Source: Chloroflexota bacterium (GTDB lineage: Bacteria > Chloroflexota > Dehalococcoidia > Bin125). From it: a stretch of 48,922 bases of DNA. Below, in pieces: positions 1-48,922 of this stretch. The notes beneath the pieces are model-generated. The model was not told the origin of the DNA and searched no databases. It saw nothing but the letters and a program-made list of their open reading frames with translations. The stretch spans positions 1-48,922 of the forward strand of contig JAPPFB010000022.1 in NCBI GenBank assembly GCA_028875225.1. The letters are read 5' to 3'. Position 1 is the first letter of the stretch. Every line of letters starts with the position of its first letter. Position numbers and translations under genes: made by a program.

Positions 1-158
1 ACTTGACCCGTTACCGGCCATGATCGCATATCCACCGGTTTACGCGCAGGTCTCCCTGGGGAGAAGCCTGCCCCGCACTTGATGCGGGGGGATGGGGTGA
101 GGGTCCCCTTTCCCTCCCAGAGGAAGAGACCATCGACGAAGACGACGACCCCTTGTAA
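1..158 (+). pseudogene. 3' fragment of a repeat-bearing small gene (duplicate of the gene at 14673-15032)
   Basis: The frame ending at the TAA at 156-158 encodes a C-terminus that reads ACPALDAGGWGEGP, then LSLPEEETIDEDDDPL. This matches, with few changes, the end of the protein encoded on the minus strand at 14673-15032. The frame is closed by a TGA at 21-23 and the sequence before about position 45 no longer resembles the other copy, so this is either a decayed duplicate or a gene cut by the contig edge. Bases 51-118 belong to a palindromic repeat family. Function unknown. Confidence 0.5.
51..118. repeat. Dispersed palindromic repeat, family C, copy 1
   Basis: The stretch holds CTCCCTGGGGAG, GCCCCGCACTTGATGCGGGG and a GGGTGAGGGTCCCC block. 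The same blocks, in the same order, lie at 14728-14793 in the other orientation, inside a coding sequence. Each block can fold on itself. This is a short interspersed palindromic element, not an insertion sequence. Confidence 0.6.
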
Positions 159-184
159 CTGCCGATCCTCTCTTGTTTGTCCCG

Positions 185-235
185 CGCGTTTTTTTTCTCA
201 CGGCCGATCACCCACTCCCGGCACCGCCGTGCCCA
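185..235. repeat. Duplicated 3' flank with T8 tract
   Basis: Downstream of the TAA at 156-158 the sequence GCGCGTTTTTTTTCT followed by a CGGCCGATCACC block is repeated downstream of the paralogous gene (minus strand, about 14595-14645). The T run could act as part of a terminator, but I see no strong hairpin directly before it. It shows that the duplicated unit extends beyond the coding end. Confidence 0.45.
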
Positions 236-335
236 CTGGAACCCACCGACACAACTCAACGTCGCTGCCGCCGCTCTACCCTTCCAACAATGCGCGGCCA
301 TCGCCGTGCAGCGCGCGTCGACGAGGAGGTTCCTC

Positions 336-1142
336 ATGACTGGACTACTGGACGGCAAGGTCGCCGTGATTACCGGCGCCGGCTCCGGCATGGGCCGGGC
401 CACGGCGGAACTGTTCGCCGAGGAAGGCGCTCGCGTCCTCGTCATGGATCGCTGGGCGGAGCGGGCGGAGGACGCCGCAACCGGGATTGGAGAGGCGGCC
501 GTCGCGTTCACGGGCGACGTCTCACAGGGCGAGGACGTCCAGGCGATGTACCAGGCCGCCGTCGACGCCTTTGGCGGAGTCAACATCATTTACAACAACG
601 CCGGCATCGGCAGCCGCGAGGACAATGTCCGGGACTGTCCCGAGGAGGTCTTCGACGAGATCATGGCGATCAACCTGCGCGGCGTCTGGCTGGGGATGAA
701 GTACGGGATCCCTCACCTGCAGCGCGCCGGCGGCGGTTCGATCATCTCCACGGCCTCCGTCGCGGGCATCTCTGGTCTGGCCGGCATCACCGCCTATTGC
801 GCCTCCAAGGGCGGCGTCATCTCCCTGACCCGCACCGTCGCCGGTGAGTTCGCTTCATCGGGCATCCGGATCAACTGCATCTGCCCCGGCGCGATCGCGA
901 CCCGGATCGGTGACAACTCGCAGGGCCCGCAAGATCCGGTGCAGCTGGAACGAAGACGCGAGCGCAACGCCGGCGCGCACCCGCTGGGCCGCTCGGGCGA
1001 AGGCAGCGACATCGCCCAGGCGGCGCTCTTCCTGGCCTCCGATGAGTCTTCGTTCATGACCGGTCAAGCCATCGTGGTCGACGGCGGCTGGACGGCCATC
1101 GACGGACGCTGGGCCGACTTCGCCGGCGTCGACTTCTCGTAG
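336..1142 (+). CDS. Short-chain dehydrogenase/reductase (SDR), array copy 1
   Basis: This 268-residue protein is a classical SDR: cofactor motif TGAGSGMG near residue 12, NNAG near residue 88, and the catalytic Ser (STAS) and YCASK tetrad. It would oxidise or reduce an alcohol/ketone with NAD(H) or NADP(H); the substrate cannot be read from sequence. ATG 336 is chosen because GAGGAGG lies 6 bases upstream and the SDR fold starts a few residues later; the longer frame from 177 adds only low-complexity residues. It is the first of three tandem paralogs and the most divergent of them. A palindromic repeat separates it from copy 2. Confidence 0.9.
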   Translation: MTGLLDGKVAVITGAGSGMGRATAELFAEEGARVLVMDRWAERAEDAATGIGEAAVAFTGDVSQGEDVQAMYQAAVDAFGGVNIIYNNAGIGSREDNVRDCPEEVFDEIMAINLRGVWLGMKYGIPHLQRAGGGSIISTASVAGISGLAGITAYCASKGGVISLTRTVAGEFASSGIRINCICPGAIATRIGDNSQGPQDPVQLERRRERNAGAHPLGRSGEGSDIAQAALFLASDESSFMTGQAIVVDGGWTAIDGRWADFAGVDFS

Positions 1143-1156
1143 CTGCCAAGACCAAG

Positions 1157-1230
1157 ACCTCCCCCTCTGGGGGAGAGCCTGCCCCCGCGAAGGCGGGGGT
1201 GTCACGAAGTGACGGAGGGGGCCGCCCTCC
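1157..1230. repeat. Dispersed palindromic repeat, family A, copy 1
   Basis: Four adjacent self-complementary blocks: CCTCCCCCTCTGGGGGAG, GCCTGCCCCCGCGAAGGCGG, GTCACGAAGTGAC and GGAGGGGGCCGCCCTCC. Related blocks lie at 15519-15569. The element sits between two SDR genes just before the ribosome-binding site of the second. Confidence 0.7.
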
Positions 1231-1252
1231 GACGAAAGCAACGGAGAGACCA

Positions 1253-2047
1253 ATGCCTCAACGGCTCGAAGGCAAGGTCGCCGTCATCACCGGCGGAGCC
1301 TCCGGGCTCGGCGAAGCATCCGCCCGCCTGTTTGCATCCGAGGGCGCGCGGGTCGTGATTGCTGATCGGAACACGTCTCGAGGACCTCAGGTGGCCTCCG
1401 AGATCGGCGACGCCGCGCGCTTCGTCGAGACCGATGTGCGTTCCGGCGAAGACGTGCAGGCAATGTTCGCCGTGGCCGACGACACCTGGGGCCGCGTGGA
1501 CGTGATCTACAACAACGCCGGCGTCGGAGGCCCCGAGGGTCGGGTGACCGAATGTCCCGAGGAGCGCTACGACCTGATTTCCGACGTCAACATCCGCGGC
1601 GTCTGGCTGGGGATGAAGTACGGGATCCCGCACCTGGAGCGGGCGGGCGGCGGATCGATCATCGTCACCGCATCGATCGCGGCGATTGCCGGTGTGGCCG
1701 GCGTGTCCGCCTATTGCGCATCGAAGGGCGCTGTGGTCGCGATGGTTCAGGCGGCTGCCGGTGAGTGGGCCTCGAAGCACATTCGCATCAACTGCATCCT
1801 GCCGGGCAACATCGCGACCGGTCAGGGCTCGCGCGACGAGGAACAGATCGAGCAGTCGCGCGAGTTCATGGCCAACTACAACCCGATCCGGCGTTCGGGC
1901 GAAGCGATCGACATCGCCAATGCCGCGCTCTTCCTCGCCTCCGACGCATCTTCGCTGATCACGGGGCAGAAGCTGGTCGTCGACGGCGGTTGGACCAGCC
2001 TCGACGACCGATACGTCCAGGTCATGGGACCGCAGTACTCGCAGTAA
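1253..2047 (+). CDS. Short-chain dehydrogenase/reductase, array copy 2
   Basis: 264 residues with the SDR signature TGGASGLG, NNAGVGG, catalytic Ser in the TASIA segment and YCASK. ATG 1253 follows GGAGAG; the upstream in-frame extension is repeat sequence. The protein is closely related to the next gene: both share YDLISDVNIRGVWLGMKYG or a near-identical version and the C-terminal ITGQKLVVDGGWT. The gap to copy 3 is 16 bases, so the two are probably co-transcribed. Substrate unknown; the paired near-duplicates suggest related substrates or two subunits of one enzyme. Confidence 0.9.
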   Translation: MPQRLEGKVAVITGGASGLGEASARLFASEGARVVIADRNTSRGPQVASEIGDAARFVETDVRSGEDVQAMFAVADDTWGRVDVIYNNAGVGGPEGRVTECPEERYDLISDVNIRGVWLGMKYGIPHLERAGGGSIIVTASIAAIAGVAGVSAYCASKGAVVAMVQAAAGEWASKHIRINCILPGNIATGQGSRDEEQIEQSREFMANYNPIRRSGEAIDIANAALFLASDASSLITGQKLVVDGGWTSLDDRYVQVMGPQYSQ

Positions 2048-2063
2048 CCGAGAGGAACGGCAC

Positions 2064-2855
2064 ATGGCTGATCGACTAGCGGGCAAGGTCGCAGTGATTA
2101 CTGGCGGCGCGTCGGGCATTGGCGAAGCCACGGCGCGGCTCTTCGCCTCCGAAGGAGCGAGGGTCCTGATCGCCGATCGCAACGCGGAACGAGGACCCTG
2201 GGTGGCTTCAGATATCGGCGACGCCGCGTTGTACGTCGAGACCGACGTGCGCAACGGTGAGGACGTGCAGGGCATGTTCTCGGCCGCCGATGAGGCCTGG
2301 GGACGGATCGACGTGATCTACAACAACGCCGGCGTCGGTCCGCCGGAAGGCGGCATTCTCGAGTGCTCGGAACATACCTACGACCTCGTCTCCGACGTCA
2401 ACATCCGCGGCGTCTGGCTGGGCATGAAGTACGGCATCCCGCACCTCGAGCGCGCCGGCGGCGGCTCGATCATTGCCACCGCCTCGGTCGCCGGTCTGGT
2501 CGGCCTGGCCGGGATGGCGGCCTATTGCGCCTCCAAGGGCGCCGTGATCGCCATGGTCCAGGCCGCGGCCGGCGAGTGGGCGTCCAAGAACATCCGTATC
2601 AACTGCATCTGCCCCGGCGGCATCGCCACCGGTCAGGGCTGGCTCAGCGAAGAGCGGGTCGAACAGACGAGACGGGACTGGGCGAACATGCACCCAATCG
2701 GCCGTTCAGGCGAGGCGATCGACATCGCCAACGCGGCCCTCTTCCTCGCCTCGGACGCCTCAGCGCTGATCACCGGACAGAAGCTCGTCGTTGACGGCGG
2801 CTGGACCGGTCCCGACGCCCGCTACAACCAGTTCACCGGCCGCGACTGGAGCTAG
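2064..2855 (+). CDS. Short-chain dehydrogenase/reductase, array copy 3
   Basis: 263-residue SDR with TGGASGIG cofactor motif, NNAGVGP, and YCASK. It is the closest paralog of the preceding gene across its full length, including the GEAIDIANAALFLASDAS segment. ATG 2064 has a GAGAGG about 10 bases upstream. Like copies 1 and 2 it ends with the conserved DGGWT segment seen in many SDRs that form tetramers. The stop codon is only one base from the stop of the convergent PPOX gene. Confidence 0.9.
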   Translation: MADRLAGKVAVITGGASGIGEATARLFASEGARVLIADRNAERGPWVASDIGDAALYVETDVRNGEDVQGMFSAADEAWGRIDVIYNNAGVGPPEGGILECSEHTYDLVSDVNIRGVWLGMKYGIPHLERAGGGSIIATASVAGLVGLAGMAAYCASKGAVIAMVQAAAGEWASKNIRINCICPGGIATGQGWLSEERVEQTRRDWANMHPIGRSGEAIDIANAALFLASDASALITGQKLVVDGGWTGPDARYNQFTGRDWS

Positions 2856-2856
2856 C

Positions 2857-3285
2857 TCACGAGGCCGACCAGCGCGTAATCCGGTCGGGCGTCAACTTGA
2901 GCAGGGGCCGCTCCTCCAACGCCATCGACGCGTATTGTGGATACTTCGCTCGAAGCGCCGCGATCACCGCTTCCGCCTCCTCAACCTCCCACGTCGATGG
3001 CCACAACACAGTCGCCGGCCCACGCAGCAGGATCCACCACAATCGATCCCAGGTATCGTCATAGTTGTCGATCAGCAGGGCGAACCTCGGATTGGATTCG
3101 ATGTTCGTCAACCGCCGCAGCCGCAGCGTCGTCTTGGGCTTCTCATCAATCGCGATGTAGACCGAGTCGGCCACGACCTCGAAGACCACCGGCTGAAGAT
3201 GCGGGTCGCCCTCCGCCGAAGCCGTCGAGAGGTACCCGTGTCGGGCCGACTCAAGCGTGGCGCGGACGTCATCGAGTGAGGTCAT
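2857..3285 (-). CDS. PPOX-class F420/FMN-dependent oxidoreductase, TIGR03668-like
   Basis: 142 residues with the split-barrel pattern of the pyridoxamine 5'-phosphate oxidase superfamily. The block LRRLTNIESNPRFALLIDNY followed by DDTWDRLWWILLRG is characteristic of the Rv0121-type family, whose members bind deazaflavin F420. It probably reduces an unknown small molecule with F420H2. No membrane segment. The family tie to F420 supports an actinobacterial or Chloroflexota host. Monocistronic between the SDR array and a divergent dehydratase gene. Confidence 0.8.
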   Translation of the reverse strand: MTSLDDVRATLESARHGYLSTASAEGDPHLQPVVFEVVADSVYIAIDEKPKTTLRLRRLTNIESNPRFALLIDNYDDTWDRLWWILLRGPATVLWPSTWEVEEAEAVIAALRAKYPQYASMALEERPLLKLTPDRITRWSAS

Positions 3286-3342
3286 CGGCTTCCTATACTC
3301 GCGGCATCGATCAGCAGTTCTGGAGATCAGCGGGAGGTACTC

Positions 3343-3633
3343 ATGCCGGAGCGACGCAAGCTTGATGACTCCGAGATTAGCGATCGGCTGTCGGAGATCC
3401 CGGGTTGGGGCTACGAGGACGGTTCGTTGACGCGCGAGTTCCAGTTCGACAACTTCGTCTCAGCCTTCGGCTTCATGTCGTCGGTCGCCCTACTGGCCGA
3501 GAAGCTCGACCACCATCCCAACTGGTCGAACGTCTACAACACCGTCTCGATCGCGCTCAACACCCACGACGCCGGCGGCGTCACCGACTTCGACTTCGTC
3601 CTGGCCAGCCAGATCAACGAGGCAGCCGGCTAG
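3343..3633 (+). CDS. phhB: 4a-hydroxytetrahydrobiopterin (pterin-4a-carbinolamine) dehydratase
   Basis: 96 residues, the usual length. The active-site block EKLDHHPNWSNVYNTVSI (His57, His58) and the later His75 in NTHDAGGVT fit the PCD/DCoH family, which dehydrates 4a-hydroxy-pterin to regenerate cofactor for aromatic amino acid hydroxylases. GGGAGG lies 7 bases before ATG 3343. No hydroxylase is nearby, so it may serve another pterin reaction. Its TAG stop lies inside a CTAG shared with the stop of the convergent ammonia-lyase. Confidence 0.9.
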   Translation: MPERRKLDDSEISDRLSEIPGWGYEDGSLTREFQFDNFVSAFGFMSSVALLAEKLDHHPNWSNVYNTVSIALNTHDAGGVTDFDFVLASQINEAAG

Positions 3634-4604
3634 TCCGCCAACCACTTGAGGAGCTGCCCGCGCGTCGCATTGGCGCCGCTGATCACGATCACCACCCGTT
3701 TGCCGACCAGTCGGTCTCGTTCCTGATCGGCCGCTGCGATTGCGACCGCCCCGGACGGTTCCGCCATCACGTGTTGCATGTCCCAGAGCAGCCTGGTCGC
3801 GTTGAGGATCTGTTCATCGTCAACCAGGATGAAGTCGTTCAGTCTGTGCTTCAGAATCTCGAGCGCAAAGGGGAACGGCGTTCCGGTCGCCAGACCCTCG
3901 GCAATGCTCCGGTTCGGCCGATCCTCAACGATGCCTGACCGCCAGGCGTCGTGTGCAGCCGGCGATTGGGCGGACTGGGACGCCCAGATTTGGGCCGGAT
4001 GGTCGAGTCCGTCGCGAACCGTAACCCAACCGCTAGAGCCCGTGCCGCCGCCGAGCGGCAGCAGCACCAGATCAGTGTCCGGCTGTTGATCTTCAAGCAC
4101 TTCCAGGGCGGCCGTGCCGACGCCCGCGATCAGGCGCGGTTCCTCGACTGGCTCAACGTATCGAGCGCCGCGTTCGGCCGCGTATTCCTCTGCCTGACGG
4201 CGGGACTCGTCAAACCGCTCTCCGACGAGTTCGACCTTGCCTCCCAGTCGTTCGATCGCCGCAATCTTGTCAGCGTTCGCGTCGGTCGGCATGAAGATCG
4301 TCGCCTCTGCGCCGATCGAGGCTGCGCCGAACGCGATGGACTGTCCGTGGTTGCCGGTGGATGAAGTGACAAGACCACGCTTGAGCTCATCCGCAGTCAG
4401 TTGCGACGCGAAGTACACGCCGCCTCGCACCTTGAAGGCCGAGGTCGGAGTCATGCACTCGAGCTTGAGTGAGACGTGCGCGTCCCAGCGTTCTGACAGT
4501 CCCGGGCTGTGGACCAGCGGCGTCGGCAGCGAGAGCGTCTGCTTGATGACCTCCCGGGCTCGGCGGACATCCTCCAGCGATGGCGGAACCAGGGCGCCGC
4601 TCAC
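3630..4604 (-). CDS. PLP-dependent threonine/serine ammonia-lyase family protein
   Basis: 324 residues, fold-type II PLP enzyme without an ACT regulatory domain, so a catabolic TdcB-like or serine-racemase/hydroxyaspartate-lyase type. The PLP lysine is Lys58 in SAFKVRGG; STGNHGQ binds the substrate carboxylate and GGGTGSSG the cofactor phosphate (GGGGL is more usual). The end SGANATRG matches the family. GTG 4604 overlaps the stop of the DinB gene by 4 bases, giving a coupled two-gene operon. Exact substrate (threonine, serine, hydroxy-aspartate) is undecided. Confidence 0.8.
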   Translation of the reverse strand: MSGALVPPSLEDVRRAREVIKQTLSLPTPLVHSPGLSERWDAHVSLKLECMTPTSAFKVRGGVYFASQLTADELKRGLVTSSTGNHGQSIAFGAASIGAEATIFMPTDANADKIAAIERLGGKVELVGERFDESRRQAEEYAAERGARYVEPVEEPRLIAGVGTAALEVLEDQQPDTDLVLLPLGGGTGSSGWVTVRDGLDHPAQIWASQSAQSPAAHDAWRSGIVEDRPNRSIAEGLATGTPFPFALEILKHRLNDFILVDDEQILNATRLLWDMQHVMAEPSGAVAIAAADQERDRLVGKRVVIVISGANATRGQLLKWLAD

Positions 4605-5143
4605 GAGCGGTACTTCGCGATCTGTTCCGGCTGGCGCTCGGCGATCGTCTCGGCGGAGCGGAAGTAGATGTCGGGTGGGTCCCAGCCGTTGAGTCCGGCG
4701 TAGGTGTCGATCTGGGAGCGGTGGTGGATGTCGTGCTCCATCATCATCAGAAGCAGTCGCCAGCCGCTCAAGGTGGCACCGGGCGTATCGATCATCTCGA
4801 CCTGACGGTTCAGCCCCTCCGGTCCAACCTCGGTCACGAGGCGACTGAACTCCTCAAAGCTGGCGTCCAGCGCAGGCGCCCACAGCTCCGGACTACTGAC
4901 GTCGGGCGGCTCGGGCGAGATCCAGCCTTCCCGTCGATAGGCGCTGGCGAAGTAGAGCCGCGAGCCGCACATGTGACCGATCAGCTTGTTGATCGACCAG
5001 GCCCCTTCTCCCACTAACGTGGCGCCTTCGCCTCCAATTGGAGTCCAGCCGTCGGCTTCCGGTGGCAATGCAGTCACATCGCGCACGGCGCGGCGGTTGA
5101 CCGAGCGAAAGTAGCGCAAGAAGCCATCAATATCGGTGAACAT
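4601..5143 (-). CDS. DinB family protein
   Basis: 180 residues; helical-bundle DinB/YfiT-like protein. The metal-site histidines are visible in INKLIGHM (N-terminal) and EHDIHHRSQI (C-terminal). Members act as metal-dependent thiol transferases or hydrolases; the precise reaction cannot be assigned. It is the first gene of a two-gene operon, overlapping the ammonia-lyase gene by GTGA. ATG 5143 is the only reasonable start. Confidence 0.8.
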   Translation of the reverse strand: MFTDIDGFLRYFRSVNRRAVRDVTALPPEADGWTPIGGEGATLVGEGAWSINKLIGHMCGSRLYFASAYRREGWISPEPPDVSSPELWAPALDASFEEFSRLVTEVGPEGLNRQVEMIDTPGATLSGWRLLLMMMEHDIHHRSQIDTYAGLNGWDPPDIYFRSAETIAERQPEQIAKYRS

Positions 5144-5158
5144 GCTGTGTCCTTTGCT

Positions 5159-5860
5159 CTACTGAAGTTCGAGGGAGGGCTGTTCTTCGACCTCGAGCAG
5201 GCTGGGGTCGTCATGCTTGACCGCGTTGACGCGGCTCGAGACCGGCATCGAGATGAACGAATCGTCGGGCGTCACATCCAGCAAAGCCAGCGTCGATTCC
5301 CGCTCCTGATTGCCTGGATCGAGCCATTCTTCATGGCGATCCGGCGGAAGGACGACCGGCATCCGCGAGTGGATGTTTGCGAGGGCCTCGCTGGCTTCCC
5401 GGGTCAGGATCGTGAACGTCACCGCCGGACGGTCGGGTTCGGGATGCCAGATGTCGTAGAGGCCGGCGAAGACGAACGGTTCCCGGTCGGCGCGATGGAT
5501 CCAGTGCGGCTGACGCTGGTTCTTCGGTCCGCTCCACTCGTACCAACCGTCGGCCGGGACGAGGCAACGCTGGCGCTTGAATGGTCGCGCGTACGCTCGG
5601 GACTCGGCCACCGACTCGGAGCGGGCATTGATCTGACGCGCCGCACGCTTCGTGTCCTTGGCCCAGAAGTTCACCAGTCCCCAGCGCGCGGGCTGAGCGG
5701 CGAATTGCTCGCCGTCGGCGAGGATGATCGGATGCAGCTGCGTCGGTGCGATGTTGAATCGCGGCTTGAAATCGCCCCCGCCGAACAGCTTGACATTGAG
5801 CCGCTGCACGGCCTCGACGAATTCCAGCGAGTCGACGGTCAGGGTGAAGCGTCCGCACAT
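5159..5860 (-). CDS. SOS response-associated peptidase / abasic-site crosslinking protein (SRAP, YedK/HMCES family)
   Basis: 233 residues beginning MCGRFTL. Cys2 becomes the N-terminal nucleophile after Met removal and forms a covalent link to abasic sites in single-stranded DNA. The other family residues are present: RFNIAPTQ (Asn36), INARSES (Asn78), GWYEW (Glu108) and NIHSRMPV (His164). Acts in protection of damaged DNA. It stands alone, 15 bases upstream (in transcription it precedes) of DinB-like gene region, with a 100-base divergent gap to the crotonase gene that contains a perfect 12-base palindrome. Confidence 0.92.
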   Translation of the reverse strand: MCGRFTLTVDSLEFVEAVQRLNVKLFGGGDFKPRFNIAPTQLHPIILADGEQFAAQPARWGLVNFWAKDTKRAARQINARSESVAESRAYARPFKRQRCLVPADGWYEWSGPKNQRQPHWIHRADREPFVFAGLYDIWHPEPDRPAVTFTILTREASEALANIHSRMPVVLPPDRHEEWLDPGNQERESTLALLDVTPDDSFISMPVSSRVNAVKHDDPSLLEVEEQPSLELQ

Positions 5861-5907
5861 GGGGTCAGTGTAGGCAGGTGTCCGTTTAGCATTGAGAGGA
5901 TTGTTTC

Positions 5908-5919
5908 GATTCGCGAATC
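5908..5919. promoter_or_regulatory. Perfect 12-bp palindrome GATTCGCGAATC, candidate operator
   Basis: It lies between the divergent SRAP and crotonase genes, 48 bases from one start and 41 from the other. Size, symmetry and position fit a regulator-binding site. No regulator gene is nearby, and a match to a known LexA box of this group cannot be confirmed by eye. Confidence 0.35.
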
Positions 5920-5960
5920 AGTGAATCTTTCCATCTACCCATTGGCGAAGGGACCGACAC

Positions 5961-6776
5961 ATGTCCGACACGAACGGCGAGCCGACCGTCATTCTCGACA
6001 AGCGCGACGACGGCGTCGCTCTGATTACCTTGAACCGACCAGAGCGGCTGAATGCCTTCGGCGACGACCTGCTGCAACGATTGACCGAGGCGCTCGTCGA
6101 TTGTGAAGACGACCCCGAGGTTCGATGCGTGGCGTTGACCGGTGCCGGGCGCGGGTTCTCAGCCGGAGCCGACATCAACAACATGGCACGTGGTTCCAGC
6201 GGGCCGCCTCCCGGTCCCGGCGTGGTCAATCGGCGCAGCCATCGCAGCCAGCAGCAGACCTCGGGAATGCTGCATGAAATGGGTACGCCGACCGTTTCTC
6301 TGGTCAATGGGCCGGCCGCCGGCGGCGGACTCGGCCTGTGCCTGGCGACGGACTTCCGAATCGCCTCCGACCGGGCGCGTTTCGTCACGGCGTTTCGCAA
6401 CATCGGCGTATCGGGCGACTACGGCGTCGCCTGGTTCCTGAACCAGATGGTTGGGATCACGCGCGCCCGCGAGTTGCTGATGCTCGACCGCCGGATCAAC
6501 GCCGACGAAGCCGAGGCGCTCGGAATTGTCACGAAGATTGTGCCGCATGACGATCTGCTGTCCGAGGGGCTCGCGTTCTGCCGCGAACTGGCGCAGGGAC
6601 CAACCGCGGTGCTGTCGATGATGAAGTGGACGTTGAACTACGCGGCGACATCGAGCCTGAGTGACTCGCTGTACCAGGAGGGTTCGCACGTGATGCTGTC
6701 CTTCACCGGCGAGGACAACAAGGAGGCGGCACGCGCCTTCCTGGAAAAGCGCCCGCCGAATTTCGTCGGTCGGTAA
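5961..6776 (+). CDS. Enoyl-CoA hydratase/isomerase family (probable isomerase)
   Basis: 271-residue crotonase-fold protein. Oxyanion-hole segments GRGFSAGADI and NGPAAGGGLGL are present. Both glutamates used by true hydratases appear replaced: the GGGCEL-type Glu is Gly here, and the second lies in RFVTAFRNIG. An Asp is kept in IGVSGDYG, the position used by PaaG-like and dienoyl-CoA isomerases. I therefore infer an isomerase or other crotonase activity rather than simple hydration. GAAGGGA precedes ATG 5961. It stands alone, followed by a hairpin terminator. Confidence 0.82.
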   Translation: MSDTNGEPTVILDKRDDGVALITLNRPERLNAFGDDLLQRLTEALVDCEDDPEVRCVALTGAGRGFSAGADINNMARGSSGPPPGPGVVNRRSHRSQQQTSGMLHEMGTPTVSLVNGPAAGGGLGLCLATDFRIASDRARFVTAFRNIGVSGDYGVAWFLNQMVGITRARELLMLDRRINADEAEALGIVTKIVPHDDLLSEGLAFCRELAQGPTAVLSMMKWTLNYAATSSLSDSLYQEGSHVMLSFTGEDNKEAARAFLEKRPPNFVGR

Positions 6777-6803
6777 GTCAAGTACTGGCCCGGATAAACC
6801 GAA

Positions 6804-6828
6804 CCCCCGGACAAGAGTCCGGGGGTCG
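6804..6828. terminator. Hairpin terminator, probably bidirectional
   Basis: CCCCCGGAC, loop AAGAG-like bases, then GTCCGGGGG forms a 9-bp GC stem 30 bases after the crotonase stop. There is no long T tract on either side. It would also end transcripts coming from the minus-strand riboswitch region. Confidence 0.6.
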
Positions 6829-6857
6829 GCCAGGAAGGACGGGGACGGGCGAGCGAG

Positions 6858-7013
6858 AAACCCGTGCCCCTGAGTGCGCCGGGCGGTCGCTCCCGGCGTG
6901 ACTCTCACGTTCGCGGCCGATGACTGCCTCGCGGCAGTGGGCGAACCGGTGGAGCCGTGCTCAAGGCACGGGTTCTTGGTTTGCGCACTTGAGCTGCTGC
7001 TCTGGTGCGCATC
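6858..7013. other. Gene-free structured region with nested inverted repeats
   Basis: AACCCGTGCC (about 6859) is exactly complementary to GGCACGGGTT (about 6965), enclosing about 96 bases that hold smaller hairpins: CCGGGCGGTCGCTCCCGG, ACTGCCTCGCGGCAGT and CGTGCTCAAGGCACG (the last competes with the outer stem). A further pair TGCGCAC/GTGCGCA lies at about 6983-7010. Only a 35-codon frame is open on the minus strand. This looks like structured RNA downstream of the c-di-AMP riboswitch candidate, or a separate non-coding RNA; I do not recognise a known family. Confidence 0.4.
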
Positions 7014-7017
7014 TCCC

Positions 7018-7168
7018 TCGGTCGCCTACGGGGTTAGCTGACGGGTTCGGCGCGAAGGAGTGCGCCGTGCGATTCCGCTTCGATGAAGACGAAGATCGCA
7101 TTCACCCCAGAATGGTGGGTCCCCCGCTCCCCGATCGGCTGCTGGGCTTCTCGGGGATTCGGCCCGAA
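7018..7168 (-). promoter_or_regulatory. Cyclic di-AMP riboswitch (ydaO/yuaA type) candidate
   Basis: Read on the minus strand, the region carries the conserved blocks of the ydaO motif in order: GCCGAATC near 7160, GGGGGACCCA (7125-7116), GGGGTGAAT (7108-7100), then CGAACCCGTCAGCTAACC and GTAGGCG (7049-7023). These are known from actinobacterial and other leaders where c-di-AMP turns off cell-wall or potassium genes. Here no convincing gene follows on the minus strand before the hairpin at 6804-6828. Boundaries are approximate. Confidence 0.75.
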
Positions 7169-7352
7169 TATTCAGTTGTATGTGCAAGCCTACTCAGTTG
7201 CCCGTGCAATTGCCAGATGCGCGCCACATCGGCTTGCCGAGTGTTAACTGAGTGTGAACCTCGCACATACCGGGGAGCGTTCACACATCACGCGCATTCG
7301 AGGGTAGGCCCGTTCTCTCTCTCCGGGCGGCAGGGGGAACGGAACACCCCGT

Positions 7353-7550
7353 TCAGGGCTTGCAACCCTTTGCCAGGAGCTCCTTGCGCAAATCGTTGAT
7401 CTGGTCGTAGATCCGCCGAAGCTCAGGATTGGGACAGCCCAGAGGGCCCTCTCCGGGCTGTGGAGGCAACTTGCCGGGCATGTCATCGGCGAGCTTGTTC
7501 AAGCGGGTGCGCTCAGCGCGGATCTCTTCGCAGCGTGCGTCGTCTGCCAT
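7353..7550 (-). CDS. Small hypothetical protein
   Basis: 65 residues, highly charged and soluble, rich in Glu/Arg/Lys, with the pattern CEEIRAERTRLNKLADDM and a PNPELRRIYDQINDLRKEL helix near the C-terminus, likely coiled-coil. AGGAG stands 8 bases before ATG 7550. It follows the gene at 7561-7872 by 10 bases on the same strand, so the two may be co-transcribed and could read into the riboswitch region. No family recognised. Confidence 0.6.
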   Translation of the reverse strand: MADDARCEEIRAERTRLNKLADDMPGKLPPQPGEGPLGCPNPELRRIYDQINDLRKELLAKGCKP

Positions 7551-7560
7551 TTGCGGTCTC

Positions 7561-7872
7561 CTACGTGATTCGCTCTCGATGCGCGTTGTCCAGCGCCTCC
7601 GCCTCAGTTCTCGACAATGCTACGCGGGAGGTCAGCTGCAATCCCAGCATGGACGCTTCGCGGCCGATACGAAACAGGGACAGATCATCGGGGGTCTCAA
7701 TCGTGAGTGAGAGATCACCATCGACCTGGAGCACCTGCAATACCTGACCACCAGTGCGTTGCACGATGCCATCAAATTCGGTCAGCACGTGCTCGAGCGG
7801 GCGCGAGGCGTCCCAACAGGCTTGCGACAGATAGAGCGGCATGGGTCGTATCGTAATCGCAATCGAGCGCAT
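7561..7872 (-). CDS. Hypothetical protein
   Basis: 103 residues from ATG 7872, or 93 from ATG 7842 (MPLYLSQACWD), which looks the more natural N-terminus; neither has a clear ribosome-binding site. Composition is that of a small soluble alpha/beta protein (FDGIVQRTGGQVLQVLQVDG, then a DLSLTIETPDDLS segment). Divergent from the hydroxyacid dehydrogenase gene with only 14 bases between the outer start codons, so promoters overlap. No family recognised. Confidence 0.55.
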   Translation of the reverse strand: MRSIAITIRPMPLYLSQACWDASRPLEHVLTEFDGIVQRTGGQVLQVLQVDGDLSLTIETPDDLSLFRIGREASMLGLQLTSRVALSRTEAEALDNAHRERIT

Positions 7873-7886
7873 GAACGGAGTGAGGC

Positions 7887-8774
7887 ATGGAACGGATCGG
7901 ATTCATCGGGCTGGGCATCATGGGTGTGCCGATGGTGGCCAATCTGATCAAGGCCGGCTACTCCCCAACGGTCTGGAATCGCTCGCAGCCCGGAATCGAC
8001 GCCTGCATCAGCCTGGGCGCGGCAACAGCCGATTCCCCCATGGCGGTCGCCGAGGCATCCGACATCCTGATCACCATCGTCACCGACTCACCCGATGTGG
8101 AGTCGGTTCTGGTGCAGCGCGAAGATGCGGCAATCCATGGCCTTGCTTCAGGCTCAGTCGTTGTCGACATGTCGACGATCTCTCCGGCGGTGACGCGCGC
8201 CGTCGCCCAACAACTCGCCGCTCGCGGCGTCGCGATGCTCGACGCACCCGTGTCAGGAGGCGACACCGGCGCCAGGGCGGGCACGCTCTCGATCATGGTC
8301 GGCGGCGACGCGGACGTACTCGAACGATGTCTGCCGGTGCTGGAGGCAATGGGAACGACCATCACCCATTGCGGCCCGACCGGGGCCGGACAGACAGTCA
8401 AACTCTGCAACCAGGTCGCGATCGCCGGTGCGTTGCTCGGCGTTTGCGAGGCGCTGTCGCTGGCCGAAAAGTCGGGAGTCGATCAGGAGCGAATGCTGGC
8501 GGCCATTTCAGCGGGCGCGGCCGGCAGCTGGCAGTTGACGAACCTCGGACCCAAGATTGCGGTCGGTGACTACGCTCCGGGCTTCATGGTCAAGCTGATG
8601 CAGAAGGATCTGCGTCTGGCTCTGGAAGCCGGCGGCGATGTGCTTCAGCCGCTGCCGAACACGTCCCTGGTTCAGCAGCTCTACTACCAACTGCAGTCAT
8701 CGGGACTCGGAGACGAGGGCACCCAGGCGCTGGCCCGGGTCGTGTCCGGGCTGGGCCGGGGGGTCAGCGACTAG
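7887..8774 (+). CDS. NAD(P)-dependent beta-hydroxyacid dehydrogenase (3-hydroxyisobutyrate dehydrogenase / tartronate semialdehyde reductase family)
   Basis: 295 residues, the family length. N-terminal Rossmann motif GFIGLGIMGVPMVANLIKAG, substrate motif DAPVSGGDTGARAGTLSIMV (118-137) and catalytic Lys172 in GAGQTVKLCNQ. It oxidises a short beta-hydroxyacid to its semialdehyde or runs in reverse; the sequence does not separate 3-hydroxyisobutyrate from tartronate or gamma-hydroxybutyrate. A GAG-type site precedes ATG 7887. Single gene, convergent with the cNMP-binding gene. Confidence 0.88.
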   Translation: MERIGFIGLGIMGVPMVANLIKAGYSPTVWNRSQPGIDACISLGAATADSPMAVAEASDILITIVTDSPDVESVLVQREDAAIHGLASGSVVVDMSTISPAVTRAVAQQLAARGVAMLDAPVSGGDTGARAGTLSIMVGGDADVLERCLPVLEAMGTTITHCGPTGAGQTVKLCNQVAIAGALLGVCEALSLAEKSGVDQERMLAAISAGAAGSWQLTNLGPKIAVGDYAPGFMVKLMQKDLRLALEAGGDVLQPLPNTSLVQQLYYQLQSSGLGDEGTQALARVVSGLGRGVSD

Positions 8775-8778
8775 GGAT

Positions 8779-9219
8779 CTAGTGCGAGTGCATTTCGCCG
8801 ATGGTCTCATCGGCGTGGGCGAGCCGTTCGGCGACGTGCTGGAGCATGGCCCAGAGGACGGGGGCCGTCGCGCCTTCCTCGAATGAGTTGCGCAGCAGCT
8901 GCAGGCACTCGGTCTCTTCCTTGGCGATCACCGTGGCCGAGCGCGGGCGTCCCAGTAGCAGCGCCATCTCACCGAAGAAGTCACCCTCGCCGAACGAGGC
9001 GAGCAGGGTCTGATCGTCCGATCCGTAGGACTGATACACATCCACGGATCCGGTGCGAATGATGTGCAGGGTGGTACTCAGGTCACCCTCGCGGTCGATC
9101 ACCTGACCGGGGCGGTAGTCCTGGACCTGGACCCAGGCGGCGATGCTGTGCAGTTCATCGCGATCCACGCGAGAGAACAGCGAGGTGTTGGCGAGCATGT
9201 CTTCAATCGAAACCGGCAT
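8779..9219 (-). CDS. Cyclic nucleotide-binding domain protein (Crp/Fnr sensor domain only)
   Basis: 146 residues. Residues about 10-125 form a cNMP-binding beta-roll; the phosphate-binding cassette reads GDFFGEMALLLGRPRSATV, close to the canonical FGE...RSA pattern, so nucleotide binding is plausible. No helix-turn-helix follows, so it is not a Crp-type regulator by itself; it may regulate a partner protein. GGAGG lies 5 bases before ATG 9219. Single gene; starts about 150 bases from the end of the CoA-transferase gene. Confidence 0.85.
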   Translation of the reverse strand: MPVSIEDMLANTSLFSRVDRDELHSIAAWVQVQDYRPGQVIDREGDLSTTLHIIRTGSVDVYQSYGSDDQTLLASFGEGDFFGEMALLLGRPRSATVIAKEETECLQLLRNSFEEGATAPVLWAMLQHVAERLAHADETIGEMHSH

Positions 9220-9368
9220 TTCAACCTCCGAAGCTGATCTCTAGCAGTCGGCGCGGGTCGTGCGCTGCTTCACGTGCAAGATAACGGGTCGCCCTATCTC
9301 AGGGGCGAAGGCGTGTGAGCACAATCTCGCCGCCTGTGAATCAGGTTGCGTAGAGAACGGATCGTCGT

Positions 9369-10664
9369 TTACGCCAGCTGATCGCGGAAGTCTGGATGGG
9401 CAATGGCGCGCAAGGCGTCGGCTCGGTCGCCCAGCGTACGCCCCGCCAGCTGAGCCTGACCAAACTCAGTGATGACCCGGTCGGCCAGTGTCCGAGGTGT
9501 TGTGACGACGGCGTCGGGATCAAGTTGTTTGACGATCCGCGAGACCTTGCCTCTCGCCGCCGTCGAAGGCATCGCCACTACTGAGATGCCGCCGTTGAGC
9601 ATTGCGCCGGCGGCGAAGTCAGGCTGGCCGCCAGGTCCGGAGATCTGTCGCGGTCCGAGCGACTCCGCGTTGATCGTGCCGTCCAATGCGACTTGCACGG
9701 CGGAGTTGATCCCGACGAAGTTGCGCTGCCTCGCCAGTACCTCGAGCGAGTGGGTATAACCGGCCGGCGCCATGCAGACCGCCGGATTACGATCGATCCA
9801 GTGGAAGAACTCGGCGCTGCCAGCGGCTTCGGTCGTAATGATCAATTCGGGAGCGGTGGCCTTCCGCGCACCGGTCAAGGCGCCGCTCTCGACCAAGCCC
9901 ATGACGCCGTCTGAAATCAACCCGGAGTGAACGCCGAGGTCGCGCCGGTTGCCGAGCATGCCCATGATCGCCTCAGGCACTCCACCAATGCCGAACTGCA
10001 GCGTGGCGCCGTCGGAGACGAGTTGGGCGACAGATTCCGCGATGTCCCGCTCCAGCGGTCCGGGCTCTGCCCGACGCAACTCCAATACGTCGCTCTGCAT
10101 CGGAACGAGCCAGTCGAACTCGTCGCGGCGAAGTTCGGCTGCGCCAAAGGAGTATGGAAGATTGGGATTGATCTGCGCGATCACGAGCGGCGCGGTGCGG
10201 ACCACGTCGACGATGCCGCCGACCGAGGTGCCGAGCGAGTACATGCCGCCGGGACCTGGTTCGGAGACCTGGACCAGAATGACGTCTGCCGGCATCGGAC
10301 CGTCGGGACGGAAGAGCGACGGTACCTGGGCGTAGGTGGCCGGGATGTGCTGGAGCGCGCCGGCGGCTTCGACGTCGCGCAGCGGGCCGCTGGTCTGGTA
10401 GGTCGAGAATCGGAATGGCTGGTGTGGATGATCGAGCGGCGGTACGTGAGTGAAGAGATTGCCAGTGGCGATTTCGATGTCGGACCAGCCGCCACGGAGT
10501 TCGTCGAGCTTGTGGAGCAGGCCGACCGGGGTCGCCGACATCGGCGGGACGACGATGCGCGCGCCGTCGGGAATCCGACGCAGCGCCTCCTCTGCTGATC
10601 CTTCGCGCGTTGCACGCGGGGAGGAGCGGGGCGGGAGGTACTCGTCGAAGTTCAAGGCGGCCAT
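9369..10664 (-). CDS. Acetyl-CoA hydrolase/transferase family CoA-transferase (4-hydroxybutyrate CoA-transferase-like)
   Basis: 431 residues. Family motifs: GIGGVPEAI in the middle, then ESGALTG, and the C-terminal block GINSAVQVALDGTINAE followed by SGPGGQPDFAAGA. It moves CoA between acetyl-CoA and a short acid (acetate, 4-hydroxybutyrate, succinate or propionate are possible). The C-terminal domain after about residue 230 holds the acceptor site. GGGAG lies about 9 bases before ATG 10664. It follows the alcohol dehydrogenase on the same strand but is separated by a hairpin terminator. Confidence 0.85.
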   Translation of the reverse strand: MAALNFDEYLPPRSSPRATREGSAEEALRRIPDGARIVVPPMSATPVGLLHKLDELRGGWSDIEIATGNLFTHVPPLDHPHQPFRFSTYQTSGPLRDVEAAGALQHIPATYAQVPSLFRPDGPMPADVILVQVSEPGPGGMYSLGTSVGGIVDVVRTAPLVIAQINPNLPYSFGAAELRRDEFDWLVPMQSDVLELRRAEPGPLERDIAESVAQLVSDGATLQFGIGGVPEAIMGMLGNRRDLGVHSGLISDGVMGLVESGALTGARKATAPELIITTEAAGSAEFFHWIDRNPAVCMAPAGYTHSLEVLARQRNFVGINSAVQVALDGTINAESLGPRQISGPGGQPDFAAGAMLNGGISVVAMPSTAARGKVSRIVKQLDPDAVVTTPRTLADRVITEFGQAQLAGRTLGDRADALRAIAHPDFRDQLA

Positions 10665-10711
10665 CTATGCGCTCCCTGCTCACCCGGCGCCACGAGGACG
10701 GTGATACGCAA

Positions 10712-10741
10712 ACGCGCCGCCCGAGTGATCGGACGGCGCGT
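10712..10741 (-). terminator. Hairpin terminator of the alcohol dehydrogenase gene
   Basis: ACGCGCCG, 14-base loop, CGGCGCGT on the minus strand, followed by TTTGCGT. It begins about 20 bases after the dehydrogenase stop and separates it from the CoA-transferase gene. Confidence 0.65.
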
Positions 10742-10762
10742 CGGCTTGACCCGGGTTGCGGA

Positions 10763-11878
10763 CTATGGCTGCGAGATGTCGAGCACACCGCGGGCGACTT
10801 CGCCGGCCTGCATGGCGGCGAAGGCCTCGTTGATGTCGTCCAGCGCGAAGCGCTTGGAGACCAGACCGGTCAGGTCGAGTTTGCCCTGACGGTAGAGGTC
10901 GAGCAGTTTCGGCATGTGCTCGCGGAAGCGAGTCGAGCCGTACATGCAGCCGATCGCCTTCTTCTCTTGCAGGAATTCCGGGCCGGGCAGACTGACCTCG
11001 GAGCCGAGCGGCATCATGCCGACGATGCAGGCGGTGCCGCCGGGTCGGACCATGTCCCAGGCCTGGCGAGCGGCGTTGACGTTGCCAATGGCCTCAAACG
11101 CGATCTCGACGCCCATGCCCTCGGTCAGGTCCTTGACGGCCTCGACTGCGTCAACTTCGGTCGCGTTGATCCGGTCAGTGGCGCCGAACTGCTCGGCGAA
11201 GTCGAGCTTGTTGTCGAGGATGTCGACCGCGATGATTCGGCTCGCGCCGGCGATCCTACAGCCCTGAATCACGTTGAGGCCGACGCCGCCACAGCCGATC
11301 ACGGCGACAATGGAGCCGCCCGGCACCTTGGCGGTGTACAGCGCAGCGCCCACACCGGTCATCACGCCGCAACCGACCAGGGCTGCCTCGGCAGGGGGAA
11401 CGTCTTCGGGGATCTTGAGGACGCCTGCCTGCGTGGTCAGCATGTATTCGCTGAAGGAGCCAACGGAGGCCATCTGCATGACCTGTCGGCCGTCCCAGCT
11501 CAGACGGTTCATGGACAGTTGCGTGTCGGCGGGCGCCGGGCAGAGGTTGGGCTCTCCGCGCAGGCACCAGTAGCAGTCACCACAGAAGGGGCGGAACGAC
11601 ATGATGACGTGGTCTCCGGGGGCCACGTAGGTCACGTCGGACCCAACCTCTTCGACGACGCCGGCGGCCTCGTGGCCCAGAATGGTGGGTCGGCCACCGA
11701 AGGCCGCGCCCCACTTGCCGTCGACAAAGTGCAAGTCGGAGTGGCAGACGCCGCTGGTGGTGGTGCGGACCAGAACTTCAGTCGGTTCGGGATCGCGGAC
11801 CTGAATGTTATGTACTTCCAGCACGTCGCGGTCGCCGTCCTTGGCCTGTGCTCCCGGTTCCCAGATGGCAGCTTTCAT
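10763..11878 (-). CDS. Zinc-dependent alcohol dehydrogenase (class III / NDMA-type medium-chain family)
   Basis: 371 residues. Catalytic zinc ligands: Cys45 in GVCHSD, His69-Glu70 in GHEAAG and a Cys in LVGCGVMTG. Structural zinc: Cys99, Cys102, Cys105 and Cys113. The Rossmann motif GCGGVGLN and the acidic Asp in AVDILDNKL point to NAD rather than NADP. It oxidises primary alcohols, perhaps with a bound-cofactor carrier as in NDMA-dependent relatives. GGAAGGA stands 7 bases before ATG 11878. Substrate not assignable. Confidence 0.9.
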   Translation of the reverse strand: MKAAIWEPGAQAKDGDRDVLEVHNIQVRDPEPTEVLVRTTTSGVCHSDLHFVDGKWGAAFGGRPTILGHEAAGVVEEVGSDVTYVAPGDHVIMSFRPFCGDCYWCLRGEPNLCPAPADTQLSMNRLSWDGRQVMQMASVGSFSEYMLTTQAGVLKIPEDVPPAEAALVGCGVMTGVGAALYTAKVPGGSIVAVIGCGGVGLNVIQGCRIAGASRIIAVDILDNKLDFAEQFGATDRINATEVDAVEAVKDLTEGMGVEIAFEAIGNVNAARQAWDMVRPGGTACIVGMMPLGSEVSLPGPEFLQEKKAIGCMYGSTRFREHMPKLLDLYRQGKLDLTGLVSKRFALDDINEAFAAMQAGEVARGVLDISQP

Positions 11879-11986
11879 CGCGGTTTCCTTCCCAGGCTTT
11901 CAGTTACAGCACGCCGCCCAGTCCGGTACGGCTGGCAATCATGCTACGTGAGCACTCCGACCGGCACAACAATCGAACTATGAGGT

Positions 11987-12331
11987 CTACGCCGGTGGCA
12001 GCAGTCCGAACAGTCGCCGTTTCCTGGGCGGCGGACTGCGCCGCTGTTGGACGCCTTGCGCTGCCATCTGGAGCAACTCGAGGATGCCCCGGGCGGACCA
12101 GCGATCTTCCTCAAGCCAGGCTGCCAGTCTGGCGTCGGCAGCCACCACATTGCCGACGATTCTCCGCTCGTGGAAGCGCTCGAGCCGCCGCACGATGCGG
12201 AATGCGATCAGCGAACATTTGAGCACCGCGAGCAAGAAGAGTAAGGCGACCAGGCAGGCGCCAATTCCGGCCAGGATCAGCACGGCGTCACGCAGTTCCG
12301 CCAGGTCTCGAAAGACTGCCAGTTCAGGCAT
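11987..12331 (-). CDS. Small single-pass membrane protein
   Basis: 114 residues. One hydrophobic segment at about 15-40 (VLILAGIGACLVALLFLLAV), then a basic amphipathic helix (FRIVRRLERFHERRIVGN) and a basic, Pro-rich tail PPPRKRRLFGLLPPA, placing the C-terminus in the cytoplasm. GGGAG lies 12 bases before ATG 12331 and is partly shared with the divergent microprotein gene. First member of a cluster of four very small membrane proteins. Function unknown. Confidence 0.65.
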   Translation of the reverse strand: MPELAVFRDLAELRDAVLILAGIGACLVALLFLLAVLKCSLIAFRIVRRLERFHERRIVGNVVAADARLAAWLEEDRWSARGILELLQMAAQGVQQRRSPPPRKRRLFGLLPPA

Positions 12332-12343
12332 CGATTACGCTAT

Positions 12344-12353
12344 CTCCCGGAGG
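12344..12353. promoter_or_regulatory. Shared divergent ribosome-binding region CTCCCGGAGG
   Basis: GGAGG serves the plus-strand start at 12360 (6 bases away). The complement of CTCCC gives GGGAG for the minus-strand start at 12331. The two start codons are only 28 bases apart, so both promoters must lie inside the opposite gene. Confidence 0.5.
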
Positions 12354-12359
12354 TTGACC

Positions 12360-12470
12360 ATGCCGAAGCGAGGCCCCGCTGAGAGTCTGATTCTATTCCA
12401 GCTGCTTCTGGGAGCCGGCTTTCTGGCGATGGTCGTCTGGACGATCCTTGCCTGGGCGGGCGCATTCTAG
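12360..12470 (+). CDS. 36-residue single-pass membrane microprotein
   Basis: The reading frame from ATG 12360 gives a short basic start (MPKRGPAES) and one hydrophobic helix (LILFQLLLGAGFLAMVVWTI) ending in WAGAF. A good GGAGG lies 6 bases upstream. Size, helix and site together suggest a real gene, although it is too short for most gene callers. Divergent from the 114-residue membrane protein and convergent with the 92-residue one. Confidence 0.55.
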   Translation: MPKRGPAESLILFQLLLGAGFLAMVVWTILAWAGAF

Positions 12471-12488
12471 TTGGGCATGCGCTGCGCA

Positions 12489-12767
12489 CTAGCCAAAGCC
12501 GAGGACGATCCCGACCGCCAGCGCCAGGCCGATCAGCAGGATCCCGACGGATTGATTGAGGTGCCTGGCCTGTCTGGCCTCCGCCTCGGCAATCGCGCGC
12601 AGCACTCGCTCGAACGCCAGACCAACCTGCTCCTGTGGCGCGTAGGCCGAGAGTGCTTCCTCAGCCTGTGAGTTCAGCTCATCCACGAAGTCCGTGGCCG
12701 CCCGATCGTCGGTCACTCGTCCTCGAACGAGGATGTCCCTGAGACGCGACGTATTGAAGACAGCCAT
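12489..12767 (-). CDS. Small tail-anchored coiled-coil protein, paralog 1 (CCDC90/DUF1640-like architecture)
   Basis: 92 residues: MAVFNTSRLRDILVRG head, charged middle helix, coiled-coil neck AIAEAEARQARHLNQSVGIL and a C-terminal membrane anchor ending LALAVGIVLGFG. This head-neck-stalk-anchor order resembles prokaryotic relatives of the CCDC90/MCUR1 family; the resemblance is by architecture and the first residues only. GGGAG precedes ATG 12767. A second copy lies about 220 bases upstream. Function unknown. Confidence 0.7.
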   Translation of the reverse strand: MAVFNTSRLRDILVRGRVTDDRAATDFVDELNSQAEEALSAYAPQEQVGLAFERVLRAIAEAEARQARHLNQSVGILLIGLALAVGIVLGFG

Positions 12768-12988
12768 CTGTTCTCCCGGTGCGGTCCGCTCATCATACCC
12801 CCAACAGGCGTTCTAGATGCGAAACCCTCTTTGCTCCAGAGAGCAAACAGCATTGGAGCGGGCGACATCCCCATGCTCTCCGGCGGATGTCACATTGTTC
12901 CTGAGTCTGTTGCCTGCGGAATTGCCTGGCCGAGCCGGATCAGCGTGTGGCATCGCTGGGCCCGATGCTTCCGGAGCGATGAATGGAC

Positions 12989-13288
12989 TCAGCCGAAGCC
13001 GAGAATGATGCCCACCGCCAGGGCGAGACCGGCGAGCAGAATCCCGACTGCCTGGTTGACATGTCGGGCCTGTCGAGCTTCCATCTCGGCTCGGCGGACA
13101 TCCAGCTCCGCGATGGCCCGGAGAATGTTCGCTTCCATGATCGCCATGCGATCGATTGTTCCGTAGCCCGATAGGGCGTCGCTCATCTGGTCTTCGAGCT
13201 CTGTGACGAACTCAGTAGCCGGCTCGGGTGCGGCAAAGCTGCCTCGTACGAGAATGTCCAGCAATCGTGCCGTATTGAAGACCGCCAT
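12989..13288 (-). CDS. Small tail-anchored coiled-coil protein, paralog 2
   Basis: 99 residues, the same design as the gene at 12489-12767: MAVFNTARLLDILVRGSF head, a central helix, the neck ARQARHVNQAVGILLAG and an identical LALAVGI-LGFG ending. It carries about seven extra residues (LDVRRAEME) in the coiled coil, a one-heptad insertion. ATG 13288 is chosen by alignment with the paralog; a longer frame starts at 13309. Probably hetero- or homo-oligomeric with its sister protein. Confidence 0.7.
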   Translation of the reverse strand: MAVFNTARLLDILVRGSFAAPEPATEFVTELEDQMSDALSGYGTIDRMAIMEANILRAIAELDVRRAEMEARQARHVNQAVGILLAGLALAVGIILGFG

Positions 13289-13377
13289 CGTGTTCACGCT
13301 CCGATGCACACATCATAGACGGTACACCTGTTCTATGTGGGGAACAGTCGGTGTTTGACGGGCCGAACTGAAGAGAT

Positions 13378-14544
13378 CTAGGAGAAGTAGCGGTTCTGGA
13401 TGTTGCGGGCGATGACCATTCGTTGAATCTGGTTGGCGCCTTCGAATATCTGGAAGATCTTGGCGTCTCGCATCCACTTTTCGAGCGGGAGTTCGCGCAT
13501 GAAGCCGACCCCCCCGCAAACCTGAACGGCGTCAGTGGTGACCTTCATCGCCATGTCGGAGGCGAAGGTCTTGGCCTTGCTGGCCTCCTCGAGCTCGAAG
13601 GGCTGGTTGCTCGAGGCCATCTCTCCGGCTCGCCAGGTGAGCAGGCGGGCGGCGTCGATGGCGATGTCCATGTCGGCCAGCATGAAGCCGACGCCCTGGT
13701 GCTCGATTAAGGGGCGGTTCATCGTCTTGCGCTCGCGGGCATAGTCGGCGGCGTACTCGAAGGAGGCGCGAGCGAGGCCGACGGCGAAGGCGCCGATCCA
13801 GGGGCGGGTTGCGGCGAGTGTTCCCAGCGCGCCGCGGCCGCCGGAGCGGAAATCGGGGTCGGGGTCGCCGAGGCGGTTCTCAAGCGGGATGCGCACGTCG
13901 TCGAAGGCGAGGTCGGCGGTGTGGGAGGCGCGAATGCCCATCTTGTCCCACATCTTGATCTGAGAGAATCCCTCGGCGTCCTTGGGCACGACAAAGGCGG
14001 AGACGTCGCGCCAGCCCTCGGAGTCGGATTCGCGAGCGAAGACGACGGTGATGTCGGCAATGCCGCCGCCGGTGATGAAGCGCTTGGTGCCGTTGAGCAC
14101 GTATTCGTCGCCATCGCGGACGGCGCGGGTTTTGATCATGCCGGCGTCGGAGCCGGCGTCGGGTTCGGTCAGCGCGAGTGCGCCGAGGCGCAACTGGCCG
14201 TCGTCGGAGGTGCACTCCGGAATCCAGCGCTCGTTCTGTTCGGGTGTGCCGATCACCGAGATGGCGGTGGCGGCGAGGCCAGAGACCTGGGTGCCGAGGG
14301 CGATTCCGGCGCAGCCCCAACTGAGCTCCTCCGCGGTGATCATGGCGGTGATGCCGGGTTCGGCGGAGTGTCCGCCGAGCGGCACGCCGGTTAGCCCGAT
14401 CTCAGCGGCCCTGGAGGCGACATCCCAGGCGAATTCGTTCCGCTCGTCGTACTCCATGGCGACGGGGCGGACTTCCCGGGCGGCGAACTCGTGAGCGGTC
14501 TGCTGGACCATGCGGTCGGCTTCGGAGAGCTGGAAGGTGGTCAT
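13378..14544 (-). CDS. Acyl-CoA dehydrogenase
   Basis: 388 residues, usual length. FAD-binding segment LGALALTEPDAGSDAG, the second FAD/ETF segment near WDKMGIRASHTADLAFDDV, and the catalytic base Glu368 in IFEGANQIQR. It desaturates an acyl-CoA and passes electrons to electron-transfer flavoprotein. Chain-length or branched-chain preference cannot be fixed. GGAAAGG precedes ATG 14544. No etf genes are in the window. It sits near crotonase, luciferase-like monooxygenase and CoA-transferase genes, fitting catabolic use. Confidence 0.92.
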   Translation of the reverse strand: MTTFQLSEADRMVQQTAHEFAAREVRPVAMEYDERNEFAWDVASRAAEIGLTGVPLGGHSAEPGITAMITAEELSWGCAGIALGTQVSGLAATAISVIGTPEQNERWIPECTSDDGQLRLGALALTEPDAGSDAGMIKTRAVRDGDEYVLNGTKRFITGGGIADITVVFARESDSEGWRDVSAFVVPKDAEGFSQIKMWDKMGIRASHTADLAFDDVRIPLENRLGDPDPDFRSGGRGALGTLAATRPWIGAFAVGLARASFEYAADYARERKTMNRPLIEHQGVGFMLADMDIAIDAARLLTWRAGEMASSNQPFELEEASKAKTFASDMAMKVTTDAVQVCGGVGFMRELPLEKWMRDAKIFQIFEGANQIQRMVIARNIQNRYFS

Positions 14545-14672
14545 GTCGGGATGCCTTTCCGGGACCGATCTTATGCCGAGGGGCCGTGCTCAGCGTACGG
14601 CAGGGCGAAGCCGGGGGCAGGTGATCCGCCAAAAGAAAAAAAACGCGCTGAGGGAGGCGATGAAGATAGCGG

Positions 14673-15032
14673 TTACAACGGGTCGTCGTCTTCCTCGATG
14701 TCGTCTTCCTCGGGGAGCGCAAGGGGACCCTCACCCCAACACTCCGCATCAAGTGCGGGGCAGGCTGTTCCCGCAGGGAGAGGAAGGGAACCATCGTCGG
14801 CGGCGATCAGCGGGTCGCCGTGGTCATAGAGGTCGCGGAGGAGGTGGCGGGCGACGTCGAAGGGGTCGGTGGCGTGGTAGAGCTGATGGTTGCGCCGGGC
14901 GCGGTCGTTGCGGGCGAAGAGTTCTCGGACGACGGCGTTGAGGGACTTGAGTCGTCGGTAGGCGGGGGCGTCAGAACTGGCGTGCCGCCAGAGGCGGTCG
15001 ATCCTGGCTTTGAGGTGGTAGGGGTTGGGCAT
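14673..15032 (-). CDS. Hypothetical protein with a palindromic repeat inside its reading frame
   Basis: 119 residues. Residues 1-80 form a basic helical region (RIDRLWRHASSDAPAYRRLK, then VARHLLRDLYDHGDP) with a natural composition. The last 40 residues are encoded largely by a dispersed palindromic repeat (14728-14793), giving the unusual GTACPALDAECWGEGPLALP, and end in an acidic EEDDIEEDDDPL. GAGGAG lies 9 bases before ATG 15032. The 3' end and downstream T tract are duplicated at the window start. No family recognised. Confidence 0.65.
   Translation of the reverse strand: MPNPYHLKARIDRLWRHASSDAPAYRRLKSLNAVVRELFARNDRARRNHQLYHATDPFDVARHLLRDLYDHGDPLIAADDGSLPLPAGTACPALDAECWGEGPLALPEEDDIEEDDDPL
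14728..14793. repeat. Dispersed palindromic repeat, family C, copy 2 (in coding sequence)
   Basis: Complement of the blocks at 51-118: GGGACCCTCACCCC, CCGCATCAAGTGCGGGGCAG, and CCCGCAGGGAG. The element is read in frame by the minus-strand gene without a stop, as in the known Rickettsia palindromic elements. I use that only as an analogy. Confidence 0.6.
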
Positions 15033-15182
15033 CGAACGTGCTCCTCGTCTGGATAGGTACGTATGTTCTGATGCTACCGAGATTTAGGGGGAGTGATGTG
15101 GGGGCCTGGAGGCAACTGAGACGAGGGCTACTGTCCTGCTGCGCTCAATGATCGCGGTCTGGGCCCCGCGTCGGAGCGCGGG

Positions 15183-15280
15183 GCATCGGAGGGGGATGCG
15201 GGACGCATCGGAAGCGGATGCGGGACGCATCGGACGGGGATGTGTGACGCATCGGAAGGGATGCGTGACGCATCAGAGGA
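15183..15280. repeat. Tandem 22-bp hairpin repeats (four copies plus a partial)
   Basis: Units begin at 15183, 15205, 15227 and 15249 (the last is 21 bases), with a partial at 15270. The consensus is GCATCGGA, a few Gs, GGATGCG and GGAC. Each unit contains GCATC...GATGC and can form its own hairpin. It lies directly 3' of the DUF2277 gene on the minus strand. Unit spacing has no variable spacer, so it is not CRISPR. Confidence 0.8.
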
Positions 15281-15295
15281 GGGCGAGTTCTCGCG

Positions 15296-15514
15296 TCAGG
15301 TGCGGGGTTGTTTGAGGGGTGGGAGGTCGTCGAGGAGCTGGGTTGCGACCACGCTGATCTCGTCGATGGCGCGTTGGAATGCGTCCTCGGTTCGCGAAGA
15401 CGGATGCTGAATGCCGGAGATCTTGCGGACGAACTGGCGGGCGGCCTGTTCGATTTCGTCGTGCGTGGGGTCGATTCCGGCGGGTTGACGTAGTCGTTTG
15501 ATCGAGCGGCACAT
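15296..15514 (-). CDS. DUF2277 family protein
   Basis: 72 residues. The start MCRSIKRL, the EIEQAARQFVRKISG segment and the AFQRAIDEISVVATQLLDDL end match the DUF2277 family, small soluble proteins of unknown function found in actinobacteria, Chloroflexota and proteobacteria. Its ribosome-binding sequence GGAGGGGG is supplied by the palindromic repeat at 15519-15569. The crotonase gene ends upstream of it on the same strand. Confidence 0.85.
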   Translation of the reverse strand: MCRSIKRLRQPAGIDPTHDEIEQAARQFVRKISGIQHPSSRTEDAFQRAIDEISVVATQLLDDLPPLKQPRT

Positions 15515-15518
15515 GTGT

Positions 15519-15569
15519 TGCGGCCCCCTCCGCCGCTTCGCGGCACCTCCCCCATAGGGGGAGGTCTTA
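15519..15569. repeat. Dispersed palindromic repeat, family A, copy 2
   Basis: GCGGCCCCCTCCGCCGC, GCTTCGCGGC and CCTCCCCCATAGGGGGAGG blocks. They resemble the blocks at 1157-1230. On the minus strand its GGAGGGGG sits 9 bases before the DUF2277 start, and its other end touches the stop of the crotonase gene. Confidence 0.7.
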
Positions 15570-16424
15570 GAACCCTGTGAACCTTGGTTCTCGGCGTTCT
15601 CGGAATGATTGCCCTCCTTCGATCCGGTCGAATGAGCCGGTGACGAGAGGGAGGACTCCGCCGGAGAGTTCGAGGGCGGATTCGTAGTCGAGATAGGCGG
15701 TGCGGTAGGCCATGAGTTTGCCGACCTTCTGGCCGACGGGCGGTCCGTTTTCGACCTCCTGGGCGAATTCGAGCAGCTTCTCGTGGAAATCCTCGGGCTC
15801 GAAGAGGTAGTTGCTCAGTCCCGACTCGTGGCCCTCCTGTGCCGACATAAAGCGGCCGGTGAACATCATCTCCATGGCTTTGCGCCAACCGATGATCTTG
15901 GGGATGGCCCAGAATCCGCCGAGGTCGGCGTAGAGTCCGCGCTTGACGTAGGCGACCTGGTAGCGGGCATTGGTCGAGGCGACGAGCAGATCGCAAAGGC
16001 AGGCCATGTCGAATCCGGCGCCGACGCATGGTCCGTTGACGCCGGCGATCACGGGGATGTCGAGTCTGCGCAGTTCGGCGAAGGTCTTGGTCTCGTAGCG
16101 GAAGTTGAGCCGCTGACCTTCGTTGTCGGTGTAGTTGGGAGAGTCTGGCGCGCCCAGGAGCGGGTCGGGATTGTCGTCCCAGAACTCGGTGCCGCGGCCG
16201 TCCCCTGCGCCGCCGGCGTCCATGCCGGCACAGAAGCCTCGGCCCTTGCCAGTGATCACGAGCACCCGCGCCGTACGGTCCATCCGAATCCGGGTGAGCG
16301 CGTCGTACATCTCGGCGAGGAGGGGGAACGTCAGTGCGTTGAGCTTCTCGGGACGGTTGAGTTCCAGCCAGATAATGCCGTCGTGTTCGCCCTTGCGCTC
16401 GACAGTGATGAGTTCGTAGGCCAT
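15567..16424 (-). CDS. Enoyl-CoA hydratase/isomerase family (dienoyl-CoA isomerase-like)
   Basis: 285 residues from ATG 16424, preceded by AAAGGAA; the longer frame to 16490 only translates a repeat. Oxyanion segments GRGFCAGMDA and NGPCVGAGFDM. The hydratase glutamates are not kept: the first position is Asp (GFDM) and the second region reads VAYVKRGLYADLGG. The Asp in YADLGG aligns with Asp204 of rat dienoyl-CoA isomerase, whose second acidic residue appears to be Tyr here. Likely an isomerase on an unsaturated acyl-CoA. An insertion at about 80-115 (Gly/Asp/Pro-rich) may form a substrate flap. Confidence 0.82.
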   Translation of the reverse strand: MAYELITVERKGEHDGIIWLELNRPEKLNALTFPLLAEMYDALTRIRMDRTARVLVITGKGRGFCAGMDAGGAGDGRGTEFWDDNPDPLLGAPDSPNYTDNEGQRLNFRYETKTFAELRRLDIPVIAGVNGPCVGAGFDMACLCDLLVASTNARYQVAYVKRGLYADLGGFWAIPKIIGWRKAMEMMFTGRFMSAQEGHESGLSNYLFEPEDFHEKLLEFAQEVENGPPVGQKVGKLMAYRTAYLDYESALELSGGVLPLVTGSFDRIEGGQSFRERREPRFTGF

Positions 16425-16447
16425 GGTTGAGTTCCTTTCTCGCTCGT

Positions 16448-16498
16448 CGGAGAGGAGGACCCCCTCTGCCTTCGGCATCTCCCGCTGCAAGGGGGAGT
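16448..16498. repeat. Dispersed palindromic repeat, family B, copy 1
   Basis: GGACCCCCTCTGCCTTCGGC, ATCTCCCGCTGCAAGGGGGA. Its reverse complement matches 48784-48826 with a few changes. It fills the space between the crotonase and monooxygenase genes. Confidence 0.75.
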
Positions 16499-16506
16499 GA
16501 ATGGGT

Positions 16507-17532
16507 TTACTGGAAGTGCGGCATGACGTCCTTTGTGAATCGGACGAAGGAATCGTGCGAGAAGGGCGAAGCGATCAGGTAATCGAGGTCGATGGTTTCG
16601 CGCAGCTCCTCGAGCTGGTCGATCACCTTCGAGGCGCTGCCGTGGATCACGACCTGGTTGGCGTATCGGTCGATGCGCTCGTCGTCGGACATTTGCGTGG
16701 TCCGACTGGAGTTGCCGCTGACCTTTTCGTTGGCGTAGGAGCCGATCGTCCACTGTGCGCCGTTGATCGCAATCTGCTCGGCTTCCTCGTCGGTCTCGGC
16801 GACGGCGATCAGTCGGGCCATGGGGATAGAGCGGCCGTCGGACTCGTGGCCGTAGCTCGTGAGCGCCTTGAAGTAGTTGCGGCGCTTGTCGCCGAGCTCT
16901 TCGTGGGTGGCGTGGGGATCCATGAGGATTGAATAGTCCTGCCTGGCAGCCCAGTCGATGGCGTCGGGTCCGCCGGCGGCGACCCAGAAGGGCGGTGTGG
17001 GCTGCTGGTATGGCTTGGGCAGGACCTCGATCTCGTCGAAGTCGTAGTAGTCGCCGTGCCAGGTGATGCGTTCCTGACGCCAGGCCTCGAGGACGACCTG
17101 CACCGACTCGCGGAAGCGGGGATAGGACTCCTCGAACTCGACGCCGAAGGCGCGGAACTCGGTACGGTCGAAGCCGCGTCCGGCGCCCCAGTTGACGCGG
17201 CCGCCGGAGAGGATGTCGAGCAGGGCGACTTCCTCGGCGATGCGCAGCGGGTGGTAGAAGGAGGCGAGCGTGACGGCAGTGCCGATGCGGAGGTTTCGTG
17301 TGCGCCCGGCGACGTGCATGCCCATCAGGTGAACAGAGGGGCAGACCGAGTAGGTGGAGAAGTGGTGCTCGGCCAGCCAGACGCAGTCGTAGCCGGTCTC
17401 GTCCATGATGTCGATGCGGTTGAGCGCGCGCTCGTAGACGGTGGGCAGCGGGACTCGGCGTCCGGGCCAGCTGAAGAATTGGAGGACGCCGAACTTCATC
17501 TGGCCGTTGTCGGCTGTTGAGTCGTTGGGCAT
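16507..17532 (-). CDS. Luciferase-like (LLM class) flavin-dependent monooxygenase
   Basis: 341 residues, TIM-barrel luciferase family. Typical blocks: YDCVWLAEHHFSTYSVCPS, RIGTAVTLASFYHPLRIAEE, LDILSGGRVNWGAGRGF and the C-terminal GSASKVIDQLEEL. It would use FMNH2 (or F420H2 in some relatives) and oxygen; the AEHHF motif is shared with bacterial luciferase-like monooxygenases. ATG 17532 is preferred over GTG 17538. It heads a minus-strand pair with the crotonase gene, separated by a repeat. Confidence 0.88.
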   Translation of the reverse strand: MPNDSTADNGQMKFGVLQFFSWPGRRVPLPTVYERALNRIDIMDETGYDCVWLAEHHFSTYSVCPSVHLMGMHVAGRTRNLRIGTAVTLASFYHPLRIAEEVALLDILSGGRVNWGAGRGFDRTEFRAFGVEFEESYPRFRESVQVVLEAWRQERITWHGDYYDFDEIEVLPKPYQQPTPPFWVAAGGPDAIDWAARQDYSILMDPHATHEELGDKRRNYFKALTSYGHESDGRSIPMARLIAVAETDEEAEQIAINGAQWTIGSYANEKVSGNSSRTTQMSDDERIDRYANQVVIHGSASKVIDQLEELRETIDLDYLIASPFSHDSFVRFTKDVMPHFQ

Positions 17533-17568
17533 GGGCACAGGGTACCCGTCGAGGTCACTGGCGGGAGA

Positions 17569-18279
17569 TCAGCGCCAGATGTGTGTGCAGTCCAGTTCGA
17601 ATCCTTCCAGGACATCCTCGCCGGACAGGGTTGGCGGTCGCACCAGCTCTTCGGGTTGCGGCTGACCGGCTCGGTAGATCCAGGCCCGGTCGCGCTTCCG
17701 GTCGATCAGCCAGCCGAGCCTGACACCGTGTTCCATCCATTCACGCATTTTGCGTTGCTGGGGTCGCAACGTCTGGCTGGCAGAGACGATCTCGACGATG
17801 AACGGCGGACAGAGAATCAGCTCCCCGCTTTCGTAGGTTTCTTCGTCAATGTCGTCGACCATTTCCTGCGGCAGCCAAGAAACGTCGGGGATGCGGCTTG
17901 CCTGTTTCTCCTCGAGTTCGGGCGGCGGGGTCTCGCCGAGTTTGTAGCCGCCGCTGGCGTCACGGACTTCGCCACCGCCGCCTGCGTCGGCCCACTCAAT
18001 CAACTGCGCAGAGATCCTGACGCCCATCGCCGGACTAGGACCCTTTGGTGGAGGGACGATGACAAGGTCTCCTTCCGCCGTTCGCTCAAAAGTGAGGGGC
18101 TCATTGAGCTCCCAGATGTCGTGGAGGGCGTCATCGGTCAGCCGCCACTGAGACGGCAGTCGCAGCACGATGGGATCGCCGAGTGCACTGAGCGTTTCGG
18201 GGTCGTTGAGCTGCTTCGGGAGATCGTCCAAACCAGCTTCATCAGCTTGTTCGGTGTTCCGCGTTTCGGTCGTGACCAT
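17569..18279 (-). CDS. Uma2 family (DUF820) PD-(D/E)XK endonuclease-like protein
   Basis: 236 residues. The nuclease core is visible: RIPDVSW (catalytic Asp), PPFIVEIVSASQT (Glu) and QQRKMREWMEHGVRLGWLID (Lys, Uma2 hallmark WxID ending). The N-terminal about 50 residues are an extra segment before the usual LTDDALHDIWELN start. Uma2 proteins are common in cyanobacteria and Chloroflexota, often in many copies, with unknown targets. Single gene. Confidence 0.85.
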   Translation of the reverse strand: MVTTETRNTEQADEAGLDDLPKQLNDPETLSALGDPIVLRLPSQWRLTDDALHDIWELNEPLTFERTAEGDLVIVPPPKGPSPAMGVRISAQLIEWADAGGGGEVRDASGGYKLGETPPPELEEKQASRIPDVSWLPQEMVDDIDEETYESGELILCPPFIVEIVSASQTLRPQQRKMREWMEHGVRLGWLIDRKRDRAWIYRAGQPQPEELVRPPTLSGEDVLEGFELDCTHIWR

Positions 18280-18376
18280 GGCGGCGCCCTGCCTTCAGTT
18301 CAGATGTTAGCAGCGATTGAGATCATGCGTTCGATATAGAAAACTCGCCGGGTGTGCTGATCGCATGCCAGTTGGT

Positions 18377-19396
18377 TCAGTGTGACATTTCGCCCGACCG
18401 CCTGACGGCGACCCCAGACAGCGCCTCCAGCACGACTCGATTGGCGAGGAGTGCCGTGACGTCTGACGTGTCGTACGGCGGGGAGACCTCGACCACGTCC
18501 ATGCCGAGCAGGTTGGATTCCATGCCGATGCGGCGGACAGCGTCGAGGAGTTGGCGCGAAGTCAGGCCGCCGGACTCCGGGGTGCCGGTGCCGGGGGCCA
18601 TGCCGGGGTCGACGACGTCGACATCAACGGAGAGGAAGACGCCGTCACAGTCGTCGGCGGCGGTCTCGAGCGCTTCATCCAGACAGTCGTCGAGGCCGCG
18701 TTGGACGACTTCGGTCATTTCGAACCAGCGCATCCGCTGATCGGCCATCCATTCGAGGATTGGCGGGTCGGGCCAGTAGCCGCGCAGGCCGATCTGGAGG
18801 AATCGGTCGCCGCGGACGGCGCCGCTGAGGATGAGCCGTCGCATCGGCGTGCCGTGACCCCAAAGGCCGCCGTCGGAGTCGCCGGTGTCGGCGTGGGCGT
18901 CGAAGTGGATGAGCGCCACGCGTCCGAATCCGTGGTGTTTGGCGACGCCCTGGGCGGTGGCATAGGTGATCGTGTGATCGCCGCCGAGCACCACGGGAAT
19001 GGCATCGGCGGCAGCGACCTGTCGGCAGGCTTCCATGAGTCGTTGCAGGCTGGGTTCGCTGTCCAGTTGCTGCATGTTGACGTCGCCGGCGTCGACGACC
19101 GCGAGTTCGCCCAACGGATCGACGCCGAGTCCGAGATGCGGGCGGTAGCCGGAGTGGGGGATGTAGTCGGCCGACCTGATTGCCTGGGGACCGAATCTTG
19201 CGCCGGGTCGGTAGCTGGTACCGGCGTCGAAGGGCGCGCCGAGGATGACGGCGCCGGCCGACTCAATCGACTCGGGCCGACGCAGGTTGGCGCGCGGGAC
19301 GCCGAGGAAGGTGAAGGATGGACCATAGCGATTGGCCGGGCGCGCTTTGAGGTGGGCCTCTTCGTACGAGCGGGGGAGGTTGGAATCCTCGGACAT
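18377..19396 (-). CDS. Agmatinase/arginase family ureohydrolase
   Basis: 339 residues. All metal-binding segments are present: VLGGDHTIT, IHFDAHADTGDS and FLSVDVDVVDPGMAPGTGTP, giving the two-manganese site that hydrolyses guanidino compounds to urea. It is longer than SpeB at the N-terminus. Substrate could be agmatine, guanidinobutyrate or guanidinopropionate. AAGGAG precedes ATG 19396. Its start lies only 32 bases from the divergent formate dehydrogenase gene start. Confidence 0.87.
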   Translation of the reverse strand: MSEDSNLPRSYEEAHLKARPANRYGPSFTFLGVPRANLRRPESIESAGAVILGAPFDAGTSYRPGARFGPQAIRSADYIPHSGYRPHLGLGVDPLGELAVVDAGDVNMQQLDSEPSLQRLMEACRQVAAADAIPVVLGGDHTITYATAQGVAKHHGFGRVALIHFDAHADTGDSDGGLWGHGTPMRRLILSGAVRGDRFLQIGLRGYWPDPPILEWMADQRMRWFEMTEVVQRGLDDCLDEALETAADDCDGVFLSVDVDVVDPGMAPGTGTPESGGLTSRQLLDAVRRIGMESNLLGMDVVEVSPPYDTSDVTALLANRVVLEALSGVAVRRSGEMSH

Positions 19397-19428
19397 GGCC
19401 GCTCCTTGCGATCCTGGAGGCTTCGGGA

Positions 19429-21078
19429 GTGGTATCTAGAATGGTATCCAGCGCGTCTCAGGAGGCGACTGGATCGGCGACTCAGTGGGTGAAGGGCGAG
19501 ATCGACGTGGTGACCGAGGCGGCCAGCGGTGTGGCACTGGGTGAGTTGCAAGAGGCGCTGGCGGCGCTGCCGCGCCGGCGGACGCAGGCACTGCCGGCGC
19601 TGCACCTGGTCGACGAGGTGTTCGGATTCCTCGACTACTCGGCGCTGGAAGAGGTGGCGAAGTGGATTCATATGCCTCGGGCGGAACTGTTCGCCGTCGC
19701 GACCAGCTACACCGAGTTTCGCTGGCATCCGTTGGCGTCCGACTCGGTGCGGGTGTGCCGCGGGATGTCCTGCCAGATCGCGGCGGGCGAGTCGGCGGCT
19801 GAGGGCGAGGCGCATGAGTGCATGTTTCTCTGCGCTGCGGCGGTTGACGGTGCGATGGCCGTACACGGATCGGGACGGATTGAGGCGTCGGTCGATGACT
19901 CGGTGATTGAAGCCGCCAGGGCGATCGTGCCGGGCGGTCTGACTCGAGTCACGAGACGGCGAACTGGTAGTTCCGCCGGCTGGCGGGGCTGGGAGACGGC
20001 GTCCCGGCTGAGTCCGTCGGAGGCGCTGGCACTGGTGCGGGAGTCGGGATTGCTCGGTCGCGGAGGCGCCTACTTCCCGGTGCATCTGAAGTGGGGCGGC
20101 GCGGTCGAGGCGTCGTCTCGGAACGGCCAGCCGTTGCTCGTCGCGAACGGGGAAGAGGGAGAGCCGGGGACGTTCAAGGACCGATGGTTGATGGAGTCGG
20201 ATCCACAGCGGATCCTCGAGGGGATTCGGATTGCCTGCCACGTGCTGGGGGCGTCGGAGGCGTACTGGTACATCAACGGGATGGCGGATCGGTCGGCCGC
20301 GGCCGCAACAGAAGCGATCGAGGCGGCGACGGCGTCCGGGTTGATTGATGGCGTGAACGTGGAGATTCGACGAGGAGCGGGCGGGTACGTGTGCGGTGAG
20401 GAGTCGGTGATCCTGGAGTCGATTGAGGGCCGTCGTGCGGTGCCTCGGCTGAAGCCGCCGTATCCGACGGAACGTGGGCTGTGGGGCCGTCCGACGGCGA
20501 TTAACAGCGTCGAGACGCTGGCGAACGTGCCCGACATCTTTGAGTTCGGGGCGGACTGGTTTCGCGAGGTTGGAGCCGAAGGCATGCCCGGAACGAAGCT
20601 GATCCAGTTGAGCGGGGCGTTTCGCAACCGGGGCGTGGTCGAGCTGCCGCTGGGCACGTCGGTTGCTCGGATCGTCGAGGTTGGTGAACCGTCCGCGCCA
20701 CTGGCGGGGGTGACGATGGGTGGTCCGTCGGGCGGGTTTCTCTCGGCGGAGAATCTCGACACGCCGATCGCGCCGGGGGCGATGGATGGCCACGGGGCGT
20801 TGCTGGGAGCGGGCGGGATCATCGCGATCCCTCGGTCGTTTGGCATTGAGCGAGCGCTGGCGGTCTGGGCGGAGTACAACGCGAACGAGTCGTGCGGCAA
20901 ATGCACGCCGTGCCGCGAGGGTTCAGGTCGGATGGCGTCAGCGCTGGCCGAGGGCAACTGGGCCGACGTGGAGGCGCTGATTCCCTTGATCTCCGCGGGC
21001 TCGCTCTGTGGGCTGGGTCAGATGGCGCCGAACCCTGTGACATCTGCGCGGCATCAGTTTGGCGGGAGCGTCGTATGA
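19429..21078 (+). CDS. NAD-dependent formate dehydrogenase, diaphorase subunit (fused NuoE-NuoF type)
   Basis: 549 residues from GTG 19429 (GGAGG 8 bases upstream; ATG 19441 is the alternative). Residues about 25-170 are NuoE-like with [2Fe-2S] cysteines 110, 115, 131 and 135. Residues about 185-540 are NuoF-like: FMN site GRGGAYFPVHLKW and NGEEGEPGTFKDRWLMESDP, NAD site RGAGGYVCGEE, and [4Fe-4S] cysteines 489, 492, 495 and 527. It passes electrons from the catalytic subunit to NAD. It overlaps the next gene by ATGA. Fused NuoEF is known from some soluble formate dehydrogenases and hydrogenases. Confidence 0.92.
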   Translation: MVSRMVSSASQEATGSATQWVKGEIDVVTEAASGVALGELQEALAALPRRRTQALPALHLVDEVFGFLDYSALEEVAKWIHMPRAELFAVATSYTEFRWHPLASDSVRVCRGMSCQIAAGESAAEGEAHECMFLCAAAVDGAMAVHGSGRIEASVDDSVIEAARAIVPGGLTRVTRRRTGSSAGWRGWETASRLSPSEALALVRESGLLGRGGAYFPVHLKWGGAVEASSRNGQPLLVANGEEGEPGTFKDRWLMESDPQRILEGIRIACHVLGASEAYWYINGMADRSAAAATEAIEAATASGLIDGVNVEIRRGAGGYVCGEESVILESIEGRRAVPRLKPPYPTERGLWGRPTAINSVETLANVPDIFEFGADWFREVGAEGMPGTKLIQLSGAFRNRGVVELPLGTSVARIVEVGEPSAPLAGVTMGGPSGGFLSAENLDTPIAPGAMDGHGALLGAGGIIAIPRSFGIERALAVWAEYNANESCGKCTPCREGSGRMASALAEGNWADVEALIPLISAGSLCGLGQMAPNPVTSARHQFGGSVV

Positions 21079-23867
21079 CGACAGAGACCTCCACTGCAGT
21101 GATCAACATCAGCATCGACGGTCAGACTTGCCAGACTCAGGCGGGCGCAACAATTCTCGATGCTGTCCTGGCTGCGGGGATTGATCTGCCGCATCTGTGC
21201 AAGGACCTGGATGGTCCGGCACTCGGAGCTTGCCGGACGTGTTTGGTCGAGATCGACGGCCAGCGCGGGCTGCCGGCCGCCTGCCACACTCCCGTTTCGG
21301 AGGGCCAGGTGATCCTGACCGACTCCGCCACTGCTCGCGCGGCTCGCAAAGGCATTCTTGAGCTGACCCTGGCGATGACCGACAACGCCGCGCATTCGAA
21401 CGGAGGAGCGGCAACCGAGTTGCGCCACCACGCGACGACGCACGAGGCCGCGGTCGACCGGTGGGTGACGCGGGCGAACGAGCATCAGGACGAGACAAAT
21501 CACTTCTACCGCTTCGACGCGACCGACTGCATCCTTTGTGGGCGGTGCGTGTCGGCGTGTTCCGATCGACAGCACATTGGCGCGATCGGAATCGCGGGGG
21601 CAGGGAAAGCCGCTCGGATCGCTTCGTTCGGCGACGAGCCACTCGGTGAGTCGACCTGCACGTCCTGCGGCTCCTGCGTCGCCGCCTGTCCAACCGAGGC
21701 GTTGATGCCAAAGCGGGCGGCATCGGGCGCGAAGACTGTTTCCACGGTCTGTCCGTACTGCGGCGTCGGGTGCGGGATCCGGATCACGGCCGAAGACGGA
21801 GTATTGACGCACGTTGATGACGATCCGAACAATCTCTCCTCAAAGGGTCTGTTGTGTGTGAAAGGGCGGTTCGGGACGGCGTTCGTCAACCACTCGGATC
21901 GGCTGACGACGCCGCTGATTCGCGGACCCGAGGGATTGCAGCCGGCATCTTGGGACGAAGCGCTCGATTTGGTCGCCGAGAAGTTTGCCGAGCATCGGGG
22001 GGCGTTCGGAGCGTTTTCGTCGGCCAAGGCGACCAACGAAGACAACTACATGCTGCAGAAGTTTGTCCGCGCCGTGATGGGCACGAACAACATCGATCAC
22101 TGCACGCGGCTATGCCACTCGCCGTCGGTCGAGGCGATGCTGGCCCAACTGGGCTCGGGCGCGACCTCAAACAGCTATAGCGACTATGAGGCGGCGGACT
22201 GCCTGTTCGTGGTTGGAGCGGACCCGTCCTCGAACCATCCGGTGGCGGCGTCGCGAATGCGGACGGCTGTGGATCGTGGCGCGGCACTGATCGTGCTCAA
22301 TCCGAAACGAATCGAACTCTGTGATCACACTGATCTCTGGCTGCGGCAATATCCGGGAACGGATGTCGCGGTGCTGAACGGGATGGCGCGGGTGATCCTG
22401 GACGAGGGGCTCGCCGATGAGGCGTTCATCTCGGAGCGAACCGAGGGGTTCGAGGACTGGCTCGCCGAACTGGACGAGTACACGCCCGATGCAGTCGAGC
22501 AGATGTCGGGAGTTCCGGCGGACCTGTTGATTCGCGCCGCTCGGATGTACGCGCGGCCAAATCCGAGCGAGGACGATCCCGGCGGCTCCTGCCTGATCTG
22601 GGGCATGGGGGTCACGCAGCACACCAACGGGACGGCGAACGCAACGGCGCTGTTGAATCTGGCGCTCCTCACCGGTCAGGTGGGGCGGGTCGGGAACGGC
22701 GTCTCGCCGCTGCGCGGTCAGAACAACGTGCAGGGCGCGGGCGACGCCGGCTGCGTTCCAGACGCGCTGCCGGGATATCAGCGCTACACGCCCGAGGTTC
22801 TGGACCGATTCCAGAGCATCTGGGCGGCGGACCTACCGTCGGCGGAAGGCCTGCGGGCGACGGACATGGTCGAGAGCATTCTCTCCGACTTGGAGTCCGG
22901 GGGCGTGCGCTGCATGTACATCGTGGGGGAAAACCCGCTGCTGACAGAGCCGAACCTGGCGCACGCGCATGAAGCGTTCGACAAGCTGGACTTTCTCGTC
23001 GTGCAGGACATCTTCATGCACGAAACGGCAGAGCTGGCCGATGTGGTGTTGCCCGCGGCGTCGTTTGCCGAGAAGGAAGGCACGTTCACGAATTCGGAGC
23101 GACGCGTCCAGCGTGTGCGTCAAGTGATTGCGCCGGTCGGACAGTCGCGGGCGGACTGGGAGATCGTCCAGGATGTGGCGCGTCGGACGGCGCAACGGCT
23201 CGGAACAACGTCACACGGATTTGAGCATGGGTCTGCCGCTTCCGTGTTTGACGAGTTGGCGTCGCTGACGCCAATCATGGCCGGCCTGTCGCATCGCCGA
23301 CTCGACGACGAGGGCGGGATCCAGTGGCCGTGCCCGAGTGACGACCATCCGGGTACGGCGCGACTGTACGACGAATCGTTCCCTCGCGGGCTGGGTAAGT
23401 TCATTCCGGTGCGGCAACTGCCGCCCTCGGAGGAGGCGCCGGACGAGCGGTATCCGCTGATACTCAACACGGGCCGGGTGTTGTACCACTGGCACGGCGG
23501 GACGATCACGCGACGGGTCGAAGGTCTGGTCGACTCCTGGCCGGAGCTGCGCGTGGCAATTCATCCCAACGACGCAGCGCGCATGGAGATTGTCGACGGC
23601 GAGGCGGTCTGGGTGGCCTCACGCCGGGGTCGGCTGGAGGGCGTCAGTTTCGTCACCGACGATGTCGCCGAGGGTTCTGTCTTCGTGCCGTTCGTGCGAC
23701 TCGCCGACTCGGCCGCGAACTGGTTGACCAACAACGCTTACGACGAGGTGGCGCGGATCCCGGAGTACAAAGTCTGCGCGGTGGCAGTCGAGCGAGCGGC
23801 GCAACCGTCGGAGTGGCGTCACAGCGGGGCCGGCGGCAAGAAAGGCAAACGTCGGCAGTACTGGTAG
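21075..23867 (+). CDS. Formate dehydrogenase, catalytic (molybdopterin) subunit
   Basis: 930 residues. Order of domains: plant-type [2Fe-2S] (Cys42, 53, 56, 70), His-rich NuoG-like linker (about 115-140), two [4Fe-4S] ferredoxin clusters (Cys152-162 and 195-205), then the molybdopterin domain with its own [4Fe-4S] (Cys226, 229, 233, 261). Active site CTRLCHSPSV puts Cys347 as the Mo/W ligand followed by His348, as in FdhF-type enzymes but with Cys instead of selenocysteine. C-terminal dinucleotide-binding domain contains NTGRVLYHWHGG. Cytoplasmic, no twin-arginine signal. Assembly genes such as fdhD are absent here. Confidence 0.93.
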   Translation: MTTETSTAVINISIDGQTCQTQAGATILDAVLAAGIDLPHLCKDLDGPALGACRTCLVEIDGQRGLPAACHTPVSEGQVILTDSATARAARKGILELTLAMTDNAAHSNGGAATELRHHATTHEAAVDRWVTRANEHQDETNHFYRFDATDCILCGRCVSACSDRQHIGAIGIAGAGKAARIASFGDEPLGESTCTSCGSCVAACPTEALMPKRAASGAKTVSTVCPYCGVGCGIRITAEDGVLTHVDDDPNNLSSKGLLCVKGRFGTAFVNHSDRLTTPLIRGPEGLQPASWDEALDLVAEKFAEHRGAFGAFSSAKATNEDNYMLQKFVRAVMGTNNIDHCTRLCHSPSVEAMLAQLGSGATSNSYSDYEAADCLFVVGADPSSNHPVAASRMRTAVDRGAALIVLNPKRIELCDHTDLWLRQYPGTDVAVLNGMARVILDEGLADEAFISERTEGFEDWLAELDEYTPDAVEQMSGVPADLLIRAARMYARPNPSEDDPGGSCLIWGMGVTQHTNGTANATALLNLALLTGQVGRVGNGVSPLRGQNNVQGAGDAGCVPDALPGYQRYTPEVLDRFQSIWAADLPSAEGLRATDMVESILSDLESGGVRCMYIVGENPLLTEPNLAHAHEAFDKLDFLVVQDIFMHETAELADVVLPAASFAEKEGTFTNSERRVQRVRQVIAPVGQSRADWEIVQDVARRTAQRLGTTSHGFEHGSAASVFDELASLTPIMAGLSHRRLDDEGGIQWPCPSDDHPGTARLYDESFPRGLGKFIPVRQLPPSEEAPDERYPLILNTGRVLYHWHGGTITRRVEGLVDSWPELRVAIHPNDAARMEIVDGEAVWVASRRGRLEGVSFVTDDVAEGSVFVPFVRLADSAANWLTNNAYDEVARIPEYKVCAVAVERAAQPSEWRHSGAGGKKGKRRQYW

Positions 23868-23881
23868 GCCGGCAACGAGAA

Positions 23882-24820
23882 TCAGGCGTCGGGAGCGGCG
23901 ACGGCATTCAGTAACGCCACGACGATCAGTCGCTCGGCGTAGCTGTGGGTTTCCTTGTCGAAGTCTCCGGAGCAGGTGATCAGGGTGACGACCGACTCTC
24001 GGGTCTGGCTGAGGTACCTGACAGCCTCTTCGGAGTCGGGCAGGATGGTTGCCTTGTCAACGATGTCGTAGACGTAGTATCGGTTCGCCGACTGATTGAA
24101 CAGGATTAGCTGGTCGCCGATGCGGGTCTCATCGAGTTTCCAGCAGACGCCGACATCGATGTTGCCGTCGCGATCCTGGTAGTCGCGGTGGCCGCCCAGC
24201 AACGCATTGCCCAGCTCTCCGGGGTTGGCGGATCGGTTGAACCAACCGACGACGAAGGGATTGTCGGGCGAACCCATGGCTCCATCGGGCGTCAAGCCGA
24301 CCTGAACCACGGCAGCGCGGATTCCGGCCGACGGGAGGATCAGTTCCCATGGCGTATGGAACCGCGCGCCGCTGGACGGTACGACTCCATTGTCGAGCGG
24401 CAGGATGCTGCCTTCGGACCCGTCCGAGCCGTAACGCAGATCCGATTCGTCGTAGCGATCGCGAAGGACTTCAGAGAGATTTCGGACCACGGCTCTGTGC
24501 TGTTCCGAATCGTCGGATCGTCGCACGGCGGAGCTATCGTGATCGGATTGTTGATTGGCCAGCCCGTTGTACGGCACATAGCGAACCCGAGGCTCCGAGT
24601 CAGCCGTCGCGTCCGCTGACCGTTCCGACCAATGCGTTCCTTCGCGCTGATTCGACGCTCCACCGCCGATTCCAACAGCGGCAACGATTATGAATACGAG
24701 CAGTGCGAAGATTCCACTGACCAGACCGACAACAAGCACCGGCCGACGATCGCGAGACTCCTTGACGAACAGCCGATGGTTGGAGCGCCAACCGGACAAC
24801 AACCGCAATGTTCGCCACAT
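23882..24820 (-). CDS. Sortase-family cysteine transpeptidase, copy 2 of the pair
   Basis: 312 residues. Membrane helix at about 28-50 (VLVVGLVSGIFALLVFIIVA) after a basic N-terminus, a Ser/Asp-rich linker, then a sortase barrel with His211 (GGHRDY), Cys283 (LITCSG) and Arg297 (YAER). Type-II membrane topology with the catalytic domain outside. It begins 18 bases after the stop of the other sortase; the spacing His-72-Cys-14-Arg is identical in both. No LPXTG-type substrate is seen nearby. Class E/F-like by length; not firmly assignable. Confidence 0.85.
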   Translation of the reverse strand: MWRTLRLLSGWRSNHRLFVKESRDRRPVLVVGLVSGIFALLVFIIVAAVGIGGGASNQREGTHWSERSADATADSEPRVRYVPYNGLANQQSDHDSSAVRRSDDSEQHRAVVRNLSEVLRDRYDESDLRYGSDGSEGSILPLDNGVVPSSGARFHTPWELILPSAGIRAAVVQVGLTPDGAMGSPDNPFVVGWFNRSANPGELGNALLGGHRDYQDRDGNIDVGVCWKLDETRIGDQLILFNQSANRYYVYDIVDKATILPDSEEAVRYLSQTRESVVTLITCSGDFDKETHSYAERLIVVALLNAVAAPDA

Positions 24821-24838
24821 CCGCCGGGCCTCGACATC

Positions 24839-25879
24839 CTACGCGTCGGGCGACGCCACGGCTGAAAGCACACCAACCACGACCCGCCGGTGCGAGTACT
24901 GGTTGGTCTCTGAGTTGAATGAACCCTCGCACGTGATCAGCGTGATGATCCGGTCATCGGAATTCCTCAAGTACTTCCGCGCGGCACGATCGCGAGGGTT
25001 GATCGTCACTGCTTCTGTGACCGTGTAGATGTAGTAGATCTCGTTCTCATTGTCGCGAACGATCATCTGATCGCCGACGGCCGTGTTGACCAGTTCCCAA
25101 CACACGCCAGTACCGACATTGCCGTCTTTGTCCTCAAAGTCGCGATGGCCGGCCAACAGGTGATTCCCCACCGCTCCCGGCTCCGCGCTCGAATCCAGCC
25201 AACCGATCACGAAGGGATTGTCAGGTGAACCCATCGCGCCTGTTGCCGTCCGACCCACTCTCACGATTGCACTCTTGAGGCTCGCGGATGGCACGATCAG
25301 TTCCCAGGTCGTCCTCTGTTCGGGAAGGCTCGAGACCACGACCCCGTTGTCGATCGGCAGAATGCCGCCTTCGAGGCCATCGGTGCCGTGGCGCAGTTTC
25401 TCCTCGTCGATCTCTTCGGACAGCACATCGTTGAGCGGTTCAACCGGTCGGTCGGCGACCATCAGAGGCGTTGACTGCTCCTGAGCCTCCTCGGCCTGTT
25501 GCGTCTCGGAGTCAACCGACTGAGCCTGCGAATCCTCCGGTTCTGTCCCGTCTTCCTGAGCCGGGGATGATTCCTCGGCTTCGTCACCGTCTTCAGCCTG
25601 GGCCTCGGCTTGCTGGGACACGTCACTCTGTTGTTGCGAGTCAGCAGGCGAGGTATCCACGACGACCGTGGCTTGTTGAGAGGTTGCCGGCTGGACTTCC
25701 TGGGCCTGCGTCTCACGCTGCGGCTGCTCGGTCGCCACTTCGGGCTCGCGGGACTGCTGCCCGTCGCCGACAACCAGGAACAGGATGAGCAGCGTGATGG
25801 CGAACGCTGCCGGAGCGATCAGCGCGGCCGCGACGATCGCCGGTCGTTCGGCCCAGAGATCGCGGATTCGATCGAGCAT
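24839..25879 (-). CDS. Sortase-family cysteine transpeptidase with acidic Gln/Glu-rich linker, copy 1
   Basis: 346 residues from ATG 25879 (TTG 25921 would add 14). Membrane helix at about 15-38, then a roughly 100-residue linker of Gln, Glu, Asp, Ser and Ala, probably spanning the wall, and a catalytic barrel with His245 (AGHRDF), Cys317 (LITCEG) and Arg331 (YSHRR). The motif ATGAMGSPDNPFVIGW is nearly the same in the sister sortase, so they arose by tandem duplication. They probably attach proteins to a cell-surface structure. Confidence 0.85.
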   Translation of the reverse strand: MLDRIRDLWAERPAIVAAALIAPAAFAITLLILFLVVGDGQQSREPEVATEQPQRETQAQEVQPATSQQATVVVDTSPADSQQQSDVSQQAEAQAEDGDEAEESSPAQEDGTEPEDSQAQSVDSETQQAEEAQEQSTPLMVADRPVEPLNDVLSEEIDEEKLRHGTDGLEGGILPIDNGVVVSSLPEQRTTWELIVPSASLKSAIVRVGRTATGAMGSPDNPFVIGWLDSSAEPGAVGNHLLAGHRDFEDKDGNVGTGVCWELVNTAVGDQMIVRDNENEIYYIYTVTEAVTINPRDRAARKYLRNSDDRIITLITCEGSFNSETNQYSHRRVVVGVLSAVASPDA

Positions 25880-26098
25880 GGCCGTCAATCCTTGCGCCAC
25901 CCACGACGCCTGTTTGGTCAATGTATGCAGGCGTCCGCGAAGCCGACAAACGGATTCGGCAAACCGAGTTAGCTCAGCGTAAATCTACACTCACGACTTC
26001 GCCGAGCAACCTGGATGGCCGTGGGTCAATCTACCGTCCGCGCTGGCGCATCGGTCGGGGCGGGCGTAGGCTGGAGTCTCGCCGGAGGCGAGCCACGT

Positions 26099-26174
26099 GG
26101 GGCTGTAGCTCAGCTGGGAGAGCGTTTGACTGGCAGTCAAAAGGCCGGGGGTTCGAGTCCCCCCAGCTCCACCA
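26099..26174 (+). tRNA. tRNA-Ala (anticodon GGC)
   Basis: 76 bases. Acceptor GGGGCTG pairs with CAGCTCC, including the G3-U70 wobble that identifies alanine tRNAs. Anticodon loop CTGGCAG gives GGC. T-loop GTTCGAGTCC and encoded CCA at 26172-26174 are present. Confidence 0.97.
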
Positions 26175-26598
26175 AGCTTCCTGACATCAAGAACCTTCGA
26201 GTTGACGTTCGCTCTGGACCTGTGAGGCAGGCCCAGATGGCGGGCTGTCGGTTGCTGCGGCAATCGAGGCGGTCGCCCTGAATGGCATTCGGTGGTGATC
26301 CGGAGGCGGGCGTTGGCGGCGATGCAGGCCTGAACCTGGCGACCGGCATCGTTCGTGGACAGCCTGTCGGCCGGACTGGGACGTGGACGCTGCGGAACTC
26401 GAGCAGGCGAGCGAAGCGACCGAGCACACACCGGTTACGATCATCGAGCAAGGCATGCACGAGACGAAATCGATGCGCAAATCACCGAACCTGCCGGTCC
26501 GGCTCGGAATCCGGCTGAGCTTCCAGGAGCGAATCCCCGCGCATCCGCGCATGGAGCCGCAGCCCGGCGACGACGTCAAGGTTCGATAGGGGGAGTCC
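26175..26598 (+). other. 424-base gap with one weak ORF
   Basis: Between tRNA-Ala and the Rieske gene I see no convincing gene. A 68-codon frame from GTG 26383 to 26589 has a moderately protein-like middle (VRLGIRLSFQERIPAH) but no clear ribosome-binding site and an unconvincing start. Nothing on the minus strand looks better. The last bases hold AGGGGGAG, the ribosome-binding site of the next gene. Confidence 0.4.
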
Positions 26599-28287
26599 AT
26601 GAAGACCGAAGTCCACCCGCTCAGCGGCGCCACCTACACCGAGCTCGGCGAGGGCAAGGTACGGGTGGACAAGGCGAAGAAGTACGGCATCTTCGACTGG
26701 GAAGGCCATCACATCGAAGGCGAGCTGGTGCACGCCGACCCGCACCTGCTGCAGTGGGTCGGCGGACCGGAACTGCCGCCGCGGCCGTCCAAACGCCGGG
26801 AGGAACTTGCGGAAGACAAGAGCGAAGCGGGCGATCCGGGCATCATTCGTCGCGGCGGCAAGCGCGCCCGTAGCACGCTTGACAACGCCATGGCGGCGGA
26901 GGCGTCCTACTCAGGCGGCATGTCCAAGGATGGAGAGCTCGACGAGTCGTTCACCCGCTATCGGGGCGACCCGGGCCGAGAGACGCCGGACGGCGTACGC
27001 TCGACCGGCATCTCCTTCCTCGAACTGTTGGAGTTGGATCAGTACCCGGAGCGCATTCCCGAAACGCTGCGCATGGAGCGCTCGCAGCCGGGGGGCGTGC
27101 GCCGGGTCCCGACCGAGCGCTACTACAGCCGGAAGTGGCACGACCTCGAGATCGAGCGACTCTGGAAGCGGGTCTGGCAGATGGCCTGCCACGTGGACGA
27201 CATTCCCGAGATCGGCGACTACATCGTTTACGACGTGGCCCATCTTTCCTGGATCGTGGTGCGCACCGGCGCGGACGAGTTCAAGGCCTACAACAACGCC
27301 TGCCTGCATCGCGGTCGCCAGTTGCGCGAGTTCGATGGCAAGCAGGCGACTGAGTTCCGCTGCCCCTTCCACGGCTGGTGCTGGGAGCTGGACGGCTCGC
27401 TGCGCGAGATTCCCTCAGAGTGGGACTTTCCCGAGGTACGTGAGGACGTGGGACAGTTGCCCGAGGCGCGGGTCGGCGCCTGGGGCGGGTTCGTGTTCAT
27501 CAATCCGGATCCTGAGGCCGAGCCCTTCGAGGACTTCCTCGGCTCTTTGCCGGCGCACTACGAGAAGTACGACTACGAGCGCAAGTACAAGCAGATGCAC
27601 GTGGCCAAGATCGTACGGGCCAACTGGAAGGTGAACCAGGAAGCCTTCATGGAGGGCTACCACATCATCGCCACACATCCACAACTGATGATCTACGGCG
27701 GCGACGGCGCCAATCACCAGTACGACTCGTTCGACAACTGGTCGCGCGCGGTCACGCTGGCGGTGCGGACCAGTCCGCACCTGGACATCCATCCGCCGCG
27801 GGAGGAGCTCTCCGAGTCGCGCAACAAGATGGCCGACATGATGCGCGAGAGCCTGCGCGACGTGATCGGCGACCGGGTCGACATCTATTGCGACGCCGAG
27901 TTGATCGACGGGCAGTACAACAATCTGTTCCCCAACTTCCACCCGTGGGGATCGTTCAGCCGCATCGTTTACAGGTTCCGTCCCTACGGCGACGACCCCG
28001 AGATGTCGATCATGGAAGTGATGTACCTCTCCCCCTGGCCGGAGGATCAACCGAAGCCGCCTGCCGCGCCGATTCACTGGCTGGGTCCCGACGATCACTG
28101 GACGGAGGCGCCGGAGATGGGCGGCCTGGCCCGCGTGCTCAACCAGGACAGCTACAACCTGCCCAAGATCCAGAAGGGCCTCAAGGCGAAGGTCAATCCC
28201 TACATCTATCTCGCTGCCTACGAAGAGGGAAAGATCCGCCACTTCCACGACCTCTACGACCGGTGGGTGGCCTACGACGAGGGCTAG
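26599..28287 (+). CDS. Rieske non-heme iron ring-hydroxylating oxygenase, alpha subunit, with N-terminal extension
   Basis: 562 residues, about 135 more than usual. The Rieske [2Fe-2S] ligands are Cys235-x-His237 and Cys255-x2-His258; the mononuclear iron histidines are His355 and His360 in EGYHIIATH. The extension (1-170) is hydrophilic; it contains GKVRVDKAKKYGIFDWEGHH and a basic KRREELAEDK stretch and matches no domain I know. It would hydroxylate or demethylate an organic substrate with electrons from a separate reductase not found here. Such oxygenases are expanded in marine SAR202 Chloroflexota. Confidence 0.9.
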   Translation: MKTEVHPLSGATYTELGEGKVRVDKAKKYGIFDWEGHHIEGELVHADPHLLQWVGGPELPPRPSKRREELAEDKSEAGDPGIIRRGGKRARSTLDNAMAAEASYSGGMSKDGELDESFTRYRGDPGRETPDGVRSTGISFLELLELDQYPERIPETLRMERSQPGGVRRVPTERYYSRKWHDLEIERLWKRVWQMACHVDDIPEIGDYIVYDVAHLSWIVVRTGADEFKAYNNACLHRGRQLREFDGKQATEFRCPFHGWCWELDGSLREIPSEWDFPEVREDVGQLPEARVGAWGGFVFINPDPEAEPFEDFLGSLPAHYEKYDYERKYKQMHVAKIVRANWKVNQEAFMEGYHIIATHPQLMIYGGDGANHQYDSFDNWSRAVTLAVRTSPHLDIHPPREELSESRNKMADMMRESLRDVIGDRVDIYCDAELIDGQYNNLFPNFHPWGSFSRIVYRFRPYGDDPEMSIMEVMYLSPWPEDQPKPPAAPIHWLGPDDHWTEAPEMGGLARVLNQDSYNLPKIQKGLKAKVNPYIYLAAYEEGKIRHFHDLYDRWVAYDEG

Positions 28288-28290
28288 TCG

Positions 28291-28683
28291 CTATTCGGAC
28301 TCATAGAGCGGCGCCAATGGCGCGTTCGCCGCGGCAGATTCGGTAATCTCCAGCATTCTGCGGATGCGTAGCGCCTCAGTCTCCCGCTGCGATTCGCCGA
28401 GCGAGTAGGCGCGGGCGGCAATGCCGCCGATGCCGTGCGAGCCCCAGTCGACAATCAGCTCCTCGATCTCATGCAGGACCGGGCCTGGCACCGCCTTGCG
28501 AGGCAGCCGCAACTCGGCAATCCGAGTCCACGCTGCCGCGAGGGCCTCGGGCGTCACGGGTAACTCCGAGATGTCGTCGACCGCTGCCCGAAGCCGCCGC
28601 AGCGTCGGTGCAAGCTGCTGCGCCGTATACGTCGCGTCTTCGTGCTCGCGGAACATCTGCGGCAGATTGAAGTCGTCGGGCAT
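28291..28683 (-). CDS. Hypothetical protein linked to cytochrome P450
   Basis: 130 residues, mainly helical and soluble (FREHEDATYTAQQLAPTLRR, AWTRIAELRLPRKAVP, then a Gly-rich WGSHGIGGIAARAY turn). It begins 7 bases after the P450 stop on the same strand, so it is almost surely co-transcribed and may be a partner or regulator. Its stop lies 3 bases from the stop of the convergent Rieske gene. I recognise no family. Confidence 0.65.
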   Translation of the reverse strand: MPDDFNLPQMFREHEDATYTAQQLAPTLRRLRAAVDDISELPVTPEALAAAWTRIAELRLPRKAVPGPVLHEIEELIVDWGSHGIGGIAARAYSLGESQRETEALRIRRMLEITESAAANAPLAPLYESE

Positions 28684-28690
28684 GTTGGAG

Positions 28691-29950
28691 TTACGCCCGA
28701 TCGAAGAGGATGTGCAGGTCGTTCAGGCCGCGCAGAATGAAGCTGGGCACGTGGCTCGGAGGCGGATAGTCCGGATCGAGGCGGAAGTTGGTCATCCGGC
28801 TCAGCACTTCCTCGAATGCGACCTGAATCTCCAGCCGCGCCAGCGCCGCGCCGATGCAGTAGTGAGGTCCCGCACTGAACGCGACATGCCGAGGCGCATT
28901 CTCGCGCCGCACATCGAACCGAGCGGCGTCCTCGAACGTGCATTCGTCGCGATTCGCCGCCGCGTAGAGCAGCATGATTCGCGTCCCCTCGGGCAGGTCA
29001 ACGCCGCCCAACGTCACCGGTTGCGTTGCCGTCCGAAACAGGGCCCTCACCGGCGATTCGATCCGCAGCGCCTCTTCGGCCATGTTGGATATCAACGACG
29101 GATCGGCCTGCACGGCCCGAAGTTGCTCAGGATGCTCGATGAACAGCAGCATCGCGCTGCCGATCAGGTGCGCGGTGGTCTCCTTACCGGCCACCTGGAG
29201 CTGCTGCAGGATGCTCAGGATCTCTTCGTCATTGAGCGGTCGCGAGCCGTCGTCGGTCTCAAGCTCCGCCGTCGCCAGGGTGGTCAGGATGTCGTCCTGG
29301 GGATCACGGCGGCGCTCGGCCGCGCGCCCAAGGAAGAACTCCTGCAGTTCGATTCCCGCCCTCAGGATCGCTCGTTCCTCCTCCGGCGGAATCGAACGCT
29401 CGATGCCGCCGATCGCGAAGTCGGCGTGGCGCTTGAACTCCTTCAGGTCCGATCGAGGCACGCCGATCTGATCGGCGATGACGGCCATCGGCAACTCATC
29501 CGCGAACTGCCTGGTGAAGTTGACCTTGCCCTCATCAATGAAGTCGTCGATCAGGCCGTTCACGATCTCGCGGACGTATCCCTCCATTCCGATCACCCGG
29601 CGCGGCGCCAGCGCCCGGTTGACCAGCGAACGGTAACGGGCATGATGCGGCGGGTCGGCCGCGAGCAACGTCGGCACGTTGGCGCGGTCAAAGGTGCGAC
29701 GCAGTTGAACGATCTCTTCGTCGTCTGCGGCGGCCCGGCCGCGAGGCAGATTGCCTCCGCCCGTCGGCACGGCTGAAGAGTACGTCTCCGGGTCGTGAAC
29801 CACCTCCTGCAGCAGGTCGTAACTGCTCACGATGGTGACGCCAAGCTCGGGAGCGGTGTACACCGGAGCCTCAGCATGAAGCGCCGCATAGAGGGGATAT
29901 GGACACTCGAGAGTCTCCGGATCCAGCAGGTTGAAGTCACGAATGCTCAC
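28691..29950 (-). CDS. Cytochrome P450
   Basis: 419 residues, soluble bacterial type. I-helix QVAGKETTAHL (Glu-Thr instead of the common Asp/Glu-Thr variants), the ExxR helix EEALRIESPVR and the heme loop FSAGPHYCIGAALARLE with Cys365 as thiolate ligand. It hydroxylates an unknown organic substrate and needs a ferredoxin and reductase not encoded here. GTG 29950 has AGGAG 7 bases upstream. First gene of a two-gene operon. Confidence 0.92.
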   Translation of the reverse strand: MSIRDFNLLDPETLECPYPLYAALHAEAPVYTAPELGVTIVSSYDLLQEVVHDPETYSSAVPTGGGNLPRGRAAADDEEIVQLRRTFDRANVPTLLAADPPHHARYRSLVNRALAPRRVIGMEGYVREIVNGLIDDFIDEGKVNFTRQFADELPMAVIADQIGVPRSDLKEFKRHADFAIGGIERSIPPEEERAILRAGIELQEFFLGRAAERRRDPQDDILTTLATAELETDDGSRPLNDEEILSILQQLQVAGKETTAHLIGSAMLLFIEHPEQLRAVQADPSLISNMAEEALRIESPVRALFRTATQPVTLGGVDLPEGTRIMLLYAAANRDECTFEDAARFDVRRENAPRHVAFSAGPHYCIGAALARLEIQVAFEEVLSRMTNFRLDPDYPPPSHVPSFILRGLNDLHILFDRA

Positions 29951-30158
29951 GTGCAGGCTCCTGATTCTCCGCTGGCGTCGTAGCCAATTCTACGATGTGC
30001 AAGCACGGTCCTCGCCGCTGTGAGCGACTCCAGAGTCAGCATGACTTCTCGTTGTGTGGTCGCCTCCTGGCGATTCGTTAGCCTGTATTCGATGACCGAG
30101 CAGTCGCGTGCAACGCTGCGGGTCCGTGCCTGGGATTGCGCGTCGAAGGGATCCAACA
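29951..30158. promoter_or_regulatory. Divergent promoter region, P450 / thymidylate-kinase-like pair
   Basis: About 208 bases between divergent operons. It contains a small hairpin CGTAG-CCAATT-CTACG near 29980-29996. No firm sigma-factor hexamers can be named by eye, but both flanking operons must start here. Confidence 0.35.
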
Positions 30159-30899
30159 GTGTCCACATCCGACCAATTCATGGACTTACCGGGCCGCCTG
30201 ATTGTGGTTGAGGGCATCGACGGATCGGGCAAGAGCACGCAACTGGACCTGCTGCACAAATGGCTGCGCAGCGAGGGTTACGTGACGGTGTTCACGGAGT
30301 GGAACTCGTCGCCGATAGTGCGCGACACGACGAAGCGGGGCAAGCGCAAGCAGCTACTGACGCCGATGTCGTTCAGTCTGATCCACGCGGCCGACTTCGC
30401 CAGCCGCACCCACGAGCAGATTCTGCCCGCGCTGCAGGCCGGAGTGATCGTTCTGGCGGATCGTTACATCTACACGGCATTCGCGCGCGATGCAGCGAGA
30501 GGTGTCAATCGCAAGTGGGTCCGAGACTTGTACTCATTTGCGCCGCCGCCGGATCTGGCGCTGTATTTCCACGTCTCGCTGGATGAGTCGATCCGCCGAA
30601 TTGACGCCGCGCGGGCCGAGATCAAGTTCTATGAGGCAGGGATGGATCTTGGGCTCTCGGAGGACGTGAGCGAGTCGTTCCGCCTGTTCCAGGGACGGAT
30701 CCTCGAGGAATACGACACGTTGTGCGACGAATACGACATCACGCGCGTCGATGCTCACCAGTCGCTGGTCAGTCAGCAGGTCCTGGTACGCGACCTGGTC
30801 GAGCCGTTGCTTGAGGACATGCCGCGGCGAGAGATCACAAACGTGCCGACGCACATGCATGCCGGCTACGTCTCGCTCGCGGCCGGGGGTGGCCTGTGA
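30159..30899 (+). CDS. Thymidylate kinase-like P-loop kinase, copy 1 (intact Walker A)
   Basis: 246 residues from GTG 30159 (AAGGGA 8 bases upstream; ATG 30180 possible). Walker A GIDGSGKS (19-26) with Lys25, and the DRY-type motif LADRYIYTAFARDAARG. Canonical dTMP kinase is about 210 residues; here the C-terminal part after about residue 160 is longer and divergent. It overlaps copy 2 by GTGA, so they are translated together. Function as dTMP kinase or as a related nucleoside/nucleotide kinase is plausible. Confidence 0.8.
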   Translation: MSTSDQFMDLPGRLIVVEGIDGSGKSTQLDLLHKWLRSEGYVTVFTEWNSSPIVRDTTKRGKRKQLLTPMSFSLIHAADFASRTHEQILPALQAGVIVLADRYIYTAFARDAARGVNRKWVRDLYSFAPPPDLALYFHVSLDESIRRIDAARAEIKFYEAGMDLGLSEDVSESFRLFQGRILEEYDTLCDEYDITRVDAHQSLVSQQVLVRDLVEPLLEDMPRREITNVPTHMHAGYVSLAAGGGL

Positions 30900-31591
30900 C
30901 CAAGGTCCAGTTCTACGGCGAGCCGCCGCCCGGCATCGACCAGGAGTGGCTCCCCGGTCGGCTGATTGCAATCGAGGGAACCGACGGGGTCGGGCGCTCG
31001 ACGATCATCTCCATTCTGCGGGACTATCTCGAGGCCAATGGCTGGGGCGTGGTCGACAGTGGTTTGCGTCGTTCGCCGCTGGTCGGTCCGGGCATCGACC
31101 AGGCCAAGGAAGGCCACACGCTCGATCCGATCACACTCAACCTGTTCTATGCGACAGATTTCTGGGACCGCTTCGAGCGAATCATGCTGCCTGCTCTGCA
31201 GGCGGGCATGGTCGTGCTGGCCGACCGCTACATCTTCTCGCTCATGGCTCGGGCGATCGTGCGCGGAGCAGCGCGCGAGTGGCTGGAGCAGATCTACGGG
31301 TTTGCGTTGATTCCCGATCAGGTGATCTATCTCGACATCGACGCCGAGGACCTGGTCCTGCGCATTCTCGAGCGCGGCTTCGACTTCTGGGAGTCGGGCG
31401 GTGACTATCTGCACGACCGCAGCATCTACGACGGCTTCATGCAGCACCAACGCGAGCAACTGCAGGAAATGTCGGCGATGGCCGACCGTTACGGCTGGGA
31501 CGTGGTCGACGCCCGGGGCACGATTGAAGAGGTCTTCGAGGAGGTCCGGGTGGCCGTCATGCCGACGGTTGAGAGCATGTCGCGACCCTGA
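30896..31591 (+). CDS. Thymidylate kinase-like protein, copy 2 (Walker A Lys replaced by Arg)
   Basis: 231 residues starting at GTG 30896. It aligns with copy 1 over the core: PGRLIAIEGTDGVGRSTI, LPALQAGMVVLADRYIFSLM and ARAIVRGA. The P-loop reads GTDGVGRS, with Arg34 where the nucleotide-binding Lys should be. That usually lowers or abolishes phosphotransfer, so copy 2 may be a regulatory or structural partner of copy 1. An N-terminal 20 residues (FYGEPPPGIDQEWLPGR) are extra. Strictly coupled to copy 1. Confidence 0.8.
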   Translation: MTKVQFYGEPPPGIDQEWLPGRLIAIEGTDGVGRSTIISILRDYLEANGWGVVDSGLRRSPLVGPGIDQAKEGHTLDPITLNLFYATDFWDRFERIMLPALQAGMVVLADRYIFSLMARAIVRGAAREWLEQIYGFALIPDQVIYLDIDAEDLVLRILERGFDFWESGGDYLHDRSIYDGFMQHQREQLQEMSAMADRYGWDVVDARGTIEEVFEEVRVAVMPTVESMSRP

Positions 31592-31641
31592 TTGGTCCCG
31601 CTTGCGCGCCGGTTCTGAGTGTATGCTGAGTCAGCTATCGC

Positions 31642-31717
31642 GCCGAGGTAGCTCAGTTGGTAGAGCACACGACTGAAAATCGTGGTGTCGGCAGTTCGAC
31701 TCTGCCCCTCGGCACCA
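31642..31717 (+). tRNA. tRNA-Phe (anticodon GAA)
   Basis: 76 bases. Acceptor GCCGAGG pairs with CCTCGGC. Anticodon loop CTGAAAA gives GAA. T-loop GTTCGACTC and encoded CCA at 31715-31717. It lies 11 bases from the 3' end of the convergent dehydrogenase gene. Confidence 0.97.
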
Positions 31718-31728
31718 AGTCTCGTCCC

Positions 31729-34698
31729 CTACTTCAGAGCGTCGACCAGATACTCGACCACGTGCCGCGGCTCGGCCTCGGTGAAGTGTCCGATCTGCTG
31801 TCGGCAGGAGACGCCTGTCACGGCGACGGGAATGTGCCTGGCGCCACGGATGGCGGGAAACAGGCGCAGTTCCCCCATTGCTCTTGAAATGTTGTGATGC
31901 TCGGCCTCGAAGCCAAACGAGCCGGCCATGCCGCAGCAACCGCTGTCGATCGCTTCCGCCTCGTAACCGGCGTGCCGCAAGACCGACAGGGTTTGCTCGA
32001 CGCCGGCCAGGGCCTTCTGGTGGCAATGTGCGTGCAACATCAGTGGTCCATTGCTGCTCGTGAAGATCGGCTTTCCGTCACTATCGCCCAGCTCTCGAGC
32101 AAGCCACTCGTCAAGCAAGAGGGCGTGACCAGCCACGCTTGTCGCATCCTTGTTTTGCAAGAGCAATGGGTATTCATCGCGCAGCGTGAGCAGGCAGGAT
32201 GGCTCTGTGCCGATGATCGGTGTGCCGGACCTCGCGTAGGGCAGCAACGCCGTGACGTTGCGCTCGGCGAGCGATCGAGCATTGTCGAGCAGGCCCTTCG
32301 AGATCGACGGGCGTCCGCAACAGGCTCGCTGCTCCACCCGAATCACCTGATAACCAAGCGCCTCGATGATCGTCGTTGCGGCAATGCCAACTTCGGGATG
32401 GACAAAGTTCGTGAACGTGTCGTCGAAGAGCACCACGTCGCCACGCACCTGCTGTTGCGCAGGGATTGTGCGGCTTCGGAACCATTGATTGAACGTCCGA
32501 GGCGCCAGCCTTGGGAGTGATCGCAAGGGACTCATGCCGAGTCGCCGCAACGCCAGCTTCGCGAGCGGAGTCGACGTCGCGAAGTTGGCCAAGGTGGGCG
32601 CGACAGAGCCTGCCCGTAGCAGCGTGGAAATGTTGGCGAAGGCGCGATCGCGCAGGGGGACGCCGTGCTCTCGATGTCGGTGCGCGAGGACTTCGTACTT
32701 GATCTTGGCCAGGTCGACGCCGGATGGACACTCGGCCTTGCACGCCTTGCATTCGACGCAGAGGTCGAGCGCGTCGTGTAATCGGTCGCCCGAGAGTTCG
32801 TACAGCGGCATCGCGCCGTTTAGCACCTGGCGCAGCAGGTTGGCGCGGCCGCGGGTCGAATGCTCCTCATTCTGCGTAACCATGAACGAAGGACACATCC
32901 CGCCGTCGAACTTTCGGCAAGCGCCCTGGCCATTGCACATCTCGGCGGCGCGAGCCAGTCCGCCTTCGGAGGAGAAATCGAGCCAACCCGGCGGCTCGTG
33001 ATTGATCGTCTCGGGACTGAGCCTGAGATTGTCGCGGAATGGGGGCGTGTCGATGATTTTGCCGGGGTTGAACAGTCCGTCCGGGTCGAAGATCTGCTTC
33101 GTCTCGCGGAAGGCGTCAACGAGACGGGGTCCGTACATCTTCTCCATGAACGCGCCGCGGACGATGCCGTCGCCGTGCTCGCCCGATAGCGAGCCGCCGA
33201 ACTCGACGACCAGATCCGCGATCTCCGAAGCCAGCTCCTCCGTCTGGTCGAGGCCGACTGGATCCTTGACGTTGACGACCGGTCGGATATGCAGGCATCC
33301 GGCGGCGGCGTGTCCGTAGTAGCCCGCGCGGAGCCCCTTGGCTCGCACCGCGGCGTCGAATCGGGCGACGAACTCGGGCAGTCGATCGGGCGGAACGGCC
33401 GTGTCCTCGACGAATGCCGCCGGCTTGGGATCGCCGTGCATCGACATCAGCAGGCCGAGTCCGGCCTGGCGCATTTGCCACATCCGCGCCTGCGCGGCCG
33501 AGTCGGTTTCGGTCACGAAGGCGTAACCCATGCCTTGTGCTTCGAGCTCCGACTGAATGGTGCGGAGCTGCTCGTTAAGGTCGGAGTCGTTGGCGGCGAA
33601 GCACTCGATCAGCAGGATCGCGCCAGGATCGCCGACGACGAACTCGGCCAGCGGCGCGTAACCGACGCTGGAACGGCAGCGCTCGATGATGATGTCGTCA
33701 ACCAGCTCGATCGCCGCCGGCTTGCGCGCATTAGCGACAACGGTCGCGTCGGCCGCCTCAATCAACGTTCGGAAGTGGGCGACGAGGATGCCGCGACGAC
33801 GGGGCAGCGGGGCGAGCCGCACGGTCGCCTCAGTGACGACGGCCAGGGTGCCCTCAGAGCCGACGACCAGCTGCGAGAGGTTGACGCCCTCCGGATCAAG
33901 CAATGTCTCAAGGTTGTAGCCAGAGACTCGACGGGGAATGTCGGGGTAACGTTCGGCGATCTCGTTTCGCTCGCGGTCGGCAAGCTCGCGCAGGTCTCGG
34001 TAGAGCCGACCCTCGCGTCCGCCTGCGTCGATCAACGCACGCAACCGGCGCTCGTCCTGCTGCTCGAAACGCAGCTGCTCGCCGTCGGAGAGGATCACGT
34101 CCATCGATTCGACGACGTCGACCGTCTTGCCGTAGAGACCGCTGTGCGTGCCGCAGGAATTGTTGCCGATCCCTCCGCCGATGGTGGCGCGATTGGCCGT
34201 CGAGGGATCGATCGGGTAGTGCAGACCGAACTTGCGCGCCGCCTTGTTCAGTTCGGAGAGCACCAATCCCGGTTGGACCTTCGCAAGGCGGCGATTGGGA
34301 TCAAGATCGAGGACGGCGTTCATGTGCCGGGTGAAATCCAGCACCACGGCGTGGTTGACGCCTTGACCGGCCAGGCTCGTTCCGCCGCCGCGCGGCAGGA
34401 CCGGCACTCCTTGGGCTCGGGCGATACCGACGGCGGCCTCGACGTCGGCTGGCGTTCGAGGGAAGACGACCGCCACCGGCTCCATCTCGTAGAGCGACGC
34501 ATCGGTGGCGTAGAGCAAGCGAGACGGACGGTCGATGAGGACATCCGACGGTTGCGAAAGCGCTCCGCGAAGGTCCTCCGCGATTGCATTCAGCGCGTTG
34601 GGGCCGTTGTTGAGCATGGCCCGAGCGCGCGAGACCGAGTTGAATCTCGAGGGATTGCGACCCTCAATCACGGTCCTCAGCGGGAAGTTGGTCGTCAT
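31729..34698 (-). CDS. FAD-binding and Fe-S 2-hydroxyacid dehydrogenase (YdiJ-type D-lactate / D-2-hydroxyglutarate dehydrogenase)
   Basis: 989 residues. Order: FAD-binding PCMH domain (about 70-300; PRGGGTSLAGQGV, IGGGIGNNSCGTHSG), FAD-oxidase C-terminal domain (about 300-540), a YdiJ-type Cys segment (CNGQGACRKFDGGMCPSF near 586), a ferredoxin-like cluster (CVECKACKAEC near 646), and two CCG domains (ACCGRP near 793; SGCCGMAGSFGF near 921). It oxidises a D-2-hydroxyacid and hands electrons to a quinone or carrier. ATG 34698 overlaps the TenI-like stop by ATGA, making it the last gene of the thiamine operon, an unusual place for it. Confidence 0.88.
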   Translation of the reverse strand: MTTNFPLRTVIEGRNPSRFNSVSRARAMLNNGPNALNAIAEDLRGALSQPSDVLIDRPSRLLYATDASLYEMEPVAVVFPRTPADVEAAVGIARAQGVPVLPRGGGTSLAGQGVNHAVVLDFTRHMNAVLDLDPNRRLAKVQPGLVLSELNKAARKFGLHYPIDPSTANRATIGGGIGNNSCGTHSGLYGKTVDVVESMDVILSDGEQLRFEQQDERRLRALIDAGGREGRLYRDLRELADRERNEIAERYPDIPRRVSGYNLETLLDPEGVNLSQLVVGSEGTLAVVTEATVRLAPLPRRRGILVAHFRTLIEAADATVVANARKPAAIELVDDIIIERCRSSVGYAPLAEFVVGDPGAILLIECFAANDSDLNEQLRTIQSELEAQGMGYAFVTETDSAAQARMWQMRQAGLGLLMSMHGDPKPAAFVEDTAVPPDRLPEFVARFDAAVRAKGLRAGYYGHAAAGCLHIRPVVNVKDPVGLDQTEELASEIADLVVEFGGSLSGEHGDGIVRGAFMEKMYGPRLVDAFRETKQIFDPDGLFNPGKIIDTPPFRDNLRLSPETINHEPPGWLDFSSEGGLARAAEMCNGQGACRKFDGGMCPSFMVTQNEEHSTRGRANLLRQVLNGAMPLYELSGDRLHDALDLCVECKACKAECPSGVDLAKIKYEVLAHRHREHGVPLRDRAFANISTLLRAGSVAPTLANFATSTPLAKLALRRLGMSPLRSLPRLAPRTFNQWFRSRTIPAQQQVRGDVVLFDDTFTNFVHPEVGIAATTIIEALGYQVIRVEQRACCGRPSISKGLLDNARSLAERNVTALLPYARSGTPIIGTEPSCLLTLRDEYPLLLQNKDATSVAGHALLLDEWLARELGDSDGKPIFTSSNGPLMLHAHCHQKALAGVEQTLSVLRHAGYEAEAIDSGCCGMAGSFGFEAEHHNISRAMGELRLFPAIRGARHIPVAVTGVSCRQQIGHFTEAEPRHVVEYLVDALK

Positions 34699-35297
34699 GC
34701 GGGCAGGCTACCGGCAAGGCGGTAGGCGGCCTCGGACGGGTCGTCGGCGGAGAGGATCGCGCTGCGCACGGCCACGCCCCAGGCGCCGGCCTCAATCGCT
34801 TGCGGAGCCGTCTCCGTCGTCATCCCGCCGATGGCGTAACAGGCGACGTTGCCCAGCAAGTCCCGCATGTCTCTGAGATGCTCCAGGCCGGCGCCGGCTC
34901 GACCAGGATGAGACTCCGTCTCGAAGATGGTGCCAACGATGGCGTAGTCAACGTCATCGGCCAGCGCGGTGTGTGTTTCTGACTCGTCGTGGACTGATCG
35001 GCCCAGCAGCGTGAACTGTCCTGCTGGCGTCTCGGCGGCGGCGGGCAGATGCAGGCCGATTTCCAGCGCCTGCGCGAGGTCCGGGCGATTGTTCACGATC
35101 AAGACCGTCTGCGGTGGAATGCGGCGCTGGACCGCTTGGATCACCGCGATGAGCTCGGCATTCGACAGTTCCCGTTCACGAAACTGGACGACCAGCTTCC
35201 CGCCCACACCGTTGGCGGCCCGCACGATCACATCGGGCAATGGGCGACCGTTCGTGCCTTGCTGGTCGGCAATCAGCATCAGGCGGTGCAGGATCAT
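34695..35297 (-). CDS. TenI/ThiE-like protein (thiazole tautomerase or second thiamine phosphate synthase)
   Basis: 200 residues, TIM-barrel of the ThiE/TenI family. Motifs: VQFRERELS, VNNRPDLAQALEIGLHLP, LGRSVHDESE, YAIVGTIFETESHPG and IGGMTTETAPQAI. It lacks the IQYREK and GATAVHLGREDL segments of the true ThiE at 42060-42707, so TenI (aromatising the thiazole phosphate carboxylate) is the better guess. Overlaps the permease gene by ATGA and the dehydrogenase gene by ATGA. Confidence 0.78.
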   Translation of the reverse strand: MILHRLMLIADQQGTNGRPLPDVIVRAANGVGGKLVVQFRERELSNAELIAVIQAVQRRIPPQTVLIVNNRPDLAQALEIGLHLPAAAETPAGQFTLLGRSVHDESETHTALADDVDYAIVGTIFETESHPGRAGAGLEHLRDMRDLLGNVACYAIGGMTTETAPQAIEAGAWGVAVRSAILSADDPSEAAYRLAGSLPA

Positions 35298-36076
35298 GAT
35301 TCGCGCCTGAGGAAGTGCCAGGGAATCGTGCGGCGCTCGATCAACACGACCGCGAGGAAGAGCAGGTAGCTCAACAGCGCGACGACGAAGATTGCGCCAA
35401 AGACCAGATCCGTACGGAAGGACAATCGCGACTGCTCGAGAAAAATGCCGAGTCCGTCGGTCGCGCCGGCCAGTTCGCCAAAGATCGCCCCGAGGACGGC
35501 GTAGATCGCCGCAATCCGCAGGCCGGTGAACAGATCCGGTAATGCAGCCGGGATTTTGACGTAGCGGTACATCTGCCAGCGAGAGGCGCCGAAGTTGCGC
35601 ATCAGGTTGATGGTCGGGCGCTCAGTCGCCGCCAGTCCGGCGGCGAAGCCGAGCACGATCGGGACGAATGTGAAGAGTCCAATCACGATGATCTTCGGAG
35701 TCACGCCGAAGCCGAACCAGACGATCATCAGCGGCGCAACGACAGGTATCGGGATCGTCTGCGAGGCGACGATGATCGGATAGAGCGCCCGTCGCACCGG
35801 AGCGGAGAGATCGAGCAGCAAGCCGAGGGCCAGCGCGCAGACAATGCTGATCGCGAATCCGGCCGCCACCTCGGACATGGTGACCAGGGAGTGCTCCCAG
35901 ATCGACCCGGCGGACTCGACGCTCTCGCGCACGATCCGAACAGGTCCGGGAAGCGTCTGCGGACGGATGTCCGAGAGCCAGACGTAGATCTGCCAGCCGA
36001 CCAGCACGACCAGCACCAGACCCAGCGGCGCGCCGACGCTGACGACGAGCTCGCGGCGAAGCGGCCGAGCGCTCAC
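35294..36076 (-). CDS. thiX: ABC transporter permease (ThiX-type)
   Basis: 260 residues with about six membrane helices and the permease loop LMRNFGASRWQMYRYVKIPA (EAA-like). It belongs to the SsuC/TauC/ThiX group. With the ATPase and binding protein it would import pyrimidine precursors of thiamine. GTG 36076 overlaps the ATPase gene by GTGA. Confidence 0.85.
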   Translation of the reverse strand: MSARPLRRELVVSVGAPLGLVLVVLVGWQIYVWLSDIRPQTLPGPVRIVRESVESAGSIWEHSLVTMSEVAAGFAISIVCALALGLLLDLSAPVRRALYPIIVASQTIPIPVVAPLMIVWFGFGVTPKIIVIGLFTFVPIVLGFAAGLAATERPTINLMRNFGASRWQMYRYVKIPAALPDLFTGLRIAAIYAVLGAIFGELAGATDGLGIFLEQSRLSFRTDLVFGAIFVVALLSYLLFLAVVLIERRTIPWHFLRRES

Positions 36077-36840
36077 GCGATCACTTCCTCTGCTTCGGTC
36101 TCATGCCTCAGGTAATCGATCAACTGATGAGCGGCCTCGGTTTCGGCCGCGCGAGTGGTACGGGGACGAGGCAGATCGACTTCGAGCACGTTGGTGATCG
36201 TCCCGGGTCGAGGCGACATGACGAATACGCGGTCCGAGAGCGCCACGGCTTCGTGCGGATCGTGCGTGACCAACAGCGCCGATCCGCCGATCCGGTTCCA
36301 GGTTTCGGCCAGCCACGACTGCAGCTGGCCGCGCGTGATCGCGTCGAGCGCGCCAAACGGCTCGTCCAGCAGCAGGAACGGGCGAGCCAGCAGATACGTG
36401 CGCAGGAAGCTGGCTCGCTGCCTCATCCCGCCCGACAACTCGTGCGGACGGCGATGCTCAAATCCGGCCAGTCCAAACTGAGGGAACAGGTCGGCGGCGC
36501 GTTGCCGAGCCTCGCGCTTGTCGACGCCCTGAACCTCCAGTCCCAGCGACACGTTCTCGAGCGCCGACCGCCAGGGGAAGAGCAAGTCCTCCTGAGGCAT
36601 GTATCCAAAGTACCTGAGGCGTTCTTCGGCCGACGGCGACTGGCCATCGACCTGGATCGAGCCTGTGTCATGTTCATCAAGACCGGCGATCAGGTTGAGC
36701 AGGGTCGTCTTGCCGCACCCCGACGGGCCGACCAGCGCAGCAAACTCACCATCGGCGACAGTCAGTGAGACATCCATCAGGGCGTCGATCGCGCCCTCGC
36801 CGGTGCCGTAACGTTTGCCGACGCCCTCGATTTGCAGCAT
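36073..36840 (-). CDS. thiZ: ABC transporter ATP-binding protein (ThiZ-type)
   Basis: 255 residues. Walker A GPSGCGKT (38-45), Q-loop near YMPQEDLLFPWR, signature LSGGMRQR, Walker B LLLDEPFG and switch His in VTHDPHEA. SsuB/TauB/ThiZ group by length and by the MPQEDLLFPWR segment. It follows the binding-protein gene by 9 bases. Confidence 0.88.
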   Translation of the reverse strand: MLQIEGVGKRYGTGEGAIDALMDVSLTVADGEFAALVGPSGCGKTTLLNLIAGLDEHDTGSIQVDGQSPSAEERLRYFGYMPQEDLLFPWRSALENVSLGLEVQGVDKREARQRAADLFPQFGLAGFEHRRPHELSGGMRQRASFLRTYLLARPFLLLDEPFGALDAITRGQLQSWLAETWNRIGGSALLVTHDPHEAVALSDRVFVMSPRPGTITNVLEVDLPRPRTTRAAETEAAHQLIDYLRHETEAEEVIA

Positions 36841-36849
36841 CGGACAGCG

Positions 36850-37875
36850 CTACTCCCGCGCCGCCTCGATGATCTCGGTGTCGAAGTGGGCGGACCAGTC
36901 CGGTTCGGTTGCGAGCGGATCGCCGTTCTCATCGGTCAGCAGACCGTTCTCGTAGAGCCATCCGGGGTAGCCGGACCATTGCGACAGCGTCTGCGACCCC
37001 CAGCGTCCGTCGGGAGCGAGGTAATAGTCGTCGGCCAACAGCTGCGCCGACGCATAGACGAGCTCCGGATCGGGGAACGCGTCTTCGCCCGCGGTCTCGA
37101 TCAACAGGCGTCCGGCTTCGTCCGGATCCTCGACCGCGAACTCATAGCCGCGCAGGGTGGCGCGCATGAACCGGATCAGGGCGTCTTCCTTCTCGTCGAT
37201 CGTTTCGCCCGAGGACACCAGGAGCACGGCGGGACGGTCGGGCACGCCGAAGTCGGAATGACGCCACGTGCGGTACTTGATGCCCTGCCGATCCCAGTCG
37301 ATGCCCTCCCAGGTGACGAAAATCTCCACGGCATGGACTCGTCCGGCGAGCAGCGCGTCATAGGCGCCGGTGTCGAGCACGACCAGTTCGGCAGTGCCTT
37401 CCCCGCCGTCGGCCTGGATCACGGTGCGCCACTGAGGCAGTTCGTATGGCAATCCCCAACCGGCGTAGAGCTTGCCGTCCATGTCGCGGAGCCGCTTGAT
37501 CGGTCCGTCCTCGAGCACCGCAATCTCGGTCGGACTCTTCTGCAGCACGGCGGCAATACTGACCACGTCCAGCCCCTGCGCCCGCGAGAACGGCACGACG
37601 GTGGCGAAGGAGAATGCGACGTCGGCCACGCCCTCGGCCACGAGCAGGTCGCCGTTGGCGCCGCTGTACGGCAAGATTTCGACCTCGACGCCCTCGTCCT
37701 CGTACCAGCCCTGGGCGAGTGCGACGTACAGGCCGGTGTGGTTCGTGTTTGGCGTCCAGTCGAGCTGGACCCGGATCAGGTCCGGCTCATCCTCACCGCA
37801 GGCAGTGAGCAGCAGAGTCAGCGCCAGCAGCACTGCTCCGACGGCGGCTGCCGCGACTCGGAATCTCGCCGTCAC
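36850..37875 (-). CDS. thiY: Thiamine pyrimidine precursor-binding lipoprotein (ThiY, NMT1/THI5-like)
   Basis: 341 residues. Lipoprotein signal: basic start, hydrophobic AVGAVLLALTLLLTAC with lipid Cys26. The mature start VQLDWTPNTNHTGLYVALAQ is the family hallmark of ThiY/NMT1 proteins. It binds N-formyl-4-amino-5-aminomethyl-2-methylpyrimidine or HMP outside the membrane and delivers it to ThiX-ThiZ. GTG 37875 overlaps the tenA stop by GTGA, consistent with salvage by TenA. Confidence 0.88.
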   Translation of the reverse strand: MTARFRVAAAAVGAVLLALTLLLTACGEDEPDLIRVQLDWTPNTNHTGLYVALAQGWYEDEGVEVEILPYSGANGDLLVAEGVADVAFSFATVVPFSRAQGLDVVSIAAVLQKSPTEIAVLEDGPIKRLRDMDGKLYAGWGLPYELPQWRTVIQADGGEGTAELVVLDTGAYDALLAGRVHAVEIFVTWEGIDWDRQGIKYRTWRHSDFGVPDRPAVLLVSSGETIDEKEDALIRFMRATLRGYEFAVEDPDEAGRLLIETAGEDAFPDPELVYASAQLLADDYYLAPDGRWGSQTLSQWSGYPGWLYENGLLTDENGDPLATEPDWSAHFDTEIIEAARE

Positions 37876-38510
37876 GGAGATTCACCGTTCACCCAGGCCG
37901 AGTCGAAGAAGTTGTACTCGAGCTCCATCGCGGTGCGGAACTTGATCGCCACCTCGGCCGATTCGTCGCCGTGCTCGTCGAGCATGCTCATGATGATGTC
38001 GACCTTCTCCCGATATCCCGCGCCGGCATACATGTTGATCCAGAAGCCGTAGCGCTCTTCATAGGGCTGATCGGCGAGCCGGGTGCCGAGCCACCCGTAC
38101 AGCTTGGCACAGGGGGCCATGGCGGCGAGGTGCTCGCCAATCGTCCCCAGCGAAGCGGTCGCCAGGAGGAAGTCGGTGTACTCGCGAGCTGCGGGCAGCG
38201 GCTGGACGTCCTCCAGCGAGACGCCCAGTTCGGGTGCGGTCTGCTCGTGCAGGGTGCCTTCGGTGAGGATGCCGGAGAGCAGTGATCCGAACTGGCGCCG
38301 AGTGGCCCAGTCCTGGGCACGGACCGCGCCCCAGGCGTAGGAGCGGGCATAGGCGTCGAGGTAGAAGTGGTCCTGCTGGGCGAACAGGCCATAGCGGGAC
38401 TCGGACAATGTGCCGTCGGCCAGGCCGACGATGAACGGATGCTCCAGGCAGGCTTCCGCGAGGTCGCGGTTGTCGTCCCAGAGTCGTTGCGAGAGCGGCG
38501 GGTCGGACAC
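37872..38510 (-). CDS. tenA: Aminopyrimidine aminohydrolase / thiaminase II
   Basis: 212 residues from GTG 38510, which has AGGAGA 6 bases upstream; the frame to 38543 lacks such a site. TenA fold with the catalytic Cys in MAPCAKLYGWLG and the Glu in AMELEYNFFD, so this is the cysteine-type TenA that releases HMP from aminomethylpyrimidine. Helices QQDHFYLDAYARSYAWGA and GTLHEQTAPELG are typical. It heads the transporter part of the thiamine operon, after a 167-base gap. Confidence 0.9.
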   Translation of the reverse strand: MSDPPLSQRLWDDNRDLAEACLEHPFIVGLADGTLSESRYGLFAQQDHFYLDAYARSYAWGAVRAQDWATRRQFGSLLSGILTEGTLHEQTAPELGVSLEDVQPLPAAREYTDFLLATASLGTIGEHLAAMAPCAKLYGWLGTRLADQPYEERYGFWINMYAGAGYREKVDIIMSMLDEHGDESAEVAIKFRTAMELEYNFFDSAWVNGESP

Positions 38511-38541
38511 GGTCAATCTCCTGTTCTCGTCACACCTCGTC

Positions 38542-38564
38542 ATTGCCGCGCTCGTCGCGGCAAT
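38542..38564. terminator. Perfect 9-bp hairpin between thiG and tenA
   Basis: ATTGCCGCG, 5-base loop, CGCGGCAAT. It lies in the only sizeable gap of the thiamine operon, 30 bases before tenA. No T tract follows, so an mRNA-stabilising or processing hairpin is as likely as a terminator. Confidence 0.4.
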
Positions 38565-38677
38565 CTCGCCATCAGCAGCGCTGACGCTTGAACGAAGCTC
38601 GGCGAGCTGCCCGCCACAAACGTGGGTATGACGTTGAGATTCGTTGGTGTTCTGTGGGCAGCAATGATTCCAGGCTC

Positions 38678-39499
38678 CTAAGAGGTTTCCAGCGGGGAGA
38701 TCATCCCCTCGGACGGGGAAGAAGCTTCCGCGTAGAACTTGCGCGGCATTCGCCCGGCGAGGAAGGCGTCGCGCCCGGCTCGGGCAGCCGCGTTCATCGC
38801 GCGGGCCATCTGCACGGGATTGCGCGATCGCGCGACGGCGGTGTTCATCAGCACGGCGTCGCAGCCCAGTTCAAATGCAATTGCGACGTCGGACGCCGTG
38901 CCGACGCCGGCGTCGACGATCACCGGTACGTTGGCGCGTTCCTTGATCAGCTGGATGTTGTGCGGATTGCGAATACCCAGGCCGGAACCGATCGGCGCGC
39001 CGAGCGGCATCACCGCCGAACAGCCGACGTCTTCCAGTTTCCGCGCCGTGACCGGATCGTCGTTGGTGTAGGGCAGCACCTGGAATCCGCGACGGACCAA
39101 TTCCTGTGCGCCCTCAAGCAAGCTCTCGGTGTCCGGCAGCAGCGTCTCTTCGTCCGCGATCACCTCCAGCTTGACCAGCGAGACGCCCAGCGCCTCGCGC
39201 GCCAGTTCCGCGGTCAAGATCGCATCGGGAGCCGTGAAGCAGCCGGCTGTGTTGGGCAACAGGCCGTAGCCGCGCTCAGTCAACAACGTGTACAGGTTGG
39301 TCGGATCGGAGCCGTCGGCCGAGCCGACATTGACGCGTCGCAACGCGACGGTCACCAGTTCCGTGCCGGATGCTTCGAGCGACGAGAGCAACGTCTCCTG
39401 TGACGGATAGCGAGCGGTGCCGAGAATGATCCGCGAGGTCATCTCACGTCCGGCCAGGGTCCAGGTGTCGTTCTCGATTATGTGGTTTGACGAGCTCAT
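38678..39499 (-). CDS. thiG: Thiazole synthase
   Basis: 273 residues from ATG 39499, just after the thiS stop. Family motifs: [40 protein letters not shown] (catalytic Lys forming the sugar imine), [12 protein letters not shown] and [14 protein letters not shown]. It joins DXP, dehydroglycine and ThiS-thiocarboxylate into the thiazole. Next to thiS and thiO as usual. The C-terminus is slightly longer than in Bacillus ThiG. Confidence 0.95.
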
Positions 39500-39503
39500 C
39501 GAT

Positions 39504-39728
39504 CTATCCGCCCTGTTTCGCGCCGACAATATCGATTCGGTCGCCGTCGGCGACGCTGGTCTGGCCCCATTCGCTGCGCGGCACGACCGACATGTTGATC
39601 GCCACGGCGATGCCCGGCTGCTCTGGGTCGTAGCCGAACTCGCACAACGCCTCGGTCAATTGCCGATTGTCAATGGAGATCGCTTCTCCATTGAGCGTCA
39701 CCGTCAGGGCCGGCTGAGCTTCACTCAC
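39504..39728 (-). CDS. thiS: Sulfur carrier protein
   Basis: 74 residues from GTG 39728, which overlaps the thiO stop by GTGA; the longer frame upstream belongs to no gene. Ubiquitin-like fold ([33 protein letters not shown]) and the required C-terminal Gly-Gly (GAKQGG). It carries the sulfur as a thiocarboxylate for thiG. No thiF, which activates it, is present in the window. Confidence 0.92.
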
Positions 39729-40915
39729 GATGCCGCCTCCGTGTTCATCCGCCGTTGCCCCAGCCGCTCGATGCTGTAGGGAGCGAGCAACTCCGGCGTT
39801 TCGCCTGTCTCCATGGCCTCCGCCAGCCAGTGCGCGGTGGCTGGAGCCAGCAGAATTCCATGCTGGTAATGTCCCGTGGCGATCCACAGTCCCGGTTGAC
39901 CCGCTGACCCGACGATCGGCATGCGATCGGCGACGGCTGGACGCAGGCCGACGCTGTGCTCCTCGATCTCCACCTCACGAATTCGCCCAATCAGGCTGGA
40001 GGCCTCCGTCAGCAGGTCCTCTCGCGCCCGGTCCGTCGGCGTGAGATCCCATCCCGCTTCAGGCTCCTTGGTCGAAGCGACAATCAACTCGCCGTCCCGT
40101 CGCTGGGCGAGACTGACGGAGTTCGTGCGGATGACTCGGTCAATGATGCGCGGCCCTCGAAGTCGCAGCAGTTGCCCTTTCACGGGTCCAACTCCTGTGG
40201 GGGCCAGGGGCGATTCCCCGTCGACGGCCGCATCCACAATCTGATCGGACCACGGTCCGGCCGTGACCAGCACGGCGCGGGCTTCGAGCGTCTCCTGTTC
40301 ATCATTGGCATCGGGGCCGTGCAAGAACACACGCCAGGCGCCTGCCGCCTCGTCGTACTCGCCTCCAACCGCCGTTCGCTCTGTGCGGAGACTCACTCTG
40401 ATGTAGCCGATGGCGCGCTCCAGCGCTGAGAGCAGCCGCCGCGGATCGACCTGAACGTCCTCATCGACGAGCACGGCGCTGATCAGGCCTCCCGGCAGCT
40501 CCGGCTCGACCTGGAAGATCTGGCTTGCCTCGATCTTCTGAGAACGCAGACCGCGCTCCACTCGCTCCTGGTGCAACGCCTCGAGCTGCGCATCCTCTTC
40601 GGCTGTTCTGGCCACCCAGAGCGTGCCGTCCATGCGATACCCGGCGCTGCGGCGGCCAATCGACTCGACCTTGGCGATGAACTGGGGAAACCGGCGCAGA
40701 CTGTCGAGCTTCAACGGGAAGATGGCGTCGTCATCGCCGACCGGCAGCGTGGACGTGCCCAGCAGTCCCGCCGCGACACGGCTCGCCTGCTGACCGGGCC
40801 GCCCGCGTTCGATCAGGACCACCTTGTGGCCGCGCCTCCCCAACTCGAAGGCGCAGGTGAGACCGATCACGCCGGCCCCAACGATTGCGATGTCCCAGAC
40901 CTGTGGATCGCTCAT
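39725..40915 (-). CDS. thiO: Glycine oxidase, copy 1
   Basis: 396 residues. FAD-binding Rossmann motif IVGAGVIGLTCAFELGRRG, the SAGYRMDGTLWVA segment and the C-terminal VGLRPAVADRMPIVG and GHYQHGILLAPATA motifs of the DAO/ThiO family. It oxidises glycine to dehydroglycine for thiazole formation. ATG 40915 overlaps the second thiO gene by ATGA. It is more diverged in the middle than copy 2. Confidence 0.88.
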   Translation of the reverse strand: MSDPQVWDIAIVGAGVIGLTCAFELGRRGHKVVLIERGRPGQQASRVAAGLLGTSTLPVGDDDAIFPLKLDSLRRFPQFIAKVESIGRRSAGYRMDGTLWVARTAEEDAQLEALHQERVERGLRSQKIEASQIFQVEPELPGGLISAVLVDEDVQVDPRRLLSALERAIGYIRVSLRTERTAVGGEYDEAAGAWRVFLHGPDANDEQETLEARAVLVTAGPWSDQIVDAAVDGESPLAPTGVGPVKGQLLRLRGPRIIDRVIRTNSVSLAQRRDGELIVASTKEPEAGWDLTPTDRAREDLLTEASSLIGRIREVEIEEHSVGLRPAVADRMPIVGSAGQPGLWIATGHYQHGILLAPATAHWLAEAMETGETPELLAPYSIERLGQRRMNTEAAS

Positions 40916-42063
40916 CCCGCCGCCTCCTGCTGCTGTGCGATCAGGCGATCCACACCGAACCGCTCAATTGCCTCTGGGACGCTGCCGGTCGTCATCAGCT
41001 CGGCCATCCAGTGGGCCGTCGCCGGTGCGAGGATGACGCCGCCCCGGTAGTGTCCACCGGCGATGAATATGCCTTCACTGTCGGTCGGCCCCAACACCGG
41101 CTGATGGTCGGAGACGGCGGGCCGCAAGCCAACGTCGATTTCACTGACGTAGAGGTCGTAGAGGCCGGGCAGGATTTCGAAGGCGTAGCGCAACAGATCC
41201 AGCGTGCCGCCGGCAGTCGGCTGCATGTCGAAGCCCTGTTCCTCCTCGGTCGCCCCGAGCAACAGTTCGCCGCCGGCGCGCGGCACGATGTAGACGTCGC
41301 TGTTGCGCAGCACGTGATTGACCAGTAGTTGTCCCTTGAGGTGAACGATCTGACCCTTGATTGGCCGCATACCGATCCGCGGCAGCGGCGTGACCAGACC
41401 CTCCTCCAACCAGACTCCCGCCGCGAGCAAGACCTGTTCGGACCGCAGAACTGTCTGGTCACCTGGGGAGTGCAGTGTCAACTCAATCCGTCCGCCGGTC
41501 CGTTCCACCGTCCTGACAGCCGTGCGCTCGACCAGCTCCACCCCGACGTTCCGGCAGGCCGCCGCGAGTGCCGGGACCAGCTTGCGGCTGTTGACCTGGT
41601 GATCGGTCTCGACCAGCAGTCCGCCGATGATCCTTGGTGACAGGTAGGGTTCGATCTGCCGCGTTTCCCGACCGGTCAGTCGCCGAGCGGGCAGGCCGCG
41701 ATCCTCCTGAATCTTGCGGATGTGTTCCAACTCCAGTTCGTCGTCCCGGTGTCGCGAGACCCACAGCGTTCCTTCGTCCCGGTATCCGCAAGAGAGTCCG
41801 CTCGCGGCTTCGATCTCCAAGACGAACGCGGGATATCGACTCAGGCTGTCAAGTTGCAGCTCGACCAACTCGGGAGGAGTCGTCTCCACTTCGAACGACG
41901 GCGTCAGCATTCCGGCGGCGACGGTTGACGCGCCGAACCCTGCTTCTTCCCGCTCGATTACGATGACCGACTTCCCCCGCCTGGCCAACTCGAACGCGCA
42001 GGACAGGCCGACCACGCCGGCGCCGACGATCGCAACCTCAGTTGAACGCGACTTGCTGGTCAT
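40912..42063 (-). CDS. thiO: Glycine oxidase, copy 2
   Basis: 383 residues with the same family motifs: IVGAGVVGLSCAFELARRG, the YRDEGTLWVSRHRDDE segment, GMRPIKGQIVHLKG and GGHYRGGVILAPATAHW. It is a tandem paralog of the neighbouring gene; the shared ends (ILLAPATAHWLAE versus ILAPATAHWMAE) show common descent. Having two overlapping thiO genes in one operon is unusual. One copy may handle another amine substrate. ATG 42063 overlaps thiE by ATGA. Confidence 0.88.
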   Translation of the reverse strand: MTSKSRSTEVAIVGAGVVGLSCAFELARRGKSVIVIEREEAGFGASTVAAGMLTPSFEVETTPPELVELQLDSLSRYPAFVLEIEAASGLSCGYRDEGTLWVSRHRDDELELEHIRKIQEDRGLPARRLTGRETRQIEPYLSPRIIGGLLVETDHQVNSRKLVPALAAACRNVGVELVERTAVRTVERTGGRIELTLHSPGDQTVLRSEQVLLAAGVWLEEGLVTPLPRIGMRPIKGQIVHLKGQLLVNHVLRNSDVYIVPRAGGELLLGATEEEQGFDMQPTAGGTLDLLRYAFEILPGLYDLYVSEIDVGLRPAVSDHQPVLGPTDSEGIFIAGGHYRGGVILAPATAHWMAELMTTGSVPEAIERFGVDRLIAQQQEAAG

Positions 42064-42707
42064 GTCAGCGCCCGTTCGATCGCGTCGGCGAATGCTCGGC
42101 AGGCCGCCTGGGGATCGTCCTGACAGACCACGGCCGACAGCACGGCCACGCCGTATGCGCCGGCGGCGATCACGTCGCCGACCCGGTCCGCAGTGATGCT
42201 GCCAATCCCAATCACCGGCTTGTCGACTGCGGCGCAGATCTCCGCGAATCGTTCCAGTCCCAACATCGGGGCGGCGCGGTTCCCCTTCGACGTCGTACCG
42301 AAGACCGGTCCGACGCCGAGATAGTCGACCGGCTGCTTCGCTACCTTGACTGCCTCCTCGACGGAGTTGGCCGTTCCACCGATGACTGCGTCCGATCCCA
42401 GAATCTGTCGGGCGACGTATGGCGGCAGGTCCTCACGACCCAGATGAACCGCGGTGGCGCCGACAGCAGCGGCAACATCGACACGATCGTCGATCAACAG
42501 GGTCGTACCGAACTCGCGGCAGGCGAGGCTCATCAGTACGGCCACGCGCATCATTTCCTTCGTCGACATTTGCCGCTTCTCGCGGTACTGAATGACATCG
42601 GCACCGCCGGCAGCCGCGGCAGCAGCGAGTTCGACGTGACTGAACCGATCCTGGAGGACCTCATCGGTGATCACGTGGAGTCGGCCGACCTGCTTCTGCT
42701 CAGTCAC
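42060..42707 (-). CDS. thiE: Thiamine phosphate synthase
   Basis: 215 residues. Canonical ThiE motifs: VIQYREKRQMSTKEM, LLIDDRVDVAAAVGATAVHL, GREDLPP, IGGTANS, DYLGVGPVFGTTSK and IGIGSI. It couples HMP-diphosphate with thiazole phosphate. GTG 42707 overlaps the thiD stop by 8 bases. This is the true ThiE, in contrast to the TenI-like protein at 34695-35297. Confidence 0.95.
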   Translation of the reverse strand: MTEQKQVGRLHVITDEVLQDRFSHVELAAAAAAGGADVIQYREKRQMSTKEMMRVAVLMSLACREFGTTLLIDDRVDVAAAVGATAVHLGREDLPPYVARQILGSDAVIGGTANSVEEAVKVAKQPVDYLGVGPVFGTTSKGNRAAPMLGLERFAEICAAVDKPVIGIGSITADRVGDVIAAGAYGVAVLSAVVCQDDPQAACRAFADAIERALT

Positions 42708-43491
42708 GGCGCGTCATCCAGAAATGGTCGGTGGGGCCGACCCCGTGTCCGATGTCCAGCCCGCCGCGGATCGCCTCGGTTACGTACTCCTTCGCGTTGC
42801 CAATCGCCTCATGCAGCACCTCGCCCCGCGCCAGCCGAGCGGCGATCGCCGACGCGTACGTGCAACCAGTCCCATGCGTGTGTCGGTGGTTGATCCATTC
42901 GCCGGGGAACAACTGAGTCGAGTCTGTTGTGACCAGGACATCGGTCGCCGGCGCGCCCTTGAGGTGTCCGCCCTTGACCAACGCAGCGCTGGCCCCGGCC
43001 TCAACCAGCAGCTCACCAGCCTGCTGCGCGTCATCGACGGTGCTGATGGACAGGCCGGTCAGCGCCTCGGCCTCGTGGACGTTGGGTGTGATCAGCGTTG
43101 CGAGCGGCAGCAGCTTCCGTCGCAGGGTGGATGCGGCATCCTCAGCGAGGAGGGGGAATCCTGTTTTCGAGATCATCACCGGATCGACGACGACGAACGG
43201 CGACCGCCGACGTTGGATCTCGCTCGCGACCAGCTCAATCATGTCCGAGCCGCCCAGCATGCCGGTCTTCACGCCGGCGACATCGAGGTCCTCGAAGACG
43301 GACGCGATCTGCTGCCGAACGGCATCGAGCGGCAGCGGCCAGGCGCCCTGCACGCCGAGTGTGTTCTGCGCGGTTACGGCTGTAATCACGGTTGCCGCGT
43401 AGGCGCCGTTGGCCGTGATCGACTTGAGGTCGGCCTGGATGCCGGCTCCAGCCGAGGAGTCGGATCCAGCGATGGAGCAAACGACGCGCAC
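42700..43491 (-). CDS. thiD: Hydroxymethylpyrimidine / phosphomethylpyrimidine kinase
   Basis: 263 residues from GTG 43491, the length of ThiD; GAGGG stands about 8 bases upstream. The upstream in-frame extension to 43614 overlaps the riboswitch and is not coding. Ribokinase-fold motifs: CSIAGSDSSAGAGIQADLK, VVDPVMISKTG, LITPNVHEAEAL and HTHGTGCTYASAIAARLARG. It phosphorylates HMP twice for ThiE. First gene of the thiamine operon. Confidence 0.93.
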   Translation of the reverse strand: MRVVCSIAGSDSSAGAGIQADLKSITANGAYAATVITAVTAQNTLGVQGAWPLPLDAVRQQIASVFEDLDVAGVKTGMLGGSDMIELVASEIQRRRSPFVVVDPVMISKTGFPLLAEDAASTLRRKLLPLATLITPNVHEAEALTGLSISTVDDAQQAGELLVEAGASAALVKGGHLKGAPATDVLVTTDSTQLFPGEWINHRHTHGTGCTYASAIAARLARGEVLHEAIGNAKEYVTEAIRGGLDIGHGVGPTDHFWMTRRD

Positions 43492-43551
43492 GATCTGCCC
43501 TCGCTTGGGGTGATCGACTGTCGTTCGGGTGGGCCTGAAGGTTGTTGCGCT

Positions 43552-43642
43552 CCCTGCGCCGGCATTACCCGGATCAGGTTCGGCGGGTGTGTTCTCAGGC
43601 CCAAAACCCGTCACCTCGACGGTCGGACCACCCCGGCTTGTT
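43552..43642 (-). promoter_or_regulatory. TPP riboswitch (thi box)
   Basis: On the minus strand it reads GCCGGGGTGG (5' helix), GGCCTGAGAACACACCCG, AACCTGATCCGGGTAATG, CCGGCGCAGGGAG; these are the conserved CUGAGA, ACCUGAUC and GGGUAAUGCCGGCGCAGGGA elements of the TPP aptamer. It lies 60 bases before the thiD start, so thiamine pyrophosphate should repress the whole operon. The short space to thiD leaves room for a translation-blocking platform near the start codon or a small terminator. Confidence 0.93.
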
Positions 43643-43663
43643 TCTCCCTGGAGATTAACACAT

Positions 43664-44098
43664 CTACGAGTCGGCTTCGCGACTTCCTGCTTGACGGCCC
43701 CGAATGATCTGCGGGGACCACTGGAAGATGCGAACCGTGAACCTCGTGCCGAACGCCTGGAGTCCGCTGACCGAGATCACTCCATAGCTGCTGACGCCGC
43801 CGAAGGCGATCAGTCCGATCGAGTTGAATCCGCCCACTGCGACCAAGCCAATCGAGTTCGCCCCGCCGATCGCGACCAGTCCGATCGCGTTCCATCCGCC
43901 GATCGCGATGACGCCGATGCCGTTCGCCGTGCCAACAGCGAACACTCCGATCTCGGAGGTTGGCACGTCGTCCAGGATTCCCCACTGAGTCAGGCCGAAC
44001 AGCACAACAAAGCCGGCCGCCATGACCATCGCCCAGAAGAAGGAGACGCCCTGAGCGGTTTGCTGGCCGTGTTGGCTCGAGTCCGTCATCTGCGACAT
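43664..44098 (-). CDS. Membrane protein with 11-residue glycine repeats (IGLVAIGGxNS type)
   Basis: 144 residues from ATG 44098 (start chosen over TTG 44131). A hydrophobic helix at about 18-40 (VSFFWAMVMAAGFVVLFGL) leads to five or more 11-residue repeats such as IGVIAIGGWNA, IGLVAIGGANS, IGLVAVGGFNS and IGLIAFGGVSS, ending YGVISVSGLQAFG. The tail is basic and Pro/Gln-rich. Repeats of this kind suggest a stacked beta-solenoid or oligomer. Function unknown. It ends 21 bases before the TPP riboswitch on the same strand. Confidence 0.75.
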   Translation of the reverse strand: MSQMTDSSQHGQQTAQGVSFFWAMVMAAGFVVLFGLTQWGILDDVPTSEIGVFAVGTANGIGVIAIGGWNAIGLVAIGGANSIGLVAVGGFNSIGLIAFGGVSSYGVISVSGLQAFGTRFTVRIFQWSPQIIRGRQAGSREADS

Positions 44099-44148
44099 GG
44101 CAATGGCCGATCCACCTGCTTCGTCCCGCAAGGTTAACCAAACGGGCC

Positions 44149-44177
44149 GCCCCCTATTGACTCAGGGAGCGGCCTGT
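44149..44177 (-). terminator. Hairpin terminator after the thiolase gene
   Basis: GGCCGCTCCCT, loop, AGGGGGCGGCC on the minus strand, followed by CGTTTGGTT. It starts about 25 bases past the thiolase stop and insulates the repeat-protein gene. Confidence 0.65.
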
Positions 44178-44201
44178 GAGGTCGTCGGCCGAGGCCGTCG
44201 T

Positions 44202-45467
44202 TTAGTCGGAAGTGAGCACCAGGGTCCCGGTCGTCGACAGCGTCCCGCCGGTGCCATTGACAACGCAGCTACGAGCGCTGGTCTGCTTGCCCGGGTCGCC
44301 CGAGAAACCGCCATCCTCGGCCGTCCCGGAGAGCTGGCGGTAAGCCTCGACCAGCAGCTGCATGCCGTACATGCCGGAGTGGTTGAAGCTCAGGCCGCCG
44401 CCGTTGGTGTTGATCGGCAGGCGTCCGCCCGGCGCGGCGTGGCGATCCTTCCACAGGGCCGGACCCTCACCGGCCGGCGCGAGACCGAGCATCTCGGCCG
44501 TGATTCCCGCCGTGACGGTGAAGGAGTCGTAGATCATGGCCATTTCCATGTCCTCGGGACCCATGCCAGCCATCTTGTAGGCGGCGGCGGCCGAACGGCC
44601 GGCCGACGTCTCGGTGAAGTCATTCATTTCGAGCATGTTCCAGTGGGAGATGCTCTCGCCTGCGCCGGCAATCCAGACCGGCGGGGTCTTGGAAGTACTG
44701 GCGATCTCCGGTCCGGTAATCAGCACGGCGCCGCCGTGGTCGGTGACCAGGCAAACGTCGAGCAGCTTGATCGGCCAGGAGATGGCGCGGGAGTTCATCA
44801 CGGTGTCGACGCTGATCGGGCCGCCGAAGGTGTGGCCGCGCTTGCCGCCGCCCCACTCGCCCTGCTCCAGCGGAGGCAGATCGCCCTCGCCGGCCTTGCG
44901 ATACATGACCGCGCGCGGGTTGAGCGTCGCCCATTCGCGGGTCACGACGGCGATCTCGGCGAAATCCTCCTGCGTCGTGCCGTAGCGGTGCATATGCCGG
45001 TTCATCGCGTGCGAGTAACCGGTGGGCGCGCCGCCCAAGCCATACGCCGACGTGTGCTGCGTGCCCGGATCCCAGGGGTCGCCGCCGCCGAAGGGACGTC
45101 CCGTTCCCTTGCCGCCCGTGAATCGCTGGCTGAATCCCATCTCGCCGTGCGAGACCAGCGCCACGTTGATCACGCCGGCGTGGATTGCGGCCAGCGCGTG
45201 ATGCACGTGCATCTCGAACGAGCAGCCGCCGACCGAGGTCGTGTCGATGTACTTGGGGTGCAGCCCGAGGTACTCGGCCAGCTGCGGCGACCAGCCAGCG
45301 GAGAAAATCCCGTCGATCGCGGCGATCGGAATGCCGGTCATGTTGCAGACGTTGTTGATCGCTTCGATGTGCAGGGTCAGCGACGACTTGGGTGTCGCCG
45401 GGTAACCGATGTCGTTCGCTTCGGCAGCGCCGATGATCGCGGCGGCCTTCGATGCTTCACCAGGCAT
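44202..45467 (-). CDS. Thiolase-superfamily acyltransferase (lipid-transfer/SCP-x type)
   Basis: 421 residues. Nucleophile Cys82 in SVGGCSFEMH and the C-terminal active-site NTNGGGLSFNHSGM, which carries the His. It lacks the usual second Cys region of acetoacetyl-CoA thiolases. Paired with a DUF35 protein, as in systems where the pair cleaves branched or steroid side-chain acyl-CoAs (Ltp2-ChsH2 type). It probably performs a retro-aldol or thiolytic step. ATG 45467 lies 42 bases after the DUF35 stop. Confidence 0.87.
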   Translation of the reverse strand: MPGEASKAAAIIGAAEANDIGYPATPKSSLTLHIEAINNVCNMTGIPIAAIDGIFSAGWSPQLAEYLGLHPKYIDTTSVGGCSFEMHVHHALAAIHAGVINVALVSHGEMGFSQRFTGGKGTGRPFGGGDPWDPGTQHTSAYGLGGAPTGYSHAMNRHMHRYGTTQEDFAEIAVVTREWATLNPRAVMYRKAGEGDLPPLEQGEWGGGKRGHTFGGPISVDTVMNSRAISWPIKLLDVCLVTDHGGAVLITGPEIASTSKTPPVWIAGAGESISHWNMLEMNDFTETSAGRSAAAAYKMAGMGPEDMEMAMIYDSFTVTAGITAEMLGLAPAGEGPALWKDRHAAPGGRLPINTNGGGLSFNHSGMYGMQLLVEAYRQLSGTAEDGGFSGDPGKQTSARSCVVNGTGGTLSTTGTLVLTSD

Positions 45468-45509
45468 GTTGTGCTCCTGAGTTATGTACGAGTGATGTAC
45501 CCGGGCCGC

Positions 45510-45932
45510 CTAGACAGGCCGCCAGAAGGGGATGTGAACGTCTTCGGAGGCTTCCTCGAACTCGATCTGCACGGCGCCGCCGATCTCGATCGATTCGGGG
45601 TCGTTGGGGTCGACGCCCTTGAGCACGGTCAGCATCCGGTCGCCCTCGGCGAGGTCGATGTAGGCCGTGACGTAGGGCACTTCGTCGCCCCAGCCGCGCG
45701 CGACGAGACCACGGTTGTGCTGGACCGCGAAGGTGTGGATCGTGCCCTTGCCGGTCGCCTCGACCCATTCGATGTTCATCGAGTGGCAGAACGGGCAGAT
45801 CACCCGTGGGTACCAGTGGACTCGGTTGCAGTCGGAACAACGGGGGAGCGTCAGCTTCCCCTCTTTGGCCCCGTCCCAGAATGGCTGCGAAACCGGATCG
45901 GGACTCGGAATGGGCTTGGTGTACTCGGCCAC
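45510..45932 (-). CDS. Zn-ribbon OB-fold protein (DUF35 family), thiolase partner
   Basis: 140 residues. Zinc ligands Cys32, Cys35, Cys46 and Cys49 (CSDC and CPFC), then an OB fold (GKGTIHTFAVQH, DEVPYVTAYIDLAEGDRM). DUF35 proteins bind acyl-CoA and assist thiolase-like enzymes. GTG 45932 is the start; the thiolase gene follows 42 bases after the stop. The pair probably works as a complex. Confidence 0.87.
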   Translation of the reverse strand: MAEYTKPIPSPDPVSQPFWDGAKEGKLTLPRCSDCNRVHWYPRVICPFCHSMNIEWVEATGKGTIHTFAVQHNRGLVARGWGDEVPYVTAYIDLAEGDRMLTVLKGVDPNDPESIEIGGAVQIEFEEASEDVHIPFWRPV

Positions 45933-46152
45933 CGCGCTCCCCTCTCAACAATCGCTTGCTTGGCCGCGCCGCAATCCGCTGCGCGTGCATGACATGACTA
46001 CGTGATTTCGTTCACGCAGCCCGCAGTGTACCAGCGACCCTGTCGAGCCTTGCCGATTCACGAATCCGCCGCGACACTGGCTGCCAGGTCGACATCGAGG
46101 CGCCATTGGGGCCGAGTCCACCGGTACAGAAGAAATGCCTTCGACAACATCA

Positions 46153-46182
46153 TTGTCTTAGATGCATAAGTCGATCTATCCT
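46153..46182 (+). promoter_or_regulatory. Possible promoter of the 66-residue gene
   Basis: TTGTCT, 18 bases, TATCCT, about 20 bases before ATG 46204; the area is more AT-rich than its surroundings. Fits a sigma-70-like site but is by eye only. Confidence 0.35.
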
Positions 46183-46203
46183 GTCTCATAGAGGTAGCAG
46201 GCG

Positions 46204-46404
46204 ATGACGACGGCCGACGACTCCAGACCGGCGACAATATCCGAACTCCGCATGGTGCGCGATCAGCTCAATGTCAGGATCGACGACCTGAGGGACGAGC
46301 TGAATCGCAGAATCGACGATCTACAGCGAATGATGCTCTGGGGAATGGGCCTGCTGGCCGCGCTCATGATCGCATTGATGGGCGTAGTGTTGAGCGGGGT
46401 CTGA
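46204..46404 (+). CDS. Small tail-anchored coiled-coil protein
   Basis: 66 residues. Residues 15-45 form a charged helix with heptad spacing (LRMVRDQLNVRIDDLRDELN, RRIDDLQ), followed by a membrane helix MLWGMGLLAALMIALMGVVL near the end. The design resembles the tail-anchored pair at 12489-13288 but the sequence is not alike. Function unknown. A hairpin terminator follows. Confidence 0.65.
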   Translation: MTTADDSRPATISELRMVRDQLNVRIDDLRDELNRRIDDLQRMMLWGMGLLAALMIALMGVVLSGV

Positions 46405-46445
46405 ACCAACTGAGCCGTGCGGCCGCACACTGTCGAAGACAGGAA

Positions 46446-46488
46446 AAACGGCGGCCTCCGGACCCTTGGGCCACGGAGACCGCCGTTG
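46446..46488. terminator. Bidirectional hairpin terminator
   Basis: AACGGCGGCCTCCG and CGGAGACCGCCGTT pair with one bulge around ACCCTTGGGC. It lies between the convergent genes at 46204-46404 and 46517-46768. AAAAA precedes the stem on the plus strand, giving T5 after it on the minus strand. Confidence 0.7.
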
Positions 46489-46516
46489 CTGGGTGGACCG
46501 TCGTCCTGCTGCTGGC

Positions 46517-46768
46517 TCAGCGGGCGCGGAAGAACGACTCGTTGAACATGTTGTAAACCGGCGAGAGCGAGTTCGCGACCGCGCGGCCGGGGCGCAGTTG
46601 TCGGATTTGCTTGACCCGGTTCACCACCTGCTTTCGCTGGCGTCGGCGCTCATGCTCCTGCTGGGCCTCCCAGCGGCGCCGAGCTACCTCGCGCATCTGC
46701 CGTTCCGTCGCGACCCGTTCGGCAGCGGAAGTCGGCGCAAAGGGGTTGGGTTCGGTCGGGACAATCAT
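46517..46768 (-). CDS. Small basic hypothetical protein
   Basis: 83 residues from ATG 46768, which has GGAG 9 bases upstream; ATG 46783 is possible. It is extremely basic in its middle (QMREVARRRWEAQQEHERRR, QRKQVVNRVKQIRQLRPG) with a Pro-rich N-terminus and the C-term SPVYNMFNESFFRAR. Possibly nucleic-acid or membrane-surface binding. The reading frame stays open for another 700 bases upstream but that part is antisense to the Ldh2 gene. No family recognised. Confidence 0.5.
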   Translation of the reverse strand: MIVPTEPNPFAPTSAAERVATERQMREVARRRWEAQQEHERRRQRKQVVNRVKQIRQLRPGRAVANSLSPVYNMFNESFFRAR

Positions 46769-46987
46769 GAGGTCACACTCCATGGTGCGGGGGCGGTTGA
46801 GCGGCGTCAGGGCGACGCGATTCTTCGCCTCCAATTCCGACGGTATGCAGTTCGTGGTCACGCGGCGCACCTGGTTGGCCAACGCCTGGAGAACAGCGCG
46901 ATTCCCACGTTTCGCTTGACAAGCAGGCGTCAATCTGGCGGTACCCTGCCACACAGTCCGACAGATAACGCAGTTCTGGAGCCCGCC

Positions 46988-48073
46988 ATGCTGAAGCAGT
47001 TCGCCGTCCCCGAAGAGATCGCCGTCCGCATTCCCGGCGACGCCATGCGCGGCGCCGTGCACGAGATCTTCACCGCCTGCGGCATGCCCGAGGACGACGC
47101 GCGGCGCAGTACCGACACGCTGCTCTACGCCGACCTGCGCGGAATCGACTCGCACGGCGTCTCCAACATGCTGCGCGCCTATGTGGCTGGCTTCAAGTCG
47201 GGCGACATCAACCCCACGCCGAACTGGACGATTTTGCGGGACGCGCCGGCCGCCGCCACCATCAACTGTGACCGCGGACTGGGACTGACCGTTGGCCCGC
47301 AGGCGATGGAGCTGGCCATCGAGAAAGCGCGCAACCAGGGTGTGGCCACGGTGGTCTGCAACAACGGAGGACACTTCGGCGCAGCCGCCTACCACGCGCA
47401 GATGGCGCTGGAGCACGACATGATTGGCCTCTCGATGACGGTCGGCGGACTGTTGGTTGCGCCGACGCACGGGGCGCAGGCCATGGTGGGACTAAACCCG
47501 ATGAGCATCGCCGCGCCCGCCAACGAGGAAGCGCCGTTCATCTTCGACGCCTCGATGTCCTCGGTCGCGGGCAACAAGATCCGCCTGGCGCAGCGACTCG
47601 GAGAAGACCTGCTGCCCGGCTGGGTCGCCACCGCCGATGGCACGCCGATGATGGAAGCGGGACAGACGCCGGACGAGTTCCTGATGCTGCCGCTGGGCGG
47701 CACGCGCGAGATTGGCTCGCACAAGGGCTATTCGCTGGCCGTGATGATCGACATCCTCAGCGGGATCATGGCCAACGCCGGCTCGGCGCTGTTCCGCTTC
47801 AACGGCGTCGGACACCATTTCACCGTCTTCAACATCGCCTCGTTCACCGACATCGACGAGTTCAAGGGGCACATGGACGAGTACCTCAAGGCCTTGCGCG
47901 AGACGCCCACCGCTCCGGGCGAGGAACGCGTGATCTACGCGGGACTGGAAGAGCACGAAGCGGAAATCGACCGCTCCGAACGTGGTATCCCGTATCACCC
48001 TGAGGTGATCGAGTGGTTCCGCTCAGCGTTCGCCGACCTCGGAATCCGCGACCACTTCGCCGGCATCGTCTAA
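46988..48073 (+). CDS. Malate/L-lactate dehydrogenase family (Ldh2/YlbC-type) oxidoreductase
   Basis: 361 residues from ATG 46988 with GGAG 6 bases upstream. Family motifs: LRGIDSHGVSNM (Arg51, His56), NNGGHFGAAAYHAQ and GSHKGYSLAVMIDILSG. These NAD(P)-dependent enzymes form their own fold and reduce 2-oxoacids or related ketones (malate, ureidoglycolate, sulfolactate, diketogulonate). Substrate unassigned. Its 3' end overlaps the convergent membrane-protein gene by 51 bases. Confidence 0.9.
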   Translation: MLKQFAVPEEIAVRIPGDAMRGAVHEIFTACGMPEDDARRSTDTLLYADLRGIDSHGVSNMLRAYVAGFKSGDINPTPNWTILRDAPAAATINCDRGLGLTVGPQAMELAIEKARNQGVATVVCNNGGHFGAAAYHAQMALEHDMIGLSMTVGGLLVAPTHGAQAMVGLNPMSIAAPANEEAPFIFDASMSSVAGNKIRLAQRLGEDLLPGWVATADGTPMMEAGQTPDEFLMLPLGGTREIGSHKGYSLAVMIDILSGIMANAGSALFRFNGVGHHFTVFNIASFTDIDEFKGHMDEYLKALRETPTAPGEERVIYAGLEEHEAEIDRSERGIPYHPEVIEWFRSAFADLGIRDHFAGIV

Positions 48074-48766
48074 TTCGAGGTCTGACCGGGGGTCGGTGTC
48101 GGAGCCAATACCAGCACGACCTCGCATGAGGGCGACCTCCCCCATCGCACGGCTGACCGCGCTGAAGGTCCAGAGCATCAGCACCGCGCCGAGCCCCCAA
48201 CCGAGCGGCAGGCGGATGATTGCATAGGTGCTCGCGCTGACCTGATCGAGCAGCCACCAACGCAGCACGCCCGTGACCGCGATGTACAGCCCCCAGACGA
48301 TCGTCAGTCGAATCCAGACGCGGTGGTCGGCGGGCAGTTGCTCACGGATGGCCGGAAACGTCTCGCGAATGACCGCGCTGACGATCGGCCGGCCGACGAA
48401 CACGCTGATCAGGAAGATCGCGCCCAGCACGAAGTTGTCGACGAAGTCGCGCGCCCAGTAGACCTTGCCGTCCGCCTCGATCAGGCCCCACACGCCGAAC
48501 CCGACGTTGAAACAGACGCTGAACACCATCAACCAGCGCACCGCAGTGATCTGCGGACGCAGGCGGCGCTGGACGAGATAGACAACCAGCCCCACAACTA
48601 CGGCCGCCGCAATCGCAGCGCGAACGCCGACCACGGCATTGAACAGGAGATACGCCACCGTCGGACCGACGCCGAGCACCGCGACCGGGTCGACCTGTGG
48701 AATCCGGTCCAACCTCTGTGCCCACTCAGGCAGTTCCGGCTCAGGAGTTTCAGAATCGCGCTTCAT
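48023..48766 (-). CDS. Integral membrane protein, VC0807/DUF3159-like
   Basis: 247 residues with about six membrane helices (for example VAYLLFNAVVGVRAAIAAAV, AVRWLMVFSVCFNVGFGVWG and LGAIFLISVFVGRPIVSAVI). The PTVAYLLFNAVVG start and GRPIVSAVIRETFP segment resemble VC0807-family proteins of unknown function. The acidic C-terminal tail (DPRSDLELDDAGE) overlaps the Ldh2 3' end in antisense, so the true stop could be earlier. Family assignment by eye. Confidence 0.65.
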   Translation of the reverse strand: MKRDSETPEPELPEWAQRLDRIPQVDPVAVLGVGPTVAYLLFNAVVGVRAAIAAAVVVGLVVYLVQRRLRPQITAVRWLMVFSVCFNVGFGVWGLIEADGKVYWARDFVDNFVLGAIFLISVFVGRPIVSAVIRETFPAIREQLPADHRVWIRLTIVWGLYIAVTGVLRWWLLDQVSASTYAIIRLPLGWGLGAVLMLWTFSAVSRAMGEVALMRGRAGIGSDTDPRSDLELDDAGEVVADSEVGER

Positions 48767-48783
48767 GCCGCTCCTGAATCCCT

Positions 48784-48826
48784 TCTCCCCCTTGCAGGGG
48801 GAGATGCCGAAGGCAGAGGGGGTCCC
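48784..48826. repeat. Dispersed palindromic repeat, family B, copy 2
   Basis: CTCCCCCTTGCAGGGGGAG, ATGCCGAAGGCAGAGGGGG, TCCCTC. The reverse complement matches the element at 16448-16498. It sits upstream of the membrane-protein gene at the contig end. Confidence 0.75.
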
Positions 48827-48841
48827 TCTCTCCTCGCGGTC

Positions 48842-48922
48842 GGGCGGGCGGGGGGGGGGGGGGGGGGGGCGGGCGGGGGGGGGGGGGGGGGGGGGGGGGG
48901 GGCGGGGGGGGGGGGGGGGGGG
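48842..48922. other. Poly-G run, probable sequencing artefact
   Basis: Nearly every base after 48842 is G, with only a few Cs. Two-colour Illumina chemistry reports no signal as G, and assemblers can extend contigs into such reads. Treat as non-biological. Confidence 0.9.

What the first reader, a model, noticed from the sequence alone, without database searches (positions are those of the whole stretch)
6777..7352. Orphan c-di-AMP riboswitch without an obvious target gene
All main ydaO/yuaA blocks are present on the minus strand (GGGGGACCCA, GGGGTGAAT, CGAACCCGTCAGCTAACC, GTAGGCG). Such riboswitches normally precede wall-hydrolase, Rpf-like or ion-transport genes. Here about 200 gene-free bases and a terminator follow. 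The target was lost, is a very small peptide, or the RNA acts in trans.
Basis: partly seen in the sequence, partly recalled or inferred. Interest (0 to 1): 0.68.

Follow-up and report, generated by a model that had tools for sequence, protein, structure and literature searches.

The report
c-di-AMP riboswitch driving a noncoding RNA
A bacterial sensor for the second messenger c-di-AMP, which normally sits in front of a protein gene, here heads a self-contained, strongly conserved RNA with no protein gene; across a family of Chloroflexota it seems to control a small noncoding RNA instead.

Summary
The riboswitch is real: RF00379 at 7174..7008 (-), 88 bits, E 2.6e-19. But it is neither a relic nor target-less. 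In all 15 available species of the genus, and in 4 genomes from three sister genera, the aptamer is followed by the same noncoding module: a stem-loop with invariant loop core UCUCGCUC, a CCUUCC/CCUCC stretch and a terminator-like hairpin. In this genus the module is more conserved (0.95/0.88 identity) than the flanking protein genes. A model of the module found strong hits in 19 of 393 class genomes, all next to this aptamer; the one family member without the aptamer lacks the module too. No start codon with a common frame is conserved. In sister genera a classical attenuator lies between aptamer and module. In this genus it is replaced by a linker hairpin mimicking both P1 strands, with compensatory changes. 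Best reading: a promoter-aptamer-switch-sRNA-terminator unit in which c-di-AMP turns the sRNA off. Conservation, structure and lack of an ORF are shown; ligand binding, switch direction and trans action are inferred; no conserved target was found. Riboswitch-controlled ncRNAs are known for B12 and SAM; I found none for c-di-AMP.

The parts
7187..7215 (-). promoter-like element: TGGCAA (7215-7210), 17-nt spacer, TAGGCT (7192-7187); start of transcription expected near 7180
   Evidence: aligned upstream regions of 15 genus loci show a conserved GCA(A/T) box, spacer and TA-N3-T box, followed by conserved (C/T)ACAACTGAATA or ACAGAATA; start site inferred. The consensus scan did not flag it.
6791..7180 (-). 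whole predicted noncoding transcript (about 390 nt)
   Evidence: conserved from promoter to terminator-like hairpin in 15/15 genus members; fold of 7290..6770 has z -8.26 against 100 shuffles
7008..7174 (-). c-di-AMP (ydaO/yuaA) aptamer, RF00379
   Evidence: cmscan 88 bits, E 2.6e-19; one copy per genome in all 15 genus members
7159..7168 (-). aptamer 5' strand TTCGGGCCGA (P1 5' side), also pairs with linker 6921..6910 (helix X)
   Evidence: 97.3% of cells paired, 2 pairs with changes on both sides, covariation score reached by 0/500 shuffles; slid controls 13-47% paired
7013..7026 (-). P1 3' strand and tail GGCGACCGAGGGAG; tail complementary to aptamer loop CUCCUUC (ydaO pseudoknot); also pairs with linker 6954..6940 (helix W)
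   Evidence: RNAalifold; helix W nearly invariant so no covariation evidence
6910..6954 (-). linker hairpin region CTCCACCGGTTCGCCC...ATCGGCCGCGAA that mimics both P1 strands; stands where sister genera have the attenuator
6967..6974 (-). AACCCGTG, can pair with 6866..6859 (helix Y), which excludes the module hairpin
   Evidence: 7 of 8 pairs invariant in 15/15; outermost pair A-U becomes G-C in L021
6872..6904 (-). hairpin H, GAGTCACGCCGGG-AGCGACCG-CCCGGCGCACTC
   Evidence: all 11 pairs kept in 15/15, 3 of them with one-sided (G-U) changes; loop AGCGACCG invariant
6841..6870 (-). module stem-loop M: GGGGCACGGG-TTTCTCGCTCG-CCCGTCCCC (loop 6860..6850)
   Evidence: loop core TCTCGCTC in 19/19 family genomes with the aptamer although the stem differs between genera (GGACAGGG/CCCTGTCC in sisters); strong hits of model R1 only in this family
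6831..6840 (-). unpaired pyrimidine stretch GTCCTTCCTG (GCCTCCTG in sisters), complementary to Shine-Dalgarno-like sequence
   Evidence: conserved in A2
6798..6832 (-). terminator-like hairpin GGCCGACCCCCGGAC-TCTT-GTCCGGGGGTTCGGTTT
   Evidence: core stem pairs kept in 15/15

Best explanation
This is a stand-alone regulatory RNA gene. A c-di-AMP aptamer is transcribed from its own promoter and controls, instead of a protein gene, a conserved noncoding 3' module (stem-loop with loop UUUCUCGCUCG, then CCUUCC/CCUCC, then a terminator-like hairpin). In sister genera the control is a classical attenuator: c-di-AMP stabilises P1, the terminator forms and the module is not made; without ligand the aptamer's 5' strand pairs with the terminator's 3' strand and the module is transcribed. 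In this genus the attenuator has become a linker hairpin without a U tract that can exchange strands with P1. Without ligand, helices X+W form and the module hairpin is displayed; with ligand, P1 forms and AACCCGUG can pair with the module's 5' stem (helix Y) and unfold it. Either way c-di-AMP switches the module off. The module probably acts in trans through its CU-rich loop and SD-complementary stretch, on mRNAs or a protein not yet known. Shown: aptamer, family-wide conservation, no conserved ORF, compensatory changes in helix X, module linked to aptamer. Inferred: transcription, ligand binding, direction of the switch, action in trans. My estimates: 'conserved noncoding output' about 0.85, 'c-di-AMP turns it off' about 0.55, 'base-pairing sRNA' about 0.45.
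For: RF00379 88 bits; one aptamer in 15/15 genus genomes. Module model R1: strong hits (E<1e-10) in 19/393 class genomes, all from this family and one per genome at that strength, all downstream of the aptamer; G017 lacks both but has a diadenylate cyclase domain. Identity 0.95/0.88 across 6899..6800 against 0.19 in 7349..7250 and about 0.8 in flanking genes. Stem changes with loop kept. No conserved start with a common frame. Conserved promoter-like element. Sister genera: attenuator between aptamer and module, terminator and antiterminator states within about 8 kcal/mol in all four; in G019 and G015 a convergent ORF follows the module, so there the module is not a leader. Helix X covariation 0/500 shuffles. 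Forced X+W: module hairpin 0.93 or more in 13/15, Y zero in 15/15. Diadenylate cyclase domain in the own genome. c-di-AMP riboswitches are described as off-switches in Bacillus and Corynebacterium (PMC9960051).
Against: No transcript or binding data. In the P1 state, with the tail held in the pseudoknot, Y exceeds M in only 10 of 15 sequences and M dominates in others (for example L019, L020, L029, L032), so the on/off direction in this genus is not settled by folding. Y excludes X+W only if pseudoknots are disallowed. Helices W, M, H and Y hardly vary within the genus, so they carry little covariation; the X changes represent about two events. No conserved antisense target. The genus aptamer carries C for A in the conserved (U/A)AGG block, which might weaken or change ligand binding. 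In G016 and G018 a codirectional gene lies further downstream.
Confidence: 0.6

Rival explanations
1. The module is a protein-binding decoy (like Rli55/EutX), not an antisense RNA: the hairpin pair H+M with invariant loops AGCGACCG and UUUCUCGCUCG sequesters an RNA-binding protein.
For: Two adjacent hairpins with (nearly) invariant loops in the genus; no conserved mRNA complement found; precedent in B12-riboswitch RNAs (PMC8383071).
Against: Hairpin H is not conserved in sequence in sister genera; no protein partner known.
Confidence: 0.3
2. Ordinary riboswitch whose gene was lost or moved; the rest is an expression platform that has not yet decayed.
For: In sister genera G016 and G018 a codirectional NAD(P)H-hydrate-epimerase-like ORF (assigned by eye) lies further downstream; the aptamer precedes protein genes elsewhere in the class.
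Against: Orphan state in all 15 species; module more conserved than protein genes; a terminator-like hairpin closes the unit; in G019 and G015 the next ORF is convergent.
Confidence: 0.07
3. The target is a very small peptide downstream of the aptamer.
For: A 35-aa ORF starts at 7012 in the window.
Against: An ORF of that kind with ATG at this place is open in only 4 of 15 sequences (30-35 aa) and frames diverge; no start codon with a common frame and stop.
Confidence: 0.03
4. Antisense control of the convergent enoyl-CoA hydratase gene by read-through past the terminator-like hairpin, with c-di-AMP modulating read-through.
For: The convergent gene ends at 6776, about 20 nt beyond the hairpin; weak U tract; the neighbour is kept in the genus.
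Against: The convergent ORF is a different one in sister genera while the module is the same; it does not explain the invariant loop.
Confidence: 0.07

Closest known systems
ydaO/yuaA c-di-AMP riboswitch (RF00379)
   Same: Aptamer meets the family model far above its cut-off; tail complementary to loop CUCCUUC as in the ydaO pseudoknot; attenuator of the off-switch layout in sister genera.
   Different: No protein gene is controlled. In this genus the (U/A)AGG block reads ACGG in 15/15, hairpin insertions are long, and the attenuator is replaced by a linker without U tract.
B12-riboswitch-controlled ncRNAs Rli55 (Listeria) and EutX (Enterococcus)
   Same: A ligand aptamer governs a noncoding trans-acting RNA (PMC8383071).
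   Different: Other ligand, other phylum, no EutV-type binding site known here; a free-standing unit conserved through a family.
SAM riboswitch SreA (Listeria)
   Same: A riboswitch transcript can act in trans (PMC8383071).
   Different: SreA is the terminated leader of a protein gene; here the conserved module lies beyond the switch and there is no protein gene.

Membership tests
c-di-AMP riboswitch aptamer (RF00379) | covariance-model score above gathering threshold, full-length match | tested here: met
   88 bits against 38, model 1-134
c-di-AMP riboswitch aptamer (RF00379) | conserved core blocks incl. (U/A)AGG | tested here: inconclusive
   all other core blocks present, but (U/A)AGG reads ACGG in 15/15 genus members
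c-di-AMP riboswitch aptamer (RF00379) | binds c-di-AMP | not testable with these tools
   diadenylate cyclase family PF02457 present in the genome, which is supporting context only
cis-acting riboswitch in front of a protein gene | codirectional protein gene downstream under its control | tested here: not met
   no conserved ORF; convergent gene follows
riboswitch-controlled trans-acting ncRNA (Rli55/EutX kind) | conserved noncoding output downstream of the aptamer | tested here: met
   module conserved and always linked to the aptamer; a single transcript is inferred from promoter-like and terminator-like ends
riboswitch-controlled trans-acting ncRNA (Rli55/EutX kind) | known trans target (mRNA or protein) | tested here: inconclusive
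   exact complements of the loop lie at unrelated, mostly coding sites; none found conserved
any Rfam sRNA family | match of the module to a known family | tested here: not met
   E-value search of 6700..7360: nothing above chance except RF00379

The most novel reading that the evidence does not exclude
An allosteric small RNA: in this genus c-di-AMP does not decide whether the sRNA is transcribed but refolds the finished ~390-nt RNA by strand exchange between P1 and a P1-mimicking linker, hiding or showing a conserved targeting loop. It would be a second-messenger sensor and a trans-acting RNA regulator in one molecule, derived from an ancestral attenuator.
Probability: 0.3. Interest if true: 0.82.

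Novelty: new variant of a known kind. Interest (0 to 1): 0.64.

Why it matters
c-di-AMP riboswitches are understood as cis off-switches for protein genes (transport, cell wall). A family-wide case whose output is a noncoding RNA would put c-di-AMP at the head of an RNA regulon, extend the few riboswitch-ncRNA cases (B12, SAM) to a second messenger and to Chloroflexota, and, because sister genera keep an attenuator, show how an expression platform may turn into an allosteric RNA.

Tried and rejected
Small peptide target: no conserved start with a common frame. Lost gene: made unlikely by conservation. Known RNA family for the downstream part: none. Module elsewhere in the class: weak hits at E about 1e-3 (L063-L071) have no aptamer nearby and are treated as chance. 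The exact-pattern scan of genome contigs was too loose and mostly returned chance hits; it served only to name relatives (Dehalococcoidia jk18x9bins.53, Chloroflexi bin125, COS3_bin_3). Antisense target search with the loop complement: 11-mer sites are more frequent than reversed-pattern controls, but mostly inside unrelated coding sequence; two sites abut a Shine-Dalgarno (window 16446..16436 (-), and L196) in different genes, so no conserved target. Unconstrained folding to read off switch direction gave inconsistent answers between species. Literature search found no c-di-AMP riboswitch controlling an ncRNA, within an open-access library only.

Full report
The 231 bases between the aptamer and 6777 contain no recognisable protein gene: the longest same-strand ORF starting after the aptamer core is 35 aa, has no Pfam match, and its ATG opens an ORF of 30-35 aa in only 4 of 15 relatives. 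The next gene (enoyl-CoA hydratase, 5961..6776 +) is convergent.

The window is contig 5 of a 3.2-Mb genome with one RF00379 hit. All 14 other genomes of the genus also have exactly one. The 15 loci are conserved from promoter to terminator: a promoter-like TGGCAA-17 nt-TAGGCT element, a conserved start region, the aptamer, a linker, and a 3' module. Mean pairwise identity (10 loci, 50-base steps) is 0.95 and 0.88 across 6899..6800, about 0.8 in the neighbouring protein genes, and 0.19 in the intergenic stretch 7349..7250. A gene remnant would not look like that.

The 3' module is a stem-loop with loop UUUCUCGCUCG, a pyrimidine stretch (CCUUCCUG), and a GC-rich terminator-like hairpin. In sister genera of the same family (G015, G016, G018, G019) the same module follows the aptamer with a different stem (GGACAGGG/CCCUGUCC instead of GGGGCACGGG/CCCGNCCCC) but the same loop core UCUCGCUC and a GCCUCCUG stretch. 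Changing stems around an unchanged loop is the mark of a selected RNA hairpin. A covariance model of the module (R1) run over 393 genomes of the class found 19 with E below 1e-10, all in this family; each strong hit lies downstream of the RF00379 aptamer. These 19 include the 14 sequences the model was built from, so the informative part is the absence elsewhere and the linkage. One family member (G017) lacks both aptamer and module while keeping the c-di-AMP-making domain. The remaining weak hits (E around 1e-3) have no aptamer nearby. No Rfam family other than RF00379 matches the region.

In the sister genera a classical attenuator (hairpin plus U run, for example GAUCGGCUUUCUUU) sits between the aptamer and the module. 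Constrained folding puts the P1+terminator and the antiterminator states within about 8 kcal/mol of each other in all four, with the aptamer's GCCGA strand pairing the terminator's UCGGC strand in the second. That is the usual layout of an off-switch, as described for c-di-AMP riboswitches (PMC9960051). In G019 and G015 a convergent ORF follows the module, so there too the module is the end of the unit; in G016 and G018 a codirectional ORF lies further downstream.

In the window's genus the U run is gone. The linker instead holds CGGUUCGCC...AUCGGCCGCGAA, whose two arms are complementary to the two P1 strands. Helix X (aptamer 5' strand with AUCGGCCGCGAA) is formed by 97.3% of cells, has two pairs with changes on both sides (C-G to G-C in four sequences, U-A to G-U in two), and a covariation score not reached by any of 500 shuffles; slid versions pair 13-47%. 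These are about two evolutionary events, so the support is real but modest. Helix W (P1 3' strand plus tail with CUCC-ACCGGUUCGCC) is almost invariant and so untested. A further helix, Y (AACCCGUG with CACGGGUU), would disrupt the module hairpin; its outermost pair changes from A-U to G-C in L021.

With X and W forced, the module hairpin has probability 0.93 or more in 13 of 15 species and Y is zero in all; with P1 forced and the tail held back for the pseudoknot, Y exceeds the module hairpin in 10 of 15. I read this as: ligand-free, module shown; ligand-bound, module hidden in most species. That agrees with the off logic in the sister genera, but the folding alone does not settle it, and free folding was inconsistent between species.

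What the module does is open. Its loop and CCUUCC/CCUCC stretch look like antisense elements. Complements of the loop occur in genus genomes more often than the reversed control, but mostly in unrelated coding sequence; two abut a Shine-Dalgarno in unrelated genes. A protein partner, as for Rli55 and EutX (PMC8383071), is a serious alternative. A review calls trans-acting riboswitches rare (PMC7266159), and I found no c-di-AMP example in the searchable library, which is limited to open-access papers.

One peculiarity of the aptamer itself: the conserved (U/A)AGG block is ACGG in all 15 genus members, while nearly all other aptamers sampled in the class keep the A. Ligand binding by this variant must be tested, not assumed. 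The genome does encode a diadenylate cyclase domain.

Noticed in passing
window 43645..43534 (-): TPP riboswitch (RF00059, 60.8 bits) in front of what look by eye like thiD (43614..42700 -, true start likely further in), thiE (42707..42060 -) and thiO (42063..40912 -) genes: an ordinary thiamin operon.
   Followed up: partly
window 7550..7353 (-): 65-aa gene (MADDARCEEIRAERTRLNKL...) directly upstream, kept in most genus loci, no Pfam family; a small unknown protein.
   Followed up: partly
L034 1501-1642, L035 1501-1643: In sister genus g5 a second RF00379 copy precedes a lysine 2,3-aminomutase-like gene (by eye), which would fit c-di-AMP control of a beta-lysine type osmolyte.
   Followed up: no
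L003, L009, L017, L025, L036: Other class members place RF00379 before trehalose-phosphate-synthase-like, glycosyltransferase-like and small zinc-ribbon proteins (by eye).
   Followed up: no
window 16446..16436 (-): CGAGCGAGAAA, an exact complement of the module loop, abuts the AAAGGA Shine-Dalgarno of another enoyl-CoA hydratase-like ORF; a similar SD-adjacent site is in L196 upstream of a different gene. Not shown to be conserved, possibly chance.
   Followed up: partly
window aptamer 7174..7008, and all 15 genus loci: (U/A)AGG block of the ydaO aptamer reads ACGG in 15/15; a possible variant-ligand or weakened aptamer.
   Followed up: partly
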